From Filomicrobium sp. (lineage in GTDB: Bacteria; Pseudomonadota; Alphaproteobacteria; Rhizobiales; Hyphomicrobiaceae): DNA of 64,000 bases. Positions 1 to 64,000 of this stretch are shown here, one piece after another (the first letter of the stretch is position 1; each line of letters opens with the position of its first letter). The translations under genes were made by a program, and so were the position numbers. The DNA is taken from positions 2,172,606 through 2,236,605 of the forward strand of contig CP051234.1 of the NCBI GenBank assembly GCA_017792465.1, written 5' to 3'. Under the pieces are notes generated by a model. That model ran no database searches and was not told the DNA's origin. It saw nothing but the letters and a program-made list of their open reading frames with translations.

Positions 1-909
1 CTGCATGCGCGCAGCCGTGCCCCGGCCTGGAGTGCGCTGATCGCGGCGCGGCGGGTCGGCATCCCGTTCGTGACGACCTATCACGGCGCCTATAACGAGA
101 AGGGTCCGTTCAAGCGGCTTTATAACTCGGTGATGGCTCGGGCCGATCTCGTCATCGCCAATTCACAGTACACCGCCGATCTGGTGCATGCGCGCTATGG
201 GACGCCGTTCTCGCGCATCCGGGTGATCCACCGTGGCACCGATATGGAGCGTTTCGATCCGGCGAAGATCGCCCCCGAGCGGGTCAAAGCCCTGCGCCAG
301 TCCTGGGGCCTGAAGCCCGGTGAGAAGGCGATCCTGCACCCGGCGCGGCTGACGAGCTGGAAGGGCCAGGCAACGGTGATCGCGGCGGCTGAGCGTCTTA
401 AGCATCAAGGCGCCCTAAATGGTGTCGTTTTCATCCTGGCGGGCGATGCGCAGGGGCGAGAGGCCTATCTGGAGGGCCTGAAAGCGCAGATCGAAGCGGC
501 CGCACTGCACGGCAACGTACGCCTCGTCGGTCATGTCTCGGACATGCCGGCTGCCTTTGCGGCGAGTTCGGGCGCGCTTGTCGCCTCGATCGAGCCGGAG
601 GCCTTCGGGCGGACGGCCACCGAAGCGCAAGCCATGGGCTGTCCGGTGATTGCCACCGCCATTGGCGCGCCGCCGGAAACGGTTAAATCCGGATGGCTTG
701 TCCGGCCGGCCGATCCGCTCGATCTGGCAGACAAGTTGCGGGGGCTTTTGTCTCAAAGCCCAGAGGAGGCCAGCGCCTTTGCCGCCGAAGGACGGGCGCA
801 TGTGGAAGCCAACTTTTCACTCAAAGCGATGAAAACCAAGACGCTCGAAGTCTACGACGAACTCATTTCAGCGGGTCTGGCGGAGGCGTTTCGGTCTACA
901 AATCGCTGA
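1..909 (+). CDS. Glycosyltransferase family 4 (GT-B), 5' end outside window
   Basis: The reading frame is open from base 1, so the start lies upstream; a GTG at 70 is only internal. The visible 302 residues hold the end of the N-terminal Rossmann domain (HARSRAPAW, then TTYHGAYN) and a full C-terminal nucleotide-sugar domain. HPARLTSWKGQ opens that domain, and EPEAFGRTATEAQAMGCPVIA is the E-x7-E donor-binding signature of GT4 retaining transferases. The likely role is transfer of a sugar from an activated donor to a lipopolysaccharide or other surface glycan at the cytoplasmic face. The acceptor cannot be told from sequence. It ends 160 bases before infC and is probably the last gene of an operon lying to the left. 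Confidence 0.85.
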   Translation: MHARSRAPAWSALIAARRVGIPFVTTYHGAYNEKGPFKRLYNSVMARADLVIANSQYTADLVHARYGTPFSRIRVIHRGTDMERFDPAKIAPERVKALRQSWGLKPGEKAILHPARLTSWKGQATVIAAAERLKHQGALNGVVFILAGDAQGREAYLEGLKAQIEAAALHGNVRLVGHVSDMPAAFAASSGALVASIEPEAFGRTATEAQAMGCPVIATAIGAPPETVKSGWLVRPADPLDLADKLRGLLSQSPEEASAFAAEGRAHVEANFSLKAMKTKTLEVYDELISAGLAEAFRSTNR

Positions 910-1003
910 TAATGTTGCGTAAGACGGACTCTTGTATTGACTTGCAAACGCTTCTTAAAGATTCTCTGTCAAACCTTTTTCCAGTTTGCAGAAGGGTGAT
1001 TAT

Positions 1004-1035
1004 CCTGCCGTCCGCCGCGTGCGACTGTCGGCAGG
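1004..1035 (+). promoter_or_regulatory. Hairpin in the infC leader
   Basis: CCTGCCG at 1004-1010 is exactly complementary to CGGCAGG at 1029-1035. The hairpin lies about 35 bases before the proposed infC start, between the glycosyltransferase stop and the infC Shine-Dalgarno. No T-run follows, so it is more likely a leader structure, or the end of the upstream transcript, than a classic terminator. Confidence 0.35.
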
Positions 1036-1057
1036 CTGATATTATATGAGGCAATAG

Positions 1058-1073
1058 AAGGAGTTAGACCATC
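1058..1073 (+). promoter_or_regulatory. Shine-Dalgarno and non-canonical ATC start of infC
   Basis: AAGGAG at 1058-1063, a seven-base spacer, then ATC at 1071 in frame with IF-3. This site decides the start and predicts repression by IF-3 itself, because IF-3 discriminates against AUC. Confidence 0.6.
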
Positions 1074-1610
1074 CGCCGCCCACACCGTGCCGCGCAGACG
1101 CGCGAACCCGCCGGCCCGAGAATGAACGACGCGATCCGCGTACGCGAAGTGCGCCTGATCGACGAAAACGGCGATAACGTTGGAGTTGTCGAGACGAATG
1201 ACGCGCTAGAGCGCGCGGCCAACGCAAATCTCGATCTCGTCGAAATCTCGCCGGATGCGGAGCCGCCTGTCTGTAAAATCATGGACTATGGCAAGTTCAA
1301 GTTCGAGCAGCAGAAGAAAGCCGCCGAAGCCCGCAAGAAGCAGAAAACGGTCGAGATCAAAGAGATCAAGATGCGACCGGCAATCGATGAGCACGACTAC
1401 CAGGTCAAGGTTCGCGCCATCAAACGGTTCTTCGAAGGCGGCGACAAGGTCAAGGTGACGCTCCGCTTCCGTGGCCGCGAAATGGCTCACCAGGATCTGG
1501 GACGCAAGGTTCTCGAACGCGTCAAGGAAGAGCTCGGCGAGCAGGCCAAGGTCGAGAGCGAGCCGCGCCTCGAAGGCCGTCAAATGGTAATGGTGCTGGC
1601 GCCGAGGTAA
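1071..1610 (+). CDS. infC: Translation initiation factor IF-3 (proposed AUC start)
   Basis: IF-3 binds the 30S subunit, prevents premature 50S joining and checks the start codon. The N-domain ([20 protein letters not shown]), the basic linker [20 protein letters not shown] and the C-domain ending [11 protein letters not shown] are all typical. The first ATG is at 1122, but the frame is open upstream and begins RRPHRA, as IF-3 proteins of this group usually do. An ATC at 1071 is preceded at seven bases by AAGGAG (1058-1063), whereas no good Shine-Dalgarno precedes the ATG. I therefore place the start at ATC (179 aa). Rare start codons in infC are the known basis of IF-3 autoregulation in E. 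coli; that it works the same way here is inference. Confidence 0.9.
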
Positions 1611-1690
1611 CAGGCGCCGGACACTCAAAAAATAGATTAAGCTCCAGTTGTATCACCCGATCATCCGGAGCGATTTAAAACATTGAGAAG

Positions 1691-1726
1691 ACGGCCCGCG
1701 TGGAGATCACCGGGCCGTTTTTGTTT
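1691..1726 (+). terminator. Rho-independent terminator after infC
   Basis: ACGGCCCG (1691-1698) pairs with CGGGCCGT (1711-1718) across a 12-base loop and is followed by a T-rich tract to 1726. It separates infC from rpmI-rplT, which many bacteria transcribe together. The rest of the 1611-1944 gap shows only the rpmI Shine-Dalgarno. Confidence 0.8.
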
Positions 1727-1944
1727 ATTGAGGGTGCGGGGCAGCCCCAAAACACCCGGTTGCGCTGGGCGGGGGAGGGATGTATAAAGCGCCCTTCCGA
1801 AGTCGTCCGGCGGGGCATGCCGTGACGGCTTTTCATGCTTTTGAAAATCTGGTTCCCGAAGCCGGGCCTTGCCCCAGATCAGGCGTTTCGCGCCCGACGG
1901 TCATCGCCGCCTTCAAAAAGGGACCTATAAGGAGAATAAGCAAA

Positions 1945-2145
1945 ATGCCCAAGTTGAAGACCAAATCGGGCGCCAAGAAGCGCTTCAAGTTCACGGCGAC
2001 AGGCAAGGTGAAGGTTGCCCAGGCGGGCAAGCGTCACGGCATGATCAAACGCCACGCCAAGTTCATCCGCGATGCGCGGGGAACCATGGTTCTGTGCGAC
2101 TCCGACGCGAAGATCGTCAAGAAGTACATGCCGTATAATCGCTAA
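1945..2145 (+). CDS. rpmI: 50S ribosomal protein L35
   Basis: A 66-residue, highly basic protein starting [15 protein letters not shown] and ending KKYMPYNR, the standard L35 pattern and length. The frame is open further upstream to 1780, but the ATG at 1945 follows AAGGAG (1929-1934) at normal distance and gives the family N-terminus. It is 52 bases before rplT, the usual partner, and both probably share a transcript starting in the 1727-1944 region. It belongs to the large ribosomal subunit. Confidence 0.97.
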
Positions 2146-2197
2146 AAACCAATTTGCCGATCGAAATGATCGCCTGAACGAGAAGTGAGCAAGACAC

Positions 2198-2575
2198 ATG
2201 GCACGCGTAAAACGCGGCGTAACAGCCCACGCCAAACACAAGAAAGTTCTCGACGCCGCCAAAGGCTACCGGGGACGCCGTAAGAACACCATCCGCATCG
2301 CCAAGCAGGCGGTTGAGCGGGCGCTGCAGTATCAATATCGCGACCGTAAGCGCCGCAAGCGCACGTTCCGCGCATTGTGGATCCAGCGCATCAACGCCGC
2401 TGTCCGCGAAGCCAGCGAAAACACGATGACCTACGGCCGCTTTATCGACGGTCTCAACAAGGCCGGCATCGAGGTCGACCGCAAGGTTCTCGCCGATATC
2501 GCTGTGCAGGACACTGTCGCGTTCAAGGCGCTCGTCACACAGGCCAAGGCCGCTGTCGACAAGGCCGCGGCCTAA
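2198..2575 (+). CDS. rplT: 50S ribosomal protein L20
   Basis: 125 residues, starting [19 protein letters not shown] with the basic N-terminal arm [19 protein letters not shown] that threads into 23S rRNA. The C-terminal globular part includes [12 protein letters not shown] and TYGRFIDGL. Length and sequence are typical. L20 is essential for 50S assembly and in some bacteria represses its own operon; no clear leader pseudoknot could be recognised here by eye. A terminator follows at 2619. Confidence 0.97.
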
Positions 2576-2618
2576 GACGGCGACGCTGCCTCGCAGCGCT
2601 TGACGCAACCTATTGCGG

Positions 2619-2649
2619 AAGCCTTCTCCGGCAACGGGGAAGGCTTTTG
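2619..2649 (+). terminator. Rho-independent terminator after rplT
   Basis: AAGCCTTCTCC (2619-2629) pairs with GGGGAAGGCTT (2636-2646) with one G-T wobble, then TTTT. It lies inside the upstream-open frame of pheS, which argues against the TTG at 2600 as the pheS start. Confidence 0.7.
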
Positions 2650-2767
2650 CTTTGCTGGGGGGAAGGTTGGATCGCCGCATTCCATAAAGGGGTGGGGGCT
2701 CGACATTGCCGCGCGGTTGGGGCACTTCTCCCTCACCAATCTGCCAATGCTTTTCAAGAAATCTGCG

Positions 2768-3841
2768 ATGATCGACAAATCCGAACTTACCGCCATTGAA
2801 GTCGACACATTAAATGCGATCGAGATAGCCACCGATCTGGCTGAACTCGAAACTGTCCGCATCAATACGCTCGGAAAGAAGGGCAGCATAGCGCGGCAGA
2901 TGGCGCAGCTTGGCAAAATGGCGCCCGATGAGCGCAAGGCATTCGGGCAGCGCATCAACCAGGTCAAAACGCTGGTTAGCGATGCGTTCGACGCGCGCAA
3001 GGCCAAGCTCGAAGAAGCAGCCCTCGAAAAAAAGCTTGCCAAGGAGACGGCCGACATCACGCTGCCGGTTCGGCTCGGACCGCTGGCGGAAGGGCGCATT
3101 CACCCCGTCTCGCAGGTGATGGGCGAGCTTATTGAGATCTTCGCTGATATGGGTTTCTCGGTTGCCGAGGGTCCGGACATCGAAACCGACGATCTCAACT
3201 TCACCAAGCTCAATATCCCCGAAGAGCATCCCGCCCGGCAGGAACACGATACGTTCTATTTCAACCCCGGCGAAGATGGGCAGCGCCTGGTGCTGCGCAC
3301 GCACACATCGCCTGTGCAGATCCGCACGATGATGGAGCAGAAACCGCCGATCCGGATTATTGCGCCGGGCCGCGTCTACCGTTGCGACAGCGACCAGACG
3401 CATACGCCGATGTTCCACCAGATCGAGGCGCTCGTCATCGACGAAGAAACGCACATGGGGCACCTCAAATGGGTGCTTGAAGAAATGTGCAAGGCGTTCT
3501 TCGAAGTCGATGAAGTCAATATGCGGTTCCGGGCATCGCACTTCCCGTTTACGGAACCGTCAGCAGAAATCGACATCGGCGCGGATGCGATCGGCAAGCC
3601 GGGCCAGTGGCTGGAGATCGGCGGCTGCGGGATGGTGCATCCGAATGTTCTGAAGAACTGCGGGCTGGACCCGGACAAGTACCAGGGCTTTGCCTTCGGC
3701 ATGGGGATCGACCGCATGGCGATGCTGAAGTACGGGCTGCCGGACCTGCGCGCGTTCTTCTCTGCCGATCTTAGATGGCTCAAGCACTACGGCTTCTCGC
3801 TGCTTGATCAGCCCACACTGTCGGGCGGGTTGTCGGGGTAA
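2768..3841 (+). CDS. pheS: Phenylalanyl-tRNA synthetase alpha subunit
   Basis: PheS is the catalytic subunit of the alpha2-beta2 enzyme charging tRNA-Phe. The N-terminal coiled-coil (to about residue 95) includes [11 protein letters not shown]. The class II core shows motif 2-like [19 protein letters not shown] and motif 3 [17 protein letters not shown]. The frame is open back to a TTG at 2600, but that start would sit in the rplT terminator. ATG 2768 gives [13 protein letters not shown] and 357 aa, the family length; ATG 2747 is the alternative. Shine-Dalgarno is weak. pheT is not downstream on this strand but convergent beyond a small gene, which is unusual. Confidence 0.96.
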
Positions 3842-3867
3842 CGGCGATTGGTGGCTTAGCGGAAAAC

Positions 3868-3910
3868 AAAGGGCGGCTGCGGAGATTGGTCCTCCTCAGC
3901 CGCCCTTTTT
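3868..3910 (+). terminator. Rho-independent terminator after pheS
   Basis: AAAGGGCGGCTG (3868-3879) pairs with CAGCCGCCCTTT (3897-3908), with a T5 tract ending at 3910. A-runs on the left arm could let it work in both directions, also ending the minus-strand gene at 3959. Confidence 0.85.
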
Positions 3911-3958
3911 GCATTCGAATTATCGTGCGCCAGGCTTAAAGCCGTAAAGCCTCGAAGC

Positions 3959-4252
3959 TTAGCGGCTGCCGAGCATCGACCGGATGATGCCCCAAAGAAG
4001 CGAGCCGCCGGCGCCGCCGCCCACACCAGCCGTCAGACCGGCAAGAATCTGCTCAAGGATGCCGCTGCCGACCAAATTGCCGATGACCGGGCCGAGCGTG
4101 GGGCCGAAGAAGTAGCTGGCGATTGCGCCTGCGACCATGCCGACGATGGAATTCGAGCCGCGGCCGGTTCCTTTGAAAATGGAGCCCAGAAGATTGCCGC
4201 CGAGAAGTCCGCCGCCTGCACCTGCGGCCAATGGAATGAGCTGTTCGAGCAT
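3959..4252 (-). CDS. Small glycine-rich membrane protein, function unknown
   Basis: 97 residues, MLEQLIPLAAGAGGGLLGGNL at the N-terminus, then repeated small-residue hydrophobic segments (IVGMVAGAIASYFFGPTLGPVIGNLVGSGI) and a C-terminal LLWGIIRSMLGSR. Alternating Gly/Ala-rich stretches suggest two or three short helices packed through GxxxG-like contacts. A good AAGGAAA Shine-Dalgarno precedes the ATG. I do not recognise a named family. It lies between the convergent pheS and pheT genes, 238 bases after pheT, in the same direction as pheT. Confidence 0.75.
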   Translation of the reverse strand: MLEQLIPLAAGAGGGLLGGNLLGSIFKGTGRGSNSIVGMVAGAIASYFFGPTLGPVIGNLVGSGILEQILAGLTAGVGGGAGGSLLWGIIRSMLGSR

Positions 4253-4490
4253 CGCCTGTTTCCTTTTTCAGAGCTTTTTTCAATGCCGATTTTCGTCATT
4301 CGGCCAGGCTCGAATAGCAGGCGTTTCCGACAGCTGCATCACAAAACATGACTTCGGACAGAATAACTTTTCTGCACCAGACATGCATAATCATATGGAT
4401 TTCCGGCCAGTTCGAAGCTGCTTCGCGGTGCCGCAAAAGACCTGCATTTGGTGGACGGGAAAAATTCCCCGCCCGTACTTCTTGTATCGC

Positions 4491-6923
4491 CTAACCGCGG
4501 ATTTCTCCGCCTGTCGCCTTGGCAACGGCGGCGATCACTTTCTGGGAGACGGCTTCGATTTCCTTATCGGTCAGGGTTGCCGATAACGGTTGCAGCGTGA
4601 CTTCGATGGCGAGCGATTTCTTGCCCTCTTCGGCCAGCTTGCCGCCTTCGAACAAGTCAAACACGTTGATGGCGCTGATGAGCTTCTTGTCCGCGCCGTG
4701 GGCGGCCTTGATGACGTCACCGGCGGCGACGCGAGCATCGAGAACGAAGGCAAAGTCGCGGCGGACCGGAAGGAGATCGGTGCTCGCAAGCGGGGCGCGG
4801 GCGCGCGACTTTTTCTTCTCGGGCGGCAGCGCGTCGAGGAAGATCTCGAAGCCGACGACCGGGCCTTCGACATCGAGGGCGGCAAGCGTGCGCGGATGGA
4901 ATTCGCCGAAATGGGCAAGCGCCACCTTCGGCCCCAGCCGGATGACGCCTGAACGCCCTGGGTGGAACCACTCAGGTGCGTCGCGGGTGATCATCAACTT
5001 CGCAGCATCAAGCCCAAGGCCGGCTAGGACGGCTGAGACGTCGGCTTTGGCGTCGAATAGTCCGGCATCGTTTGCGGCGCCATCCCAATGACGGCCGCTG
5101 CCTGTCAGGACTGCGGTTCCCGAGCGTACGCCGGACGCGCACTGCATCTGGTCGGACGGCGCAGCACCCTTGTAAGCCTGACCCAGTTCGAAAATTCCAA
5201 CGTCGGCGAAGCCGCGGTTGCGGTTGCGCTGGATCGCCGCCAGCAATCCGGGCAGCAGGCTCGGACGCATGGTGCTGAGCTCGGTTGAAATCGGATTGGC
5301 CAGTTGAAGTTCGGCTTGTCCGCCGCCGAAGACTTCAGCTTCGGACGTTGGAATGAACGACCACGTGACGGCTTCGACCAGGCCGCGGGAGGCGAGCGTC
5401 CGGCGGGCGCGGCTGGCGCGGCGCTGGCGGCTTGTCAGTACGGGACGGGCGACACCCGATACGCGCGGGAGCGGCGTCGATGGGACGTTGTCGATCCCGG
5501 CAATGCGGGTGACTTCCTCGACCAAGTCAGCAGGTCCGTGAATATCCGGTCGCCATGTTGGCACCTTGACCTTCAGCTTGTCGCCCTTGCCGGAGATCGC
5601 GCAGCCGAGCGCTTCGAGCGTCTTCTTGATTTCAGCGGGAGCGATCTTGAGGCCGGTTAGGCGTTCGACAAGGCCAGTGTCGAAGTCGATCGTTAGATCG
5701 GGTTCGGGCGCTTTGCCGGCGACTGTGGCGCGCGACGGCTTGCCGCCTGTCGCCTTGAGGATCAAGTCGGTTGCCTGATCGAGACCGGGGCCGACGGAAG
5801 CCGGATCGACGCCACGCTCGAAACGGTATCGGGCATCGGTGACGAGGCCGGTCTTGCGGCCGGTCGCTGCGGTTCTCAGCGGATCGAACCAGGCGCTTTC
5901 GATGAGCACGTTGGTGGTCGCTTCGGTGCAGCCGGCGTCTTCGCCCCCCATGACGCCACCGAGCCCCAACGGGCCGCTGTCGTCGGCGATGACGCACATG
6001 GTGTCGTCGACCTCGTAGGTTTTGCCGTCGAGACCTAAGAAGCTTTCGCCGTTCTTGCCGAGGCGTGCGCGGACGGCACCTTTCAGCTTGTCGGCATCGT
6101 AAACGTGGAGCGGGCGGCCGCGGTCGAACGAGATGTAGTTCGTGACGTCGACGAGCGCGTTGATGGGGCGAAGGCCAATGGCTTCCAGACGGGCTTGCAT
6201 CCAAGCTGGCGAGGAGCCGTTGTTGACTCCTTTGATGTAGCGACCGGCGAACACCGGGCAGGCGTCGGCATTGTCTTTCTCGAACTCAAGCTTGATTTCG
6301 ACGGGGCACTCGTAATCGCCTTCAACGCCGTCGAGCTTCGGCTCAGGCTTCAGTTTGCCGAGACCGGCAGCGGCGAGATCGCGGGCGATACCGCGCACGC
6401 CGGTGCAGTCCGGACGGTTCGGCGTCAGGCCGACTTCGATCACCGGATCGTCAAGACCGGCTGCGGAGACGTACGTCTCGCCGACTTTGTCGGCGTAATC
6501 TTCCGGCACGTCGATGATGCCGTCTGCGTCGCCGGACAGTTCCAGCTCTCCGGCCGAGCACATCATGCCGTTGGAAACGACACCGCGGACCGGCTTCTCG
6601 ACCAGCGTAACGTCGAGGCCTGGGACGTAGGTGCCGATCGGTGCGAAGACGGCGAGCATGCCGGCGCGGGCATTCGGCGCACCGCAGACGATTTCGAGTG
6701 GCTTGCTGCCTGGCTTGGTCTCGACCTGCAGCACCTGCAGCTTATCGGCATCGGGATGCTTCTTGGCTTCCAGGACGCGCGCGATGGTGAAGGCTCCGAG
6801 CTTCTCGGCCGGGTTTTCAATTCCGTCGACTTCAAGTCCGATCGCCGACAGCGTGGTCGAGATCTCATCGAGAGTGGCAGAGGTGTCGAGATGGTCCTTG
6901 AGCCAGGACAGCGTGAATTTCAT
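4491..6923 (-). CDS. pheT: Phenylalanyl-tRNA synthetase beta subunit
   Basis: 810 residues, the full family length. N-terminal MKFTLSWLKDHLDTSATLDEI is followed by the EMAP/OB-type tRNA-binding domain (about 40-150; VCGAPNARAGM). The editing B3/4 domain comes next (GIENPAEKLG lies upstream, ALVDVTNYISFDRGRPLHVYD within it), then B5 (about 400-475), the inactive synthetase-like core and a C-terminal FDX-ACB anticodon-binding domain (STDLLPVRRDFAFVLD to KATGGEIRG). It partners PheS. Here pheT is on the opposite strand to pheS, with its own promoter and one small gene between the two. Confidence 0.97.
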   Translation of the reverse strand: MKFTLSWLKDHLDTSATLDEISTTLSAIGLEVDGIENPAEKLGAFTIARVLEAKKHPDADKLQVLQVETKPGSKPLEIVCGAPNARAGMLAVFAPIGTYVPGLDVTLVEKPVRGVVSNGMMCSAGELELSGDADGIIDVPEDYADKVGETYVSAAGLDDPVIEVGLTPNRPDCTGVRGIARDLAAAGLGKLKPEPKLDGVEGDYECPVEIKLEFEKDNADACPVFAGRYIKGVNNGSSPAWMQARLEAIGLRPINALVDVTNYISFDRGRPLHVYDADKLKGAVRARLGKNGESFLGLDGKTYEVDDTMCVIADDSGPLGLGGVMGGEDAGCTEATTNVLIESAWFDPLRTAATGRKTGLVTDARYRFERGVDPASVGPGLDQATDLILKATGGKPSRATVAGKAPEPDLTIDFDTGLVERLTGLKIAPAEIKKTLEALGCAISGKGDKLKVKVPTWRPDIHGPADLVEEVTRIAGIDNVPSTPLPRVSGVARPVLTSRQRRASRARRTLASRGLVEAVTWSFIPTSEAEVFGGGQAELQLANPISTELSTMRPSLLPGLLAAIQRNRNRGFADVGIFELGQAYKGAAPSDQMQCASGVRSGTAVLTGSGRHWDGAANDAGLFDAKADVSAVLAGLGLDAAKLMITRDAPEWFHPGRSGVIRLGPKVALAHFGEFHPRTLAALDVEGPVVGFEIFLDALPPEKKKSRARAPLASTDLLPVRRDFAFVLDARVAAGDVIKAAHGADKKLISAINVFDLFEGGKLAEEGKKSLAIEVTLQPLSATLTDKEIEAVSQKVIAAVAKATGGEIRG

Positions 6924-6984
6924 TTGTCGAACCTTCGAAAGCTCATGGTCAGTCAGTCATTCAGATGACGCAACGTTGGCGGCA

Positions 6985-7581
6985 TCAGGCTTGGTTTTGG
7001 TCTTTGGGACGCTTGGATCGCAGACGCAGCCGGAAGCCCCGACGGCGCAGCCCTTGCGTTTCCGGGGTGAGGCCATAGACCTCGCTGGCGCGCTTGATCC
7101 GGACCCAAATCCACACGAACGACACCAGAATGCGCATCAGCGTCAAGGAATAGTAGATCCGGAACACGAAGCAATAGATCACGAACCAGTAATTTGCACG
7201 GTTCATGACGATCGGGGAACTCGACAGGTTGAAATGCTCCATGATGTCGAAGAAGCCGCCGCGCAGGACGAGATCGAGCGAGAACATGGCCGCCCCGATC
7301 GGGCCGGCGGTGACGGGCTCGCCGCTGCGGTAGAGGAATAGGCTTTGGCCGGAAGACTGCAGCATCAGGCAGCTGATCGTGAACAGCACGTAGAACACGA
7401 TCATCGAGATGCCCATTGAGCGGTAATAGAGGATCGCGTGGCGCAGCGTGTCGACGCTGAAGCCGTACTGGACCCAGCTGTCGAGGTCGCGGTGCTTGGT
7501 GTCGTGATAGAACCAAGTGAAAATGGCGACGACGATCATCGCCAGGGCGAGCAGAAGCGCGAATGTGATGGAGAGATTCAT
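6985..7581 (-). CDS. Multi-pass membrane protein, function unknown
   Basis: 198 residues. MNLSITFALLLALAMIVVAIF is an N-terminal membrane helix; others lie at about 55-78 (GISMIVFYVLFTISCLML), 95-115 and 130-165 (YWFVIYCFVFRIYYSLTLMRI). The last 30 residues are a basic cytoplasmic tail (RRRGFRLRLRSKRPKDQ). No catalytic motif or known family is recognised. It follows the lytic transglycosylase gene on the same strand, 154 bases away, and precedes pheT by 61 bases, so it may share a transcript with pheT. Confidence 0.75.
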   Translation of the reverse strand: MNLSITFALLLALAMIVVAIFTWFYHDTKHRDLDSWVQYGFSVDTLRHAILYYRSMGISMIVFYVLFTISCLMLQSSGQSLFLYRSGEPVTAGPIGAAMFSLDLVLRGGFFDIMEHFNLSSSPIVMNRANYWFVIYCFVFRIYYSLTLMRILVSFVWIWVRIKRASEVYGLTPETQGLRRRGFRLRLRSKRPKDQNQA

Positions 7582-7735
7582 CGCGATCCCAACGACGGGC
7601 GGGCAACCTGAATAACGATGGCCGGACGGATTGGGTTCCTCCGTCCGGCCGTTGATCGGCTAAATTTCGACGCTTCGCACTTACGGCTGCCGGTCATCGC
7701 GACCTCAACAAGCCGAGCGTCGCGTGTCAGTCGTC

Positions 7736-8953
7736 CTACCGCAAACGGCGCAACAACTCCGGCGTCGGATAAGCATCAGCTGGCATGCCGTATTTCAGCT
7801 GCATCGCGCGGACCGCGGCACGTGTCTTTGCTCCGATGACGCCATCGACCTTGCCGACGTCATATCCATGCTGCTTCAGGCGACGCTGCAGTTCTTTCGC
7901 CTCCTGGAGCGGCAGGAACGGGATATCGCGATCGCGCCCTTGCATAGGTCCGCCGGTGCCACTAATCCGGGTCGCGAGGTAGGCGGCGGTAATGCAATAG
8001 GACAGCGAATTATTCCACTGCGTATAGATGTCGAAGTTGGGAAAAGCGAGAAAGGCTGGGCCCTTGCGGCCCATCGGCAAGAGGAGCGAGGCTGGTAGGT
8101 CATCGCTTTGCAAAGGCCCGCCCTTGGCGTCGCGAACGCCCATTTGCGCCCATTGCGAGCGCGGCAGCTTGACGTGCGTGTCGGCCTTCTCCCAAGGCAG
8201 GTTGCCGGGAACGCGCACCTCCTGGATCCAAGGCTCGCCGGGACGCCAGCCCAGATGCTTGATGAAGGCGGCGGTTGAGCCGATGACATCGGCATCGCTG
8301 GCAAAAAGGTTGCGCGTGCCATCGCCATCGAAGTCGACGGCGTGTTCCAGGTAGTGCTTGGGCAGAAACTGTGTCTGGCCCATCTCGCCAGCCCAGGAGC
8401 CGATCATGTCGGATGGATGAACCCAGCCCTTGTCGAGGATGCGCAGAGCATCCAGCAACTCGCCAGTGAAGAGTTCCTTGCGGCGGCAATCGTAAGCCAG
8501 GGTCGCTAGGGCCTGCAGGATCGAATACTTGCCCATGCCGGCGCCGAAGTCGCTTTCCAGCGCCCAGAACGCGGTGATGACTTCCGGTGGGACGCCGTAC
8601 TTTTCCTCGGCCCGCTTGAAGTCGCGGCGGCGCTTGTCGATCTTCCTGCGACCCGCCTTGATCCGGTGGTCGGTTGCGAGGCGTTTGGAAAATGTCGCGA
8701 AGCTTTGTGCGAAGAAGCCTTGTTTGCGGTCACGGCGGATAATCTTGTTGTCGAGGCGAACGCGATCGAGCGCGCCGGAGATCGTCCGCGCGCTGATCCC
8801 TTCAGCCCGCGCCTTGGCTCTGAATTCGCGCATCCATTTGGAAAAGGATTCGGTGTTCTTGCAGTCCGCAAAGGCGGCCCCGGGGAGCGCGAAGCAAGCG
8901 AATGCCGCAATCAGAAAACTCACGATCAACGGGCGCTGCGCCGGTTTGGTCAT
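7736..8953 (-). CDS. Lytic murein transglycosylase, MltB-like, with C-terminal peptidoglycan-binding domain
   Basis: Secreted enzyme cleaving the MurNAc-GlcNAc bond of peptidoglycan with 1,6-anhydro product formation. The ATG at 8953 has GAGGAG just upstream and gives a signal peptide (PLIVSFLIAAFACFALPGAAFA), so 405 aa; the frame is open further up to 9217. The catalytic SLT_2 domain shows EKYGVPPEVITAFWALESDFG with the catalytic Glu, then SWAGEMGQTQFLP. The last 60 residues (LKQHGYDVGKVDGVIGAKTRAAVRAMQ) are a PG_binding_1 domain. A paralogue without that domain is at 39521-40378. Confidence 0.92.
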   Translation of the reverse strand: MTKPAQRPLIVSFLIAAFACFALPGAAFADCKNTESFSKWMREFRAKARAEGISARTISGALDRVRLDNKIIRRDRKQGFFAQSFATFSKRLATDHRIKAGRRKIDKRRRDFKRAEEKYGVPPEVITAFWALESDFGAGMGKYSILQALATLAYDCRRKELFTGELLDALRILDKGWVHPSDMIGSWAGEMGQTQFLPKHYLEHAVDFDGDGTRNLFASDADVIGSTAAFIKHLGWRPGEPWIQEVRVPGNLPWEKADTHVKLPRSQWAQMGVRDAKGGPLQSDDLPASLLLPMGRKGPAFLAFPNFDIYTQWNNSLSYCITAAYLATRISGTGGPMQGRDRDIPFLPLQEAKELQRRLKQHGYDVGKVDGVIGAKTRAAVRAMQLKYGMPADAYPTPELLRRLR

Positions 8954-9318
8954 GCGAAGACTCCTCAAGGTGTTTGGCTGTTGCCGGTTTTGTGGGCGCA
9001 CCTGAACCGGTTGGGCCGCAGTCGTCAAGGTGAGAGCTTGGCGCAAGGCGCGGCGCCGACGGGAACTGGGGATTGGGCGGGGAATTTGGCGGACGCTCTG
9101 CCATGCCAACTCAAGACACAGTTTCATTCCTTCCTTTAAGGACCTACCTCTTGCCGGAAGACTTATTCGCTCGATTCCATTGAGTTCTTTTTGCCCTTGA
9201 TCGATATTTACTGTCATTTACTCTGTTTTTCGTGGTGCAGACCTAAGGTCTACTTGATGACTGCTGCTGATGGAATGCCCGAAGATGTCGGGAGTGGCTC
9301 TGCCACCAACTCACCTTG

Positions 9319-9535
9319 CTGATGGCATCACCGCTTTATTCAGTCTGGAAATTGCTCAGCGACGGCAATACGCGATATTTCTGGGTCTACATCATGACCG
9401 GCCTCGTGCTGACAGCGCTTTTGTCTTGGCGATTTTGCGGCTCACGGTGCTGTCCTCGGCGTTCCTCAATTACAAGACGATTGCCGCTTTTGTCGCCTCG
9501 ATCTGGTGGCGCTGGGCGTCCAAGGGTAAGTCACC
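9319..9535 (+). pseudogene. Possible frameshifted N-terminal fragment of a membrane protein
   Basis: From about 9319 one frame reads MASPLYSVWKLLSDGNTRYF followed by a hydrophobic helix (VYIMTGLVLTALLSWRF). After about 9440 that frame turns into Arg/Ser-rich nonsense, while the next frame reads FLNYKTIAAFVASIWWRW, again membrane-like. The switch suggests a frameshift in a once longer gene. The first part resembles N-termini I associate with sterol desaturase/fatty acid hydroxylase-type proteins, but no histidine boxes are present, so that is only a guess. Confidence 0.3.
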
Positions 9536-9615
9536 ACGAGGCTTATTGTTTGCAGCAACGGACCGACCTGAATTGGCCTCTTGAGCCTGTCGCCTCCAAG
9601 CCAGTGGATCGGCCA

Positions 9616-9645
9616 ACAAAAAACGCGCGCCGGTTGGCGCGCGTT
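9616..9645 (-). terminator. Rho-independent terminator of the phasin-like gene
   Basis: Read on the minus strand, AACGCGCGCC (9645-9636) pairs with GGCGCGCGTT (9631-9622), followed by TTTTGTTGG. It lies about 80 bases beyond the stop at 9728. Confidence 0.8.
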
Positions 9646-9727
9646 GTGTTCTATCGAGGCTAAACGGGATGAAGCTGGAACCGCGAGAAACAGCCACTCA
9701 GCGCCCGCCTGCGTCGTCCCTTCCGCC

Positions 9728-10228
9728 TTACTTCTTGTTCAAATTGTCGGTCCACATCGACATGGCCGACGCCATGTTCCGCTGCCACATCTCGGCGGCC
9801 TGCATCCACATCTGGAATGGCGCCATCGCCATGCCGGACATGCCCGGAGGCATCGCACCGGCTCCAGGCATTCCGCTCATGCCCGCCTGTTGGAACTTCT
9901 TCATCTGCTCCATGAACTCGTTGGGCGATGCCATGGACACGTTCGGAGACTTGAGCTGGCTCGACCAGGCGTCCATCAACTGATCCATCATCTGCAGCTG
10001 CATGCGGGACGTTTCCTGCATCTGCGAACGCGCCGCATCGATCATGTTATCCGGCCAGCCCATGGCTTTGGAGGCCTGAGCCATTTGGTCGAAGACCTTG
10101 CTGGAGTATTCCTCGTTCGCTCTGGCCATCTGATCGCGCCATTGCGCCAGCGCGTCAAAAGCAGCGCCTGCGGCCTTCCTTGCTTCATCGCTAAGGCCCG
10201 CACCACTTGAAAAACCTGAATTCACCAT
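9728..10228 (-). CDS. Phasin-like / polyhydroxyalkanoate granule-associated protein (tentative)
   Basis: 166 residues from ATG 10228, which has GAGGAG upstream; the frame stays open to 10357 but without a better start. The protein is amphipathic-helical and Met/Gln-rich: FDALAQWRDQMARANEEYSS, repeated MQ/MM in MQETSRMQLQMMDQLMDAW, and a C-terminal PFQMWMQAAEMWQRNMASAM with regularly spaced Trp and Met. A GM-rich linker (about 118-140) precedes the last helix. This resembles phasins and PhaE/PhaM-type granule proteins, which coat PHA granules, but no family signature is decisive. It is transcribed alone. Confidence 0.5.
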   Translation of the reverse strand: MVNSGFSSGAGLSDEARKAAGAAFDALAQWRDQMARANEEYSSKVFDQMAQASKAMGWPDNMIDAARSQMQETSRMQLQMMDQLMDAWSSQLKSPNVSMASPNEFMEQMKKFQQAGMSGMPGAGAMPPGMSGMAMAPFQMWMQAAEMWQRNMASAMSMWTDNLNKK

Positions 10229-10810
10229 TCCAATTGCTCCTCGCGCTGGACTAAGTCTTGACGGCCTAACCGTTGGATTATCATGATCGTTCCGTGACAT
10301 CTTGAAATGCGCAAGATCAACTCGGATCGAAGCTATTGTTTTTTCCTCGCCGTCCATTGAGCCATCGGCTTAGAGAACGTAAAGAGGGTGTGCTCACTAG
10401 ACTCCTTGGCACTTGCGCGCTTCGGATTGGAGGCAGTGTGGCAAAAAGATCGGCAGCAAGCAACGAACACGCGCCAGGGGAAACCTAGGCGAATAGGCGT
10501 AAGTTCCGTTATTTTCCGTCAAACCTGTCGTTCCAATGGCCTAGCCGCCGGGCAGCGGGCCCAAAAATTGCCGGCCCCTGCCATTGTAATTTGGGTGGCT
10601 TAGCTCCTAGTTAGAAATCAGGGCTGGCCATTTTCAACTTTCCGGACGGTTCTTTCACGATCCAGCGGACATCTGCAAACACCAACATTGTCCTCAGGTT
10701 GCCTGCGCATCCATTGGCCATGCGAAACGTTTTGCGGCGCGGCATAGCTTTGAGCGCCTGCGTAATCATCGCACTAGCGGGCGCTCACGCCCTAGTGTAA
10801 ATGAGCGAAC
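10229..10810. other. 582-base intergenic region between divergent genes
   Basis: Separates the phasin-like gene (minus) from lepA (plus), so both promoters should lie here. A 26-codon frame at 10720-10800 is listed separately. A 71-codon frame at 10388-10603 shows no coding character. No RNA gene or clear promoter was recognised. Confidence 0.5.
10720..10800 (+). CDS. Possible 26-residue hydrophobic leader peptide upstream of lepA
   Basis: ATG 10720 to TAA 10800 encodes MRNVLRRGIALSACVIIALA plus six residues: a basic N-terminus and a hydrophobic core, like a lone signal anchor. It stops ten bases before the lepA ATG, compatible with translational coupling. No convincing Shine-Dalgarno precedes it, so it may be a chance frame. 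Confidence 0.2.
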   Translation: MRNVLRRGIALSACVIIALAGAHALV

Positions 10811-12613
10811 ATGACCGACACATCGCATATCCGAAATTTCTCAATTATCGCGCATATCGACCACGGCAAATCAACTTTGTCAGACCGGCTTATTCAACTG
10901 ACCGGCGGTGCGACCGAGCGCGAAATGAAAGAGCAGATGCTCGACTCGATGGACATCGAGCGCGAGCGTGGAATCACGATCAAGGCGCAGACCGTCCGGC
11001 TCAACTACAAGCACTCCGACGGCAAGACCTATCAGCTCAATCTGATGGATACGCCAGGCCACGTCGACTTTGCCTACGAAGTCTCGCGGTCACTGGCAGC
11101 GTGCGAAGGCGCGATCCTCGTTGTCGATGCCTCGCAAGGGGTGGAAGCGCAGACACTCGCAAACGTCTACACGGCGCTCGACAACGATCTTGAGATCCTG
11201 CCGGTTCTCAACAAGGTCGACCTGCCGGCCGCCGACGTTGACCGGGTCAAGGAGCAGATCGAGGACGTGATCGGGCTTGATGCTTCAGAAGCCGTGCCGA
11301 TTTCGGCGAAGACCGGCTTGAACGTCGCCGCCGTGCTCGATGCCATCGTTGAAAAGCTGCCGCCGCCGAAAGGCGATGCGACGAAGCCCTTGAAAGCGAT
11401 GCTGGTCGACAGCTGGTATGACGCCTATCTCGGCGTCATCGTGCTCGTTCGCGTCATCGATGGCGTCCTGAAAAAGGGGCAGAAAATCAAGCTGATGTCG
11501 ACGGGTGCGGTGCATCCTGTCGAGCGCGTCGGGATATTCCGGCCTAAGCAGGAAATGCTGCAAGAACTCGGGCCGGGCGAAATCGGCTTTTTCACTGCGG
11601 CCATCAAAGAAGTTGCCGATACGCGTGTCGGCGATACGGTGACGGATGAGAAGAAGCCGTGCGCCGATATGCTGCCCGGCTTCCGGCCGGCTCAGCCCGT
11701 CGTGTTCTGCGGGTTGTTTCCAGTCGACGCGGCCGATTTCGAAGATTTGCGCGAAGCGATGGGGCGGCTTCGGCTCAATGATGCGAGCTTCTCGTTCGAG
11801 ACCGAAAGCTCGGCGGCGCTTGGGTTTGGTTTCCGCTGCGGATTCTTGGGGCTTCTGCACCTTGAAATCATCACCGAGCGGTTGGAGCGCGAGTTTAATC
11901 TCGACCTCATCACCACGGCGCCATCGGTCGTCTACAACATCCACATGAACGACGGTGAATTGATCGAGATGCACAACCCGGCGGATATGCCGGATGTCGT
12001 CAAGATCGACCGGATCGAAGAGCCGTGGATTAAGGCGACGATCATGGTGCCCGACGAGTATCTCGGGCCTGTTCTGAAATTGTGCCAGGAGCGGCGTGGG
12101 CGGCAGACGGATCTGACCTATGCGGGCTCCAGGGCCATGGCCGTTTATGAGCTTCCGCTCAACGAAGTCGTTTTTGACTTTTACGACCGGCTGAAGTCGA
12201 TCTCGAAGGGTTATGCGTCGTTCGATTATCAGCTGATCGGATACGAGCCCGGCGACCTTGTTAAAATGTCGATCCTGGTCAACGCCGAACCTGTCGATGC
12301 GCTGTCGATGATCGTCCACCGCAGCCGCGCGGAAAGCCGGGGCCGGGTGATGTGCGAAAAGCTCAAGGATCTCATTCCGCAGCACATGTTCCAGATCCCG
12401 GTGCAGGCGGCGATCGGCGGGCGCATTATTGCACGCGAGACGATCCGGGCGTTGCGCAAGGATGTTCTGGCCAAATGCTATGGCGGAGACATCTCGCGTA
12501 AACGCAAGCTGCTCGACAAGCAGAAGGCGGGTAAGAAGAAAATGCGCCAGTTCGGCAAAGTCGAGATCCCGCAAGAGGCGTTCATCGCCGCATTGAAGAT
12601 GGACGACAATTGA
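10811..12613 (+). CDS. lepA: Elongation factor 4 (LepA), ribosomal back-translocase GTPase
   Basis: 600 residues, the standard length. G1 [16 protein letters not shown] near residue 15, switch region [14 protein letters not shown]3 DTPGHVDF, G4 NKVD and G5 SAKTG are all present. Domain II and the EF-G-like domains III and V follow, and the LepA-specific C-terminal domain ends [19 protein letters not shown]. LepA acts on stalled or assembling ribosomes at high ionic strength. The ATG at 10811 fits the conserved N-terminus ([20 protein letters not shown]). It is monocistronic here; signal peptidase lepB, its E. coli partner, is not adjacent. Confidence 0.97.
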
Positions 12614-12730
12614 GAGCGCGTATCTGAAGCGGGGAACGGCGTTTAACTCAGTCGTCTTTGGCGCTGCGTCCGGCGTATTCCGCGTCGCGTCAGGTGGTTC
12701 CAGGTGACGCGATCGCGGACGTGTTGGGCG

Positions 12731-13222
12731 TCAATGCTGAAGTTCGGATTGTCTTGGCAGTGCCGAGGGGAGGTGTGCTTCACGCAGGTCATGCGCGATG
12801 ATTTTCGCGTGCGTGTCGCCACGGTTGAGGAAATGGACGTGGACCTCATTGGCACCGAGGGTTGCGCCGACGCGACGGACTTCGGCCAAATTCAAGGACG
12901 GCGCGGAATGTTGCGCGAAACCGGCAGCCAGCACGGTTCGTTGACCGTTTCCGGACGACCTGACGAGCAGATAATTGGCATCGGAAATTTCAGGGCATCC
13001 AATCAGCGAATGGACCGTGTGAATATAATCGGTCCCGGACGCGCCGCGCCAGAATACCTGTAGAGCTGTATCGAAAAGTTCGTCGCTAACACCGGCACTG
13101 ATAGGGCTACTGGCAGAGCTACCTACAGGCGACGTTTCTTTCGTCGCCGGCTTTCCACCAACGTCTTTGGCGTCTTCGACGCGTCCGCGCAGGGGACGGA
13201 ATTTCAGATCGTCGGACGACAT
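12731..13222 (-). CDS. Hypothetical protein, 163 aa
   Basis: ATG 13222 gives MSSDDLKFRPLRGRVEDAKD; the frame is open a little further up. The first 55 residues are polar, Ser/Pro-rich and probably disordered. From SDELFDTALQVFWRGAS the sequence looks folded, with alternating hydrophobic residues (YIHTVHSLIGCPEI, ANYLLVRSSGNG, ANEVHVHFLNRGD). No known family or catalytic motif is recognised. It lies between lepA (convergent) and nrdJ (same strand, upstream, 319 bases away). Confidence 0.5.
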   Translation of the reverse strand: MSSDDLKFRPLRGRVEDAKDVGGKPATKETSPVGSSASSPISAGVSDELFDTALQVFWRGASGTDYIHTVHSLIGCPEISDANYLLVRSSGNGQRTVLAAGFAQHSAPSLNLAEVRRVGATLGANEVHVHFLNRGDTHAKIIAHDLREAHLPSALPRQSELQH

Positions 13223-13541
13223 GGGGTTCAAACGCTCACAATACAAAAAACACAAAACAACCCTGCCGATATTTTGCCGGCTTTTTTTAATATAGAGCTA
13301 ATCTGCGACAATTTGCCAGTCCAGATGCGAGACAAGATTACTTTTCTTGGCTCTCGTTGCGCAAGCGGCTGCGCTGTTTTGTGCCAGAATGGGAATTCCC
13401 CATTTCGGCCCCTCGCAATTTGCGCAGCCTTTCCAATCTTCTGGCCAATTTCCTGCCCAATTCGCTGGCAGTTTTCGGCGACATAACGTTGAACGTTGTC
13501 ATTCAAATGACTCACGCTGTCGCTGATGTGATCCCCGTTTC
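13223..13541. other. 319-base gap, AT-rich core, no supported gene
   Basis: Bases about 13240-13320 are clearly AT-richer than the neighbourhood and may hold the promoter of the minus-strand gene ending at 12731. A 112-codon minus frame (13228-13566) overlaps the 3' end of nrdJ and lacks a Shine-Dalgarno; I do not call it. Confidence 0.4.
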
Positions 13542-15968
13542 TCAATCGCATTGCGAATACCCACACCGTTCACAAGTCCAGCAGCCTTCTCGGCGGACAT
13601 ATCCCGCTGCGCCACAGCGCGGACATTGCTTCACCGACGAGTTCCCAACTGCTTGAGGAGCCAACTCCGCTGACGGCTTTTGTGTTCCCAGGCTGTGCAC
13701 TTCAATTTCGCCGGAGGCGATTGATCGAAGGTTTTGAGTTTCCGTCGAAATCTCCGCACCTTCGGACTGCGGGAGAAAACCGATACTGCGCATGTGGTTT
13801 TCGATTATCTCACCGATGGCGGCCTGCAAGCTGGGGACGTAACGGCCGGAGATCCAGCGCCCGCCTTGCGGATCGAAGATCGCCTGTAGTTCTTCTGCGA
13901 CAAACGACACGTCGCCGCCGCGGCGAAATACGGCCGAGATCATCCGCGTCAACGCTACCGTCCAGGAATAATGTTCGAGGCTCTTGGTGTTGATGAAGAT
14001 TTCGTAGGGGCAAAGCCTGCCGTCGCGCACGATATCGTTGATCGTGACGTAAAGCGCGTGCTCGCTGCCTGGCCATTTGAGCTTATAGGTCTTGCCTTCC
14101 AGGCTGGGTGCCCGTTCGAGCGGCTTAGCGAGGTAGACGACCTCTGCGGACGCTTCATCGGACGATGGTTTGGGGACTGGTTCAGGAGCTGGCGGCTCAG
14201 GGGCTGATGTGACGCCGGCGGGCGTGTCCTCGCACTGCTCGCAATGGTCGGATGCGTCCGCTGCGGGTGACTTCGACAGGACGGCCCCGCGAACGTCAGA
14301 TGGGCGATACGTGGTGCAGCCCTTCAAACCCAGTTCGTAGGCCTGCCGGTAGATTCCCTCGAAGTCCTCGAAGCTGATATCAGCCGGGCAATTGACGGTC
14401 TTCGAAATCGAGCTGTCGCAATATTTCTGGACCGCCGCCTGCATCCTGACGTGATCGGCGGGCTTCAAGTCCTGCGCCGTTACAAAGTAGTCCGGCAGTG
14501 GCGATGGGATGTCGTCGGCATGCAGCTGCGCATAGCGGGCGTGGGCGAAATCCTCGACGGTTTCGGTTTTGTGGCTGCCGTCGGCTTCAAGCACGCGGCG
14601 CTCATAGATGAAATCGAACACCGGCTCGATGCCGCTTGAGACATTGCCGGCGAGCAAAGAGATCGTTCCTGTCGGTGCGATTGTCGTCAGGCATCCGTTG
14701 CGCAAGCCGTTTGCGCGCACAGCTTCGCGAACGCGGTCATCGAGCCGCTCGAACATTCCCGAAGCAAGAAAGGCTTCGGCTTCAAAAAGCGGGAAGGTTC
14801 CTTTTTCGATCGCGAGGTTTGAACTCGTGAGGTAAGCGGCTTCCTGAATGGTCCGCATCCACTCGCCGGCCAATTTCTCGGCGCGCGGGCTGTCATAGCT
14901 GACGCCGCACATGATAAGCGCATCGGCCAGACCGGTAATGCCGAGCCCCATACGGCGCTTGGCTTTGGCTTCTTCTGCCTGTTCGGGCAACGGAAATTCA
15001 GACACGTCGATGACGTTGTCGAGGAAGCGGACAGCGACCTCCGCGCGCTCAGCCAAAGTCTGCTGATCGAGCCTTGCATTGAGCGTGAACGGGTCTCGGA
15101 CGAATACCGTCAAATTGAGCGCGCCCAAAAGACAGGCCCCGTTCGGCGGCAGCGGCTGTTCTCCGCATGGGTTCGTCGCGTGGATCGATTCGCAATAGTT
15201 GAGGTTATTGAGTGCGTTGACGCGGTCGATGAAAATGACGCCCGGTTCGGCGAAGGCATACGTCGCCTGCATGATGCGGGCCCACAGATCTCGGGCGCGA
15301 ACTGTGCGATAGACCTTGCCGCCAAAGACCAGGTCCCAGTCTTTGTCTTCTGAAACCGCATCCATCAGCGCGTCGGGCACCAGGACGGACAGGTTGAAAT
15401 TGGTGAGCCGGCCGGCCTTACTTTTCGCGTCGATGAATTCTTCGATGTCGGGATGATCGGCGCGCAACGTCCCCATCATGGCGCCGCGTCTCGAACCCGC
15501 CGACATGATCGTGCGGCACATGGCGTCCCAGACATCCATGAAGCTGACGGGACCTGAGGCGTCTGCGCCGATACTCACCACCGGAGCGCCGCGCGGGCGC
15601 AACGTTGAGAAGTCGACGCCGATGCCGCCGCCCATCTGCATGGTCAGCGCCGCGGATTTGACTGCTTCGAAGATACCTCCCAGATCGTCAGGCACCTTAT
15701 CCATGACGAAACAGTTGAAGAGCGTGACCTGCCGGTCGCTGCCAGCGCCCGCTAGAATACGGCCTCCGGGGAGGAAACCGAAATCGGACATGGCAGCCTG
15801 AAAACGTCCAGCCCAGGCCGCGCGATCCATTTCGGAGCCAGGCTCGACCGACGCCGCGGCCCTGGCGACCCGGCGAAATGTCTCTTCCAGGGAATGGTCG
15901 ACAGCGTCTCCGCCAGGCTGGCGCAGGCGGTACTTCATCTCCCAGATTTCGTTGGCGATCGGCACCAT
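13542..15968 (-). CDS. nrdJ: Adenosylcobalamin-dependent (class II) ribonucleoside-diphosphate reductase
   Basis: Makes deoxynucleotides from ribonucleotides using a B12-generated thiyl radical. ATG 15968 (MVPIANEIWEMKYRLRQPGG) gives 808 aa; upstream in-frame codons to 16046 are unlikely. The first redox Cys is in LFNCFVMDK; MGGGIGVDFSTLRPRGAPV is the substrate/allosteric region; NPCGEQPL carries the radical Cys. APTGTISLLAGNVSSGIEP follows, then a TSCPD-type domain (about 640-740) and a C-terminal zinc-ribbon/redox tail CPRCGAAGYVRREGCWTCERCG. No cobalamin riboswitch is apparent upstream. It works aerobically and anaerobically. Confidence 0.95.
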   Translation of the reverse strand: MVPIANEIWEMKYRLRQPGGDAVDHSLEETFRRVARAAASVEPGSEMDRAAWAGRFQAAMSDFGFLPGGRILAGAGSDRQVTLFNCFVMDKVPDDLGGIFEAVKSAALTMQMGGGIGVDFSTLRPRGAPVVSIGADASGPVSFMDVWDAMCRTIMSAGSRRGAMMGTLRADHPDIEEFIDAKSKAGRLTNFNLSVLVPDALMDAVSEDKDWDLVFGGKVYRTVRARDLWARIMQATYAFAEPGVIFIDRVNALNNLNYCESIHATNPCGEQPLPPNGACLLGALNLTVFVRDPFTLNARLDQQTLAERAEVAVRFLDNVIDVSEFPLPEQAEEAKAKRRMGLGITGLADALIMCGVSYDSPRAEKLAGEWMRTIQEAAYLTSSNLAIEKGTFPLFEAEAFLASGMFERLDDRVREAVRANGLRNGCLTTIAPTGTISLLAGNVSSGIEPVFDFIYERRVLEADGSHKTETVEDFAHARYAQLHADDIPSPLPDYFVTAQDLKPADHVRMQAAVQKYCDSSISKTVNCPADISFEDFEGIYRQAYELGLKGCTTYRPSDVRGAVLSKSPAADASDHCEQCEDTPAGVTSAPEPPAPEPVPKPSSDEASAEVVYLAKPLERAPSLEGKTYKLKWPGSEHALYVTINDIVRDGRLCPYEIFINTKSLEHYSWTVALTRMISAVFRRGGDVSFVAEELQAIFDPQGGRWISGRYVPSLQAAIGEIIENHMRSIGFLPQSEGAEISTETQNLRSIASGEIEVHSLGTQKPSAELAPQAVGNSSVKQCPRCGAAGYVRREGCWTCERCGYSQCD

Positions 15969-16082
15969 TAGGCATCTCTCAGAACGGCATTTCCTGGCGC
16001 ACGGCAAGCAAACTTGGCGCGCTTCAAGGACGTTGACGGATGCCAACCAGTATGGCGATCCACCGTTCCCAAGTCAACTAAT

Positions 16083-16097
16083 GTTCCATTAATGTTT
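16083..16097 (-). promoter_or_regulatory. Possible alphaproteobacterial LexA-like box upstream of nrdJ
   Basis: GTTC at 16083-16086, seven bases, then GTTT: one mismatch from the alphaproteobacterial SOS box GTTC-N7-GTTC, about 115 bases upstream of the nrdJ start. Induction of nucleotide reduction by DNA damage would make sense, but a single short near-match is weak evidence. Confidence 0.2.
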
Positions 16098-16166
16098 TTA
16101 TTTTGTTCTAATTCCGGGCGGCCTCGCTCAAACTTTGACTTGCGCGTCAAACTTGGGTTGCGGGGG

Positions 16167-16916
16167 CTATTCGACCGCGACTTTGGGGCTTTCGGTGGCG
16201 CCGATTTCGCCGGCTGCCTCCTGGCGTAGGCGCTCGCTGGCGGTGTCGATGCGTTCGATCAGCAGATTGCGGAATTCCTTACGCGGCATGCCGGGTGGGA
16301 TTGGCTCCAGGATCTCGACGACGATGGTCCCAGGGCGTCTGAGGATCGAACGGCGCGGCCAGAACATGCCGGAGTTAAGCGCGACCGGCACACAGGGGCG
16401 CTCCAAGCCTTCGTAAAGCGCCATGACGCCAGATTTATAATCGGGTGCTGCACCGGGTGGGCGCCGGGTGCCTTCGGGGAAGATGACGATGTCGCGGCCT
16501 TGACCGGCGCGATCGCGCGCGTCGCGGACCATCTGGCGCAAGGCGGCGGCCGCCTTATCCCGTCGCACGAGGATGTGCTCGAACTTGCGGGAGAACCAGC
16601 CGTAGAAGGGGATATGGCCAAGCTCGGCTTTCATAACCATGGCCGGATCGCGGAATAGCGGGATCAGCGCGAAGGTATCCCAGGCCGACTGGTGTTTGGC
16701 GGCGATGAGTGCTGCGCCATCGGGGAGGTTTTCCAGGCCGCGCACCTCCATTTTCGTTCCGACAATCAAGCGCAGCCACCACAACGAGGCGCGGGCGTGG
16801 GCGCGCAGCCCGGCCATCGCCCAACTGCGCGGGCCGAACAGCAGCGGTGAGCCAAACAGCAAGAAGACGGCCGTATTGACGTAGAAAACGATGAGGAAGA
16901 TGAGCGAGCGGAGCAT
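16167..16916 (-). CDS. plsC: 1-acyl-sn-glycerol-3-phosphate acyltransferase
   Basis: Acylates lysophosphatidic acid to phosphatidic acid at the inner membrane. 249 residues. A membrane segment lies at 3-25 (SLIFLIVFYVNTAVFLLFG). The catalytic HX4D box is HQSAWD at about 75-80, FPEGTRR (about 148) is the glycerophosphate-binding block, and VPVALNSG is block IV. It is last in the order ftsE-ftsX-ydcF-plsC, all on the minus strand, with 39 bases between it and the preceding ydcF-like gene. Confidence 0.93.
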   Translation of the reverse strand: MLRSLIFLIVFYVNTAVFLLFGSPLLFGPRSWAMAGLRAHARASLWWLRLIVGTKMEVRGLENLPDGAALIAAKHQSAWDTFALIPLFRDPAMVMKAELGHIPFYGWFSRKFEHILVRRDKAAAALRQMVRDARDRAGQGRDIVIFPEGTRRPPGAAPDYKSGVMALYEGLERPCVPVALNSGMFWPRRSILRRPGTIVVEILEPIPPGMPRKEFRNLLIERIDTASERLRQEAAGEIGATESPKVAVE

Positions 16917-16955
16917 CGCGGAAACTCTTGGGATCTTTGGCGGGCGGGCGGAGTG

Positions 16956-17753
16956 TTATCGCGCGCCGAAGTCGGCTTGGGCAAGCTGCAATTGGGAAGC
17001 GCGTCCGAGGTTGCTGGTTGCATGCGGCGGCGCCTTGGTTTCGGGAGCTTTGCCGGCTGGAAGCACCCAGGACGCGAGGATGCCGACGGCGGCTGGGAAC
17101 AACTTGGTGTACTCCGACAATAAGACTCGCGCGGTGCCGGGATTGAGCCACCATTCTTTTTGGCGGAAGTCGGGTGGCACGACTGGATGAGGGATGAAGC
17201 GGACGTTCGGCATCCGGTTTTCCATCTCCATCAAACTGCGACGCATATGGTAGCTCGCGGTGACGACGATCAGCGATTTGAAGCCGTGCTCACGGACCCA
17301 ATTCAGCGTTTCCAGCGCGTTGCCATGGGTGTTGAGGGCCTCGTAACCCAGATCAACACAGCATTCGATTTTCGATTTGGAGAGCCTCGCGCCCTTGATG
17401 AGGTCGGCTTTTTTGGTCTTACGGTTGACGCCGGTGATCAGTAGGCGGCCGGCCCGGTTCTGGGCGAGAAGGTTGAACCCGGCTTTGATGCGAAGCCTGC
17501 CGCCGGTCAGGACGACGATGCCATCGGCAGTCGCTTCTGAGCGTGGCGGCTCGCGCGTGACCTCTTGTGCGAACAGGATGAACCCGAACGCAAACAAGCT
17601 TAGGCTTACTGCAGCCAAGCCGAACAGCCATTTTGCGTTCCGCTTCAAGTTGCCTTCCGCTTCAAGGTCGCCGCCACCGTCATGCGAGCGCAAAAGGCCC
17701 GCTTGTCCCGTTTGTTTCGTATTCTCGATGCCGCGCAACGGATCTGCTGCCAT
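16956..17753 (-). CDS. YdcF/SanA-type DUF218 envelope protein
   Basis: 265 residues. An N-terminal polar stretch precedes a single membrane helix (WLFGLAAVSLSLFAFGFILFA, about 43-63), so the DUF218 domain should be periplasmic. That domain begins DGIVVLTGGRLRIKAGFNLL and includes HGNALETLNWVREHGFKSLIVVTASYHMRRS, the conserved DUF218 core. ElyC and SanA of this family affect envelope integrity; the biochemical activity is unclear. The C-terminal 45 residues are Pro/Ala/Gln-rich. It lies between ftsX and plsC, a linkage common in this group. Confidence 0.85.
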   Translation of the reverse strand: MAADPLRGIENTKQTGQAGLLRSHDGGGDLEAEGNLKRNAKWLFGLAAVSLSLFAFGFILFAQEVTREPPRSEATADGIVVLTGGRLRIKAGFNLLAQNRAGRLLITGVNRKTKKADLIKGARLSKSKIECCVDLGYEALNTHGNALETLNWVREHGFKSLIVVTASYHMRRSLMEMENRMPNVRFIPHPVVPPDFRQKEWWLNPGTARVLLSEYTKLFPAAVGILASWVLPAGKAPETKAPPHATSNLGRASQLQLAQADFGAR

Positions 17754-17942
17754 CAGATCGCTGAAAAATAACGTCTTTCACCGACCGCGAAACTGCGCGT
17801 TTTGTAAGACGCGGTACACTATCATCCCCTTAAGGCATGAAATACGCCGACTTCAACAAGATGAAGCAACTCTATAGCCCTGTGATGAAAATCCATCACG
17901 GTTTGCAGTTGGCACCAAGCGATTGCGACAGGCCTGTCGGGC

Positions 17943-18953
17943 CTAATCCGCGCTACTGTTCAGGATACGGTAGACCCCAAAACGCGACGTCAGCATGCAA
18001 AGTGCGGCCACGACGACGACGACAATCCCGAGCAGCACATAGCCAGCCGCGTCGAGATGACCGGTGCCGACGAGCCGGCTCAGTTCGATCTCCGTCATCG
18101 AGCCGCCGCCAAGGATCAACGTCACAATCGGCATGATGAAGAACGTCGCCATGGCGCTGATGGCGCCATAAAAGCCGGCGCGGATTCCAAGGCGCAGGAA
18201 GTGTTTTTCAAACTCGCGGGCGATGAAGCCGTCGGTTGCGCCGACGAAATGCAGGACTTCGACGATCTCGCGGTTGGAGGCCATGGCGCTGCGCGTCGCG
18301 GAGACAATGATCGCCGTCGTGGCGAGCGCCACCAGGATCAGGATGCCGATGCCGCCGAGGGCCAGCGAGCGGGTGACCGTTTTTATCTGACGCTGCCACT
18401 GACGGTGGTCATCGAGCGACACGCCTTCGAAGCGTTGGCTGAGTTCCGAGGACAGGTTCTCAAAATTCGGCGGCGACGAGCGATTGAGCTGGACGGCAAT
18501 CAACCTGGGTACGGGCAGCGCATCGAGGGCATCGGTTTTTCCAAGCCACGGTTCGAGCAGGTCCTTGGATGACTGGGCGCTCAATGTGCGTGTGGAATCG
18601 ATCCCCGGCTGGCGGGTCAGGAACCCCGCCACCTCCTGCAACGTCCTGTCGGTATCGACGCCGTCCTTCGGCAAAATCTGCACCGTGACTTCGCTGGCGA
18701 CATCGCGCAGCCAGGCATCGGCCGACTGGTTGATCATGTAAACGGCGCCGGCGGTCAAACAGGCCAGAAAGCACATGATCGCGATCACCATTGTCAGCGA
18801 TCCCCCGGTCACCGAGCTTTGCGGCACGACCGGGCTTTGCGCACCACCGGAACTTCGGCGTTCGTCTCGGGTGGACGCGTAGAGATCGCGATGCGGCGGA
18901 CCGGTGATAGGGTCTAGATCGTCGTAGGGTTGGTCAGATCGCGAAGAAACCAA
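17943..18953 (-). CDS. ftsX: Cell-division ABC transporter permease FtsX
   Basis: 336 residues. The N-terminal ~50 residues are polar and cytoplasmic. TM1 (SLTMVIAIMCFLACLTAGAVY) is followed by the periplasmic loop (SADAWLRDVASEVTVQILPK, about 75-185) that in other species regulates murein hydrolases, then three C-terminal helices. It forms the FtsEX complex, linking Z-ring signals to peptidoglycan hydrolysis. ftsE lies 42 bases upstream on the same strand. Murein hydrolases elsewhere in the window (7736, 39521) are not known FtsEX partners. Confidence 0.93.
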   Translation of the reverse strand: MVSSRSDQPYDDLDPITGPPHRDLYASTRDERRSSGGAQSPVVPQSSVTGGSLTMVIAIMCFLACLTAGAVYMINQSADAWLRDVASEVTVQILPKDGVDTDRTLQEVAGFLTRQPGIDSTRTLSAQSSKDLLEPWLGKTDALDALPVPRLIAVQLNRSSPPNFENLSSELSQRFEGVSLDDHRQWQRQIKTVTRSLALGGIGILILVALATTAIIVSATRSAMASNREIVEVLHFVGATDGFIAREFEKHFLRLGIRAGFYGAISAMATFFIMPIVTLILGGGSMTEIELSRLVGTGHLDAAGYVLLGIVVVVVAALCMLTSRFGVYRILNSSAD

Positions 18954-18995
18954 GGTTTGCTCCAGTCAATTCAGGCGGACGACGGTGGCGGACGT

Positions 18996-19664
18996 TCAGA
19001 CAATGCGAACGTCGCCATCGTGGAGTTCAAGGCGTGGCGCTTTGTATTGGCGCATCAGCTGATGATCGTGGGTGGCAATCACCACGGACGTCCCCAGGCG
19101 GTTCAATTCGACAAACAGGCGCAGAAGTCGGCGTGCCATTTGGGGGTCGACGTTACCGGTCGGCTCATCGGCGAGTAGCAGTTCGGGCTTGCCGATGACG
19201 GCGCGGGCGATTGCCGCGCGCTGTTTTTCACCGCCCGACAGCACTGACGGGTAAGCGTGCATGCGGTCTCCCAGGCCGACCCACTGCAGGAGATCTGTCA
19301 CATCTTCGCGGTATTCACTGATCTGCTTGCCGACGACACGCAGCGGCAGGGCGACGTTCTCCCAGGTCGTCAAGTGGTCGAGGAGGCGGAAGTCCTGGAA
19401 GACGATGCCGATGCGGCGGCGGAGCTGGGCGCGTTTTGCCGTCGAGATGTTGCTGACGTCGTGGTTGAACAGCTGGATTTGGCCGTCGGTCGGGTGAATC
19501 GTCATGAACATCATGCGCAGCAACGACGTCTTGCCGGCGCCTGAAGGTCCGGTCAGGAAGTGAAACGAGCCAGGCAAAAGCTGGAAATTCACATCAGACA
19601 GGATTTCGGGTCCGGTGTCGTAGCGCAAGGCAACGTTGTTCAGTGTAATCACGGATGGTTCCAC
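18996..19664 (-). CDS. ftsE: Cell-division ATP-binding protein FtsE
   Basis: 222-residue ABC ATPase. Walker A GPSGAGKTSLLRM (about 39), Q-loop region VFQDFRLLDHLTTWENVALPL, signature LSGGEKQRAAIARA, Walker B LLLADEPTGNVD and the switch His in VVIATHDHQ are all present. It pairs with FtsX to control septal peptidoglycan hydrolysis. It begins the ftsE-ftsX-ydcF-plsC cluster; its promoter should lie in the 337-base gap toward hpt. Confidence 0.95.
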   Translation of the reverse strand: MEPSVITLNNVALRYDTGPEILSDVNFQLLPGSFHFLTGPSGAGKTSLLRMMFMTIHPTDGQIQLFNHDVSNISTAKRAQLRRRIGIVFQDFRLLDHLTTWENVALPLRVVGKQISEYREDVTDLLQWVGLGDRMHAYPSVLSGGEKQRAAIARAVIGKPELLLADEPTGNVDPQMARRLLRLFVELNRLGTSVVIATHDHQLMRQYKAPRLELHDGDVRIV

Positions 19665-20001
19665 TCAAGGCCGAAAGGCCAATTATTGACGTAGTGCTGG
19701 GGCAAGCCAGCCCCCTTATATGCTGGAAGCTCAAGTTATGATCAATTGACGAGTATTGTGGCCGCTAGATGGGCAAAACCGAGGGCGTGCAGCAAAGATG
19801 TTCGCAACTGCGTAAACCATGCTCCGGGGTCGGGAACAATACTGCGTTCAGCGCCCCTGTACGGCTGCCGCATTTCAGAGTTAGGGTTTCGGCTGCCTCT
19901 GCGCCAGGGAGACGCTTTGTCGTCGTCGATCAACATCGGATATCCTGCCGAGGCAGATCTTCAACACTTAAAAAAACTACGGAATAGAGACACCGGCCAC
20001 C
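19665..20001. other. 337-base divergent intergenic region ftsE/hpt
   Basis: Both promoters should lie here. GGGGC/GCCCC forms a short hairpin at about 19700-19720 on the ftsE side. No clear -35/-10 pair, operator or coding frame is recognised; short frames in it lack coding character. Confidence 0.45.
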
Positions 20002-20541
20002 ATGGGTAATTCTCGATCAGATATCGAAGTCATATATAGCGCCGAAGCCATTGCCGAGCGGATGGACGGTCTTGCGCAGGAAATCGCACAGCTTGATTCG
20101 AAAAAGCTGGCAGTCATTGCGATCCTGAAAGGCAGTTTCGTTTTTGCAGCCGACCTGATCCGGGCCATGCATCGCGCCGGAATGGACCCTGAAGTCGACT
20201 TCATTACCTTGTCGAGCTACGGCAAGAGCACCGTTTCTTCGGGGACCGTCGATATCCTTCGGGATGTCGCGATCGATGTCGCCGGCCGTGACATCCTATT
20301 GGTTGATGACGTGCTCGATTCCGGCCGGACGCTTGCCTATGCCAAGGACCTGTTGTCGGCGCGCGGAGCTCAAAGCATCCGCACCTGCGTCCTTATCGAA
20401 AAGGACGTCGCGCGGGCTGTCGACATTGGCGCCGACTTCAGAGCCTTCAAGTCGCAAAACGTTTTCGTCGTCGGTTACGGTATGGACATGGCTTATCAGT
20501 TCCGGGAACTTCCCTTCGTCGGCCGCGTCGTCAATACGTAA
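20002..20541 (+). CDS. hpt: Hypoxanthine phosphoribosyltransferase
   Basis: Purine salvage: converts hypoxanthine (and guanine) plus PRPP to IMP/GMP. 179 residues. The PRPP-binding signature ILLVDDVLDSGRTLAYA is at about 93-108; the loop LKGSFVFAADLIRAM is at about 42-56; DFITLSSYGKST carries the flexible loop; VGYGMDMAYQFRELPFVG near the C-terminus holds base-binding residues. Start ATG 20002 agrees with the family N-terminus (IEVIYSAEAIAERMDGLA). It stands alone, followed by the response regulator 126 bases on. Confidence 0.94.
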   Translation: MGNSRSDIEVIYSAEAIAERMDGLAQEIAQLDSKKLAVIAILKGSFVFAADLIRAMHRAGMDPEVDFITLSSYGKSTVSSGTVDILRDVAIDVAGRDILLVDDVLDSGRTLAYAKDLLSARGAQSIRTCVLIEKDVARAVDIGADFRAFKSQNVFVVGYGMDMAYQFRELPFVGRVVNT

Positions 20542-20667
20542 TCCCAGGCTGAGAAGCCCGCGCCGGGTGCAGGCAGTCTGATCCAAAGTGGCGCGACCGG
20601 TCTCAACCGAAGTCAGGCGGCAGGACGAAGTACGCAGTGATCGGCACCAGACAGATGGGGCAAAACC

Positions 20668-21024
20668 ATGAAGATACTTCTGGCCGAAGACGACAGCGCG
20701 ACGCGTGAGCTGGCTGCACGAACCCTAAAATCTGACGGGCACGAGGTGACGGAAGTCGCCGACGGGATGGCGGCCATGGATGCACTGGCGGCGTCGGCGG
20801 GTTACGACGTGCTGTTTGCGGACGTCGACATGCCCGGCCATGACGGCCTGACGGTGGCCAAGAAGGCAAGGGAAGCCAATCCGGACATCGGCGTCTTGCT
20901 GATGTCGGCCCATGATTCCCAGCTGGCGCGAAGCTCAGAAATCGGCGGCGGCAAAGTCGAGATTCTTCTCAAGCCGTTCGCGCTTGAAGCGTTGCGAGCG
21001 ACGGTCGCAAAACTCACCGGTTGA
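20668..21024 (+). CDS. Single-domain response regulator (CpdR-like)
   Basis: 118 residues, one receiver domain and no output domain. Acidic pair EDD at 7-9, phosphoacceptor Asp53 in FADVDMPGHDG, the Thr/Ser position in LLMSAHD and Lys in LLKPFAL are all present, so it should be phosphorylatable. Single-domain regulators of this type include CpdR, which controls ClpXP proteolysis in the alphaproteobacterial cell cycle; the resemblance is general and DivK-like or other roles are possible. A histidine kinase is not adjacent. Confidence 0.85.
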   Translation: MKILLAEDDSATRELAARTLKSDGHEVTEVADGMAAMDALAASAGYDVLFADVDMPGHDGLTVAKKAREANPDIGVLLMSAHDSQLARSSEIGGGKVEILLKPFALEALRATVAKLTG

Positions 21025-21038
21025 TTGAAAGCGAATTG

Positions 21039-21081
21039 CCGCTGCGCGCTCGAGCAGGATTGCGCGCGAGCGCGTGAGCGG
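21039..21081. terminator. Strong hairpin between convergent genes
   Basis: CCGCT-G-CGCGCTCG (21039-21052) pairs with CGAGCGCG-TG-AGCGG (21067-21081) around a 14-base loop. It has no T-tract on either strand. Its place between the convergent response regulator and moaA fits a termination role. Confidence 0.4.
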
Positions 21082-21133
21082 CGTTGCGCACCGCCCCTCA
21101 TAGCCTATTCGTATTGTTCGAAGAGTCTGGGAC

Positions 21134-22165
21134 CTAGCCGCCCGTGACGCTCATATGGCGTGCCACGGCAGGTGCTTTGGTTTCGCGATCGATGACGAAA
21201 TCATGCCCCTTGGGTTTGCGCAAAATCGCTGCGTCGATGGCCCGCTCCAGAACCTCGTCGCTCGAAGAGGCCCGCAAGGCCGCGCGCAGGTCGGCGTCGT
21301 CGTCCTGACCCAGGCACATGTAGAGCATGCCGGTACAGGTGAGGCGGACCCGGTTGCAGCTTTCGCAGAAGTTGTGCGTCATCGGCGTGATGAAGCCGAG
21401 ACGTCCACCGGTTTCGGCAACCTCGACGTAGCGCGCCGGGCCACCCGAGTTGTACGGAATATCCTTCAGCGTCCAGCGATCCATCAGGTCGGCGCGGACG
21501 GCCGACAGCGGCAGGTACTGGTCGGTCCGGTCGCCCTCGATGTCGCCCATCGGCATCGTCTCGATGAGCGTGAGGTCGGCGCCGCGGCCATGGGCAAAGC
21601 GGATGAGGTCGTCGATCTCCTCATCGTTGACGCCTTTCAGGGCCACCGCGTTGATCTTGATTTTCAAGCCGGCGCGCTCGGCGGCAGCCAGCCCGTTCAT
21701 GACGGTTTCCAGGTCGCCCCAGCGGGTAATCGCCTTGAACTTCGTTGGGCTCAGCGTGTCGATCGACACGTTGATGCGGCGGACACCGCAGGCGTAGAGA
21801 TCACCGGATAGGCGATGCAGCAGGCTGCCGTTGGTCGTCAACGTCAGCTCATCCAAATTGCCGTCTTCGAGATGGCGGCCGAGCGCCTTGAACAGCCACA
21901 TGACATTCTTGCGCACCAGCGGTTCACCGCCAGTGATGCGCAGCTTGCGCACGCCCTTTCGCACGAAAGCCGAACACACGCGATCGAGTTCTTCCAGCGT
22001 CAGAAGATCCTTTTTGGGAAGGAACGTCATGTGCTCGGACATGCAGTAGACACAGCGGAAATCGCAGCGATCGGTCACCGACACACGCAGGTAACTGACG
22101 CGGCGGCCGAATGGATCGATCATGGGCGGAGCGTTGAGATTGTCGCTTGTAAGATGCGCGGCCAA
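21134..22165 (-). CDS. moaA: GTP 3',8-cyclase (molybdenum cofactor biosynthesis)
   Basis: Radical SAM enzyme starting molybdopterin synthesis from GTP. 343 residues. The N-terminal radical SAM motif is CDFRCVYC (CX3CX2C). [13 protein letters not shown] follows, and the C-terminal second cluster motif is [19 protein letters not shown]. The chain ends in the Gly-Gly tail (MSVTGG) essential for GTP turnover in MoaA. Start ATG 22165; a second ATG at codon 15 ([19 protein letters not shown]) could also serve. Its position beside the formate dehydrogenase operon fits supply of the Mo cofactor. Confidence 0.96.
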
Positions 22166-22562
22166 TGTGATGCGTTTCCCGAAATTTATCGCCGATGGCT
22201 TTGGAGCTGGATGATCCTACGTCATTTAGGATGTCGACGCAGAATGCAAACCGTCCTTTTCAGCATAGCATCTAGACAGCGCCGATAAGACTGGCAAGGC
22301 AAGGCGATCTCTTTGCTGCAGCGCACACCGGACGAACTGCAAACTTAAGCAATTTTTTGTATTTTATACTTGTATACGGAAATTATGAACACCGCTCCTG
22401 TTCTTGCATACAATCGCATTTGCGCGTTGCGAGATCACATTTTCTGATGATGCCTAATTTCGAGTTTGGACCTTCGTACGACGCTTGTGCTGCGACAAAA
22501 TTTACTCCACGCTGACCTCAATCATAAAGCTCCAATCACATAACCCGGACCAGACGAACTGG
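22166..22562. other. 397-base divergent region moaA/torD-like gene
   Basis: AT-richer than flanks, especially 22340-22400, where a palindrome (own entry) and likely promoter elements lie. It should drive moaA leftward and the formate dehydrogenase genes rightward. No coding frame or riboswitch is recognised. Confidence 0.5.
22365..22376. promoter_or_regulatory. Palindrome TATAC-TT-GTATA, candidate operator
   Basis: A perfect 5-2-5 inverted repeat in the AT-rich stretch upstream of the fdh genes. The right half (TTGTATAC) resembles operators bound by GntR/FCD-type repressors (TTGTATACAA). TATACT at 22365-22370 could also serve as a -10 box. No GntR gene is nearby. Confidence 0.3.
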
Positions 22563-23225
22563 ATGCGGGCGGAGCGGTTCCAGCGAGGTTTCGATAGAGT
22601 GCGTTCGGGAGCTACCAGCAAAGTCTCGGATATCGAGCCCGTATCTCAATTGTCTCCTGAAGATCAACTTCGGGTGCAGCTCCTGCAGGTGCTCGCCACG
22701 CCGCTTGCCAATCCTCCGAATTCGCAGATCCTGGAAGCTTTCGGCCAGATTTCGGGCGACGATACCGAACTTGGGCAGGCCTTATCCGATTGTGGCGCAG
22801 CGGCGCGCGATACGACGGTTGAAGCCGAAGACGACGCCTACCACGAGCTCTTCATCGGTGTCGGTTCGGGCATTCTTATCCCGTTCGGATCTTACTATCT
22901 CACCGGCTTTTTGCACGAGAAGCCGCTTGCAAAGCTGCGTACAGACATGACCAAGCTTGGCGTCGAGCAAGACCCCGACGTCAAGGAGCCCGAAGATCAC
23001 ATCGCGTCGGTTCTGGAACTGATGGCCGGACTGATCGACGGGCGCTTTGGGACACCGACGTCGCTGGAACAGCAGCGTGCATTCTTCGAAGAGCACGTCG
23101 GCTCATGGGCACCGCATTTTTTCAAAGACCTCTCAGAAACCCGTCCGTCGGAATTCTATGCGACGCTAGGGCGGCTGGGAGCCATATTTCTAGAAATCGA
23201 AAAGAAGGCTTTTGAGTACGTCTAG
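22563..23225 (+). CDS. TorD-family molecular chaperone of formate dehydrogenase
   Basis: TorD/DmsD-type chaperones bind the Tat signal of a molybdoenzyme and hold it until the cofactor is inserted. The all-helical protein shows AYHELFIGVGSGILIPFGSYYLTGFLHEKPLAKLR, matching the conserved ELFxG...P.gSyYltG core, and EDHIASVLELMAGLI, matching the EPEDHI motif of the family. ATG 22563 gives 220 aa; the frame is open to a TTG at 22485, and neither start has a good Shine-Dalgarno. It is directly upstream of the small Tat protein and fdhA, whose Tat signal is the probable client. Confidence 0.88.
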   Translation: MRAERFQRGFDRVRSGATSKVSDIEPVSQLSPEDQLRVQLLQVLATPLANPPNSQILEAFGQISGDDTELGQALSDCGAAARDTTVEAEDDAYHELFIGVGSGILIPFGSYYLTGFLHEKPLAKLRTDMTKLGVEQDPDVKEPEDHIASVLELMAGLIDGRFGTPTSLEQQRAFFEEHVGSWAPHFFKDLSETRPSEFYATLGRLGAIFLEIEKKAFEYV

Positions 23226-23292
23226 TCAAAGTCGCGATCGCTGGCGGGCCTGATCTTGGACCGTCGCAATCAGGAACGAGGAGAAGAGGCGA

Positions 23293-23493
23293 ATGGAAGA
23301 TAAGAAAGCCACACAGGGCACTGACCGGCGAGGCTTCTTGAAGCTAGCCGGAGCTGGCGTTGTGGGAGGGGGCGCTGCGGCGGCGGCAACGGTTGTCCCT
23401 GCGGCGGCTGCACCTGCTGAACCTGAGAAATCTGACGGTTACCGGGAAACCGAGCACGTGCGCCGCTACTACGAATTGGCGAAGTTCATGTGA
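23293..23493 (+). CDS. Small Tat-signal protein of formate dehydrogenase locus (FdhX-like)
   Basis: 66 residues; TDRRGFLKLAGAGVVGGGAA is a complete twin-arginine signal, followed by an Ala-rich stretch with an AxA site and only about 25 mature residues (SDGYRETEHVRRYYELAKFM). GAGGAGAAG precedes the ATG. Such tiny Tat proteins sit between a TorD chaperone and fdhA in formate dehydrogenase clusters, for example Shewanella fdhX, but their role is not established. Its stop is 64 bases before the fdhA start. Confidence 0.85.
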   Translation: MEDKKATQGTDRRGFLKLAGAGVVGGGAAAAATVVPAAAAPAEPEKSDGYRETEHVRRYYELAKFM

Positions 23494-23557
23494 CCACAGG
23501 GGTTGCCCGGAACAGGCAGAAAAATTGCCGGTCGGTGCAGCCTCCAGGAGGATACGA

Positions 23558-26500
23558 ATGCTCAAGAAAAAAGCGAACGGCAGTGCTTCGCGCGGTCATT
23601 TGGCGGCGTCGGCATTGTCAAGACGGTCATCATCGGGCGTGGTCGACAGACGCCAGTTCCTGCGCAACTCCGGCCTCGCGGCCGGAGGAATTGCGGCAGT
23701 TACCGCACTGTCGACGACGCGGGTCAAAAAGGCTGAAGCAGCGGCCGGCACCGCCGGTGGCAAGGTCGAGATGAAGAAATCGGTGTGCACGCACTGTTCA
23801 GTCGGCTGCACCGTGATGGCGGAAGTCTCCAACGGCGTTTGGGTCGGTCAGGAACCTGGCTGGGATAGCCCGTTCAACCTGGGTTCGCACTGCGCCAAAG
23901 GCGCGTCGGTTCGCGAGCACGCGCATGGTGCGCGGCGCTTGAAGCACCCGATGAAGCTTGAAGGCGGCAAGTGGAAAAAGATCTCCTGGGATCAGGCGAT
24001 CAACGAAGTCGGCGACCAGATGCTCAAGATCCGAGAAGAGTCTGGACCGGATTCGGTTTACTGGCTCGGCTCGGCGAAGTGGAACAACGAGCAGGCCTAT
24101 CTGGGGCGCAAGTTCGCAGCCTTCTGGGGCACGAACAACGTCGACCACCAGGCTCGTATCTGTCACTCGACGACCGTCGCAGGTGTTGCCAACACCTGGG
24201 GCTACGGCGCGATGACGAACTCGTACAACGACATCCTGAAGTCGAAGGCGATCTTCCTCATCGGCGGCAACCCGGCCGAAGCGCACCCGGTTTCGCTGCA
24301 GCACATCCTGAAATCGAAAGAGCAGAACAACGCGCCGCTCATCGTCTGCGACCCGCGCTTCACGCGTACGGCCGCACACGCCAGCGAGTACGTCCGCTTC
24401 CGTCCAGGTACGGACGTGGCGCTGATCTGGGGCATCCTTTACCACATCTTCGAAAACGGCTGGGAAGACAAAGAGTTCATCCGCAAGCGCGTTTGGGGCA
24501 TGGATCAGGTCCGCGAGGAGGTGAAGAAGTGGACGCCTGAAGAAACCGAGCGCGTCACCGGCGTGCCGGGTTCGCAGATGAAACGCGTGGCCTATACGCT
24601 GGCAACCCACAAACCGGGCACCGTCATCTGGTGCATGGGCGGCACGCAGCACACGAACGGCAACGACAACACGCGTTCGTACTGCATCCTGCAGCTGGCA
24701 CTCGGCAACATGGGTGTCGCTGGTGGTGGCACCAACATCTTCCGCGGCCACGACAACGTCCAAGGCGCAACTGACCTTGGCGTCCTGATGGACACGCTGC
24801 CTGGCTACTACGGACTGTCGGCGGGAGCGTGGAAGCACTGGGCGCGCGTTTGGGACGTCGATCACGGCTGGTTGTCAGACCGTTTCGCCAAGATGCCCGG
24901 CAAGGGCAAGGACGGCGGCGACCTGTTGATGATGAACGAAAAGGGCATCCCGGTATCGCGCTGGTTCGACGGTGTTCTGGAAGCTAAAGAGAATATCGGT
25001 CAGCCCGACAACACGCGGGCCATGGTGTTCTGGGGTCATGCGCCGAACTCGCAGACGCGCGGTCCCGACATGAAGAAGGCGATGGAGAAACTCGACCTCC
25101 TCGTCATCATCGACCCGTTCCCGACGGTGTCGGCGGTCATGCACGACCGCACCGACGGGGTCTATCTGCTGCCAACTACGACGCAGTTTGAGACCTACGG
25201 CTCGGTGACGGCTTCTAACCGCTCCTTCCAATGGCGCGAGAAAGTCTTCGAACCGCTGTTCGACTCCAAAGTCGACCATGAGATCATGTATCTCCTGGCC
25301 AAGAAGTTCGGCTTCGAAAAAGAGTTCTTCAAGCACATCGAGGTGAAGGGCACCGAACCTGTCATCGAAGACATTACCCGCGAATTCAACCGCGGCATGT
25401 GGACGATCGGGTACACGGGCCAGAGCCCCGAACGCCTGAAGAGGCAGATGGAAAACCAGGCAACCTTCGACAAAGTGACGTTGAAGGCCAATGGTGGTCC
25501 ATGCGACGGCGAATACTACGGCCTGCCGTGGCCGTCGTGGGGTACGGCTGAAATGGGTCACCCCGGCACCCCGAACCTTTACGATACGTCGTTGCCGGTT
25601 GCCGAAGGCGGCTTGTGCTTCCGCGCCCGCTTCGGGGTTCAGGCTCCGGAGAAATACGCCAAGGGCGATCCGGATGCCGACAACCTGCTGGCGGTCGAAT
25701 CCTATCCGGTCGGTTCGGAGATCAAGGACGGTTATCCCGAGATCACCTACGCCATGATCAAGAAGCTCGGCTGGGACGGCGATCTCACGCCGGAAGAAAG
25801 GGCTTCGATCGAGAAAGTCGCTGGCGTCGTCAGGAAAGGTGGCGAGGAAGTCGGCGAGCAGGACATGCACGCTCAGCCTTCCGACTACGACGAGAAGATG
25901 GGCAAGGTGAACTGGAAGGTCGACCTTTCCGGTGGCCTGCAGCGCGTCGCGATCAAGCACGGACTGGCTCCGTTCGGAAACGCCAAGGCCCGCGCCGTGG
26001 TGTGGACGTTCCCGGATCCTGTGCCGATGCACCGCGAACCGCTCTACACGCCTGATCCGGAGCTGGCCGGCAAATATCCGACCTTCACCGACCGCAGGCT
26101 GCACCGTCTGCCGGTGCTTTACGAAACGATCCAGAAGAAGGGTATCGAAGAAAAGGTCTCGGAAAACTATCCGATCATCCTCACCTCCGGCCGTTTGGTC
26201 GAATACGAAGGTGGCGGCGACGAGACCCGTTCGAACCCATGGCTCGCAGAACTCCAGCAGAACATGTTCGTGGAGATTAACCCGCGCGATGCCAACAATC
26301 TCGGTATCAAGGATGGCGAGATGGTCTGGGTCGAAGGCCCTGAAAAGGGCAAGGTCAAGGTCATGGCCATGCTGACAGAGCGTGTCGGCACGGGCGTTGC
26401 GTTCATGCCGTTCCACTTCGGCGGCATGTTCCAGGGCAAGGACCTCAGGTCCAAGTATCCGGAAGGCTCCGACCCTTACGTTCTGGGTGAAGCCAGCAAC

Positions 26501-26581
26501 ACCGCGCAGACGTACGGCTACGACGCCGTGACGCAAATGCAAGAAACCAAAACAACGCTCTGCAAGATCTGGAGGGCCTAA
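23558..26581 (+). CDS. fdhA: Formate dehydrogenase catalytic (alpha) subunit, Mo-bis-MGD
   Basis: Oxidises formate to CO2 in the periplasm. ATG 23558 follows CAGGAGG and gives 1007 aa; the frame is open to 23360 but that part overlaps fdhX. Tat motif VVDRRQFLRN is at 28-37. The N-terminal [4Fe-4S] ligands are Cys77, 80, 84 and 112 (CTHCSVGC...HCAKG). The Mo ligand is Cys202 (ARICHSTTVAG), the cysteine rather than selenocysteine form, followed by the proton-relay His. The C-terminal MGD-binding domain starts near TSGRLVEYEGGGDETRSNPWLAE. FdhB follows after three bases. MobA, MobB, FdhD and the TorD-like protein in this window serve its maturation. Confidence 0.96.
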   Translation: MLKKKANGSASRGHLAASALSRRSSSGVVDRRQFLRNSGLAAGGIAAVTALSTTRVKKAEAAAGTAGGKVEMKKSVCTHCSVGCTVMAEVSNGVWVGQEPGWDSPFNLGSHCAKGASVREHAHGARRLKHPMKLEGGKWKKISWDQAINEVGDQMLKIREESGPDSVYWLGSAKWNNEQAYLGRKFAAFWGTNNVDHQARICHSTTVAGVANTWGYGAMTNSYNDILKSKAIFLIGGNPAEAHPVSLQHILKSKEQNNAPLIVCDPRFTRTAAHASEYVRFRPGTDVALIWGILYHIFENGWEDKEFIRKRVWGMDQVREEVKKWTPEETERVTGVPGSQMKRVAYTLATHKPGTVIWCMGGTQHTNGNDNTRSYCILQLALGNMGVAGGGTNIFRGHDNVQGATDLGVLMDTLPGYYGLSAGAWKHWARVWDVDHGWLSDRFAKMPGKGKDGGDLLMMNEKGIPVSRWFDGVLEAKENIGQPDNTRAMVFWGHAPNSQTRGPDMKKAMEKLDLLVIIDPFPTVSAVMHDRTDGVYLLPTTTQFETYGSVTASNRSFQWREKVFEPLFDSKVDHEIMYLLAKKFGFEKEFFKHIEVKGTEPVIEDITREFNRGMWTIGYTGQSPERLKRQMENQATFDKVTLKANGGPCDGEYYGLPWPSWGTAEMGHPGTPNLYDTSLPVAEGGLCFRARFGVQAPEKYAKGDPDADNLLAVESYPVGSEIKDGYPEITYAMIKKLGWDGDLTPEERASIEKVAGVVRKGGEEVGEQDMHAQPSDYDEKMGKVNWKVDLSGGLQRVAIKHGLAPFGNAKARAVVWTFPDPVPMHREPLYTPDPELAGKYPTFTDRRLHRLPVLYETIQKKGIEEKVSENYPIILTSGRLVEYEGGGDETRSNPWLAELQQNMFVEINPRDANNLGIKDGEMVWVEGPEKGKVKVMAMLTERVGTGVAFMPFHFGGMFQGKDLRSKYPEGSDPYVLGEASNTAQTYGYDAVTQMQETKTTLCKIWRA

Positions 26582-26584
26582 TCC

Positions 26585-27178
26585 ATGGCACGCATGAAGT
26601 TTCTCTGTGACGCCGAGCGCTGCATCGAATGCAATGCCTGCGTCACCGCTTGTAAGAACGAGAACGAGGTGCCGTGGGGTGTGAACCGCCGGCGCGTCGT
26701 AACCATCAACGACGGGTCTCCGGGCGAGCGCTCGATTTCGGTGGCCTGCATGCACTGCTCGGATGCGCCGTGCATGGCTGTCTGCCCGGTCGACTGCTTC
26801 TATCAGACCGAGGACGGCGTCGTTTTGCACAACAAGGATCTGTGCATCGGCTGCGGTTACTGCTTCTACGCCTGCCCATTCGGCGCACCGCAGTATCCGC
26901 AAGCGTCCAACTTCGGCTCTCGCGGCAAGATGGATAAGTGCACCTTCTGTTCGGGTGGTCCGGAAGAGAACTTCTCGGACGCCGAATTCAAGAAGTACGG
27001 CCGCAACCGTCTGGCCGAAGGCAAGCTGCCGTTGTGCGCAGAAATGTGCTCAACGAAGGCGCTTCTGGCCGGCGACGGCGACCAGGTGTCGAACATCTAT
27101 CGCGAGCGTGTTGTTGCCCGCGGCTTCGGCAGTGGCGCCTGGGGCTGGGGCAAGGCCTATCCTGGCCAGGCCGGCTAG
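26585..27178 (+). CDS. fdhB: Formate dehydrogenase iron-sulfur (beta) subunit
   Basis: 197 residues carrying four ferredoxin-type motifs: CIECNACVTACKNE (about 14-27), CMHCSDAPCMAVCPVDC, CIGCGYCFYACPFGAPQ, and CTFCSGG with later Cys in LPLCAEMCSTKAL. It passes electrons from FdhA to the cytochrome b subunit FdhC. It has no signal of its own, so it is presumably co-exported with FdhA by the Tat system. It starts three bases after the fdhA stop. The hairpin at 27215 follows. Confidence 0.96.
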   Translation: MARMKFLCDAERCIECNACVTACKNENEVPWGVNRRRVVTINDGSPGERSISVACMHCSDAPCMAVCPVDCFYQTEDGVVLHNKDLCIGCGYCFYACPFGAPQYPQASNFGSRGKMDKCTFCSGGPEENFSDAEFKKYGRNRLAEGKLPLCAEMCSTKALLAGDGDQVSNIYRERVVARGFGSGAWGWGKAYPGQAG

Positions 27179-27214
27179 GTCTTGGATGGAACGCTGACGT
27201 TTTAGAAAATCTGG

Positions 27215-27240
27215 CAGGGCGGCATTCGCCGCCCTGTTTC
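27215..27240 (+). terminator. Hairpin between fdhB and the downstream lipoprotein/fdhC
   Basis: CAGGGCGGC (27215-27223), loop ATTC, GCCGCCCTG (27228-27236), then TTTC. The nine-base stem is perfect but the T-run is short. It may act as a partial terminator, making fdhAB message exceed fdhC message. Confidence 0.6.
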
Positions 27241-27316
27241 GTCCCGGCGCCCGTCGGAATATCCAAACGAGGGGATTGGAGCCTTGATGGCGTTAGTGGC
27301 TGGAGATCGCACTGGA

Positions 27317-27514
27317 ATGACTCATCGAACAGCTTTGAAAGTTATCGTTGCCTGCGCGCTGGTGGCAGGTCTTGGTGGCTGCCGGGAAGCCGAGCAGGGG
27401 CGTCCGATCGAACACACGCCCGGCGTCTATACAGGGAAGAAGGATCAGCCCTTGAGCGAGGCACAGCGTGAAGAGCTGCGCGAGCGCACGCTGCTACAGT
27501 CGGGTCGACGATAA
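27317..27514 (+). CDS. Small lipoprotein in formate dehydrogenase operon
   Basis: MTHRTALKVIVACALVAGLG then GC: a type II signal with lipobox LGGC, giving a mature lipoprotein of about 45 residues that is charged (REAEQGRPIEHTPGVYTGKKDQPLSEAQREELRERTL). ATG 27317 gives 65 aa; ATG 27287 with GGAG upstream would add ten residues before the signal. It lies between fdhB and fdhC on the same strand. It is not a recognised family; an envelope accessory of the dehydrogenase is inferred from position. Confidence 0.65.
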   Translation: MTHRTALKVIVACALVAGLGGCREAEQGRPIEHTPGVYTGKKDQPLSEAQREELRERTLLQSGRR

Positions 27515-27654
27515 CGAAGGCGCAAAAGAACACGCATGCGAGGGTGAGGTCGTCACAAGGCCCAAGCGGAAACAGCGCCCCTCAAAAAGAAAGCCAATCA
27601 AACTCAAGCCGCGAACGCGCACGAAGCTGCCGGAAATGCGGACAGGAGAGCGAG

Positions 27655-28794
27655 ATGCACAGGTCCAAGATGTTAGGCGGAAGCGCGAAGGTGTTGGCGA
27701 GCTTCCTGTTTGTGGCGCTTCTGGTCTTGGCGGCCATGCCGGCATTGACGCTTTCCGCGGATGCACAAAACGTCCGCCCACCAGAGAACGCGGTCAATGC
27801 CGGAGGCCCACCGCAAACGGTGCCGCAGGAAGGCGGAAGCTACGACCCGGAACTTTGGAAAGAGCTGCGTCGCGGCGTGCAGGGCACGGTTTCGATCCCC
27901 GACAAGAAGGCGGGCATCCTGGTCGATTCATCGGGCGAGACCTGGCGCGCGGTGCAGAACGGTCCGCTCCCCGTATATGGCTCTTACCTCCTCGGCGGCA
28001 TAATTGTGTTGCTCGCCCTGTTCTTCCTTATCCGCGGCCGCATCAAAATCGAACATGGCCGGGCTGGCGTGACGATCGAACGCTTTACTGATTTCGAGCG
28101 CATCGGACACTGGCTGCTGGCGACGTCCTTCATCATTCTGGCGCTCAGCGGACTTAATATTCTTTACGGGCGGTATGTGCTGATCCCGGTCGTCGGCAAA
28201 GAGGCTTTTGCGGCGATCGCGGCGACTGGGAAATGGCTGCACAGCTATGTCGCCTTCGCGTTCATGGTCGGCCTCGTCATGACCTTTGCGACGTGGGTCT
28301 GGTATAACTTCCCGCATCCGCGCGATCTGGTTTGGTTCCTCAAAGGCGGTGGCATTTTGGGTGGCGGTCATCCGGAGGCCAAGAAATTCAATGCCGGGCA
28401 GAAGGTTCTGTTTTGGCTGGTGATGCTTGGCGGATTGTCGCTGAGCCTATCCGGACTGCAGCTGCTGATGCCTTACGAACTGCCGTTTTTCGGAAAGACG
28501 TTCGCCTTCCTCAATGGCTTGGGCTTCGACCTGCCAGCCAACCTTTCGGCCAACGAAGAGCAGCAGCTTGCCACGGTCTGGCACGGCATCGTCGGGCTGG
28601 TGCTGATGGCGGTGATCATCGCCCATATCTATATCGGATCGATCGGTATGGAAGGTGCGTTCGAAGCGATGGGCACTGGCGACGTTGACCTTAACTGGGC
28701 AAAAGAACACCATAGTCTTTGGGTCGAAGAGGAACTGGAGCGCGACCCAGATCGTTCGACAGGATCGTCGGCGAGGCCGACGCCTGCCGAATAA
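27655..28794 (+). CDS. fdhC: Formate dehydrogenase cytochrome b (gamma) subunit
   Basis: 379 residues from ATG 27655 (AGGAG upstream). A signal-like hydrophobic segment (about 11-37) and a periplasmic stretch lead to a cytochrome b561-type membrane core. The core has helices at about 105-123 (YLLGGIIVLLALFFLI), 145-168, 190-215, 245-262 and 308-330. Candidate haem-b His residues are in RFTDFERIGHWLLA, WLHSYVAFAF, TVWHGIVGLV and IIAHIYIG, as in the FDH-N gamma family. It anchors FdhAB at the outer face of the membrane and reduces quinone or a haem partner. A WD40-cytochrome c gene follows after 19 bases. Confidence 0.94.
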   Translation: MHRSKMLGGSAKVLASFLFVALLVLAAMPALTLSADAQNVRPPENAVNAGGPPQTVPQEGGSYDPELWKELRRGVQGTVSIPDKKAGILVDSSGETWRAVQNGPLPVYGSYLLGGIIVLLALFFLIRGRIKIEHGRAGVTIERFTDFERIGHWLLATSFIILALSGLNILYGRYVLIPVVGKEAFAAIAATGKWLHSYVAFAFMVGLVMTFATWVWYNFPHPRDLVWFLKGGGILGGGHPEAKKFNAGQKVLFWLVMLGGLSLSLSGLQLLMPYELPFFGKTFAFLNGLGFDLPANLSANEEQQLATVWHGIVGLVLMAVIIAHIYIGSIGMEGAFEAMGTGDVDLNWAKEHHSLWVEEELERDPDRSTGSSARPTPAE

Positions 28795-28813
28795 CCGGAA
28801 ATATCGGTGAGCT

Positions 28814-30313
28814 ATGGGTTTGCGGCTTTGTACTGAGAGCTTTGGGCACAAGACCGCCGTGGCGTTCGCAGCGAGCTTTTGTCTGGCCTGCGAAGCGCTT
28901 GACCCCATGGCGGTTCTGGCTCAGGCGCGCGCGGAGACCGTGAAACGCGTGGCCAAGGCCCCGGACAAGGCGGACCTTACCGTGAGAGGTTTCCTCGTCG
29001 GACACGGAGGACCCGTGAAGGCCGTCAGTGCCGATCCCAAGCGCCGCGTCGCGCTGACAGGCAGCTTCGACTACGCCATGATGGCATGGGATGTATCGGG
29101 GGATGTGTCGGGAGACGCTGCCAAGCTCTTACATCGTTTCGATGAGCACGAGGGTGCCGTCAACGCGGTGGCGTTTGTGCCGGGGTCATCGCAGGTGCTG
29201 GCGGCGGGAGACGATGGCGCGCTGTGGGTGTGGGATCTTGAGACCGGCAAGCGGGTGCATCGCTTTGAAGGCCATACGGCGAAGGTCGTTGGCGTTGCGG
29301 TTTCCGACGACGGAACTTGGGCCGCGACCGCGAGCTGGGATCGGACGGCGCGGCTGTGGAACTTGAAGACGCTGAAGCCCGGGCCGGTTCTTAGTGAGCA
29401 TAAGGGGCCGGTCAACGCCGTACAATTCTCCAAAGACGGTTCGCGCGTCTTTACCGCGAGCTACGATGGCGCTCTGCGAATTTTCAAGACCGACACCGGC
29501 GAATTCATCAGACCCGTTCATAAGCACGGCTGGGGGATCAACGTCCTCAAGCGGCTGCCGGATGCTCCCGGCAAGCTCGTTTTCGGCGCGCTTGATGGCA
29601 CGGCTGCGGTCGTCGATGTCGAAAGCGGGAAGATCGTCGCGGAACTGCGCAAGGCTGACCGGCCGATCCTGTCGCTTGATGTGACGCGGCAGCCGGGCCT
29701 GATCGCGACCGGTGGTGGCGATGGGACCGTCAACGTTTTTCGCAGCGGCGACTTTCAAGCGATCGAGGAATATCAGAACCCTTACGGTCCGGTGTGGGGG
29801 CTTGCTTTTGCACCGGGCGGATCGAAGCTCTACATCGCCGGGCTCGATGATTTCGTGACGCTGTGGACGATCACGCCGCGCGAACCTTTCGATGCCGTCG
29901 ACAGCCCGTTCCCGAGACGCTTCCAGGTGTCCGAAACCGGTGACGATCCCGTCGAACAGGGGCGCATCCAATTCGCGCGAAAATGCAGCGTCTGCCATAC
30001 GCTCAAAAAGGACGGCAGAAACCGCGCCGGGCCGACGCTCTATGGGTTGTTTGGGCGGAAAATCGCGGCGCTACCCGATTACCCCTATTCAGAAGCGCTC
30101 AAACATCTTGATATCGTTTGGGATGAGACGACGGTCGGCAAGCTTTTCGAACTGGGTCCGGAGCACTTCACTCCAGGCTCGAAAATGCCTCTGCAGAAGA
30201 TGACGGACAAATCGCAACGCGATGCGCTGGTAGCGTATCTGAAGATTGCCACGGCCGCGCAAGGCGCTGAGGGCCAGGCAGCTGAACCGGAAGACAAAGG
30301 AAAAGACCAATGA
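28814..30313 (+). CDS. WD40 beta-propeller fused to a c-type cytochrome domain
   Basis: 499 residues. After a hydrophobic N-terminus (TAVAFAASFCLACEALDPMA) that may be a signal, there are about seven WD40-like repeats from residue 60 to 360, with typical ends such as GALWVWDLETG, RTARLWNLKT and GTVNVF. A class I cytochrome c domain follows: haem site CSVCH at 391-395 and Met ligand Met458 in GSKMPLQKM. The last 20 residues are acidic. Co-directional with fdhC, 19 bases away, it could take electrons from the dehydrogenase in the periplasm. The propeller may be a docking surface. Electron transfer is inferred from position. Confidence 0.88.
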   Translation: MGLRLCTESFGHKTAVAFAASFCLACEALDPMAVLAQARAETVKRVAKAPDKADLTVRGFLVGHGGPVKAVSADPKRRVALTGSFDYAMMAWDVSGDVSGDAAKLLHRFDEHEGAVNAVAFVPGSSQVLAAGDDGALWVWDLETGKRVHRFEGHTAKVVGVAVSDDGTWAATASWDRTARLWNLKTLKPGPVLSEHKGPVNAVQFSKDGSRVFTASYDGALRIFKTDTGEFIRPVHKHGWGINVLKRLPDAPGKLVFGALDGTAAVVDVESGKIVAELRKADRPILSLDVTRQPGLIATGGGDGTVNVFRSGDFQAIEEYQNPYGPVWGLAFAPGGSKLYIAGLDDFVTLWTITPREPFDAVDSPFPRRFQVSETGDDPVEQGRIQFARKCSVCHTLKKDGRNRAGPTLYGLFGRKIAALPDYPYSEALKHLDIVWDETTVGKLFELGPEHFTPGSKMPLQKMTDKSQRDALVAYLKIATAAQGAEGQAAEPEDKGKDQ

Positions 30314-30438
30314 AAGCTTTCTTGATCAGCATTGTCGCTCTGGTCGTCATCACCGGCGCCGCGGTCGTCATTACGAACGGGACGAGTGAGACATCGCAGC
30401 AGGCTTACACCAGCGACACGGGCAACGTGCGCCATTGA
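30310..30438 (+). CDS. 42-residue single-pass membrane peptide in formate dehydrogenase operon
   Basis: ATG 30310 overlaps the stop of the WD40-cytochrome gene (ATGA), implying translational coupling. The product begins MKAFLISIVALVVITGAAVV, one hydrophobic helix, then a short polar tail (SETSQQAYTSDTGNVRH). The overlap and the clean amphipathy support it as real despite its length. It could be a small subunit stabilising a membrane complex; no family is recognised. Confidence 0.65.
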   Translation: MKAFLISIVALVVITGAAVVITNGTSETSQQAYTSDTGNVRH

Positions 30439-30549
30439 CTAGTGACGCCGCCCGATAGTGCCGGCCAACCGGCTTGGGTTGCAGAGTTGGCTGATGTGTT
30501 GGCGTGGTGGTCCGGTGCCTCAGTTGACGAAGCCTCGTTCACCTTCCGC

Positions 30550-32634
30550 CTAGCTCAGAAAGTCGCTTGGCTTCTTGCCGTTGGCCGGGTTTGTGTCGGT
30601 ACCTTCGTTCAAATAGTCGTCGGTCGTGCGGACGCGCGGGCGCTCGCCCATCGAGAACGGATCGTTCTTTGACGTCGCCAGCGCGACGACCCGGCAGTTG
30701 TCGCACATCTGGATCAGGCGAAGCTGGTTTTCATCCTTGAACATCGAATGGCCGCGCAGCTTGTCGACGACCTTAGTGATCGACGACTTGGCTCCGAACG
30801 CCTTACCGCACTCGATACAGTGGAACGGTTCTTCGGACTTGATGACATCCGGCGACAGCGCCTGGCTGGTGAAGTTGTATCTCGGCTCAAGCGCGATGAC
30901 TTTCTCCGGACATGTCGCGACGCAGATGCCGCATTGGACGCAGGCCTGCTCGACAAACGCGAGTTGCGGTTTGTCTGGGTTGTCGCGCAATGCATTGGCC
31001 GGGCAGGCGGCCACACATGACAAGCACAGGGTGCAGTTTTCGACGTCAATGGCGAGACGGCCATAAGGGGCGCCGGCCGGCAAGGCGATGATATCTTGCG
31101 GGTTGGGTGCATCCTGGTGCAATTGGGCGAAGACTGAGCGTGCAACTTCGCGCTTGGTCCCGACGCCCGTCAGGCGATGTGACGGCATTGGCTGAAGCGG
31201 TGCAGCGTCATGAAGGACAGCTTCGACGGCATCGGGATCGACTTCGGCAAGAACCTCGACACGTGGCCCGTCATATCCGAGCGCTTCGAGCATGTTGTTG
31301 GCGAGGCCCGACTGACGCGTCAGCGAGTCGAGCTCTTCGGCATGCTTGGGAGACGCCAGGACGAAGAAGCGTCCGGCACCCAGTGCCAGCGTTGCGGCCA
31401 TCATGTCGTGTCCGAGCGACATGACGCTGTTGAGCGCCATCGGAATGACGTTGGCGGGCAAGCCGCGGCCGAAACGGGCCATCGCTGCGATCAGTTCGGC
31501 GCCATGTTTTTCGTCGTGCGCAAGAAGGACGGGGTTGTTGCCGCCGGCCTTCGTATAGGCGTCGAGCAGCACCGATGTGCGCTTCAGGAAATCACTGCGA
31601 TAGGGGAGGGCATAGCTTGCTGCTCCCGTCGGGCAAACCGAAGCGCAGTTGCCACAGCCGCCGCAGATGGCCGGATCGATGCTGACGGCATCGCCGCCGG
31701 GGGAAATGGCGCCGAGCGGGCAAACCTCAAGACAGTTGGTGCAGCCGACGAGGCCAGACCGCGAATGCGCGCAGATGCCGGCATCGAAAGAGATGTAGCG
31801 CGGCTTTTCGAACTCGCCGACCAGATCGACGAAGTCGAATAGTTCGTTGGCCAAGCCGGCCGGATCGCCCGGATCGACTCGCAGATATCCATCGCGACGA
31901 TCGTGCCCGGTAAACAGTGGCGTGCCGCCGCTCAGGTCGAGGATCAAATCGCAGTCAAACGATTGCCGGGGAACAGCGTCGTCGAAGGTGAAGCCCTGGC
32001 GCGAGGAGGGTTGGACCTGCGCGCATTTTTCAATCGTGACCTGGAAGTTGCCTAACGCCCCTTGCGCGGCTTTGATGCGGCCGGAGAAGATTGGGAACTC
32101 GGCACGCGCCGGTGGGATGGCGTCACCTGCTTCGGCAAGAACAAGAATTGGCGACAGACGATCCTTGATGCGCTCTGCAGCTTCGAGCGCCTGCTGACCG
32201 GAGCCGTAGACGATACAGATGCCTTCCGACTTGAGGGTGATCGACGCGGTCATTTCCGGCGCAAACGACGCCTCGGAAATCAGCGCGGCCATTTTGGGAC
32301 CGGCGTCGGCGCCATTTTCGGCCCAGCCCGCCGTTTCGCGAATGTTGGTGAAGCGCAGTTCAGCCTGCGAGTCCATTTCGTCGGCAAGGCTGGCGAAGAG
32401 CGGCGCCTCTTGCGTGCAAGTGATATGTATACATCCGTCTCCGTCGAGGGCCTTTTCAACTGTCTCGATTCCGGCCCGGCAGAGTTCCTGATGAACCGGC
32501 AATGCCTCGTCCTGACCGAGTCCTTTTGCCAGTTTAGCGCCGTCGATTTCCATCGTACGCTGACAATTACAGACAAAGAGGCGGTCCGGCGCTGAAGTAT
32601 AGTTCTTCAAAAGATCATTCTCCTCGACTGACAC
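30550..32634 (-). CDS. Multi-cluster 4Fe-4S ferredoxin-type protein of formate dehydrogenase locus
   Basis: 694 residues, cytoplasmic. N-terminal CNCQRTM and further Cys (GCIHITCTQE) form an unusual cluster region. Two ferredoxin motifs lie mid-chain (CAHSRSGLVGCTNCLEVCPLGA; CGGCGNCASVCPTGA) and two in the C-terminal third (CTLCLSCVAACPANAL; CVQCGICVATCPEKV). More Cys pairs follow, in HCIECG and MCDNCRV. Proteins of this layout accompany fdh, DUF3305 and DUF3306 genes in Shewanella-type clusters, but their job is unproven; electron supply for cofactor maturation is one idea. It is transcribed against fdh, divergent from DUF3305. Confidence 0.85.
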   Translation of the reverse strand: MSVEENDLLKNYTSAPDRLFVCNCQRTMEIDGAKLAKGLGQDEALPVHQELCRAGIETVEKALDGDGCIHITCTQEAPLFASLADEMDSQAELRFTNIRETAGWAENGADAGPKMAALISEASFAPEMTASITLKSEGICIVYGSGQQALEAAERIKDRLSPILVLAEAGDAIPPARAEFPIFSGRIKAAQGALGNFQVTIEKCAQVQPSSRQGFTFDDAVPRQSFDCDLILDLSGGTPLFTGHDRRDGYLRVDPGDPAGLANELFDFVDLVGEFEKPRYISFDAGICAHSRSGLVGCTNCLEVCPLGAISPGGDAVSIDPAICGGCGNCASVCPTGAASYALPYRSDFLKRTSVLLDAYTKAGGNNPVLLAHDEKHGAELIAAMARFGRGLPANVIPMALNSVMSLGHDMMAATLALGAGRFFVLASPKHAEELDSLTRQSGLANNMLEALGYDGPRVEVLAEVDPDAVEAVLHDAAPLQPMPSHRLTGVGTKREVARSVFAQLHQDAPNPQDIIALPAGAPYGRLAIDVENCTLCLSCVAACPANALRDNPDKPQLAFVEQACVQCGICVATCPEKVIALEPRYNFTSQALSPDVIKSEEPFHCIECGKAFGAKSSITKVVDKLRGHSMFKDENQLRLIQMCDNCRVVALATSKNDPFSMGERPRVRTTDDYLNEGTDTNPANGKKPSDFLS

Positions 32635-32775
32635 GGCTCAGAAGGCGTTCAGAAAAAAACAGAATTTCTGCCCTCGCGCCACGACCCCCTTTAAAGATTC
32701 GGAAAGTTCAACTAAGGTCGACTTCTGGCGTAGGACTATCGTCTACGACATATTGAAGCAGAGGTGAACTCTCGA

Positions 32776-33375
32776 ATGGCTTCTGCCAGCTTGATTTCTA
32801 TCGGTGTCGTCGTTGCCCGTGAACACATCGGGCATCCTTGGCAAGCCTATCGCTGGAGACCGGTGAGTGTCTTTCTCGACGCTCCCCAAATCAGTTCCTG
32901 GCGAGAGTTGCGCAAAGACGGCAAGAATATTCTATACCATGCCGCGACGCTGAATCTCGAACTCCATCGCAAAGAAACGACCGCTTATCAGGTCAATCTT
33001 GCGAATGGCGAACCCTCCGTTTACGTGGTGTTGAGAGAGGACCCCGATGCGGCCCGCGACTGGCCGGTCGATGTTCATCTGGTGACTGTGTCGCCGTTCG
33101 AGGCGCAGTCGCATGGCGATGTTGGTTTTGATAGCGTCGAAGGCGTCGCGATGCCCGACCGGCTCGTGGAAGTCGTTCGCGAGTTCATTAAGATGCATCA
33201 CCGGGAAGAGACCTTCTATAAGCGCAAGCGGCAGCCTCATACGCAGGCTGAGGAATATAAGTTCGGACAAGAGCCGATCATTTCCCTGCGCGAGCGTTCA
33301 GGTTCGCCCTATGAGACACCCGCGACCAACGGCAAGGATCGCGAAGTGCCCGATGATGGGCGCAGGGATCGTTGA
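32776..33375 (+). CDS. DUF3305 protein of formate dehydrogenase locus
   Basis: ATG 32776 with AGAGG upstream gives 199 aa; a GTG at 32764 is the alternative. The core ISIGVVVAREHIGHPWQAYRW and VSVFLD, and later YQVNLANGEPSVYVVLR, match DUF3305 as I know it. The C-terminal part is polar with FYKRKRQPHTQAEEYKFG. Its stop overlaps the DUF3306 start (TGATG), so the two are coupled. Their constant linkage with fdh genes implies an accessory role in making or regulating the enzyme. No catalytic residues can be named. Confidence 0.85.
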   Translation: MASASLISIGVVVAREHIGHPWQAYRWRPVSVFLDAPQISSWRELRKDGKNILYHAATLNLELHRKETTAYQVNLANGEPSVYVVLREDPDAARDWPVDVHLVTVSPFEAQSHGDVGFDSVEGVAMPDRLVEVVREFIKMHHREETFYKRKRQPHTQAEEYKFGQEPIISLRERSGSPYETPATNGKDREVPDDGRRDR

Positions 33376-34121
33376 TGACGGACAAGGCTTCACAGCAGGT
33401 TTCGTTTCTTGAGCGATGGTCGCGGCGCAAGCGCGGCCTCGAAGACGATCGCGCAGAGGCTGTTGTCGAAGCCGCAGACGAGGCTCCCCTCGCACGCGAC
33501 CCAAGCGATCCGTCAAATGCCGCGACAGCTGTTGCCGGTGAAGATCAACAGCCAGTGTCGAGCGAAGACGCCGAACCGCTGAAAGACTTCGCCGATTTCG
33601 ATTTCGAAAAGCTCGATTACGAGTCCGACTACACGCAGTTCATGGGTAACGACGTGTCGAGCGACGCGCGGCACAAAGCGCTCAGGAAGCTTTGGGTCTC
33701 CAACCCCGTCCTCGCCAACATGGATGGGCTCGACGACTACTGCGAGGACTATACCGACGCCGCCGTTTGTGTGCCCAAGGGCATGCTGAAGACGGCTTAC
33801 CAGTATGGCCGCGGTTTCCTTGATGATGCCGAAGTCGCCGAGTGGGAAGCGTTAGGTCGCGAGCCGGAGGCGGTTGCAGAAGCAGCGTCCGATGAGGAGG
33901 CCGTTGCCGTTGCAGAAAGCGCTGAGGGTCAGGCTGAAGCTGACGGCGCCGAGGTCGCGGCGGTCGACGCTGCCGAAGTCGATGCGGCCGATCACGCTGC
34001 CGCGGATGCTTCAAGCGGGGCCGGTGCTGCGTGTGGCGCGGCAGTCAAGCAGGAAGACGCGCAAATGCTCGCCGAGTTCGATGAAGAGAATTCTTCGCAG
34101 CCGCCTGAAGCGAAAAGCTGA
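33375..34121 (+). CDS. DUF3306 protein of formate dehydrogenase locus
   Basis: 248 residues. N-terminal FLERWSRRKRGLEDDR and central DFADFDFEKLDYESDYTQFM, then ARHKALRKLWVSNPVLANMDGLDDYCEDYTD, are DUF3306 hallmarks. From about 150 the chain is Ala/Glu/Asp-rich and probably disordered (EAVAVAESAEGQAEADGAEV), with a Cys in GAGAACGAA. The ATG overlaps the DUF3305 stop by one base. The function is unknown; linkage to fdh points to biogenesis. Confidence 0.85.
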   Translation: MTDKASQQVSFLERWSRRKRGLEDDRAEAVVEAADEAPLARDPSDPSNAATAVAGEDQQPVSSEDAEPLKDFADFDFEKLDYESDYTQFMGNDVSSDARHKALRKLWVSNPVLANMDGLDDYCEDYTDAAVCVPKGMLKTAYQYGRGFLDDAEVAEWEALGREPEAVAEAASDEEAVAVAESAEGQAEADGAEVAAVDAAEVDAADHAAADASSGAGAACGAAVKQEDAQMLAEFDEENSSQPPEAKS

Positions 34122-34188
34122 ACTGCGCCTCGGTTTTCCGACACACATCATCAGTTAGACAATTCAGAAAACTCGTGGTGCCCGGCCG

Positions 34189-34548
34189 TCAGCTTTCGCC
34201 GGCGTCGTCTTGCTTATGTTCCAGGCTTTCGTCGCCGAGGTGCTGGCGCAGCATTTCCTGGTACTGCCCTGTCATCTCCTTGACGAACTCTTCGTGGTTC
34301 TCGACATCGAGCACGTTCTTGGCAACGTGTGCGTTGTAACGGGCGGCCGCGAATAGCAGCGCCATCTGCACGTCGCTGGCCTTGTAGGTCTTGTTTTCGC
34401 GGTTGGCGACGTCGATGAATTTATCGGCCAGTTTGAGGAAGCCCATGGTGTCGAGCTTGCCTTCCGTCTTGGCCGCCGCCCGCCGCTGCTTGCGGTTCAT
34501 GAAGTTGGGGGGCTGGTCCAAATTGAAGATGTCGAAATCGTCGGTCAT
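34189..34548 (-). CDS. DUF3144 family protein
   Basis: 119 residues. The N-terminal 30 are polar with an RKQRRAAAK stretch. Then LADKFIDVANRENKTYKASD, MALLFAAARYNAHVAKNVLD and FVKEMTGQYQEMLRQHLGDE match the helical DUF3144 domain (D-x-FI-x-LAN ... AAARFNA ... YRxML). The function is unknown. It lies downstream of the mobB/subtilase-like genes on the same strand, probably last in the fdhD-mobA-mobB operon, and convergent with DUF3306. Confidence 0.75.
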   Translation of the reverse strand: MTDDFDIFNLDQPPNFMNRKQRRAAAKTEGKLDTMGFLKLADKFIDVANRENKTYKASDVQMALLFAAARYNAHVAKNVLDVENHEEFVKEMTGQYQEMLRQHLGDESLEHKQDDAGES

Positions 34549-34600
34549 GAGTAGCCCTCAAGTTGGTTCTTACGTTTCCGCCAAGTGAGTGAATGCGCTT

Positions 34601-35284
34601 TTACGGTTGACAGCTTGCAACAGAGGCATTGGGCTGTTTGGCCAAATTGGCAACCCGGACACCCTTTTCGATGAGGCAAGACAATGCAGCTGCCTTTTCC
34701 ATCAAAGCCTGGGTGTTGTCTGCAAGCGGGTCAAGCGCATTGGAAGGCGGCACAACGATAAACACGTTTCTGGGCATCTTCAGGCTCTCATTTGCCGGAA
34801 CCGCGAAGGCCATCTTTTTCGTCCGATATGCTGCTTTCTTGACAATCGCGAGATGATCTCCAGACAGGCCCTGGTCAGTTATCACCGCGACCTTCGCTGG
34901 CGTTCTACTGACGAAGAGCATCGCTTTTGCGATTGATGCGGCCTGGTTTCGATCCACCCGTGCAATCACAAGGCGTGCGTTCGGATGGGCAGCAAGCAAG
35001 ATTTTGGCGGCATTGGTGCCGGTGGTTTCATCTGCTGCGGCAAAGGGGTGGATGTCGCCATCGACGAAATCGAAGGCGATGAGTTCGCCCTCGCCATCGC
35101 GGGCCAGGCGCTTGGCGATTTCAGGATCGGTGTAGTCGATGCCATCGGTGATCAGTGCAATGGCCGGCCCGCCTGGGTCCATGCCTGGAACGATCGGCGG
35201 ATCATTTGCAGCGTGGCCGGTCACGATCGATCCGGCGGTGAAGGCTGCAAAGAAGTAAGTCAGGGAAACCGCCGCGCGGATCAT
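34601..35284 (-). CDS. Secreted subtilase-like protein with degenerate active site
   Basis: 227 residues with a signal peptide (VSLTYFFAAFTAGSIVTGHA). ALITDGIDYTDPEIAKRL aligns with the Asp region of S8 proteases, and GTNAAKILLAAHPNARLV with the His region (normally GTHVAG), where Asn replaces His. RTPAKVAVITDQGL and NVFIVVPPSN keep the strand order, but no GTSMA serine motif is present. It is therefore likely a pseudo-protease retaining half the fold. Its ATG overlaps the mobB stop (ATGA), so it is coupled to cofactor genes. Function unknown; a periplasmic partner of the dehydrogenase is possible. Confidence 0.65.
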   Translation of the reverse strand: MIRAAVSLTYFFAAFTAGSIVTGHAANDPPIVPGMDPGGPAIALITDGIDYTDPEIAKRLARDGEGELIAFDFVDGDIHPFAAADETTGTNAAKILLAAHPNARLVIARVDRNQAASIAKAMLFVSRTPAKVAVITDQGLSGDHLAIVKKAAYRTKKMAFAVPANESLKMPRNVFIVVPPSNALDPLADNTQALMEKAAALSCLIEKGVRVANLAKQPNASVASCQP

Positions 35285-35868
35285 TCGTCGTCCTGCTCCA
35301 ACAATGCCGGTTTGGAACTGATGCTTTCGGCTGGTGGTGTGATATGGGCCTCAAGGGGACCGAACCGGTTTTCGATCAGGTCGGCCAGCGGTTCGATATC
35401 GTCGAGGGAATAGACGGGCAGCTTCGCCTCTTCCACCGCGTGGTCGGCGGCGATGGCAAAGATGAGCGGATCATCTCCGGCCAACGGCCTGCGGGTGATG
35501 GATGCTTCTCGGCGGGCTTCGATTTTGGGAATAGCGGCCGATTTGTAGCCTTCGACGATCACCAGATCGCAAGGGTCGAGCGTATTGACGATTTCCTCGA
35601 AGTTGGGTTCTGGCGCATCATTCAGTTCGGTGATGAGCGCCCAGCGAGCTGCAGACACGACGGCGACCTGCGCGGCACCGGCACGGCGATGGCGGGCGGA
35701 ATCGGTTTCGCCGCTATCGACCTGAAACTCGTGATGCGCGTGTTTCAACGAGGCCACTTTGAGGCCGCGCCGCGTGAACTCTTCGATGAGGCGGATCGTC
35801 AGCGTTGTCTTGCCGGATTTCTTCCAGCCTGCAATTCCGATGATAGGTGCGCCGTACCGCGTTCGCAT
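35281..35868 (-). CDS. mobB: Molybdopterin-guanine dinucleotide biosynthesis GTPase MobB
   Basis: 195 residues from ATG 35868 (MRTRYGAPIIGIAGWKKSGK); the frame is open to 35964 across the hairpin repeats. The P-loop GWKKSGKTTL is at about 14-23, the Walker-B-like segment is CDLVIVEGYKSAAIPKIEARR, and AHHEFQVDSGETDSARHRRAG is the MobB switch region. MobB assists MobA in joining GMP to molybdopterin. Its stop overlaps the next start; mobA lies 118 bases upstream across the repeats. Confidence 0.93.
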   Translation of the reverse strand: MRTRYGAPIIGIAGWKKSGKTTLTIRLIEEFTRRGLKVASLKHAHHEFQVDSGETDSARHRRAGAAQVAVVSAARWALITELNDAPEPNFEEIVNTLDPCDLVIVEGYKSAAIPKIEARREASITRRPLAGDDPLIFAIAADHAVEEAKLPVYSLDDIEPLADLIENRFGPLEAHITPPAESISSKPALLEQDDE

Positions 35869-35887
35869 CTTTAGCTCTTTATTTAGG

Positions 35888-35955
35888 CCCAACACTCGGC
35901 AAGCCGATGTTGGAGATCTTTGTCTTCGCCCAACACTCGGTAAACCGGTGTTGGT
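35888..35955. repeat. Two tandem imperfect palindromes (CCAACAC...GTGTTGG type)
   Basis: CCAACACTCGGCAAGCCGATGTTGG at about 35889-35913 and a second copy with TAAACCGGTGTTGG at about 35930-35954, each able to form a hairpin. They fill the mobA-mobB gap. Related palindromes occur at 55312-55400. They could be REP-like elements or processing sites within the mob operon. Confidence 0.65.
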
Positions 35956-35986
35956 GTAACCCAATTCCTCGGAGCCGGTTCGAAGG

Positions 35987-36634
35987 CTAGTTCAGCCCCT
36001 CGCCAGCCTTAATAAGCGCTTCGGCTTCGGCCAGTTCCTCAGGCGTATTGGCGTTGAAGAACGGGTCGAATTCCAACTCACCGACTTTGGCGATCGGGAA
36101 GTCTACTTCCAAAGTACCATGCCGATCCGTCCAATGCAGCACTTTGCGCACACCATCGTTGAGAGCGGCTTCAAGATCATCGGCAAGCTCCACCGGCCAA
36201 AGTCCGATGACGGGATGTTTGTGACCGCCCGACGCCGCAAGAACGACCTTTTCATTCCTATTTTCAAGCGCTTGCGCCAGCTTTACAACAAGATCGAGAG
36301 GCACGAACGGGGCATCTGTCGAGGCTGTGGCGATGTGCGTCGCAGCAGGCGTTTCTTTTGCCGCCCACCGCATCCCGGCTAAAACACCTGCCAAGGGGCC
36401 GACACTGCCTTCGATCGTATCGGCGGTGACGGGCAATCCAAATGCCGAAAACCGCGCGGGATCGCCATTGGCGTTCAACACCACGCGGCCAACCTGCGGC
36501 GCGAAGCGATCAAGCACGCGGGCCAGCATCGGCCGACTGGCTAACTCAAGCAGCCCCTTGTCGCCACCGCCCATGCGCCGCGATTGGCCGCCTGCCAACA
36601 GAACTCCGGTGATTGCGTCTTTCGAGATAACCAT
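35987..36634 (-). CDS. mobA: Molybdenum cofactor guanylyltransferase MobA
   Basis: 215 residues. The nucleotidyltransferase signature TGVLLAGGQSRRMGGGDKGLLEL is at the N-terminus, with SVGPLAGVLAGMRWA and ASTDAPFVPLDLV as GTP/Mg sites. It attaches GMP to Mo-molybdopterin, making the MGD that FdhA needs. It lies six bases after fdhD on the same strand. The chain ends in FFNANTPEELAEAEALI, a common MobA tail. Confidence 0.95.
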   Translation of the reverse strand: MVISKDAITGVLLAGGQSRRMGGGDKGLLELASRPMLARVLDRFAPQVGRVVLNANGDPARFSAFGLPVTADTIEGSVGPLAGVLAGMRWAAKETPAATHIATASTDAPFVPLDLVVKLAQALENRNEKVVLAASGGHKHPVIGLWPVELADDLEAALNDGVRKVLHWTDRHGTLEVDFPIAKVGELEFDPFFNANTPEELAEAEALIKAGEGLN

Positions 36635-36640
36635 TGCGCG

Positions 36641-37531
36641 TCAGTCGTCCCCGGCTTGGCTGCCCTTGCGGGCGTGCTTCTTATCTTCTTCTTCGAAGGC
36701 GTCGGCGTCCGCATCGAATTCGACCCGCTCGATCCCGGACAGGCAAACGAAGCGCTTGCCTCTGGCCCGGCCGATCAAGGTCAGTCCGGCTTCGCGGGCG
36801 AGGTCGACGCCCCAGGCGGTGAAGCCGGAGCGGGAGACGAGGATCGGGATCCGCATCTTGACGCACTTGATTACCATCTCCGAGGTCAGACGCCCGGTGG
36901 TGTAGAAGATCTTGTCGTCAGGCGCGACGTTGTTCAAAAACATGTAGCCCGCGATCTTGTCGATGGCGTTGTGGCGTCCGACGTCTTCCATGTAGACGAG
37001 CGGGCGATCCTCCTGACACAGAACACAACCGTGGATCGCTCCGGCCTTCAGATAAAGGCTTGGCTCGGTGTTGATCTTCTTGGTCAGACCATAAAGCCAG
37101 GATGTCTTGAGGCGGGCCGTCTTTGAAAGCTCGATGCCTTCCAGTTCGTCCAGCAAGTCCCCGAAGACAGTTCCTTGGGCGCAGCCTGATGTCTGGACCT
37201 TCTTTTTAAGCTTTTCCTCGTAATCGGTTTCGCGCGCGGTGCGTACGACAACGGTGGCGATGTCCTCGTCGTAGTCGATGCCCGTGATTTCGTCGTCGTC
37301 GCGCAGCATGCCCTGGTTCAGGAGAAAGCCGACGGCGAGCAGGAACGGATGGTCGCCGATCGTCATCATGGTGACGATCTCACGGCCGTTAAGGAACAGC
37401 GTGATCGCTTTTTCGGTGACGACGACGGTTTCGACTTCGCGGCCTTCGTGGTCGATGCCGGCGACGGTCTGCGACAAGGCGGGATCGTCAGGCGTCGGGC
37501 GGACTGCAAACTCTTTCAAAGGCTCGTGCAA
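36641..37531 (-). CDS. fdhD: Formate dehydrogenase accessory sulfurtransferase FdhD
   Basis: 296 residues. FdhD moves sulfur from a cysteine desulfurase onto Mo-bis-MGD before insertion into FDH. The family core is seen in EREIVTMMTIGDHPFLLAVGFLL, the Cys loop QTSGCAQGTVFGD, GAIHGCVLCQEDRPLVYMEDVGRHNAIDKIAG and TTGRLTSEMVIKC. The loop has one Cys where E. coli FdhD has a CxxC pair. The C-terminal 25 residues are an acidic/basic tail (EFDADADAFEEEDKKHARK). It begins the fdhD-mobA-mobB operon. Confidence 0.94.
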   Translation of the reverse strand: MHEPLKEFAVRPTPDDPALSQTVAGIDHEGREVETVVVTEKAITLFLNGREIVTMMTIGDHPFLLAVGFLLNQGMLRDDDEITGIDYDEDIATVVVRTARETDYEEKLKKKVQTSGCAQGTVFGDLLDELEGIELSKTARLKTSWLYGLTKKINTEPSLYLKAGAIHGCVLCQEDRPLVYMEDVGRHNAIDKIAGYMFLNNVAPDDKIFYTTGRLTSEMVIKCVKMRIPILVSRSGFTAWGVDLAREAGLTLIGRARGKRFVCLSGIERVEFDADADAFEEEDKKHARKGSQAGDD

Positions 37532-37625
37532 ACTCGTGCTCCATTGGGCGGAATGGGCGTTTGAAGGACTGGCGGACTTCTACCATCGCCGGCTTCAACT
37601 GCGGCACTTGGCATACCACATTTTA

Positions 37626-37639
37626 TACCTTATCAGGTA
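37626..37639. promoter_or_regulatory. Palindrome TACCT-N4-AGGTA, candidate operator
   Basis: Perfect 5-4-5 inverted repeat in the divergent gap between fdhD and mrp, 95 bases from the fdhD start. A third ACCT-type half (TAGGT) overlaps to the right. The shape suits a dimeric regulator, perhaps of the Rrf2 type since both flanking genes involve Fe-S or Mo enzymes, but no factor can be assigned. Confidence 0.3.
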
Positions 37640-37797
37640 GGTCAAGATTACAACGTGGAGCATCGTGACTTCGCCGCGCCGTTCTGTCAGAATGCAGGGG
37701 AACCCATCCCTTCACGATCCGCAAGCTGGCAGTTGTGTTCGCATGACGAGGGACCGGCGATAATGCGACGTGAAACTCCCCAGGAGAGAGCATACGA

Positions 37798-39330
37798 ATG
37801 TCCGTTTCGAAGGATCTGATCCTTTCTGAATTACGCCGTGTTAAAGGCCCCGATCTTGAAAGTAACATCGTCGATCTCGGCCTCGTTTCCGAAATCATGC
37901 AGAAAGACGGCCGCGTCTATTTCTCCATCACCGTTCCGGCGGAAAAAGCCGAGGAGCTGGAGCCGCTGAGACAGGCGGCGCAGAAAGTCGTCGCAGACAT
38001 TGAAGGTGTCGCGGGTGCGACCGCTGTGCTGACGGCTGAAGCCGCGCCAGGCGCGTCCGCCTCGCCGGTTGCCGGTACTGGGGCAGGCAGCAACGTCAGC
38101 GAGCATCCCCGGGTTGCAGAGGCGCGCGCGCGAATGGCCGGACAATCCGGCGGTGGCGCGGGTGCTGCTCCGAAAGGTCCGCAGGCGGGAGCCGGCGCCA
38201 AACAGGATGGCGTCCCCAATGTCAAACATTTGATCGCGATCGCATCCGGCAAGGGCGGCGTCGGCAAGTCGACGACGACGGTTAACCTCGCGCTCGGACT
38301 GCAGGCGATCGGGCTCAAGGTCGGTATTCTCGACGCTGATATTTTCGGGCCGTCGCAGCCGCGTCTGCTTGGCATTACCGGTCGCCCGACGGCTGCGGAA
38401 GGCAACATCGTCAATCCGCTTTCAGGCTACGGGCTGAAGGTCATGTCGATGGGGTTCCTGGTCGAAGAAGGAACGCCGATCGTCTGGCGTGGTCCGATGG
38501 TCGTGCAGGCCCTGCAGCAGATGCTGTTCCAGGTTGCATGGGGCGAGCTTGACGTGGTCCTGATCGACATGCCGCCGGGCACGGGCGACGTTCAGCTGAC
38601 GATGGCGCAGCAGGTGCCGCTTTCAGGTGCGGTGATCGTCTCGACGCCGCAGGACCTCGCGCTGATCGATGCGCGCAAGGGTCTGGCGATGTTCCAGCAG
38701 GTCAACGTGCCGGTGCTGGGGATCGTCGAGAATATGAGCACGTTCGTCTGCCCCAAATGCGGAGAAGAAAGCCACATCTTCGGTCATGGCGGTGCGCGGA
38801 TCGAAGCACAAAAGCTCTCAGTGCCGTTCCTGGGCGGTGTGCCGCTGCACATGGAGATCCGCGAGAAGTCTGATACCGGTCAGCCGATCACGGCGACGGC
38901 GCCCGACAGCCCGCATGCGCAAATCTACCGCGATATCGCCGCGCACATCTGGGCGGAGGTCGAGAACGTTTCCGGCCATGGTCTCAAGGCGCCGAAGCTC
39001 GATCTTGCTGACGATGGCGCGTCGCTCAACGTCGCCTTCGAAGGCGGAGCTGAAGGTGCGTTGTCGGCAGAAATGCTGCGCGTGATGAGCCCTTCGGCAG
39101 AAGTCCAGGGGCATTCGGAAAGCCAGCGCGTGACGGTGGCGAAAAAGAAGAACGTGAAGATCACGCAGCTGCAGCCGGTCGGCAATTATGCCGTCAAGAT
39201 CCACTTTGACGACGGTCACAACACCGGTCTTTTCGCCTGGAGCTATCTGGATACGCTGCTGCAGGAGAAGGACGAGCTTTGGGCCAAGTATCTGGGCGAA
39301 CTGGAAGCCCAGGGTCTCGACCGCGGTTAA
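37798..39330 (+). CDS. Iron-sulfur cluster carrier ATPase Mrp/ApbC with C-terminal DUF971 domain
   Basis: 510 residues, much longer than the usual 280-370. Residues 1-80 are a MIP18/DUF59 domain (VKGPDLESNIVDLGLV). An Ala/Gly linker follows, then the P-loop ATPase with deviant Walker A GKGGVGKST (151-159), DADIFGPSQPRL, DMPPGTGDVQLT and the cluster-binding CPKC at 318-321. After about 430 a second domain (ITQLQPVGNYAVKIHFDDGH, then GLFAWSYL) matches DUF971/GBBH-like N-terminal. It carries [4Fe-4S] to apo-proteins, plausibly including the Fe-S-rich dehydrogenase proteins next door. GGAGAG precedes the ATG. Confidence 0.93.
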   Translation: MSVSKDLILSELRRVKGPDLESNIVDLGLVSEIMQKDGRVYFSITVPAEKAEELEPLRQAAQKVVADIEGVAGATAVLTAEAAPGASASPVAGTGAGSNVSEHPRVAEARARMAGQSGGGAGAAPKGPQAGAGAKQDGVPNVKHLIAIASGKGGVGKSTTTVNLALGLQAIGLKVGILDADIFGPSQPRLLGITGRPTAAEGNIVNPLSGYGLKVMSMGFLVEEGTPIVWRGPMVVQALQQMLFQVAWGELDVVLIDMPPGTGDVQLTMAQQVPLSGAVIVSTPQDLALIDARKGLAMFQQVNVPVLGIVENMSTFVCPKCGEESHIFGHGGARIEAQKLSVPFLGGVPLHMEIREKSDTGQPITATAPDSPHAQIYRDIAAHIWAEVENVSGHGLKAPKLDLADDGASLNVAFEGGAEGALSAEMLRVMSPSAEVQGHSESQRVTVAKKKNVKITQLQPVGNYAVKIHFDDGHNTGLFAWSYLDTLLQEKDELWAKYLGELEAQGLDRG

Positions 39331-39520
39331 GCGCTTCCGCCGCCTACCCTTCACTGCTCATAACCCATTGCGGACGGCTGGTTGTTGCAAAACCGGCCGT
39401 TTGTCGTTTGGCGGGGGCTCAAAGTGGCGGGCCTTGCGTGCGGCGATGCGGCATAGGTTGCATGCGCCTTTGTTTGGCTACAACCTTCGCGAAAAACATC
39501 AGCGAAAAGAGGAGTCGATC

Positions 39521-40378
39521 ATGAGTATCAAGAAGCTTTTCGCCATCAGGGGACTTTTGACGCAAGGCGTCGCTATCGCCGTCATGACGGGCGTCCTGCT
39601 CGGCGCGGCTGGATCGCAACCGGCGCTCGCTGCGAAGTGCGGCAAGACCTCGGCTGGATTTCAGTCGTGGCTGGAAGACTTCAAAGCCGAAGCGCGCGCC
39701 AAAGGCATCTCGAACAAGACGCTGCAACGGGCGCTCAGCGGGGTCAGCTACGACCGCCGGGTGATCAAGCGCGACCGCTCGCAGCATTCCTTCAAGCTGA
39801 GCTTTAACCAGTTTTATAAGCGACGCGTCGGGTCGTACCTGATGAAGAAGGCGCGCGGCAAACTTGCCAAGCATCGCAGGCTTCTGGCGGGCATCGAAAA
39901 GCGCTACGGCGTGCCAGCTGAGGTTCTGGTCTCGATTTGGGGACTGGAGACGAATTTCGGTCGCGACGGCGCGGGCAAGTATTCAATCATCCAGGCCATC
40001 GCGACGCTTGCTTACGATTGCCGCCGGTCTGCTTTCTTCAAGCGGCATCTGCATGCAGCCATGCGCATCGTTCAGCGCGGCGACATGAGCCCGAAGCAAA
40101 TGCGTGGCGGATGGGCTGGCGAAATCGGCCAGGTGCAGTTTCTGCCGGCCTCTTATGACGCCTATGCGGTCGACTATGACGGTAACGGCCGCCGCGATCT
40201 GCGCCGCAGCGTTCCCGATATCCTCGCTTCGACGGCGAACTTCCTGCGCGCGCATGGCTGGAAGCGCGGCGGCAGTTGGGACCCGGGCACGGCGAACTAT
40301 GCGGCGATTAAGGAATGGAACCGCGCCAACGTTTATGCGCGCACGATCGCAGTGATGTCGAACAAGTTGCGGAAGTAG
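39521..40378 (+). CDS. Lytic murein transglycosylase, MltB-like, single domain
   Basis: 285 residues from ATG 39521 (AGAGGAG upstream; the frame is open to 39188 but overlaps mrp). The signal peptide spans about 1-37 and ends in ALA before AKCGKTS. The SLT_2 domain carries EKRYGVPAEVLVSIWGLETNFG with catalytic Glu and GGWAGEIGQVQFLPASYDAYA. It lacks the C-terminal peptidoglycan-binding domain of its paralogue at 7736-8953, so it is a core-only member. It acts in the periplasm on glycan strands. It stands alone between mrp and a helicase gene. Confidence 0.92.
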   Translation: MSIKKLFAIRGLLTQGVAIAVMTGVLLGAAGSQPALAAKCGKTSAGFQSWLEDFKAEARAKGISNKTLQRALSGVSYDRRVIKRDRSQHSFKLSFNQFYKRRVGSYLMKKARGKLAKHRRLLAGIEKRYGVPAEVLVSIWGLETNFGRDGAGKYSIIQAIATLAYDCRRSAFFKRHLHAAMRIVQRGDMSPKQMRGGWAGEIGQVQFLPASYDAYAVDYDGNGRRDLRRSVPDILASTANFLRAHGWKRGGSWDPGTANYAAIKEWNRANVYARTIAVMSNKLRK

Positions 40379-40766
40379 TCCGGACGTGGCGCTTTGGCGC
40401 CGCATAAAGGCAATTTGACCCTGCACATCAGGATTTCATTGACTTGTGCGCCGCAGCATGAGAGGAACGGCGCATCGCTTCGATGCGATTTCGGCGCTCC
40501 AGCCGCGTGAAGGGCTTGTGAATGAGCCGGGAAACCAATGATCCCGGTTCCAAGTTGCCCCCAGTTGAGCCAGCCGCGAACCAATTCATCTGACAGCCCA
40601 GGACACGCGGGGCGTCCCCATTCTCTCAGGCCAGCTCAAGCGCGCCCAAACATTTCGCGCTTCCCAAGCCTTGTGGAGATGAACCCGCCTGACGCGACTC
40701 CGACCGGAAGTTTGAGACTTCCCGGCCATCGGCGTCATGGCGCATTTTTGGAAATACAAAGACCGA
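40379..40766. other. 388-base leader of the DEAD-box helicase gene
   Basis: Contains small hairpins (for example GCATCG/CGATGC near 40470-40487) but no T-tract terminator and no coding frame with codon character. A long leader would suit a cold-regulated helicase gene, but no cold-shock element can be recognised by eye. Confidence 0.4.
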
Positions 40767-42686
40767 ATGACATTCAAAGACCTAAGCCTCGCTTCGCCAA
40801 TCCTTAAGGCGCTTGAGCGCGAAGGCTATAGCGCGCCGACGCCGATCCAGGCGCAGGCGATCCCTGCAATTCTCGAAGGCTCCGACCTTCTCGGCATCGC
40901 GCAGACGGGCACCGGCAAGACCGCGGCGTTCGCATTGCCGATCCTGACCCTATTGGCAGAAAATACCAAGCCGCCGATGCGGAAAGGCTGCCGCGCGCTC
41001 GTCCTTTCTCCGACCCGCGAACTGGCTTCGCAAATCGCTGAGAGCTTCCGCACTTATGGGAAGTTCATGGGCCTCAAAGTCGCCGTCATTTTTGGCGGTG
41101 TCGATATCCGCAAGCAGATCCAGAATCTGGCCGGCGGTGTCGATGTAATCGTCGCGACGCCTGGACGCCTGCTCGACCATGTCGCTGAGCGGACGGTGGA
41201 TCTTTCGGGAACGGAAATCTTCGTTCTCGACGAAGCCGACCAGATGCTCGACATGGGCTTCGTCAAACCTATCCGGCAGATCGCCAACCGGCTGAGCCGC
41301 AAACGGCAGAACCTGTTCTTCTCGGCGACGATGCCGAAGGAAATCGCCGGGCTTGCCGAAGAGCTCCTCAACAAGAACCCCGTCAAAGTCTCCGTGACGC
41401 CGGTTTCGAAAACGGCCGACCGCGTCGAGCAGAAGATCATCCACGTCGAAGCGCGAAAGAAACGCGCGCTGCTTGTCGAACTATTTGGCGATCAGTCGAT
41501 GGAGCGCACGCTGGTCTTCACGCGCACGAAGCGCGGCGCAGACCGTGTCGCGCGTCACCTGGAGCTTGCCGGCATCAACGCGTCTGCGATCCATGGCAAC
41601 AAGAGCCAGCGTCAGCGCGAAAAGGCGCTCGATGCGTTCAAGCGCTCCGACATCAAGGTACTTGTTGCGACTGATATTGCAGCGCGCGGCATCGACATCG
41701 ATAGCGTCTCGCACGTCGTCAACTTCGAGTTGCCGGAAGTGCCGGAGGCTTACGTTCACCGTATCGGCCGGACGGCTCGCGCAGGTGCTTCGGGCCAGGC
41801 GATCTCGCTTTGCGATGTCGGTGAGCGCGATCTGCTGCGCAATATCGAACGGATCACGCGTCAGAAAATTCCAAGCGAAGATCGCCGCGGCGACGAGACG
41901 CTTGAAGCGCAGCCGGAACCGCAACGTAGCCGCAACGGTGGCTCTGGTGGTCGTCCGGATCGCTCGCAGCGCTCTGAAAGGCCCCAACGTTCGCGCTCTC
42001 GCGGGCGCGATGGTGAAGGCCGGTCGCAGGGTGAAGGCAACCCGCAGCCAGCAAGCCGTCAGCGTGGCCCGCATGGTGACGGGCAGGGCTTAGAAAGACA
42101 TGCGGGCGATGCGGCCGGTGCGCGGCCGGAACGCCGCCCACGCGACGCAGACGGTGATCGCGGCAACCGCTCGGAACGTCCGGCGGAGGCAAACGCGCGT
42201 CGGAATGAGCAAAGCGCAAACGGTGGTAACCGCAAGGGGCCGCGGCCGCAAGGCAACCGTGGCAATAATCGCGGCGAACGCAATGATCGTGGTCGCGGCG
42301 AGCGCGATGACCGTCACGGCTACCGCAGCGAACGCCGCGGCGCTGGCGAGTTTGGTGCTGAAGGCGGTCGCCGGTCGGCCGAGGCTCGCGGTGAACGAAA
42401 CGAGCGCGGTGAGCCTCGTGGCGAACGTGGTGCGCGCTCCGAGCGTCCAACGCAATGGAACAAGGGTCCGCGGCGCGATCCAGCAGGCGGTCGCGAAGAC
42501 CGCTCAGAGGGTGGACGCGAAGGTGGACGTAACCGCCGCAGCCACGCAGGCGATCGCCAGGCCAATGGCAACGCTTCCGGCAGCGACCGTCCGAACCGCA
42601 ATCATCGCGGCGGCGCAAACCGGCAGAACCAAAACCGTTCGAAGCCGCAAGCTCAGCGCCCGGTGTCGTTCGGCGCGGATATTTGA
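40767..42686 (+). CDS. DEAD-box ATP-dependent RNA helicase, RhlE-like, with long Arg/Gly-rich tail
   Basis: ATG 40767 gives the family start MTFKDLSLASPILKALEREG (639 aa); ATG 40737 is possible. Q motif PTPIQAQAIP, motif I AQTGTGKTAA, Ia PTRELA, GG, TPGRLLDH, II VLDEADQML, III SAT, V TDIAARGIDI and VI HRIGRTARAG are all present by about residue 365. From about 375 to the end the chain is low-complexity, rich in Arg, Gly, Asn and Glu (GNRGNNRGERNDRGRGERDD), likely disordered and RNA-binding. It unwinds structured RNA in ribosome assembly, decay or cold response. A terminator follows at 42734. Confidence 0.93.
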   Translation: MTFKDLSLASPILKALEREGYSAPTPIQAQAIPAILEGSDLLGIAQTGTGKTAAFALPILTLLAENTKPPMRKGCRALVLSPTRELASQIAESFRTYGKFMGLKVAVIFGGVDIRKQIQNLAGGVDVIVATPGRLLDHVAERTVDLSGTEIFVLDEADQMLDMGFVKPIRQIANRLSRKRQNLFFSATMPKEIAGLAEELLNKNPVKVSVTPVSKTADRVEQKIIHVEARKKRALLVELFGDQSMERTLVFTRTKRGADRVARHLELAGINASAIHGNKSQRQREKALDAFKRSDIKVLVATDIAARGIDIDSVSHVVNFELPEVPEAYVHRIGRTARAGASGQAISLCDVGERDLLRNIERITRQKIPSEDRRGDETLEAQPEPQRSRNGGSGGRPDRSQRSERPQRSRSRGRDGEGRSQGEGNPQPASRQRGPHGDGQGLERHAGDAAGARPERRPRDADGDRGNRSERPAEANARRNEQSANGGNRKGPRPQGNRGNNRGERNDRGRGERDDRHGYRSERRGAGEFGAEGGRRSAEARGERNERGEPRGERGARSERPTQWNKGPRRDPAGGREDRSEGGREGGRNRRSHAGDRQANGNASGSDRPNRNHRGGANRQNQNRSKPQAQRPVSFGADI

Positions 42687-42733
42687 GCGTTCAGGCCCTT
42701 CAGCCTTTTCTGAACTGAAGCGCTGCTAACAAA

Positions 42734-42770
42734 CAAAAAAAGCGGTCCGAGATTTCGGGCCGCTTTTTTT
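42734..42770. terminator. Bidirectional terminator between the helicase gene and speE
   Basis: A7-GCGGTCCGA, loop GATT, TCGGGCCGC-T7. A-run and T-run flank both arms, so it can end the helicase transcript on the plus strand and the speE transcript on the minus strand. Confidence 0.88.
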
Positions 42771-42832
42771 GTTTCAACGTTTTTGTGCCGTTGGCGGGAA
42801 ATGTCTAACAACGACACCCTGTCCTTGGTGAC

Positions 42833-43888
42833 TTAGCTCTCCGACTTGGCGGATTTGGCTTTGCGTCGGGTCGCGCCTGGTTTCTTGGCTGGTGGCTTCG
42901 AGGAAGCAGCCGGTTTCTTCGCCGGGCTTCTTGCTTTTTTCGCGACTGGCTTTTTTGCCGGCTTCGGTATCGCAGGTTGCGCCGTCTCGTGCACATAGCC
43001 GCGGTCATCGCCAGCGCGCCCGGCTTCGATCGCCTCTTCGGCAACGCGGGCGATGTCGGCTGGCAAGGCGAATGCGCCGACGTGGACGGCAGGGGTGTAG
43101 TATTTCATGGCACCCGTCACGCCTTTGCGCGCACGCTTGGCGAGGATCTTTTCGTCGACCTTCAGAACCGACTTGGAATCGGTGGCAAAGTTCAGTGCGA
43201 ACATGCCGCCGAAGTAGCAGGGCTGATGGCAGATGTATGGGGCGACGCGCTTGAAGAGCGAGGCGAAGATGCGGGTGGTGCCGGCCAGGTGATCGGGAAA
43301 CAGCTGCGCCAAGCCGTTCTGGGTCACCAAGATGCCACCCTTCGTCAGGGCCTTCTTGCAGTCGGCGAAGAATTCCTTGGTGTGGAGCACTGCGGAAGGG
43401 CCGATTGGCTCAGACGAGTCGACGATGATGCAGTCGAACTGCTCTTTCGTTTCGGCGACGTATTTCAGACCGTCAGCGATGACGACTTCGGTGCGTGGAT
43501 CGTTGAAAGCATCCTGCGGGATGCCGGGGTAATATTTGAGCGCGGTGTCGATGACCTCTTTGTCGATCTCGACGAGGACGGCGCGCTCGATGCTGTCGTG
43601 TTTCAAGACTTCGCGCAGAACGCCGCCATCACCGCCGCCCACGACCAAGACGCTTTTGGGTTTGTCGAGCGCCATCAAGGGAACGTGCGCCATCATCTCA
43701 TGATAGACGTGCTCATCCGACGTGGTGAGCTGGGTGACGCCATCGAGCATCAGGACCGTCCCCCAGGTGGGGTTTTCGAAAATCACCAGATGCTGGTGCT
43801 CGGTCTTAACTTCGTGGAGCACTTTGGAAGCACGCAGCGACACGCGCCAATCGGCGTGAAAGGTTTCTTCGATCCAGCGGTCGCTCAT
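42833..43888 (-). CDS. speE: Spermidine synthase with histone-like Lys/Ala/Pro tail
   Basis: Transfers aminopropyl from decarboxylated SAM to putrescine. Core residues 1-300: WRVSLRASKVLHEVKTEHQH, TWGTVLMLDGVTQLTTSDE, the dcSAM-binding VLVVGGGDGGVLREVLKH, DAFNDPRTEVVIADGL and the gate IIVDSSEPIGPSAVLHT. The last ~45 residues (PAKKPVAKKARSPAKKPAAS and beyond) are Lys/Ala/Pro repeats like the tail of histone H1, absent from typical SpeE (about 290 aa). speD, the dcSAM source, lies upstream on the same strand after 158 bases. The tail could bind nucleic acid. Confidence 0.94.
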   Translation of the reverse strand: MSDRWIEETFHADWRVSLRASKVLHEVKTEHQHLVIFENPTWGTVLMLDGVTQLTTSDEHVYHEMMAHVPLMALDKPKSVLVVGGGDGGVLREVLKHDSIERAVLVEIDKEVIDTALKYYPGIPQDAFNDPRTEVVIADGLKYVAETKEQFDCIIVDSSEPIGPSAVLHTKEFFADCKKALTKGGILVTQNGLAQLFPDHLAGTTRIFASLFKRVAPYICHQPCYFGGMFALNFATDSKSVLKVDEKILAKRARKGVTGAMKYYTPAVHVGAFALPADIARVAEEAIEAGRAGDDRGYVHETAQPAIPKPAKKPVAKKARSPAKKPAASSKPPAKKPGATRRKAKSAKSES

Positions 43889-44046
43889 TTTTTTAAATAT
43901 TCCTTTGGCGGGCTGTGGCGATCCGGAAAGGATAACCAGTTCTATGTGACAGGCTTAATGAAGACTACGCAAAAACAGGCAAGTCCCGGAAGAGGCTTGT
44001 CTTCCGGGACCTGTTGCTGTGGGTCGCAAGGCGCGATGGCGCTTCT

Positions 44047-44610
44047 TCAAGCGGCCTTTTTCTGGGAGCTAACGAACATGTGGCGGACCGGGGCTTCGCG
44101 CGAAGCTGCCGTCTTCCACTTCATTTCGTCCATCTCTTCGCCGCGCTGGTGCTCTTTCACGACCACGTCTTCGGCTTCGAAAGCCTGGCGCAGAACTTCG
44201 ACGGCGAGGTGCGGTTTAGCTTCCCCGCACATGAACACGTCGAAGGCCGCGTAGTCGGCTTCCGGCCAGCTGTGGACGGAAATATGGCTTTCGGAGAGAA
44301 CGGCTACGCCGCTTACTCCACCATTTGGCGTGAAGTGATGCAGGTGAATGTGCAGGAGCGTCGCCCCGGCCACTTCCACGCAGCGCTTCAAGGTTTCTTC
44401 AACCCATTTCAGGTCATCGAGCCGGCGTGCGCCGAACAGATCTATGATGAGATGTGTTCCAGCGAAACGAACGCCGTCACGCTCAATAAAGAAGTCTTTT
44501 CTTTCTTCCCGAACCTCCTCGATGGAGGTTGCGTTCAGATCTTCCTCTTGGGCGGTGCTTGAACGAGTCAAGTCCATCCCCAATTGGAAGAGGGCGTCGT
44601 CATAGGCCAT
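44047..44610 (-). CDS. speD: S-adenosylmethionine decarboxylase proenzyme
   Basis: Makes decarboxylated SAM for SpeE. ATG 44610 follows GGGAGGG and gives 187 aa; the open frame to 44754 has no such site. The self-cleavage site that makes the pyruvoyl group is between Glu107 and Ser108 (VLSESHISVHSWPE), with active-site His in the same block and Cys in FDVFMCGEAKPH. A 45-residue N-terminal extension (GMDLTRSSTAQEEDLNATSI) precedes the standard core, which begins GTHLIIDLFG. speE follows on the same strand. Confidence 0.93.
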   Translation of the reverse strand: MAYDDALFQLGMDLTRSSTAQEEDLNATSIEEVREERKDFFIERDGVRFAGTHLIIDLFGARRLDDLKWVEETLKRCVEVAGATLLHIHLHHFTPNGGVSGVAVLSESHISVHSWPEADYAAFDVFMCGEAKPHLAVEVLRQAFEAEDVVVKEHQRGEEMDEMKWKTAASREAPVRHMFVSSQKKAA

Positions 44611-45023
44611 CGGACCCTCCCCAACCAGCAGATAGATGTGACCCGCCCGCTCCTTACCTTTGGGGTGTTTTGAACCTTGTGGGCTCTCCTTGACCTTAGG
44701 GGCAGGTGGACGAACGGAGGCGAGCCTTATGATGTGATTGGCCCCCGCATGCAAGCAAAAACTTGCGTACAGGGCTGAAAAATTTTTTCAGCGTTTACAC
44801 TTGATTTGCCAATGGGTTCGCTCAACGGCCATCCGCGAAATCCTGACAGGCTCAAAGGGGGTGTCGAAACAGGAACTTGGGTCGTCACAGTCGTCTCGAA
44901 AGGGATTTCAAAGCGTGGCCCTTTCAAGGCGCACCAAGCCGTCAGCCTCATAGCTGTTTTTGCAGATGGAAGGCAGGTGAGGGGGCGAAATTCGCCCACC
45001 TCAAGATTTTTGGGGTGGCCGGG
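44611..45023. other. 413-base gap: speD leader and AsmA-gene 3' region
   Basis: Holds the palindrome at 44774-44792 and a nearby GCAAG/CTTGC hairpin (about 44751-44766) in the speD leader. The inverted repeat GGCGAA/TTCGCC near 44981-44992 lies just beyond the AsmA-type stop. Plus-strand frames here have no coding character. No riboswitch was recognised. Confidence 0.45.
44774..44792. promoter_or_regulatory. Perfect 9-1-9 palindrome upstream of speD
   Basis: GCTGAAAAATTTTTTCAGC: nine bases mirrored around one T, 164 bases before the speD ATG. The one-base centre is too tight for an RNA hairpin of full length, so a protein-binding operator or a curved A/T tract at the promoter seems likelier. 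Confidence 0.4.
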
Positions 45024-47333
45024 TCAGCGCCCGCCGAGAAACCCGTCGAGTAGCTTCTTGGCTTTGCTGCCCCCATCAGAGCTGCCATCACTGCCGCCGC
45101 CCAGGAGATCATCGAGGACCTTCCCGGCCTTCTCGCCACCGTACTGGCGACCCAGGTTGCGGATTGTATCGGCAGCCGCGTCGGCATCGATATTGGGCGT
45201 GTACTTGAGGTTGTCGAACGGACCGTGGATACGGACCGGGATCTCCAACCCGCCAGCATCGCGTGCGCCGCCCTGACCGGAGAGGTTAGCCACCAGCTTG
45301 GGCTTCACCATGTAGTCAACGGTGCGCGCCGGTAGAGCGATGTCGCCTTCGCCGGTGACCCGCAGCAGCGGGCTCAGCATGCTCAGGTCCTTGTTGGTGG
45401 CGATGCCTCTGCGGATATTGAAGGAGGCGGTCAGTTCGGAGAAATCCGTCTGCTCTTCGGCGCCGCCCTGCAGATCGTTGAAGCGGCCCTGCTGGAGTGC
45501 GCGGATCCACTTGGCAACGTTGACGCCGACGACGGCGCCGTTCTCGAAGGCGATGTTGGCGGTACCGTGGAGGGAGCCGATAAGTGAGGCCTGGCTCTCG
45601 CCTGCCGATTTGATGGCAAGAAGCACGCGTCCTTTTCCAGCCAGCCGGTCGAAGTCGGCGGCATCCGCCAAGAGCGGCTGAGCCGATACGTTCGAGAGGT
45701 TGAAGTTCGCCCCCAGCGCCGGGATCGGACGGCGCGCGTTGATTTTAACAATGCCTTTGCCGGTGCCTTCGTAGAGCTGCATTTCGTCGAGCTTGGCGGT
45801 CAGCAGGCTATTGATGAGATCGACGTTCAACAGCGACTTGCCGACCTTGATCTTCTGGTAGAAAAGCTGGCCCAATTCGAGCACGAGATCGGCATCGAAG
45901 GCACTAAGCGGGGTCAGGTCGATCGGATCGGTGCTCCAGCCGGCGCGCTTGGTGTAGCCGCGCACGCGAGTTGCGGGCTGGCGATCCATCAGATCCTCGA
46001 TCGAATCCGGCTTGGTTTTGGAACCTGCGCCAGCACCGTTCGCAGGCGATGGGGCGCGGCGTCTGGCAGGCGCTGAAGTCTCGCCATCCGGCGGCAGGTA
46101 CTTGTTCAAGTCGAGTTCGGAAAGGCGGAAGTTGCCGCTGATCTTCGGACGAGCAGGAGCCGTTTCGATTTTGACGCTGCCTTTGCCGGTGGCGCCATCG
46201 AGACCGAGATTGGTGTCGACCAATTCGTAGGTCGGACCGTCGGCCTTGAGGCGACCCTGCAGCGAGAACGGGCCAAAGCCTGTTGCCGGCGGAAGGCGGG
46301 AGCCGAGCCATTGGGCGAGGTCTCTGACCGAGTCACTCTCGGCGGTGAGGTTACCATCGAGGCGCAGGTCGCCGGAGACATCGATCTTGCCCGAGTACTG
46401 GCCGTCGAGATGCTCAGACTTGAACTTGGCGTCGATATCTGCAGGCGCTTTGGTGAGGATCTTCTTCAAGTCGTCGAGCACGGCGTTGAAGTCGATTTTC
46501 TGGCGACGATAGGTGATGTTGCCGTCCGCGGTGAACGCCTTGCTGATCGACTTCAGCGCCAGGGTGACGTCGATTGCATCGATGGTGTGCTTGGTGGATG
46601 TCGTCTCGTCGAGGTAGCGCACAAGTCCATCGACGATGCGCACGTCGCCCAACTCAAGACCTTCGAGTGCTGCGACGTTGACCATGCCGCTGCCGCCAGT
46701 AGATCCGGCATCGTTCAAGGTGCCCGAGCCGCCGGCCTGGGCCAGTCTCACCTTGCCGTTAAAGGCAGCTGCGGAGGCGAAGTCCCAGGTCTTGCGGCCG
46801 TCCTTGTCGACGCGGAAATCGAACACCGGCTTTTCGAGGACGAAACGCTCGACCGAGACCTGGCGCGACAGCAGTGGCAGCAGCCGCACCTGCACCGTCA
46901 TGCTTTTCATGCGCGCGAATGGAGGCCCGCCCATCGACGGCGGTGCGGACAGGGCAACGTTATTCATCGTGAAGCCGAGCGAGGGGTAGAAGGTCAGGCC
47001 GGTCTTGCCGGTAATGCGCAGCTCACGGCCGGTTTGCTCGCGGACCTGGGCAACGAGTTGATCGCGGATGAAGTCGGTCGGCGGTGCGATGGCGAGAAAC
47101 GCCAACCCGGCGCCCACCAAGGCGACCAGCCCGATGCCGATGAACATCAAGACCGAACCGAGCCCGGAGGAACTCTTGCGGCGCGGCTTCTTTCCCGGCC
47201 CGGGACGACGACGCGGCGGCGGACCTGGCGGGCGTGCGCCTGGAGGACGCGTCCGCGGCGTCTGAGCGGCCTGCGGATTTTCCGAACCTGGCCTGAAATT
47301 CTCAAAGCCTGGGGGGCGGCTTCCTTGCGTCAT
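45024..47333 (-). CDS. AsmA-family envelope protein
   Basis: 769 residues. The first ~58 are Pro/Arg/Gly-rich and cytoplasmic (RPPGARPPGPPPRRRPGPGK). One membrane helix (SVLMFIGIGLVALVGAGLAFLAI, about 60-82) is followed by the AsmA domain (QLVAQVREQTGRELRITGKT, YPSLGFTMNNVALSAP) and a long beta-rich periplasmic part. The C-terminal AsmA_2-like region includes LVLELGQLFYQKIKVGKSLL and GTANIAFENGAVVGVNVAKW, and a Gly/Ser tail ends the chain. AsmA/TamB proteins are bridge-like lipid-transport or outer-membrane biogenesis proteins. It is transcribed alone. Confidence 0.9.
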   Translation of the reverse strand: MTQGSRPPGFENFRPGSENPQAAQTPRTRPPGARPPGPPPRRRPGPGKKPRRKSSSGLGSVLMFIGIGLVALVGAGLAFLAIAPPTDFIRDQLVAQVREQTGRELRITGKTGLTFYPSLGFTMNNVALSAPPSMGGPPFARMKSMTVQVRLLPLLSRQVSVERFVLEKPVFDFRVDKDGRKTWDFASAAAFNGKVRLAQAGGSGTLNDAGSTGGSGMVNVAALEGLELGDVRIVDGLVRYLDETTSTKHTIDAIDVTLALKSISKAFTADGNITYRRQKIDFNAVLDDLKKILTKAPADIDAKFKSEHLDGQYSGKIDVSGDLRLDGNLTAESDSVRDLAQWLGSRLPPATGFGPFSLQGRLKADGPTYELVDTNLGLDGATGKGSVKIETAPARPKISGNFRLSELDLNKYLPPDGETSAPARRRAPSPANGAGAGSKTKPDSIEDLMDRQPATRVRGYTKRAGWSTDPIDLTPLSAFDADLVLELGQLFYQKIKVGKSLLNVDLINSLLTAKLDEMQLYEGTGKGIVKINARRPIPALGANFNLSNVSAQPLLADAADFDRLAGKGRVLLAIKSAGESQASLIGSLHGTANIAFENGAVVGVNVAKWIRALQQGRFNDLQGGAEEQTDFSELTASFNIRRGIATNKDLSMLSPLLRVTGEGDIALPARTVDYMVKPKLVANLSGQGGARDAGGLEIPVRIHGPFDNLKYTPNIDADAAADTIRNLGRQYGGEKAGKVLDDLLGGGSDGSSDGGSKAKKLLDGFLGGR

Positions 47334-47663
47334 CGAGTTCTCCGTCGGTGCGGCGGCGCTTAACGAGGCTTGGTTGCAAGCCCCTGGCCGGCCCTTTTCA
47401 TTCCGTTCCCCTACAGCTAGGCGGGGATTATGTCACGCTCATGCAGCGCCTGGGTCATTCACGAGGCGGAGAAACACTTGGAGCGGGACGCTTCAGATGC
47501 CGGCTTGAAGCCGCCAGGATCCAGCTTTCGACATCGCCTGTGGGTTGTATGAGTCACTCCGCTGAACAGGCGAAACTTCCATAGATTCCAATTTCCTACC
47601 GATTATGGCGGGCTGCCATCAAAAGGCCGCTGAGACGACTCGCGAATCATATAAACACAACCT
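47334..47663. other. 330-base divergent intergenic region
   Basis: Separates the AsmA-family gene (minus) from the nuclease gene (plus). A 78-codon frame at 47348-47584 has no Shine-Dalgarno or protein character. Both promoters should be here, but no clear element is seen. Confidence 0.45.
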
Positions 47664-48413
47664 ATGCGTGTATTTTGTCGGAGTCGTTTTGCTGGATCGC
47701 GGGTGGCGTTGGCGCTCGCATTCGGCGGGGTTGTTGGCCTCACTTCATTTGCCGCCGTGCAAACCGGGTGGGCCCGTCAGGATCATGTCGAGGTCATTTC
47801 CGGCCCGGCGCGCGTCATCGATGGCGATACGATCGACATCAGAGGACGGCGCATCCGGCTTGAAGGGATCGACGCGCCCGAAAGTGCGCAGACGTGTCCG
47901 GGCCGCTATGCCGGCGGTATTCTGGGCAACTGGAGTTGCGGTAAGGCCGCGACCGCCGCCCTCATCAAACTCATCGGAAACCGCTCCGTCACCTGTCAGT
48001 CGCAGGAGACCGACAAGTACGACCGGCTGATCGCCACGTGTTTTGCCGGCGGGCGCGACGTCAACGCCGAGATGGTGCGGTGCGGGCATGCGTGGGCGTT
48101 CGTCAAATACTCGCGCACTTACGTTGCTTTAGAAGCGCAGGCGAAGGCGCAGAAGCTCGGGGTGTGGGCGTCACTGCGGACGGCGGAACCGGCGTGGAAT
48201 TACCGCAAGCATCGCTGGGCGAAAGCCAAGCAGGTGGCGCCGACGGGCTGCGCCATCAAGGGCAACATCTCGCGCGGCGGCGAGCGCATCTATCACGCGC
48301 CGTGGAGCCCCTGGTACGACAAGGTGCGCATCAGTACCGCCAAGGGCGAGCGCTGGTTCTGCGATGAGCAAGAGGCGATCGCGGCGGGCTGGCGGAGCGC
48401 GGTGGGGCAATAG
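47664..48413 (+). CDS. Secreted staphylococcal nuclease-like (thermonuclease family) protein
   Basis: 249 residues. The N-terminal signal (VALALAFGGVVGLTSFAAVQ) directs export. The SNase domain shows ARVIDGDTIDIRGRRIRLEGIDAPES with the Ca2+ Asp and catalytic Arg region, then DKYDRLIATCFAGGRDVNAEMVRCGHAWA with the second Glu/Arg set. After about 180 a Cys-containing extension (GCAIKGNISRGGERIYHAPW, later GERWFCDEQEAIAAGWR) is the short domain often joined to SNases in this group. It probably degrades DNA/RNA in the periplasm. Confidence 0.9.
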   Translation: MRVFCRSRFAGSRVALALAFGGVVGLTSFAAVQTGWARQDHVEVISGPARVIDGDTIDIRGRRIRLEGIDAPESAQTCPGRYAGGILGNWSCGKAATAALIKLIGNRSVTCQSQETDKYDRLIATCFAGGRDVNAEMVRCGHAWAFVKYSRTYVALEAQAKAQKLGVWASLRTAEPAWNYRKHRWAKAKQVAPTGCAIKGNISRGGERIYHAPWSPWYDKVRISTAKGERWFCDEQEAIAAGWRSAVGQ

Positions 48414-48516
48414 GGGTGGAGTCAACAAAAGCTCAAAATCCGAAGTATACTAATCCACGTCACACCTCTGGGAAACCAATGCAAACTTCTTTTAGGAAAC
48501 TTGGCGTTAAGTCGAG

Positions 48517-48966
48517 ATGTTCTGGCAAATGAAAGATTGGCGAATTCCGATATTTGGAACCATTGCATTTGCACTGACGTCGACCGCTGTGATGCTATGC
48601 ATCGCGCTTTTGTTTGGTCATTTCCATTCGATGCGCCAAGCGGTTTATAACGCGCCAGCGTTTATCACGCTTGAAGTGCTATTATCATTGTTGCTTCTGG
48701 TGCTTCTTTGCAGGCGTCATTATTTAGAGGAGGCGCAAACAGCAAAGTATTTCCTCAGCCTTTCTGTGGCATTCTTTGCTGCTAGCCGCATTTCTTTGGC
48801 GAGCTTTCATCCGATGCCTCGATTTGGCAACAAGCCGCTATTTGATGCTCTGTTTTATGATTTTGTTTTTGTTACACTGAACCACCTTTTCGCGTTTGGC
48901 GCAATCGCCTCCATTCCCTTGTCAACCTTACTCGTCTGGATTTGCATAAGGAAATTAGGCAATTAA
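48517..48966 (+). CDS. Four-helix membrane protein, function unknown, AT-rich
   Basis: 149 residues with hydrophobic helices at about 10-33, 47-66 (FITLEVLLSLLLLVLL), 74-93 and 112-143. There are no catalytic motifs; the loops are short and basic. Base composition is clearly AT-richer than its neighbours (many TTT, ATT and GTT codons), suggesting recent transfer. No recognised family. It stands between the nuclease gene and another small AT-rich gene. Confidence 0.6.
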   Translation: MFWQMKDWRIPIFGTIAFALTSTAVMLCIALLFGHFHSMRQAVYNAPAFITLEVLLSLLLLVLLCRRHYLEEAQTAKYFLSLSVAFFAASRISLASFHPMPRFGNKPLFDALFYDFVFVTLNHLFAFGAIASIPLSTLLVWICIRKLGN

Positions 48967-49102
48967 AAGACTGGACGCAAATCTGCTTTTGTTGATTTAA
49001 GCTGGATTGCAAGGCGTTATCTAAATCAACTGTTTTTTGACCGGTCAACCGCAACGAAGATCTCAAGAGCCGGCATGGCTAGGGGAGAGGAGCGACGTCA
49101 GC

Positions 49103-49324
49103 ATGGAAGAAGTTGTTGCGAAGAAACTGCTAGAAATTGTTAGAAGCACTAGTTCTGAATTGGACAAGGCAGTTTATCATATCCGAGAAAGGACTTCTGG
49201 AACCGAGCGAGCGGCCTTGTTGATGGCTATTGGCGAGATTTACGCAATCCTGTCCGATAGAATTGAGAGTCCAACACTCGCGCTATACCCAGATCTCAAA
49301 TCTGGAGCCGATGATGAGATCTGA
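49103..49324 (+). CDS. Small helical hypothetical protein, 73 aa
   Basis: ATG 49103 with AGGAG at 49088-49092; the frame is open up to 49037. MEEVVAKKLLEIVRSTSSEL then AALLMAIGEIYAILSDRIES forms two or three amphipathic helices and ends in a polar tail (PDLKSGADDEI). It shares the lower GC of the preceding gene. No family is recognised. Confidence 0.5.
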   Translation: MEEVVAKKLLEIVRSTSSELDKAVYHIRERTSGTERAALLMAIGEIYAILSDRIESPTLALYPDLKSGADDEI

Positions 49325-49361
49325 AAAGCAAAGCTGCCATCACATCGGTCATTAGCTGGTT

Positions 49362-49391
49362 CGGCACGGCACGGCACGGCACGGCACGGCA
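49362..49391. repeat. Six tandem CGGCA pentamers
   Basis: Six exact copies of CGGCA in an intergenic segment, 37 bases after the small gene at 49103. Pentamer tracts can change length by slipped-strand mispairing. Confidence 0.9.
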
Positions 49392-49584
49392 AACAGCCTA
49401 AGATCACGGGATTGGTTTCATGTCTGACAGCCAGTTTCCCCCACAAAACTTGCCCCTTCCGCCCCTTTCGTGCAGAATAGTGCGCGCCGAGCCCCGTAGG
49501 ACGCGGGGCGCGGGCTTTTGGCGTGTTCGGAATAATGCACGCCTCAGAACCAGAATTTCGGATCGCCTAGGGGCTTGAACGATC

Positions 49585-50400
49585 ATGCGCATTTTCAAAC
49601 TTGGTGTGGCTGGCGCTTTAGCTGTCGCGACTTTCGGGCTGTCGACCATCGCGGCCCAGGCGGAAACGGCCTGGACCTGGCTGAAGCCCGAGGTGTTCGG
49701 CGAACGCGTCATTCTCGACGGTCACGGCGTCATTCAATTCCAGGCTCCTGACCGGCCGCAAGATCAAAGCCACGTCCCCGTATCGATCAACGCCAAGCTG
49801 ACCGACGGGCGCTCAATCAAGACCGTCTATTTCATCGTCGACGAGAACCCCTCGCCGGTCGCCGCCAAGTTCGAGATGGGCGAAGGCCGCAGCGAGGTTT
49901 CGCTGTCGTCGCTCTTCCGCTTCAACTCGGCAACCGATACGCGCGCGGTGGTCGAAGCCAGCGACGGTGCGCTTTACATGGTTTCGCATCACACCAAGTT
50001 CGCGGGCGGTCAGGCCTCCTGCTCGGCGCCTCCGCAGGGCGACCCGAAAGAGATCGCCGCCAACATGGGCAAGATGAAGCTTGAGCATCTGGGCGCTGCG
50101 CCCAAGGCGATGACCGAGCTGCGCCCGAAGATGCATCTGACGCTTTCGCACCCCAACCACACCGGCATGGTGCTCGACCAGATCACGCTGCTTTATGTGC
50201 CGCTGAAGATGGTCAACACCATCGAGGTGCGCCAGGGCGACGATCTGGTCTTCAACATGACCGGGTCGATTACGATGTCGCAGAACCCGACGATCAACTT
50301 CGACTATCACGTCAACGGCGCGACCAAGATGACGGTGACTGCGCGTGACAGCGACGGCGGGGCGTGGACGAAGACGTTCCCGATCGGTCAGGGGAGTTAA
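49585..50400 (+). CDS. Quinoprotein dehydrogenase-associated SoxYZ-like carrier protein
   Basis: 271 residues. A signal peptide (LGVAGALAVATFGLSTIAAQ) precedes a SoxY-like domain (WTWLKPEVFGERVILDGHGV, VPVSINAKLTDGR) that ends near GGQASCSAPPQGDP. Its Cys sits where SoxY has the substrate-binding Cys. A SoxZ-like immunoglobulin-fold domain follows (KMHLTLSHPNHTGMVLDQIT, INFDYHVNGATKMTVTARDS). Such natural SoxY-SoxZ fusions usually lie beside PQQ alcohol dehydrogenases of methylotrophs; none is adjacent here. Periplasmic; the carried group is unknown. Confidence 0.85.
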   Translation: MRIFKLGVAGALAVATFGLSTIAAQAETAWTWLKPEVFGERVILDGHGVIQFQAPDRPQDQSHVPVSINAKLTDGRSIKTVYFIVDENPSPVAAKFEMGEGRSEVSLSSLFRFNSATDTRAVVEASDGALYMVSHHTKFAGGQASCSAPPQGDPKEIAANMGKMKLEHLGAAPKAMTELRPKMHLTLSHPNHTGMVLDQITLLYVPLKMVNTIEVRQGDDLVFNMTGSITMSQNPTINFDYHVNGATKMTVTARDSDGGAWTKTFPIGQGS

Positions 50401-50874
50401 GTTTTTTCTTGCGCCTTCGGATGCCCACGCTTCGGCTTCGCCTCGCGCATCCGGCGCCGTACTATTCTCCGCAACCAGCCCGAAGGGCCGGGAGCAAGGC
50501 GACCCGGCGCGAGCGCCGTCCCCGTCGGAGTGGCCCGCACTTGAAAAGTGCGGATCAGCCACGTGAGACATACTAGTTGGCCCTTCAGTTGCCCACCGCT
50601 TCGCGGCATCCGCGCCATGACAATTCTCAGCGAACGAAGCCAATCAATCGCCTCTATGAATCCCGAATTCGTCATCCCCGCGTCCATGCGAAGCATGGCT
50701 TCGCCATGACGGCCGGGATCCGTGTTCGTCCCTGGCACTATGGACAGATCCCGGCCTGCGCCGGGATGACGGATGGGGTTTTGTTGGCGCCTTCGTCCAT
50801 CAACATTGCGGAGGATTGTACGGCGCCGGTTGCCGCGACCGCAGGGAGCGGTGGGCAACCGAAGGCGCAATAAG
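50401..50874. repeat. Intergenic repeat cluster between the SoxYZ-like gene and polA
   Basis: The whole 474-base gap is repeat-like. A ~66-base sequence starting TTGCGCCTTCGG at 50409-50474 recurs inverted at 50806-50870, with shared ends (GGCGCCGTAC ... CTCCGCAA) and a divergent middle. A third weaker relative starts at about 50577. Between them, 50668-50775 holds the CGTCATCCC...CCGGGATGACGG type of palindromic intergenic repeat common in alphaproteobacteria. No gene is seen. Confidence 0.75.
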
Positions 50875-53800
50875 CTAGTGCGCCGCTTCCCAATTGTCGG
50901 CGGCTTGGGCGTCGACTTTGATGGGCACCGAGAGCTGCACGGCCGGCAGGCTTGAGCCTTCCATCACATCGCGCGCGATCTTGATAACCTTGTCGGCGTC
51001 CTTTTCGGGGGCTTCGAAGATCAGTTCGTCGTGGACCTGCAAGAGCATGCGGGCCGACTTCAACTTGGCCTTTTCGAGCGCGCCGGGCATGCGCACCATC
51101 GCCCGGCGAATGATGTCGGCGGCCGAGCCCTGGATCGGCGCGTTGATAGCCGCGCGTTCCAGGAAGCCGCGCATCGACGGGTTCTTGGTGTTGATCTCGG
51201 GGTAGTGAATTTTGCGGCCGAAGACCGTCTCGACGTAGCCGTTGTCGCGCGCGAACTGCTTGGTCTCTTCCATGTAGGCGCGGATGCCGGGGAAGCGCTT
51301 GAAGTAAGTCTTGATGTATTCGGCGGCTTCCTCGCGCGGGATAGAGAGTTGGTTCGCTAGCCCGAATGCGGAGATGCCGTAGATGATGCCGAAGTTGATC
51401 GCCTTGGCGCGGCGGCGGACTTCGCCGGGCATGCCTTCGATGGGGACGCCGAACATTTCCGATGCCGTCATGGCGTGAATGTCGAGGCCGTCTTCAAACG
51501 CTTTTTTGAGCTGCGGGATATCGGCGATGTGGGCCAGCACGCGCAGCTCGATCTGCGAGTAGTCCGCGGAGATGAGCTTGTTGCCTTTTTCGGCGATAAA
51601 CGCGGTGCGGATTTCGCGGCCTTCTTTTGTGCGGACCGGGATGTTCTGCAGATTAGGCTCTGATGAGGCGAGGCGTCCGGTCGTCGTTGAGGCCATCGAA
51701 TAAGATGTGTGGATGCGGCCTTCTTCTCCGGCGATGTAACCCGGCAGCGCATCAGTATAAGTCGAGCGCAGCTTGGTCAGCTGGCGCCATTCGAGCATCG
51801 TCTGAACGAGCTTGCGGGCGTCTTCGGGAAGCTCCTCGTTGCCGGCCAAATCATCGAGCAGCCCGGCGCGGGTTTCCCATTGGCCGGTCTTGGTCTTCTT
51901 GCCGCCGGGCAGTTTCAGTTTGTCGAACAGCAATTCGCCGAGCTGCTTCGGGGACGCGAGGTTGAACTTCTCGCCGACCAGTTCAAAGACCTCGTCTTCG
52001 AGGGCGGCGGCGCGCTGCTGGAAGGTGCCCGACAGGCGCGAAAGGATGTTGCGGTCGACCTTGACGCCGGCCAGTTCCATGTCGGCGATGACACGCACCA
52101 ACGGCCGCTCGAGGGTTTCGTAGACGGTCGTCATGTGCTCGGCGACGAGGCGCGGCTTGAGGATCATCCATAGCCTGAGCGTCACGTCGGCATCTTCGGC
52201 GGCGTACTCGGTGGCCTTGTCGATGGGGACGCCTGCGAACGACTTGTCGGCGACCTTCTTGCCCGGCGCATGGGCGATGACCTGCTTGAACGAGATCGTC
52301 GTGTGTTGCAGGTGGCGCTCGGACAGGTCGTCCATGCCGTGACTGCCGCGGCCGCCGTCGAGCACGTAGGACAGCAGCATGGTGTCGTCGATACCGTCGA
52401 TTTCTATCCCGTGACGCGCCATAACGACGAGATCATATTTGAGGTTCTGGCCGATCTTTAAAATGGCCGGGTCTTCCAGTAGCGGCTTCAGTGCATCGAG
52501 CGCATCGCGCAGCGGGATCTGCTCTGGCGCGTCGCCGTCACCGAAATCGAGCCCGCCGCCGTTCTGGGCATGAGCGAGCGGGACATAACAGGCGCGGCCC
52601 GGCTTGGTTGCGATCGAGAGGCCGACGAGCTCGGCGTTATAGGCGTCCAAGCTGCCGGTCTCGGTGTCGAAGGCGAGGTAGCCGGTCTCGTAGCTTTCAG
52701 CGATCCAATCGCCGAGGGCTTCGATGGTGGTCACCGTCTCGTAGGCGGAACGGTCGAAGCCGACCGAGGTCGCGAGGCGCTTACCGTGCTCGACGGCAGC
52801 CAGCGGCGTGCCTGCTGAGGCGGCTCCATCTTTGGCGCCGGCTTTGCCGGAGCCTTTCTTCGACGCGGACTTGCCGCTTTTACTCGCGACAGACGAACCG
52901 ACGGACTTTTCGAGTTCGGCCGGAGGCTCGGCTCCGAGCGCCTCGGCGATGCGCCGGGTTAGCGTGTTGAATTCCATCTCGCGAAGGAACCCAAGAAGCG
53001 GGTCGCTCAAAGTTTCCTGCAGCGCCAGCTTATCGAGCGTCACCTTGACCGGCGCGTCCTGGGCGAGCGTCACCAGATCGCGCGAGATCCGCGCCTGGTC
53101 GGCAAACTCGATCAGCTTTTCGCGGCGCTTGGGCTGCTTGATCTCGCCGGCGCGCTCCAGCAATTCATCGAGGCTGCCGTATTCGCCGATCAGTTGGGCG
53201 GCCGTCTTGATGCCAATGCCGGGAACGCCTGGGATGTTATCGACGCTATCACCGGCCAGCGATTGCACATCGATGACCTTTTCGGGCGGCACGCCGAATT
53301 TTTCGAAGACCTCATCGGGGCCGATCTTCTTGTTCTTCATGCCGTCCCACATGGAGACGCCGGGCTGGACGAGCTGCATCAGATCCTTGTCTGAGGAGAC
53401 GACCGTGACATCGCCGCCGGCCTCGACCACCTGCTTGGCGTAGGTGGCAATCAGATCGTCGGCCTCATAGCCCTCCTGCTCGATACAGGCGACGTTGAAG
53501 GCCTGCACGGCTTCGCGGATCAGCGGGAATTGCGGGATCAGCTCTTCGGGCGGCGGCGGGCGGTTGGCCTTGTAGTCATCGTAGATATCGTTGCGGAAGG
53601 TCTTGGCGGAATAATCGAAGATGACGGCGATATGGGTCGGGGCCTCGGAGGCCTTGCTATTCGACAACAGCTTCCAGAGCATCTGGCAAAAGCCGTGAAC
53701 CGCGCCAACGGGCAGGCCGTCTGACGGCCTCGTCAGCGGCGGCAACGCATGGAAGGCGCGGAAGATATAGCCCGAGCCGTCGACGAGATAGACGTGCGAG

Positions 53801-53892
53801 CCCTTTTGCACCGGAGCGGTGTCGCCCTCGGGCACCGAGCAGATTTCTTCGCGGACGGCGCGTTCGTCGGTCGTGGTGTTTTCTTTGGTCAT
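50875..53892 (-). CDS. polA: DNA polymerase I
   Basis: 1005 residues with all three activities. 5'-3' exonuclease (about 30-330): VYLVDGSGYIFRAFHALPP, YEADDLIATYA, SSDKDLMQLV. 3'-5' exonuclease (about 395-590): LAFDTETGSLDAYNAELVGL, intact acidic residues, KYDLVVMARHGIEIDGIDDT. Polymerase: SADYSQIELRVLAHI (A), RRRAKAINFGIIYGISAFGLA (B), QVHDELIFEAPEK (C). The 330-385 linker is Lys/Ser/Gly-rich. It fills gaps and removes RNA primers. Confidence 0.97.
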   Translation of the reverse strand: MTKENTTTDERAVREEICSVPEGDTAPVQKGSHVYLVDGSGYIFRAFHALPPLTRPSDGLPVGAVHGFCQMLWKLLSNSKASEAPTHIAVIFDYSAKTFRNDIYDDYKANRPPPPEELIPQFPLIREAVQAFNVACIEQEGYEADDLIATYAKQVVEAGGDVTVVSSDKDLMQLVQPGVSMWDGMKNKKIGPDEVFEKFGVPPEKVIDVQSLAGDSVDNIPGVPGIGIKTAAQLIGEYGSLDELLERAGEIKQPKRREKLIEFADQARISRDLVTLAQDAPVKVTLDKLALQETLSDPLLGFLREMEFNTLTRRIAEALGAEPPAELEKSVGSSVASKSGKSASKKGSGKAGAKDGAASAGTPLAAVEHGKRLATSVGFDRSAYETVTTIEALGDWIAESYETGYLAFDTETGSLDAYNAELVGLSIATKPGRACYVPLAHAQNGGGLDFGDGDAPEQIPLRDALDALKPLLEDPAILKIGQNLKYDLVVMARHGIEIDGIDDTMLLSYVLDGGRGSHGMDDLSERHLQHTTISFKQVIAHAPGKKVADKSFAGVPIDKATEYAAEDADVTLRLWMILKPRLVAEHMTTVYETLERPLVRVIADMELAGVKVDRNILSRLSGTFQQRAAALEDEVFELVGEKFNLASPKQLGELLFDKLKLPGGKKTKTGQWETRAGLLDDLAGNEELPEDARKLVQTMLEWRQLTKLRSTYTDALPGYIAGEEGRIHTSYSMASTTTGRLASSEPNLQNIPVRTKEGREIRTAFIAEKGNKLISADYSQIELRVLAHIADIPQLKKAFEDGLDIHAMTASEMFGVPIEGMPGEVRRRAKAINFGIIYGISAFGLANQLSIPREEAAEYIKTYFKRFPGIRAYMEETKQFARDNGYVETVFGRKIHYPEINTKNPSMRGFLERAAINAPIQGSAADIIRRAMVRMPGALEKAKLKSARMLLQVHDELIFEAPEKDADKVIKIARDVMEGSSLPAVQLSVPIKVDAQAADNWEAAH

Positions 53893-53987
53893 AAGGCCGG
53901 ACTATAGGCGCAAACTTTCCGGGCGGTCACCTGCCGTTTTCCCACCTGTCTGGATGATCCGGCTCGAAGGTTTGGGACGCGACCCGC

Positions 53988-54242
53988 TCAGGCGACGAAT
54001 TTGTGCGGTGAGGCGCGATCGAGGCTGTCGGCCAGCGCCTCTGTGGCGGGCGGTTCGGTCTGCTCAAGCGCCTGGCGGGCGACTTCGGCGACATCCGTCC
54101 AATTCATCGGCGCAAACCGCGTATCGCCTTCGGCGGCGCTGAGGATCCTCTGCAGGGCGCGGCGCAGCCTGGTCTCTCGGCGGCGTTGCACGCTCAGAAA
54201 ATCTTCCATCGATTTCAGATCGGCTGAATACTGCAGCGACAT
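53988..54242 (-). CDS. Small hypothetical protein, 84 aa
   Basis: ATG 54242 gives MSLQYSADLKSMEDFLSVQR, followed by a basic helical run (RRETRLRRALQRILSAAEGD) and a C-terminal acidic/Ala helix (TDVAEVARQALEQTEPPATE). Frame open to 54284. Likely a short coiled or helical protein; no family is recognised. It lies upstream of polA on the same strand, 95 bases away, so it may be cotranscribed. Confidence 0.45.
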   Translation of the reverse strand: MSLQYSADLKSMEDFLSVQRRRETRLRRALQRILSAAEGDTRFAPMNWTDVAEVARQALEQTEPPATEALADSLDRASPHKFVA

Positions 54243-54468
54243 TGAGCTAACCCTTTGAAGCGAGACGTGGAACGACGTCGCCAATGGTCAGACGATTCAG
54301 CCCCTGTTATAAAGTGGCAAATCCGTGACATGGGATAACCCTGTGAATATCCTGGTAAAAACTTGTCGATTATGGCGATGGACCGGGGCTTTGCTGATGG
54401 CGGCAGGGGCCGGTGAAGTAATCGGTTTGCGCGGTCAAGGCGAATGGGGTAAAAGCAGCATCTCTTAA

Positions 54469-54545
54469 GCACCCGTAGCTCAGCTGGATAGAGTGTCGGA
54501 TTCCGATTCCGAAGGTCGCAGGTTCGACTCCTGCCGGGTGCGCCA
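54469..54545 (+). tRNA. tRNA-Arg (anticodon CCG)
   Basis: 77 bases including encoded CCA. Acceptor GCACCCG pairs with CGGGTGC; D stem GCTC/GAGT; anticodon stem TCGGA/TCCGA with loop TTCCGAT, anticodon CCG; T arm GCAGG-TTCGACT-CCTGC. It reads the CGG arginine codon. tRNA genes are common integration sites, and the genes to its right look accessory. Confidence 0.96.
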
Positions 54546-54618
54546 GCTTTCTAGCAATATGATAGCCTTCATGTTTCAGCCAAGTTAGATCCGCATCACC
54601 TCGGGTAAGGGAAGAGTT

Positions 54619-55206
54619 ATGCCGGATGAGGATAGTGATAGCTTTGAGGATCGGTTCTTCAAGGCGAACGCCAACAATGAATATATCGCAGGGGTTCTCG
54701 CCGATTGCATTCGAAACTGTATGCGTGGAATCGCGTCTGGCGATCCTTCATCGGCAGCTTATAAGGCATCCCAAGACTTCTTGAGCCTTATCAAACTGCT
54801 AAAATACGCGGAAAACGGTGTTCCGCTGATGCAGCTGTTCCTTGACGCAATCGATGAAATCCGGCCTTCGGGTACCGACGATATCGGGAATCAAGAGACT
54901 TTTGCTCAGCGGTACTATGAATCCTCAATAATTATTGCTGCACAGTCTGGAATTCAGCTGGTCGTCGAAAGCTCTTGTCACGATCGCGCCGCCAAAGGTC
55001 GTGCAAGCCGCAGAGAGAGAGACTTCTTGGGTTCGCTACGGGATATAGATGAAGCTCGGACTGAGATGAACAAGTATTGGGAGAGCCGGCGGGATCATCG
55101 ACGAAGCAAGTCAACTACCTCGGCAAAGAAAAGGCCCGGTGCAGGAACCTTGACGGGCGTCAACAAGAGGCAAAGAAGGCGACGGACTGGCAACAAGGAA
55201 ACATAA
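54619..55206 (+). CDS. Hypothetical protein beside tRNA-Arg, 195 aa
   Basis: Starts ATG 54619 with AAGGGAAGAG upstream. The N-terminal two-thirds is helical (EYIAGVLADCIRNCMRGIAS, FLSLIKLLKYAENGVPLMQL). The C-terminus is a basic tail (RRDHRRSKSTTSAKKRPGAG, KRQRRRRTGNKET) that could bind nucleic acid. Its codon use is AT-richer than the core genes. The basic tail recalls phage terminase-small-subunit-like or DNA-binding proteins, but no family can be claimed. First gene after the tRNA, probably acquired. Confidence 0.55.
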   Translation: MPDEDSDSFEDRFFKANANNEYIAGVLADCIRNCMRGIASGDPSSAAYKASQDFLSLIKLLKYAENGVPLMQLFLDAIDEIRPSGTDDIGNQETFAQRYYESSIIIAAQSGIQLVVESSCHDRAAKGRASRRERDFLGSLRDIDEARTEMNKYWESRRDHRRSKSTTSAKKRPGAGTLTGVNKRQRRRRTGNKET

Positions 55207-55311
55207 AGTTACACTGCGGCCTCAACTACATCGGAGTTCGCATTTTTTGTGTGGTATGATTTGCCATTATTTCGCTTTCGGTTAGTTCGCGACGCCAACG
55301 GTTCCCCTTGC

Positions 55312-55400
55312 TCAACACCGCGCAAGCTTGTGTTGACGGAATAGGGTCGTGTTGGGCTCATTCCTACCAACACTTCCCAAGGTCGTGTTGGGGTGAGCGC
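55312..55400. repeat. Palindromic repeats related to the mobA-mobB hairpins
   Basis: CAACACCGCGCAAGCTTGTGTTG near 55312-55334 and CCAACACTTCCCAAGGTCGTGTTGG near 55372-55396, with an extra GTCGTGTTGGG between them. The ends match those of the palindromes at 35888-35955, indicating a small dispersed family. Confidence 0.5.
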
Positions 55401-55454
55401 CGCGGTTGCGTCGCTAGGATCGACATAGACGCTCGCCTGACGGTTGTCTGGCCG

Positions 55455-56591
55455 CTAGATGATCGGTGGATTGACGCTGATTGCGAGCCTCATCAACTCA
55501 ACGCGATTGCTGATTCCGGCCTTCTGATAGAGCGCCTTGACCTGTGAGCGAACCGTCTCTGGAGAGACGTTTCTGATATCGGCGATTTCAATTGCCGTGC
55601 GTCCCCGCAGGAGTTCGTCGCAGACACGCTTCTCGACCGGCGAGAAGCCGAAGAGTATGGCCAGGCCATCAGCCGACAGATCCTCCGTCCGTTCCGGATC
55701 AATGATGCAAACGAGGCTTCCAAGCAAACAGGTCTCGATTTCATCATCGCTGTCGCGCAAGGGGCAGACCTCAACCAGATAAGGATACTCCCCACTTGAA
55801 CGCGCGCAGGGAAAGGCAAACTCGGCGCAGTTCTGCTCGCCTTTTGCGGTTGATGAAGTCAACGCGATCGCAGCCGTGATTTGGCGTGCCACATCCTCAT
55901 CGCGCGCGATCAGTTGCCCGTCACCGGCAATTCTCAAACCATCGCCGGTGGAGAAGATGCGCTGCGCCTCTGTGTTGGAAACGAGGATCGAGCCGTTGGG
56001 CAGCGCGACACACATTCCGACCCCAATCCGGTCAAGAGCCGCCAGGGCGGCCTGATAGCGCAAGCGAAGAAGAGAAAAAGTTCGATTGATTTCGACGACC
56101 TTTGAAAGGTGCGGCATCAATGAATTCAGGCTGTCCCAAAAATTCGAAGGCATCGCATCCCAGTGGCGGTCGACCTGCAGCGCAAGGACGTCGCTCCAGC
56201 CTTTGTTGTTACTCAGGCGTGCCGCGGCGCGATGCTCGACACCGTACCGGTCTCTTAGGAAGACGTAATCTTCCCGGTCGGCGACCTCGTCTCTTGCGGG
56301 CCAGACTTCCGTGTCGAGACACAATGTCCGGGTTGGATGCAGGCGGAGAAGGTCGACGGCGAATTCCTCGTACCGGCCGAACTCCCGAAAGTATTGCTGG
56401 ATGTCTTCGTCCCGATATGTCGTGCACCATTTCTGGACTTGGAACGGCAGGCCGACCAGATCGAAGACCATCAGGATCGCCCCGCGCGCCTCGGATGCAT
56501 TTGCGACGGCATCCAGTGCTGCAGGCCAGTTGCGGTCCGAAGCGGCAGCATCGTAGATCGTCGGCAGTGCGCAAGCGAGGGCGCGGTCCAT
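55455..56591 (-). CDS. LuxR-family transcriptional regulator
   Basis: 378 residues. The C-terminal HTH (about 312-372) reads LFGFSPVEKRVCDELLRGRT, EIADIRNVSPETVRSQVKAL and YQKAGISNRVELMRLA, the GerE/LuxR pattern. The N-terminal 300 residues form a sensory region with no quorum-sensing signature; YRDEDIQQYFREFGRYEEFA and the PAS-like IGVGMCVALPNGSILVSNTE are visible. Ligand unknown. It ends the island segment next to the TIR-FGE gene, 175 bases from its stop, on the same strand. Confidence 0.85.
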   Translation of the reverse strand: MDRALACALPTIYDAAASDRNWPAALDAVANASEARGAILMVFDLVGLPFQVQKWCTTYRDEDIQQYFREFGRYEEFAVDLLRLHPTRTLCLDTEVWPARDEVADREDYVFLRDRYGVEHRAAARLSNNKGWSDVLALQVDRHWDAMPSNFWDSLNSLMPHLSKVVEINRTFSLLRLRYQAALAALDRIGVGMCVALPNGSILVSNTEAQRIFSTGDGLRIAGDGQLIARDEDVARQITAAIALTSSTAKGEQNCAEFAFPCARSSGEYPYLVEVCPLRDSDDEIETCLLGSLVCIIDPERTEDLSADGLAILFGFSPVEKRVCDELLRGRTAIEIADIRNVSPETVRSQVKALYQKAGISNRVELMRLAISVNPPII

Positions 56592-56766
56592 TATGAAAGT
56601 CCCCCCAATAACTCTTCGATAAACAGTAATTCGCCGCCGCCCAGAATTAAGGGGTGCAAAGCTTCTGTCTCTAAATAGAATTTATGCGTCAGGCGAGGTC
56701 AATACTTGCGACTGCGAAATGATGGCACTGCGGGGCCCTGACGTCGCTTTGCAAAGTTCTGCCAAT

Positions 56767-58929
56767 TCAATTAATTTGCCTGGCTACCCGGAAGCCGACA
56801 TAACGAAATTCGTTCAACGGGCGGGCTTCAGTCTTGGGCGGTGGCGAACGCGCGCTTGACCGGGCGTACCACCATTCTTCGTTGGCAGACCCGCCGCGCG
56901 TCATGTGCATGCAGGAGGGATCTGCGGAGAGTTGGCCGAGGGCACAATCGGAGACCCATTCTGCGACGTTGCCGTGCATGTCGTGCAGCCCGAATCCGTT
57001 GGCCGGGAAAGACCCAACGGGAACGGGGGACCCAGGGTCCGACGCCCAGCTTGATTTGAATGCGGCGGCGCCTTCCGCTCGAGACTCACCCCATGCATAT
57101 GCCGTGGTCGTGCCCGCGCGCGCGGCATACTCCCATTCCGCTTCGTTCAAGAGGCGGTAGGTTTCGCCAGTCTTGTTCGACAGCCACTTCACGTAGGCGC
57201 TCGCCTGCGCCCATGACACCTGCGAAACCGGCAAATTTGGATCGAAGCTCTTTTTGGGATCAGGAGCGATCCCCGTTATCTTTTGCCATTCGGGGTCCTG
57301 TTGCGCCGCGTTCCACTGTGTCATCGTCACTTCGAAGCGGGCCACCGCAATGCGATTGGGGATCGTCTTCAAGGCTCGCTCCTCGTCCAGCGAGTTGAAC
57401 TGCATCATCGACGACCCAGCTAAATAGGTTCCCGGTTCAAGGAGCACCATCTCCGGACAGGTCTGGCAATCCTTGAACGATGGACCGCGCGCGCCTTTTA
57501 CGTGCTGAGGTATTTCGAGCGTCAGCACCTGCGATACGAGCTGTAGCGCGATGTTGCACACTGGAGCGCCAAACGGTTCCCAGAGCCTTGACTTCAGGCG
57601 TTCAAAATAGCTCTCAGGCACGGTCATTTGCGGTTGTCTTCGGAGGACTGTGAGACGGGCAGTTCCTTGCGTGTCGATCGTCAACACGGCCTTGCCGCCG
57701 TCGACGAAGGCCGCTTCGACGAGGCTACCGTTGTGGCCGCCGACTTTCGCGATCGGTTTTGCGAGGCGCCAGATGCGCGCCGCTCCATCGCTATCTGCGG
57801 TGAGGCTCAGATCCATCTGGCCCGGGGACAGGTCGCCGTGGTCATGCGTTTTTTGAGGTGGCTCGGGGTGCGCCTCCATCAGCGCGACTTGGGACATTCC
57901 ATACAAGAGCACTGAGACAGGGACACCGACTGCAATCGCGCGGCGGAGGAACCACTGCAGACGGCGGCCGGTCGATTCATACGAGGCTGCCCAGAAGACG
58001 AGGCCAGAGAAGATGAAGTTCGGAATTGCAATACTAATTTCGGACGTCGGCATCACATCGACAGCCAGGACGCTTGCGAGCAGAAACGGTGATGCGGCGG
58101 CACCGGCAATGGAGAGGCGTTCGCTTTGGATCAGATAGATGAACGCGCCAACGAGCGTGGCGACCGCAAGTGCCGGCAAAAACGGATTGGCAAATATTGA
58201 AGAATGCGCCAGGAGTACTAAGGCGAGAATTCCAAGCAGAAAGAAGCCAAGCACGATGACCGCAATCGCATGCTTTCTGCTGGTGGGTTGCCATTTGATA
58301 ACACCGGTGGCCATGCCGAGCCTGAACGTCAGGATCGCAAAGCCGGCAACCGCGAAATAAACGCCAACAGGGTTGGATGCGAGAAGAGCGAGCTTGCCCG
58401 CGATCGCTGCAACCACCACGGCGACCAACGCAAGCGCTGACACCGCGAATGCTGCGATCCGCCAGGCTGACCTATTTGGAATTCCGCCCGTCGGCAACTT
58501 CTGATTGATTTCTTTCTGGGATGGTCGAAGCAATTCGGCTTCTGCCATCTTGTGCTTCACCGCCAGAACAATGCTTTTCCAAGCGCTGCTTGATCGATCG
58601 CCATTCCAGTCTTCCAATTTCAGTGTGTGTAAATATTCAAACGGTGATGGCGACAGCGAAGCATCCAAAGAAACAGGGATTATGCTTTGTTGCTGCTGGC
58701 CGAGTGCGGCTTCGTAAGCAACGCTCTTCGCGCGGACTGACGCTGCTGACCACAGCACCAACATGACTTTGGCGCGACGTATTTGCTGCTTGTTGGAGGT
58801 CTGGTCGGCTGCGTCAGCCGAGCCCTCGTTGTCCCAAGAGAGGGAAAAGCCTTCTTGCTCCAGCGCCAACGCTATCAACCTGGCTGTCGCCAAATCTTCG
58901 CGCGCGTAGCTTAAGTATACATCCGCCAT
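56767..58929 (-). CDS. TIR-transmembrane-FGE-sulfatase domain protein, candidate conflict-system component
   Basis: 720 residues from ATG 58929; a GTG lies one codon up. Residues 1-115 are a TIR domain (DVYLSYAREDLATARLIALA; SVAYEAALG holds the probable NADase Glu). Residues 155-345 have about six membrane helices. 365-440 hold one or two degenerate WD40-like blades (DGAARIWRL). The C-terminal 240 residues are an FGE/SUMF1 domain (VSWAQASAYVKWLSNKTGET, FGLHDMHGNVAEWVSDC, FRYVGFRVAR). TIR domains make NAD-derived signals or deplete NAD. The FGE part may bind peptide or another molecule as sensor. It is divergent from the TIR-iSTAND-MoxR operon across 155 bases. Confidence 0.85.
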   Translation of the reverse strand: MADVYLSYAREDLATARLIALALEQEGFSLSWDNEGSADAADQTSNKQQIRRAKVMLVLWSAASVRAKSVAYEAALGQQQQSIIPVSLDASLSPSPFEYLHTLKLEDWNGDRSSSAWKSIVLAVKHKMAEAELLRPSQKEINQKLPTGGIPNRSAWRIAAFAVSALALVAVVVAAIAGKLALLASNPVGVYFAVAGFAILTFRLGMATGVIKWQPTSRKHAIAVIVLGFFLLGILALVLLAHSSIFANPFLPALAVATLVGAFIYLIQSERLSIAGAAASPFLLASVLAVDVMPTSEISIAIPNFIFSGLVFWAASYESTGRRLQWFLRRAIAVGVPVSVLLYGMSQVALMEAHPEPPQKTHDHGDLSPGQMDLSLTADSDGAARIWRLAKPIAKVGGHNGSLVEAAFVDGGKAVLTIDTQGTARLTVLRRQPQMTVPESYFERLKSRLWEPFGAPVCNIALQLVSQVLTLEIPQHVKGARGPSFKDCQTCPEMVLLEPGTYLAGSSMMQFNSLDEERALKTIPNRIAVARFEVTMTQWNAAQQDPEWQKITGIAPDPKKSFDPNLPVSQVSWAQASAYVKWLSNKTGETYRLLNEAEWEYAARAGTTTAYAWGESRAEGAAAFKSSWASDPGSPVPVGSFPANGFGLHDMHGNVAEWVSDCALGQLSADPSCMHMTRGGSANEEWWYARSSARSPPPKTEARPLNEFRYVGFRVARQIN

Positions 58930-59084
58930 CACAACTAACCTGCGGCAGCAACCTCACACCGCTTCAACAAACCCTACCCGGTGGTCGAGTTCAAGCCTTG
59001 GCTTTCCGGACATCCGAGGAATAGTATGAGGCGTCGCAAATTTAGCTATTTCATTCACCCGGCAAGTTCTTTTTTGGCTCGTCC

Positions 59085-60491
59085 ATGACCTTCGTTTTTG
59101 TCAGCCATGCCAACACCGATAAGAAGCGCGTCCGGCACATTGTCGATGCGTTGATTTCGGCTAACATCAAGGTGTGGATGGATAATCCCCTGGCAGCGGG
59201 CTATTCGGCCGATGAGGTCAGGGCGCATTTTCATCGGATCAAAGCGGGCACCTCCTGGAAGGACGAAATAGAAGATGCGCTGAGAGACGCGCGTCTGGTC
59301 ATCGTCTGTTTCTCGGAGGCTTTCAAAGAGCCGCGCCGCGAGGTTTTCCGGGAAGAAGCGATTATTGCGCGCCAGGGCAAGAAGCTCGTCGGTTGCCGCG
59401 TTGATGACGTTGACCCAACGACGCTTCCCTACGACTTCGGAAAGGCTGAAATAAAAGATTTACGACAGGATCTGCCGGACCCCGGCGGAGCGCGGACGCT
59501 GCTTGGGCAGGTCAAGCGGCTGCCGCGCATTGTCGAGGACCTCGATGCGGCGCTGCAGCTCTTCGTTGAGGATTTGCGCGCTAGATTGCACGCCCGCAAC
59601 GACGACCTTGCCCGGAACCGGCAACATCAGGCTCGCGATCCGTTCCTTCCTTTTCTCGTCGACAGGACGGATCAGGAAGAGTCGGTCGAACACGCGATTG
59701 AAGAAATCGCCAAGACCGGCGGCGTGCGCCCGTTCTTTGTCGCCGGTCCGGAAAACGAGTGCCTTCTGGAATTTCGCGACCGGCTTGAGCGGCATGCCAT
59801 TCCCCGTCGTCTCAAAGGTCCGTCCTGGCAAGCGCTGACCGTCGAGTGGCCCGACAAGCAGCCTTTGGCAAAATTCGGCAGTCTTTATCAAAGACGGCTG
59901 GCCGATGCGCTCGGGCTATCGTCGGCAGCGAGCCAACGGGAAATCGCTGCCAAGCTTGCCGATCTGCAAATCCCGGCCGCCCCACTGAGCTTTCTGTCTC
60001 CAACGGGTTTCAAGCAGGACACGGCCAAGCGCATCGAAGCCTGGCTTGAGTTCTGGCGCGAGCTTGAAGCTGAGAAGCTTGGCTTTGCCGCGGTTCCGAT
60101 GGTCTGGATGAAGTTCCCCAAGGCCGAGCCTGGATGGGAAAACTGTCCGCCCGGTCGGGCCGTGAGCGCGCTTTTTTCCAACGACCAGATCTGGGCGATT
60201 ATCGAAAGCCTTGGCCGGGAGCATCAAAAGCCGGGTTGGTTTGGCGGCATGTTCGGCGGAGGCCATCAAGGCTGCGGTCTGGAGATCCCGCCGATGCTGC
60301 ACCCGATCAGCGACGATCATGTCTCAGCGTGGACTTCAAAACACCTCAACGATGCGACTCCCGGCGAACGTGCCGAAGTCATGTCGGTATGGGGCAAGAT
60401 CTGTACGGCATCAAAGTGTGGATCTGTGAGCTTGCAGGACTTCGCAAAGACAATGGGCCGGGTTCTCGATGGATCTCTGGCAGGACGATAA
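59085..60491 (+). CDS. TIR domain fused to an iSTAND-like (inactive P-loop NTPase) domain
   Basis: 468 residues. TIR at 1-150: FVFVSHANTDKKRVRHIVDA, IKVWMDN and SEAFKEPRREVFREEAIIA, with a plausible catalytic Glu in the last block. From about 185, FLPFLVDRTDQEESVEHAIE then PFFVAGPENECLLEFRDRLE resembles the iSTAND domain (usually NRSDQE...LIHGDEHECHDKF), a STAND-like NTPase fold lacking Walker A. The C-terminal part continues that fold (KIEAWLEFW-like region, WVKFPKA-like WMKFPKAEPGWENC). It probably couples recognition to TIR activity. moxR-like gene starts 51 bases after. Confidence 0.8.
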   Translation: MTFVFVSHANTDKKRVRHIVDALISANIKVWMDNPLAAGYSADEVRAHFHRIKAGTSWKDEIEDALRDARLVIVCFSEAFKEPRREVFREEAIIARQGKKLVGCRVDDVDPTTLPYDFGKAEIKDLRQDLPDPGGARTLLGQVKRLPRIVEDLDAALQLFVEDLRARLHARNDDLARNRQHQARDPFLPFLVDRTDQEESVEHAIEEIAKTGGVRPFFVAGPENECLLEFRDRLERHAIPRRLKGPSWQALTVEWPDKQPLAKFGSLYQRRLADALGLSSAASQREIAAKLADLQIPAAPLSFLSPTGFKQDTAKRIEAWLEFWRELEAEKLGFAAVPMVWMKFPKAEPGWENCPPGRAVSALFSNDQIWAIIESLGREHQKPGWFGGMFGGGHQGCGLEIPPMLHPISDDHVSAWTSKHLNDATPGERAEVMSVWGKICTASKCGSVSLQDFAKTMGRVLDGSLAGR

Positions 60492-60542
60492 ACGGGCGGA
60501 AGAGCTGATTTTTGTTGGGCTAGTGCGAGTGGGAGAGTTGCG

Positions 60543-61589
60543 ATGAGTTATCCCTATTTCCGGCGTGGGCTCCCCGAACAAGAGGGGCAGCCTGCAGGCG
60601 TCATGAAGGCTGAGGAGATCCCGACGCTCAGCCGGCTTGAAGACCCCAGCGATTATATCCCGCACCCCAATCTCAGCCATGCCGTCAATGTCTCGTTGAT
60701 GCTCGGCATGCCGCTGTTGTTGACGGGGGAACCGGGCACCGGAAAGACCCAGCTCTCCTACACGCTCGCGAACGATCTGGGCTGTCCCATCCATCGCTTC
60801 GATACCAAATCAACGAGCGTCGCGCGCGATCTGTTTTACACCTACGATGCCATGTCGGCCTTCAAGCAGAAGGACGAAAGCGATCCGATCAACTTCATTC
60901 ACTATGAAGCGCTTGGGCGGGCGATTCTCGATTCCTTCCCGGCCGAAGATCCGCGCGTGGCGAGACTATTACCTCCGCTGGGAAGGTCCGATTATGCGCA
61001 TCAGGGTCCGCGCCGCTCTGTCGTGTTGATCGATGAGATCGACAAGGCACCGCGCGATTTCCCCAACGACCTGCTCAACGAAATCGAGCGGCTGTTCTTT
61101 CGCATCCCGGAATTGAACAACTGGGGGTCTCCAGGTGCGGATTCGAACGTCACTGCCGTCCAGGATAGCTATCGCCCGATAATCGTGATGACGTCGAACT
61201 CGGAGAAAGGTCTGCCCGATCCGTTCCTGCGCCGGTGCGTCTATTTCGACATTCCGTTTCCCAACGCAGACACGATGCGCCGTATCGTTTCATCGCGGAT
61301 GCGGTCGCGGGGCGTGGGCGACCCGTTGATCGAAGAGGCGATCGATCTGTTCTACAGGTTGCGCCACGATCACCCCGAACGCCAATTGCACCTCAAAAAG
61401 CAGCCCTCGACCGCGGAACTGATCAATTGGCTGCAAGTTCTGAGCGCGCGGAGCGATCGCCAGGATTTGTCACTCAAAGACCAGCGCTATCTTATTCAGG
61501 AGACGTTACCAACTCTCGTCAAGAACGCCGACGACCAGGCTGCTGCCGAGCGCTATGTCGTCGACCGGTGGGGACGTGACGGCACCTAG
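60543..61589 (+). CDS. MoxR-type AAA+ ATPase of the island
   Basis: 348 residues. Walker A TGEPGTGKTQL is at about 61-71, Walker B SVVLIDEIDKAP near 158-169, sensor 1 is IIVMTSNSEKGLPDPFLRRC with the arginine finger, and the lid domain starts LIEEAIDLFYRLRHDHPERQ. MoxR ATPases remodel or activate vWA-containing partners. The next gene, ten bases downstream, supplies a vWA-like domain, and the preceding gene a TIR-iSTAND protein. GGGAG precedes ATG 60543. Two inserted segments after Walker A (DAMSAFKQKDESDPINFIHY) are typical of the defence-associated subset. Confidence 0.9.
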   Translation: MSYPYFRRGLPEQEGQPAGVMKAEEIPTLSRLEDPSDYIPHPNLSHAVNVSLMLGMPLLLTGEPGTGKTQLSYTLANDLGCPIHRFDTKSTSVARDLFYTYDAMSAFKQKDESDPINFIHYEALGRAILDSFPAEDPRVARLLPPLGRSDYAHQGPRRSVVLIDEIDKAPRDFPNDLLNEIERLFFRIPELNNWGSPGADSNVTAVQDSYRPIIVMTSNSEKGLPDPFLRRCVYFDIPFPNADTMRRIVSSRMRSRGVGDPLIEEAIDLFYRLRHDHPERQLHLKKQPSTAELINWLQVLSARSDRQDLSLKDQRYLIQETLPTLVKNADDQAAAERYVVDRWGRDGT

Positions 61590-61599
61590 GAGACCTGCG

Positions 61600-64000
61600 G
61601 TGGCGGACGCGGCCAAAATCTCTGAGACGGCACTGGGGGAACAGCTCGAAGCGCTGCTCGATGCGCTCGCAAATGCTGGCCTCTATGTCGGTCCGCGTGA
61701 AAGAATTCTCGCCACGCGTTTGGCCGTCGAGCTGATCGGTCGCGGACAGGCGGCTTCGTTGTCAGACATGCGCCCCTCGCTTGGAGCAGTTCTCGCGCGA
61801 TCCCCTGAGGAACGGGAGATTTTCGAACGGACCTTTCGTGCATTCCAGCCGCAGGCCTCTTACGACTTCGTCGAGCCGGACCCAGTACCGAAACGGCCAA
61901 CCAAAACCGGGCCAAAACAGGCGTGGTCGAAGTGGGGCTTTCTGGCGCTTGTCATTGGCCTCATCGCCGCTGGGCTCATTTGGCGTACACTCGAAACGGC
62001 CGGTCCCGGGATAGACAAAAGCGACAAGGACAACCTCGAGATCCCTGAATTGCCTTTGGCTCAGTCGAACGCCAATGTCGACAAAGCCGACGACATTGAA
62101 GAGGCAAGCCCCATCCTTGAGCGGGTTCGCGAAGCCTCCCGCGTGTTTGCGTCGGCCCCGACGATCGACGAGTTGGCTTCCGCACTGGATCGCAAGGAAG
62201 GTTGGCGGCTTTCGGGGTATGCCATTCGACTGCATGAACTGACAGGATTGCCGCGCCGGCAGCCGCTGGCGATCTACGGTTCGAATGGCGCGATCTGGGC
62301 GCGGCTGGCGCATGCGCTCGACAGAATAGAAAATCCCGGCGCCGAAAAGACTTTGCGCAGATATACCAAAGAGGCCGCAGCCTCATTGAATGCCGAGCAG
62401 GCCGAGCCGCTGCCGCAAATCTACGCTCTTTCAGATCGGATCGGAGTGTGGCTGACAGACCGTGCGCCGCAACCCAACGAAACAAAGACCGTTCTTTTCG
62501 GAAGGATCGAAACGCAGCGCCAGGCAGCACTCAAACAAAGCGGGGCTGGTCCTCTCCCGCCCCTTGATCCGTTCCTGGTGGAGCGGGCGTTGGCGATTTC
62601 GACTGATCCGAAAATCCGCAGGGTCTTTGCCGATGCTCATTGGTTCACGCGCGGCAAGCCTTCGCAAGCTGCTACGGCGCCGGATTGGGCTCCCTTTGCT
62701 GCCGCGCTGATCCCGCTATCGCTGGCGCTCATCTGGCTCATCAACAGTCTCGCCCTGCGCAAAGCCTACCTGCGCAGACGGCCGCCGCAACGCCGCCCGG
62801 AACATGTGCAGCTTGTTGCCGACGCCGCCAACCAGATCGGCGAGTTCGGCAGTAAGTTCAGGCGGATCTCCCAACAACTGGCAACCCGCACATCGACGCG
62901 GACCGGCCGCATCGACGTTGCCGGCACAATCCGCGCCGCGATTGCGGACGGGACCGGGATGATCCGGCCGGTCTATGAAGAAGCGACGCGCGCGCCGGAA
63001 TATCTTGTTCTCATCGAGCGCAGGTCGGCGGGCGATCAGGAAGCGCGCCGACACCGGGAACTGGTGCGCCAGCTCGAAGGCTTACTTCATTTCAACGTTT
63101 TTTATTTCCGCACCGAGCCCTCGATCCTCGAACCTGACGGTGGCGGCAAGCCGATTGCAATCGAACGGCTGCGCTCAAGCCATGCCGGGCAGAGACTTCT
63201 GGTTATTGGGTCGGGCATCGGCTTTCTCGATCCGGTCGACTTCGAACCCCTGCCGGCCGCACAGGTCCTGACCCATTGGGACTACCGGGCTTTGCTGACG
63301 CCTGTTCCGCTGGCCGAGTGGGGGCGGGAAGAATTCGAACTTGCGCGGCAACTGAATATGCCGGTCGGGCGTGCGACCGTCGAAGGGCTGACAGGGCTTT
63401 CGGAGCTTCTGGGGCTTGAAGGCAATCTTTCCCGCGACAGCGTCGAACCGCACGGAGATGCACTGGCTCGGCCGCTGCCAGAAGTGTTCCGGTTGCGACC
63501 TCAGCGGCTGCTCTATGACACCCCGCCAACCGACTTGCCGGAAGAACAGGTATTGCAGGACCTGCGTAACTTCCTCGATCCGGCGAGCTTTGACTGGCTT
63601 TGTGCTCTGGCCGTCTATCCGGCGGTGCAGTGGGACCTGACGATTTATCTTGGCGTTGCACTGCCTGAAACGGCCGGCGGCGATCCGGCCCGGGCTCCGC
63701 TATATAACGAAGCTCGCATAGCGGCGCTGACCCAGCTGCCGTGGCTGCGCGAAGGCATGATGCCGAACTGGCTTCGCCGCGCCTTGATGCGAGAAATGCC
63801 GCCCAAGCGCAGCAAGGAAGTGCGCCGGGCTTTGGCCGCCGTGCTCGAACAAGCCCGCGAGCAGGATGGCGCGTTTTCCGACAGCGCGGTCAAGTTCGAT
63901 ATCTCGCGCGAGGTCGCTCAATCCGCGCTCGCGGAAACCTTCGATGACGAAGTGCTGCTCGACTTTCTCGCACGCGGCGACATCGAAGACCTGAAAGTCG
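61600..64000 (+). CDS. Membrane protein with vWA-like domain, runs off window
   Basis: From GTG 61600 the frame is open to the last base (at least 800 residues), so no stop is seen. Helices: TM1 about 112-130 (WGFLALVIGLIAAGLIW), TM2 about 365-386 (FAAALIPLSLALIWLINSLA). After TM2 a polar stretch (QLATRTSTRTGRIDVAGTIR) leads to a vWA-like segment from about 450: EYLVLIERRSAGDQEARRHR, GQRLLVIGSGIGFLDP, ALLTPVPLAEWGREEFE. No DxSxS metal site is seen; ER replaces it. MoxR-linked proteins of conflict systems have this layout. It likely couples to the ATPase ten bases upstream, at the membrane. Confidence 0.75.
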   Translation, partial: MADAAKISETALGEQLEALLDALANAGLYVGPRERILATRLAVELIGRGQAASLSDMRPSLGAVLARSPEEREIFERTFRAFQPQASYDFVEPDPVPKRPTKTGPKQAWSKWGFLALVIGLIAAGLIWRTLETAGPGIDKSDKDNLEIPELPLAQSNANVDKADDIEEASPILERVREASRVFASAPTIDELASALDRKEGWRLSGYAIRLHELTGLPRRQPLAIYGSNGAIWARLAHALDRIENPGAEKTLRRYTKEAAASLNAEQAEPLPQIYALSDRIGVWLTDRAPQPNETKTVLFGRIETQRQAALKQSGAGPLPPLDPFLVERALAISTDPKIRRVFADAHWFTRGKPSQAATAPDWAPFAAALIPLSLALIWLINSLALRKAYLRRRPPQRRPEHVQLVADAANQIGEFGSKFRRISQQLATRTSTRTGRIDVAGTIRAAIADGTGMIRPVYEEATRAPEYLVLIERRSAGDQEARRHRELVRQLEGLLHFNVFYFRTEPSILEPDGGGKPIAIERLRSSHAGQRLLVIGSGIGFLDPVDFEPLPAAQVLTHWDYRALLTPVPLAEWGREEFELARQLNMPVGRATVEGLTGLSELLGLEGNLSRDSVEPHGDALARPLPEVFRLRPQRLLYDTPPTDLPEEQVLQDLRNFLDPASFDWLCALAVYPAVQWDLTIYLGVALPETAGGDPARAPLYNEARIAALTQLPWLREGMMPNWLRRALMREMPPKRSKEVRRALAAVLEQAREQDGAFSDSAVKFDISREVAQSALAETFDDEVLLDFLARGDIEDLKV

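Follow-up and report, generated by a model that had tools for sequence, protein, structure and literature searches.

The gene that directly follows fdhC in the window (the whole 64,000-nucleotide stretch analysed here) encodes a WD40 propeller-cytochrome c fusion protein whose partnership with the FDH3-type formate dehydrogenase is, on genomic grounds, close to certain, and which is probably an overlooked part of formate electron uptake in many Alphaproteobacteria. We favour reading it as a periplasmic accessory subunit for electron transfer, in which the propeller would dock on FdhABC and the tethered haem would link the complex to a high-potential c-type pool; we give this reading a probability of about 0.48.

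The reading frame is uninterrupted from its ATG at 28814 to its stop at 30313, with GGTGAG immediately 5' of the ATG and a gap of 19 bases to the fdhC stop at 28794 (Table 1). The earlier note had taken this frame to be a fusion of a seven-bladed WD40 propeller and a cytochrome c, and both the Pfam matches and an AlphaFold2 model bear this out. The match to PF00400 (WD40) is at 3.2e-40 with 135.3 bits against a cut-off of 27, and that to PF00034 (Cytochrom_C) is at 2.7e-7 with 32.3 bits against a cut-off of 21.3. In the model, for which a 45-row alignment was the input (mean pLDDT 87.4, pTM 0.82), a seven-bladed propeller (57-355) precedes a fold of the class I cytochrome c type, and the 27 strands of three or more residues at 68-352 make up, together with a short strand at 61-62, seven blades of four strands each. 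Among the PDB matches listed, the top solved match to the propeller is the bacterial WD40 protein 5yzv (Z 43.0, rmsd 1.7, 287 residues aligned). By PF00400 and the seven-bladed fold as modelled the protein is thus a WD40 repeat protein. No PQQ-repeat or haem d1 propeller family was among the best 25 of 42 Pfam matches and the PDB matches listed were of the WD40 type; a solved protein in which a WD40 propeller and a cytochrome c are joined was not among these PDB matches, the propeller domain filling those lists.

The cytochrome domain alone matched horse mitochondrial cytochrome c at 2.1e-23. The CycA c-550 model (NF043008) matched the protein at 1.4e-14 with 54.4 bits, which is under its equivalog cut-off of 240, and no NCBIfam model was above cut-off among the best 25 of 71 matches. 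The CSVCH motif and the Met458 ligand had been read correctly in the earlier note, and C391, C394, H395 and M458 are unchanged in 45 of 45 aligned proteins. With PF00034, CxxCH and the distal Met all present, the domain is by sequence a class I cytochrome c, to which haem attachment is predicted.

Table 1. Features of the propeller-cytochrome gene and of the surrounding FDH3 locus, in positions of the window
Feature	Position	Strand	Basis
TorD-like chaperone gene (listed ORF)	22485..23225	+	PF02613 6.6e-29; conserved neighbour
fdhA, molybdopterin subunit, Tat motif RRQFLRNSG	23558..26581	+	start placed at in-frame Met before the motif
fdhB, FDH3 beta subunit (4Fe-4S)	26585..27178	+	NF038355, 348.9 bits against cut-off 240
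fdhC, cytochrome b gamma subunit	27655..28794	+	TIGR01583, 142.5 bits against cut-off 115.85
WD40 propeller-cytochrome c fusion protein (P0001), 499 aa	28814..30313	+	intact ORF, Pfam, AlphaFold2 model
Probable Sec signal peptide, residues 1-40	28814..28933	+	cleavage predicted after ARA
Seven-bladed WD40 propeller, residues 57-355	28982..29878	+	Pfam, AlphaFold2 model, PDB match
Class I (mitochondrial/c2-type) cytochrome c domain, residues 374-484	29933..30265	+	PF00034, CycA model, horse cytochrome c
CSVCH haem-binding motif, residues 391-395	29984..29998	+	alignment
Met458, distal haem ligand, within KMPLQ	30185..30187	+	alignment
Convergent multi-4Fe-4S ferredoxin-like gene	30550..32634	-	conserved FDH3-locus neighbour
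Two conserved FDH3-locus genes, DUF3305- and DUF3306-like	32764..34121	+	position in annotated loci

The protein is probably periplasmic by way of Sec. A Sec-like hydrophobic N-terminus was found in 67 of the 68 relatives listed, the remaining one (L018) being cut by a contig edge, and this count is supportive and no independent test because the starts were picked partly for hydrophobicity. The hydrophobic stretch of the window's own protein is moderate and pLDDT is low in the signal region. A cytoplasmic location, which the earlier note had named as counting against its proposal, looks unlikely.

The placing of the gene straight after fdhC in a formate dehydrogenase operon also holds, and by sequence this operon is of the FDH3 type, as judged from beta (NF038355) and gamma (TIGR01583) subunits above their cut-offs and from the haem-b histidines, which are kept. 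FdhABC of the NF038355 type is known from Methylobacterium as FDH3. The ATG of fdhC was inferred from an upstream AGGAGAGCGAG, the listed ORF beginning at 27544. TorD-like, 4Fe-4S and DUF3305/3306-like genes flank fdhABC here and in relatives, and plasmid annotations place genes of these kinds around fdh3B in Sinorhizobium meliloti and Salipiger and include, for these FDH3 loci, a '4Fe-4S binding protein'. The names DUF3305 and DUF3306 are presumably the right ones for the two genes at 32764..34121, and they agree with the position in the annotated loci.

Co-occurrence with FDH3 was counted in 103 genomes of the window's family, in 385 evenly sampled Alphaproteobacteria and in 299 genomes of the phylum. 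In the family sample there were 29 strong matches to the protein and 32 to FDH3 beta; 29 genomes had both, none the protein only, 3 FDH3 beta only and 71 neither, with G004, G009, G033, G046 and G048 left out of the count of carriers because their best match was a partial propeller (E 1e-21 to 5e-26). When the window's protein was the query in the class sample, the corresponding numbers were 37, 1, 19 and 328 (38 carriers; Fisher 2.7e-36), and when the 45-row alignment was the query they were 44, 2, 12 and 327 (46 carriers; Fisher 3.2e-44), the Fisher values being descriptive as they ignore shared ancestry. As to the two exceptions, in G330 fdhC adjoins the propeller gene near a contig end (L122) and FDH3 beta was not found, and in G109 a split pair lies near a contig end (L157) and no FDH3 was found; this split pair (637-1704, 1857-2753) adjoins a gene that by eye resembles a tungstate/molybdate-type binding protein. 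Two genomes missed by the alignment search, G146 (L096) and G230 (L101), contain the propeller at the FDH3 locus, so that the propeller in some form is present in 46 of the 56 FDH3-bearing genomes of the class sample. No relative was found in nine of these 56 (G153, G166, G177, G250, G256, G388, G415, G466 and G470), the contig of G166 ending about 0.5 kb after fdhC, and the tenth, G461, has a decayed copy only.

The gene also lies close to FDH3. Among the 38 carriers the distance to FDH3 beta was 5 kb or less in 30 and 5-15 kb in four, and the unlinked genes were 253 kb away in G450, 86 kb away in G137 and on another contig in G259, these three genomes being still FDH3-bearing despite the gene lying elsewhere. 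In the phylum sample there were 17 full-length matches, every one of them from the window's class and from a genome with FDH3 beta, three partial WD40 matches (G509, G596 and G681) having been left out, and none of the 20 FDH3 genomes outside Alphaproteobacteria had a full-length relative. This accessory is what distinguishes the present locus from FDH3-type FdhABC (NF038355), with which it is the same in fdhA, fdhB and fdhC and in the TorD-like, 4Fe-4S and DUF3305/3306-like neighbours. By co-occurrence and linkage the protein is specific to FDH3, and the genomic tie is near-obligate. The presence of FDH3 without it in nine genomes, in G461 with its decayed copy and in the 20 genomes outside the class means that the protein is dispensable. 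The description of the protein as dedicated to formate dehydrogenase is supported by co-occurrence and linkage in the sense of a genomic partner only, and its architecture, which had been called rare, is not so in the FDH3 setting, being found fused in 37 of the 385 sampled Alphaproteobacteria.

Besides these 37 genomes with the fused form, nine genomes of the class sample had a match to the propeller that ended short of the cytochrome. In eight loci (L100, L101, L104, L108, L130, L131, L157 and L158) the cytochrome has its own gene, which lies tail to tail with that of the propeller and encodes a Sec-like N-terminus of its own, and a neighbouring cytochrome gene was not found at three propeller-only loci (L096, L109 and L159). 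The strongest evidence for the two domains working together is that the separate genes stay adjacent and that elsewhere the same domains are joined in one protein. The Met region of L101, L104 and L108, KMYGG, is closer to that of an ordinary carrier cytochrome, and for this reason a replacement of the cytochrome is possible at these loci. The decayed form is represented by L111 (7865-8491), where the copy beside fdhC is shortened, the propeller is mostly gone and the haem motif is now CANFH. In the propeller tree of 78 rows, which was midpoint-rooted and in which L030, labelled fused by default, is a generic WD40 protein without cytochrome, the split and propeller-only forms are nested inside the fused ones; with its uncertain root this suggests fission of an older fusion. 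At FDH3 loci without the protein no stand-alone cytochrome next to fdhC was found by a CxxCH ORF scan, which used a crude overlap filter, or by a domain HMM search, which is the better evidence.

Whether the protein takes over from the quinone route was judged from 53 FdhC rows, 30 from loci with the fused protein, 6 from split loci and 17 from loci with neither. For every one of the four haem-b histidines, 52 of the 53 rows retain the residue, the misses being in the group with neither, and no column among the 53 rows separates loci with the protein from loci without it. FdhC looks like a quinone-type cytochrome b throughout. A replacement of FdhC by the propeller-cytochrome was rejected, as the haem-b histidines are kept either way and there is no discriminating column. 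Because of these histidines, and because some FDH3 loci are without the protein, it would add to the quinone route and not replace it. Where it had been proposed that formate electrons reach a c-type pool rather than, or beside, quinone, 'beside' therefore fits better than 'rather than'.

In the mechanism that we propose, Tat-exported FdhA would oxidise formate and the electrons would pass via the Fe-S clusters of FdhB to FdhC, whose haem b groups would reduce quinone. The WD40 propeller would hold a mitochondrial/c2-type cytochrome c beside FdhABC, and the tethered haem may then exchange electrons between FdhABC and the high-potential c-type pool, by which formate electrons might gain a second route to a haem-copper oxidase. 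That the protein is a dedicated electron acceptor docking on FdhABC, as had been suggested, is plausible. The electron-transfer reading draws on the operon position, the co-occurrence, the linkage within 15 kb and the adjacent split genes, and also on the invariant haem ligands, the Sec-like N-termini, a domain of the soluble-carrier type and the presence of haem-copper oxidases in the window's own genome, in which there were three matches to haem-copper oxidase subunit I and eight other class I-like cytochromes. Counted against it are the three propeller-only loci, the split pair in G109, where no FDH3 was found, the dispensability of the protein and the consideration that direct transfer from formate to cytochrome c would forgo coupling at the bc1 complex. 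Also against it, nothing in FdhC betrays a second electron exit, as there is no discriminating column and the four haem-b histidines are present in both groups. The more specific proposal that alphaproteobacterial FDH3 is a two-outlet enzyme, which delivers electrons to quinone and also hands them directly to a propeller-tethered cytochrome c of the mitochondrial type, is tentative and somewhat doubtful. Were it true, FDH3 would act as a membrane formate:cytochrome c oxidoreductase that brings along a carrier of its own, and in some lineages the latter would be divided between a propeller for docking and a carrier encoded separately.

The main rival is a supercomplex tether, in which the propeller would hold FdhABC to the bc1 complex, the oxidase or both and the haem would be fed only via quinol and bc1, the fused cytochrome c being a bc1-to-oxidase carrier kept close. 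An intact, quinone-type cytochrome b in FdhC, a cytochrome domain that resembles the ordinary carrier between bc1 and oxidase and the existence of FDH3 without the protein in other lineages would all fit this. However, tethering alone leaves it unexplained why FDH3 should be singled out from other quinone-reducing dehydrogenases, and the window's own genome already has the eight other class I-like cytochromes. We regard this explanation as unlikely. Distinctly less probable in our judgement is that the protein is a redox sensor or quality-control factor and no electron conduit, its haem reporting periplasmic redox state or oxygen and its propeller stabilising, gating or protecting the exported FdhABC. 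The loci where the propeller occurs without a neighbouring cytochrome gene (L096, L109 and L159) indicate a possible separate role for the propeller, and maturation genes are abundant in the FDH3 locus, but it would be unusual for a sensor to be a carrier-type cytochrome that has His/Met ligation and strictly kept ligands and is akin to soluble carriers. We consider it very improbable that the gene's place in the operon is incidental, with the protein serving a general function outside formate metabolism. Orthologues unlinked to formate dehydrogenase do occur, in G450, G137 and G259 and also at L049, L053 and L054, but the genomes with unlinked orthologues still carry FDH3 and the co-occurrence is near-perfect in two samples, and it is on the co-occurrence that the incidental neighbour was rejected.

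Each part of the favoured accessory subunit is of a known kind. With cytochrome c-550, cytochrome c2 and mitochondrial cytochrome c the domain shares CxxCH, His/Met ligation and similarity across its whole length, but here it is C-terminal to a WD40 propeller and it misses the CycA cut-off. The seven four-stranded blades are those of WD40 propellers such as PkwA (5yzv) and WDR5, whereas here the propeller is predicted to be secreted and is joined to a haem protein. Cytochrome cd1 nitrite reductase and the PQQ quinohaemoprotein dehydrogenases also combine a periplasmic propeller with a cytochrome c, and in these enzymes the propeller carries the catalytic cofactor; the general plan is the same, but the propeller here is, by the Pfam and PDB matches listed, of the canonical WD40 type. 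No description of a WD40-cytochrome at a formate dehydrogenase locus was found in the open-access literature, and in the main texts of PMC12628762 and PMC5934484 the term WD40 is absent. The combination, as a conserved partner of FDH3 in Alphaproteobacteria, thus appears to be undescribed in the open-access literature. Public plasmid records gave 17 matches, named 'c-type cytochrome' or 'hypothetical protein', from Sinorhizobium, Bradyrhizobium, Sagittula, Salipiger, Alloyangia, Sulfitobacter, Tateyamaria and Methylobacterium. FDH3 loci with the propeller-cytochrome gene were seen in Sinorhizobium and Salipiger. The protein has further relatives in Methylobacterium, Bradyrhizobium and other roseobacters.

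In methylotrophy, as in much of the one-carbon metabolism of seas and soils, the final energy step is the oxidation of formate. If the protein is a dedicated carrier, the respiratory maps of such bacteria miss a branch, one that would trade energy yield for speed or relieve over-reduction of quinone. The propeller-cytochrome would also serve as a natural model of how a formate dehydrogenase can be wired to a cytochrome c.

Some further features of these loci were recorded. The convergent multi-[4Fe-4S] protein (30550-32634, minus strand) had no NCBIfam model above cut-off among the best 25 of 71 matches. The window's own genome has a second FDH3-type fdhABC (L057, C1:637000-656900), the FdhA and FdhB of which are 63% and 87% identical, respectively, to those of the window, and no propeller-cytochrome gene was found in its neighbourhood. 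In L096, L098, L109, L122 and L133 a gene for a small secreted protein, PepSY-like by eye, lies directly 3' of fdhC.

What the first reader, a model, noticed from the sequence alone, without database searches (positions are those of the whole stretch)
56767..58929. Membrane-spanning TIR linked to an FGE/SUMF1-type domain through degenerate WD40-like blades
Three module classes in one 720-residue chain. FGE domains in such places seem to act as binding rather than formylglycine-making domains (no partner sulfatase nearby). Topology decides function: with about six helices the TIR and FGE ends may be on the same side of the membrane.
Basis: partly seen in the sequence, partly recalled or inferred. 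Interest (0 to 1): 0.6.

Follow-up and report, generated by a model that had tools for sequence, protein, structure and literature searches.

The report
Membrane TIR protein with outside FGE-fold domain
This bacterial gene makes one membrane protein that probably carries a cell-suicide-type TIR enzyme inside the cell and a ligand-binding FGE-fold domain outside it, so it looks like a receptor in the style of animal Toll receptors; it is a new multi-helix version of a modular family already seen in related bacteria.

Summary
The ORF is real and the module calls hold: TIR (1-126), a membrane region, about two degenerate WD40 blades, and an FGE-fold domain (483-720). A membrane-insertion free-energy scale gives 3, 5 or 7 segments at cut-offs of 0, 1 or 2 kcal; the count is odd each time. 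Loop charge fits TIR inside and FGE outside, though a six-helix model without the last segment fits charge equally well. An independent marker separates the two. In TIR-FGE fusions with a membrane segment, a cysteine pair stands at the FGE start (11 of 11); in fusions without one it is lost (0 of 4). This protein has the pair (C489/C492). The FGE domain lacks both catalytic cysteines, so it should not make formylglycine; the same genome has a genuine FGE beside a sulfatase 1.3 Mb away. The TIR keeps its invariant glutamate (E74). The gene lies in a tRNA-Arg-bounded variable region, divergent from a TIR-iSTAND/MoxR/vWA-like conflict system. Simpler TIR-1TM-FGE relatives exist; the seven-helix, WD40-remnant form was found nowhere else. 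Best reading: an outside-sensing, inside-acting TIR receptor for defence or stress. New variant of a known kind; function inferred.

The parts
56767..58932 (-). whole gene, 721 aa from GTG (720 from ATG at 58929): TIR - 7 TM - WD40 remnant - FGE-fold domain. Residue numbers below count the GTG as residue 1
58555..58920 (-). TIR domain, residues 5-126; predicted cytosolic
   Evidence: Pfam TIR_2 E 1e-11; AlphaFold pLDDT mostly about 75-95 in this part; fold matches SPARTA and SARM1 TIRs at Z about 15
58711..58713 (-). E74, glutamate at the catalytic-Glu position of NAD-cleaving TIRs
   Evidence: invariant in the 10 aligned TIRs, neighbour TIR-iSTAND included; equivalence to the NADase Glu is from established knowledge
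58399..58467 (-). TM1, residues 156-178 (dG -2.2)
58297..58368 (-). TM2, residues 189-212 (dG -0.5)
58207..58269 (-). TM3, residues 222-242 (dG -3.1)
58129..58197 (-). TM4, residues 246-268 (dG 0.2)
58051..58119 (-). TM5, residues 272-294 (dG 1.6, weak)
57979..58038 (-). TM6, residues 299-318 (dG 1.6, weak)
57892..57954 (-). TM7, residues 327-347 (dG 0.7)
57640..57837 (-). degenerate WD40-like stretch, residues 366-431, about two blades; predicted periplasmic
   Evidence: BLASTP to WD40 proteins of relatives, E 7e-9 to 1e-6; three predicted strands 403-429 at low confidence
56773..57486 (-). FGE/PvdO-type domain (C-type-lectin-like fold), residues 483-720; predicted periplasmic
   Evidence: Pfam E 4e-36; PvdO 5hha Z 26.2 over 224 residues
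57457..57468 (-). C489/C492 pair in FKDCQTCPEM; compartment-tracking motif
56911..56946 (-). C663/C674, second pair; both partners absent in TM-less TIR-FGE fusions
56857..56895 (-). residues 680-692, GGSANEEWWYARS: the place of the two catalytic cysteines of genuine FGE; none here
54469..54545 (+). tRNA-Arg(CCG), edge of the variable region that holds this gene
59085..60491 (+). divergent neighbour, TIR-iSTAND protein of a MoxR-vWA-type conflict system
   Evidence: Pfam iSTAND E 6e-8, TIR_2 E 1e-15
60543..61589 (+). MoxR-type AAA+ ATPase of that system
   Evidence: AAA_5 E 8e-8; 44-50% identical to MoxR genes of similar loci
61555..64000 (+). start of the 2083-aa vWA-like membrane protein of that system (full gene L001:561-6812), with S11, M23 and Amidase_3 domains at its C-terminal end

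Best explanation
A seven-helix inner-membrane receptor of reversed Toll type. The N-terminal TIR is cytosolic and the C-terminal WD40 remnant plus FGE-fold domain is in the periplasm. The FGE-fold domain is not a formylglycine maker; it is a disulphide-bearing binding or sensing domain of the PvdO/C-type-lectin fold. Binding of an envelope ligand (phage component, damage product or partner protein) is proposed to cluster the protein, so that the TIR domains assemble and cleave NAD+ or a related nucleotide, starving the cell or making a signal. Shown by computation: modules, odd helix count at every cut-off tried, cysteine-marker association, loss of the FGE cysteines, retained TIR glutamate, placement in a variable region next to a predicted conflict system. 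Inferred: disulphides, ligand sensing, clustering, NAD+ cleavage, a role in defence.
For: Segments at 0, 1 and 2 kcal cut-offs: 3, 5 and 7; K+R in the seven-helix model 9 inside and 2 outside. In the 15 other TIR-FGE fusions of relatives, the cysteine pair at the FGE start is in all 11 with a hydrophobic segment (KD of at least 1.55) and in none of the 4 without; wider same-subfamily set 49/7 against 2/7, P 1.4e-4. Relatives with one segment, such as L096, L098, L111 and the named-record L150, give the same inside/outside plan. The genome's own TIR-TM paralogs carry other C-terminal modules after one segment: a Cys-rich domain (L117) or WD40-TPR (L116). FGE catalytic cysteines absent in this and in the 174 other aligned domains but present in the genome's genuine FGE. 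E74 invariant. Variable region starts at a tRNA-Arg that four same-genus genomes share while what follows differs.
Against: Charge and hydropathy alone do not exclude a six-helix model lacking the last segment (K+R 11 to 1). In the GTDB set the cysteine test is not significant (P 0.10), because another FGE subfamily is exported without this pair; so 'pair implies export' holds better than the reverse. The 1.55 cut-off was set after seeing the data; at 1.6 the TIR-FGE split is 9 of 9 against 2 of 6. Related sequences are not independent events. AlphaFold is poor over the later helices and linker. No ligand, NAD+ cleavage or phenotype is known, and no ortholog was found to test conservation.
Confidence: 0.52

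Rival explanations
1. The protein is an effector arm of the divergent iSTAND/MoxR/vWA-like system: that system senses the invader and this TIR protein is switched on by it, its FGE/WD40 part docking to the propeller and periplasmic part of the vWA-like protein.
For: 152 bp between divergent starts; both genes lie in the same variable region and neither was found in same-genus genomes; both proteins pair membrane spans with a propeller-like stretch and a periplasmic-type C-terminal part; FGS domains are reported as effectors in related ternary systems (PMC7159879).
Against: Three other loci with the same MoxR type (L232, L233, L234) have no such gene within the 20 kb read. No sequence similarity beyond what TM composition gives between the two proteins' shared parts. 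No shared adaptor domain.
Confidence: 0.2
2. One reading: an even number of helices, TIR and FGE on the same, cytosolic side; FGE binds an intracellular invader molecule as proposed for FGS domains in STAND systems.
For: The six-helix model without TM7 fits loop charges as well; published proposals treat FGS as an intracellular sensor (PMC8195603).
Against: TM7 scores better than TM5 and TM6, so dropping TM7 alone is unlikely. Cysteine pairs that TM-less TIR-FGE proteins lack are present.
Confidence: 0.13
3. The outside FGE-fold domain is an enzyme of another kind, as PvdO (oxidation of a small molecule in the periplasm), and the TIR is a regulatory or anchoring partner.
For: Closest solved fold and closest named family is PvdO.
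Against: Score 133 against a cut-off of 500 for the PvdO equivalog; the same FGE subfamily is joined to caspases, TIRs, STAND and pentapeptide proteins with no common pathway, which suits a binding module better.
Confidence: 0.1

Closest known systems
TIR-1TM-FGE fusions of related bacteria (for example L096, L098, L111, L150)
   Same: TIR, membrane span, PvdO-type FGE domain with the cysteine pair
   Different: One membrane segment instead of seven; no WD40 remnant
FGS (FGE-fold) domains in STAND, VMAP and DGR conflict systems (PMC7159879, PMC8195603, PMC10907252)
   Same: FGE fold fused to TIR, caspase or STAND parts in predicted immunity
   Different: Usually described as intracellular and often diversified by a DGR; here probably periplasmic, with no separate DGR reverse transcriptase recognised and no repeat of the 3' end found
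Prokaryotic caspase-FGE proteins (PMC3501461)
   Same: FGE module joined to an effector domain; such fusions seen here are often exported
   Different: Protease instead of TIR; the paper speculated that the FGE part makes formylglycine, which the missing cysteines in the sequences seen here speak against
PvdO (5hha)
   Same: FGE fold, CxxCPEM start, best structural match
   Different: Stand-alone protein of siderophore synthesis
Animal Toll-like receptors
   Same: Outside sensing part, inside TIR
   Different: Opposite order in the chain, one helix instead of several, unrelated ectodomain; analogy only

Membership tests
Formylglycine-generating enzyme (SUMF1/FGE) | FGE fold | tested here: met
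   Z 22.8 to 5nxl over 213 residues; Pfam E 4e-36
Formylglycine-generating enzyme (SUMF1/FGE) | two catalytic cysteines (GGSYMCHRSYC in human FGE) | tested here: not met
   GGSANEEWWYARS in this protein; genuine FGE L003 of the same genome has GGSYLCAFNYC
Formylglycine-generating enzyme (SUMF1/FGE) | sulfatase partner nearby | tested here: not met
   two sulfatases, at 0.87 and 0.93 Mb, this gene at 2.23 Mb; one sits beside the genuine FGE
PvdO (NF051459 equivalog) | family score cut-off | tested here: not met
   132.9 bits against 500
TIR NADases | TIR fold | tested here: met
TIR NADases | catalytic glutamate | tested here: met
   E74 invariant across 10 aligned TIRs; position equivalence from established knowledge
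TIR NADases | NAD+ cleavage | not testable with these tools
   needs an assay
WD40 propeller | enough blades to close a propeller (four or more) | tested here: not met
   about two units, no Pfam call
DGR-diversified FGS receptor | DGR reverse transcriptase and template repeat of the 3' end | tested here: not met
   only RVT_1 in the genome is an RT-TIR fusion; no repeat of the gene's 3' end apart from one 36-base match
iSTAND MoxR-vWA ternary system (neighbour) | iSTAND third component and MoxR ATPase | tested here: met
iSTAND MoxR-vWA ternary system (neighbour) | vWA domain | tested here: inconclusive
   VWA_CoxE 16.1 bits, cut-off 26.4
iSTAND MoxR-vWA ternary system (neighbour) | this TIR-FGE gene is a conserved component | tested here: not met
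   absent at three similar loci

The most novel reading that the evidence does not exclude
A bacterial polytopic TIR receptor that senses an envelope ligand with an outside FGE-fold domain and triggers an inside NADase, paired in one variable region with an iSTAND ternary system whose membrane protein carries three peptidoglycan-acting domains, so that one locus couples envelope sensing to NAD+ loss and wall breakdown.
Probability: 0.25. Interest if true: 0.7.

Novelty: new variant of a known kind. Interest (0 to 1): 0.42.

Why it matters
FGE-fold domains in bacterial immunity have been proposed as intracellular sensors. If the topology here is right, a group of TIR-TM-FGE proteins senses outside the inner membrane and acts inside, which can be tested with a few reporter fusions. 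The cysteine pairs offer a simple sequence marker for which FGE-fold domains of this subfamily are exported.

Tried and rejected
Ortholog search: one genome-contig scan with the whole protein found no relative (the method finds close relatives only); the TM region found no convincing relative in 297 relatives, 385 class and 103 family genomes, which overlap in part. Short hits with E about 1e-3 were dismissed: some hold stop codons, some are ORFs of other proteins (L041 and L043, which look like a tRNA synthetase). Homology of the TM-WD40 part with the neighbour's TM-propeller part: above most residue shuffles, but the alignment lies in the membrane segments and may be composition only. DGR diversification: rejected. 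Plasmids: only FGE-domain hits, none full length. TIR against PDB by sequence: no hit. tRNA end repeats as attachment sites: none found. Sigma-70 promoters between the divergent genes: none by consensus. Rfam: only the tRNA. PADLOC: no hit for this protein.

Full report
The gene. The minus-strand frame 56767-58932 encodes 721 residues from a GTG, or 720 from the next codon, an ATG, which is probably the true start. Pfam finds TIR_2 at 5-109 and FGE-sulfatase at 492-718. The WD40-like stretch gets no Pfam call but matches WD40 proteins of relatives at E 7e-9 to 1e-6 over about two units.

Membrane topology. Hydropathy gives seven peaks in residues 154-353. A free-energy scale for membrane insertion (parameters recalled, not taken from a tool) gives 3, 5 and 7 segments at 0, 1 and 2 kcal. 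In the seven-helix model lysine and arginine are 9 inside and 2 outside. A six-helix model without TM7 also fits (11 to 1), so charge alone is not decisive, but TM7 is better than TM5 and TM6. AlphaFold shows helices at the same places, with low confidence from residue 267 on.

An independent marker. I collected TIR-FGE fusions from genomes of the same order. Excluding this protein there were 15. The motif F(R/K)DCxxCPEM, or a variant with more residues between the two cysteines, stands at the FGE start in all 11 with a hydrophobic segment of KD 1.55 or more before it, and the cysteines are gone in all 4 without a segment. By arithmetic on these counts the chance is 1 in 1365. With a stricter cut-off of 1.6 the split is 9 of 9 against 2 of 6. 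The cut-off was chosen after seeing the data and the sequences are related, so this is support, not proof. A second cysteine pair (C663/C674 here) behaves the same way in the alignments. In the wider same-subfamily set, the table is 49/7 against 2/7, P 1.4e-4; in an independent GTDB set it is 29/4 against 9/5, P 0.10, because another FGE subfamily is exported without this pair. Having the pair therefore predicts export better than lacking it predicts the cytosol. This protein has both pairs. That they form disulphides is inferred.

The FGE domain. The fold matches PvdO best (Z 26.2), then the Treponema variable protein TvpA, PorK and true FGEs. The catalytic cysteines of FGE are missing, as in the 174 other domains aligned with it; only the genuine FGE of this genome, L003, has them. 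L003 aligns to human FGE at E 1e-69 with both cysteines and lies about 0.3 kb from a sulfatase. Formylglycine formation by the window protein is therefore unlikely. A binding role is inferred from the many unrelated partners of this subfamily (TIR, caspase, STAND, pentapeptide) and from published proposals for FGS domains (PMC8195603).

The TIR domain. E74 lies at the invariant glutamate of the aligned TIRs, and the fold matches SPARTA and SARM1 TIRs. NAD+ cleavage is an inference from family knowledge.

Family setting. The same genome has ten TIR matches, among them TIR-TM-Cys-rich, TIR-TM-WD40-TPR, TIR-TM-TPR and TIR-patatin proteins and an RT-TIR fusion. Names of the non-TIR parts in this list, apart from the reverse transcriptase, are my reading of the sequences, not profile calls. 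The window protein fits this modular set. Its seven-helix region had no convincing relative in any genome searched.

Genomic setting. In four same-genus genomes polA and tRNA-Arg(CCG) are next to each other as in the window, and what follows the tRNA differs from the window. So the gene sits in a variable region; no attachment repeat was found. The divergent neighbours, 152 bp away, are TIR-iSTAND, MoxR and a 2083-residue vWA-like membrane protein with peptidase S11, M23 and amidase domains at its end. This fits the iSTAND MoxR-vWA ternary conflict systems (PMC7159879), although the vWA call itself is weak. Similar loci L232-L234 lack the TIR-FGE gene, so it is not a fixed part.

Conclusion. 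The most likely reading is a membrane receptor that senses outside with a non-catalytic FGE-fold domain and acts inside through its TIR. Topology: about 0.75 likely. Sensing and NAD+ cleavage: plausible, untested. It is a new variant of a known kind.

Noticed in passing
window 61555-64000 and L001:561-6812: vWA-like protein of an iSTAND/MoxR system with nine predicted membrane segments, a propeller-like stretch and three peptidoglycan-acting domains in a row (D,D-carboxypeptidase S11, M23, Amidase_3). The passages read from the 2020 survey list peptidoglycan-binding but not hydrolysing effectors for such systems.
   Followed up: partly
L232:9939-18641 and L233:5101-9525: Relatives of that vWA-like protein carry instead a propeller with periplasmic-binding-protein-like and (L232) caspase-like parts, by my reading of the sequence; the C-terminal module is swapped between genomes.
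   Followed up: partly
L118 (G000:C1:1023000-1027500): Reverse transcriptase fused to a TIR domain, retron-like; the only RVT_1 match in the genome.
   Followed up: no
L117 (G000:C1:1933000-1938000): TIR, one membrane segment and a Cys-rich domain resembling PAN: another possible inside-TIR, outside-sensor design.
   Followed up: no
L121 (G000:C1:866000-870500): TIR apparently fused to a patatin-like phospholipase.
   Followed up: no
L190:2928-5063 and L190:6639-8714, L141:889-3060: Alphaproteobacterial proteins with one membrane segment and an FGE domain behind a divergent start that looks TIR-like (partial TIR match in L190:2928-5063 and L141 only); two such genes lie close together in L190.
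   Followed up: no
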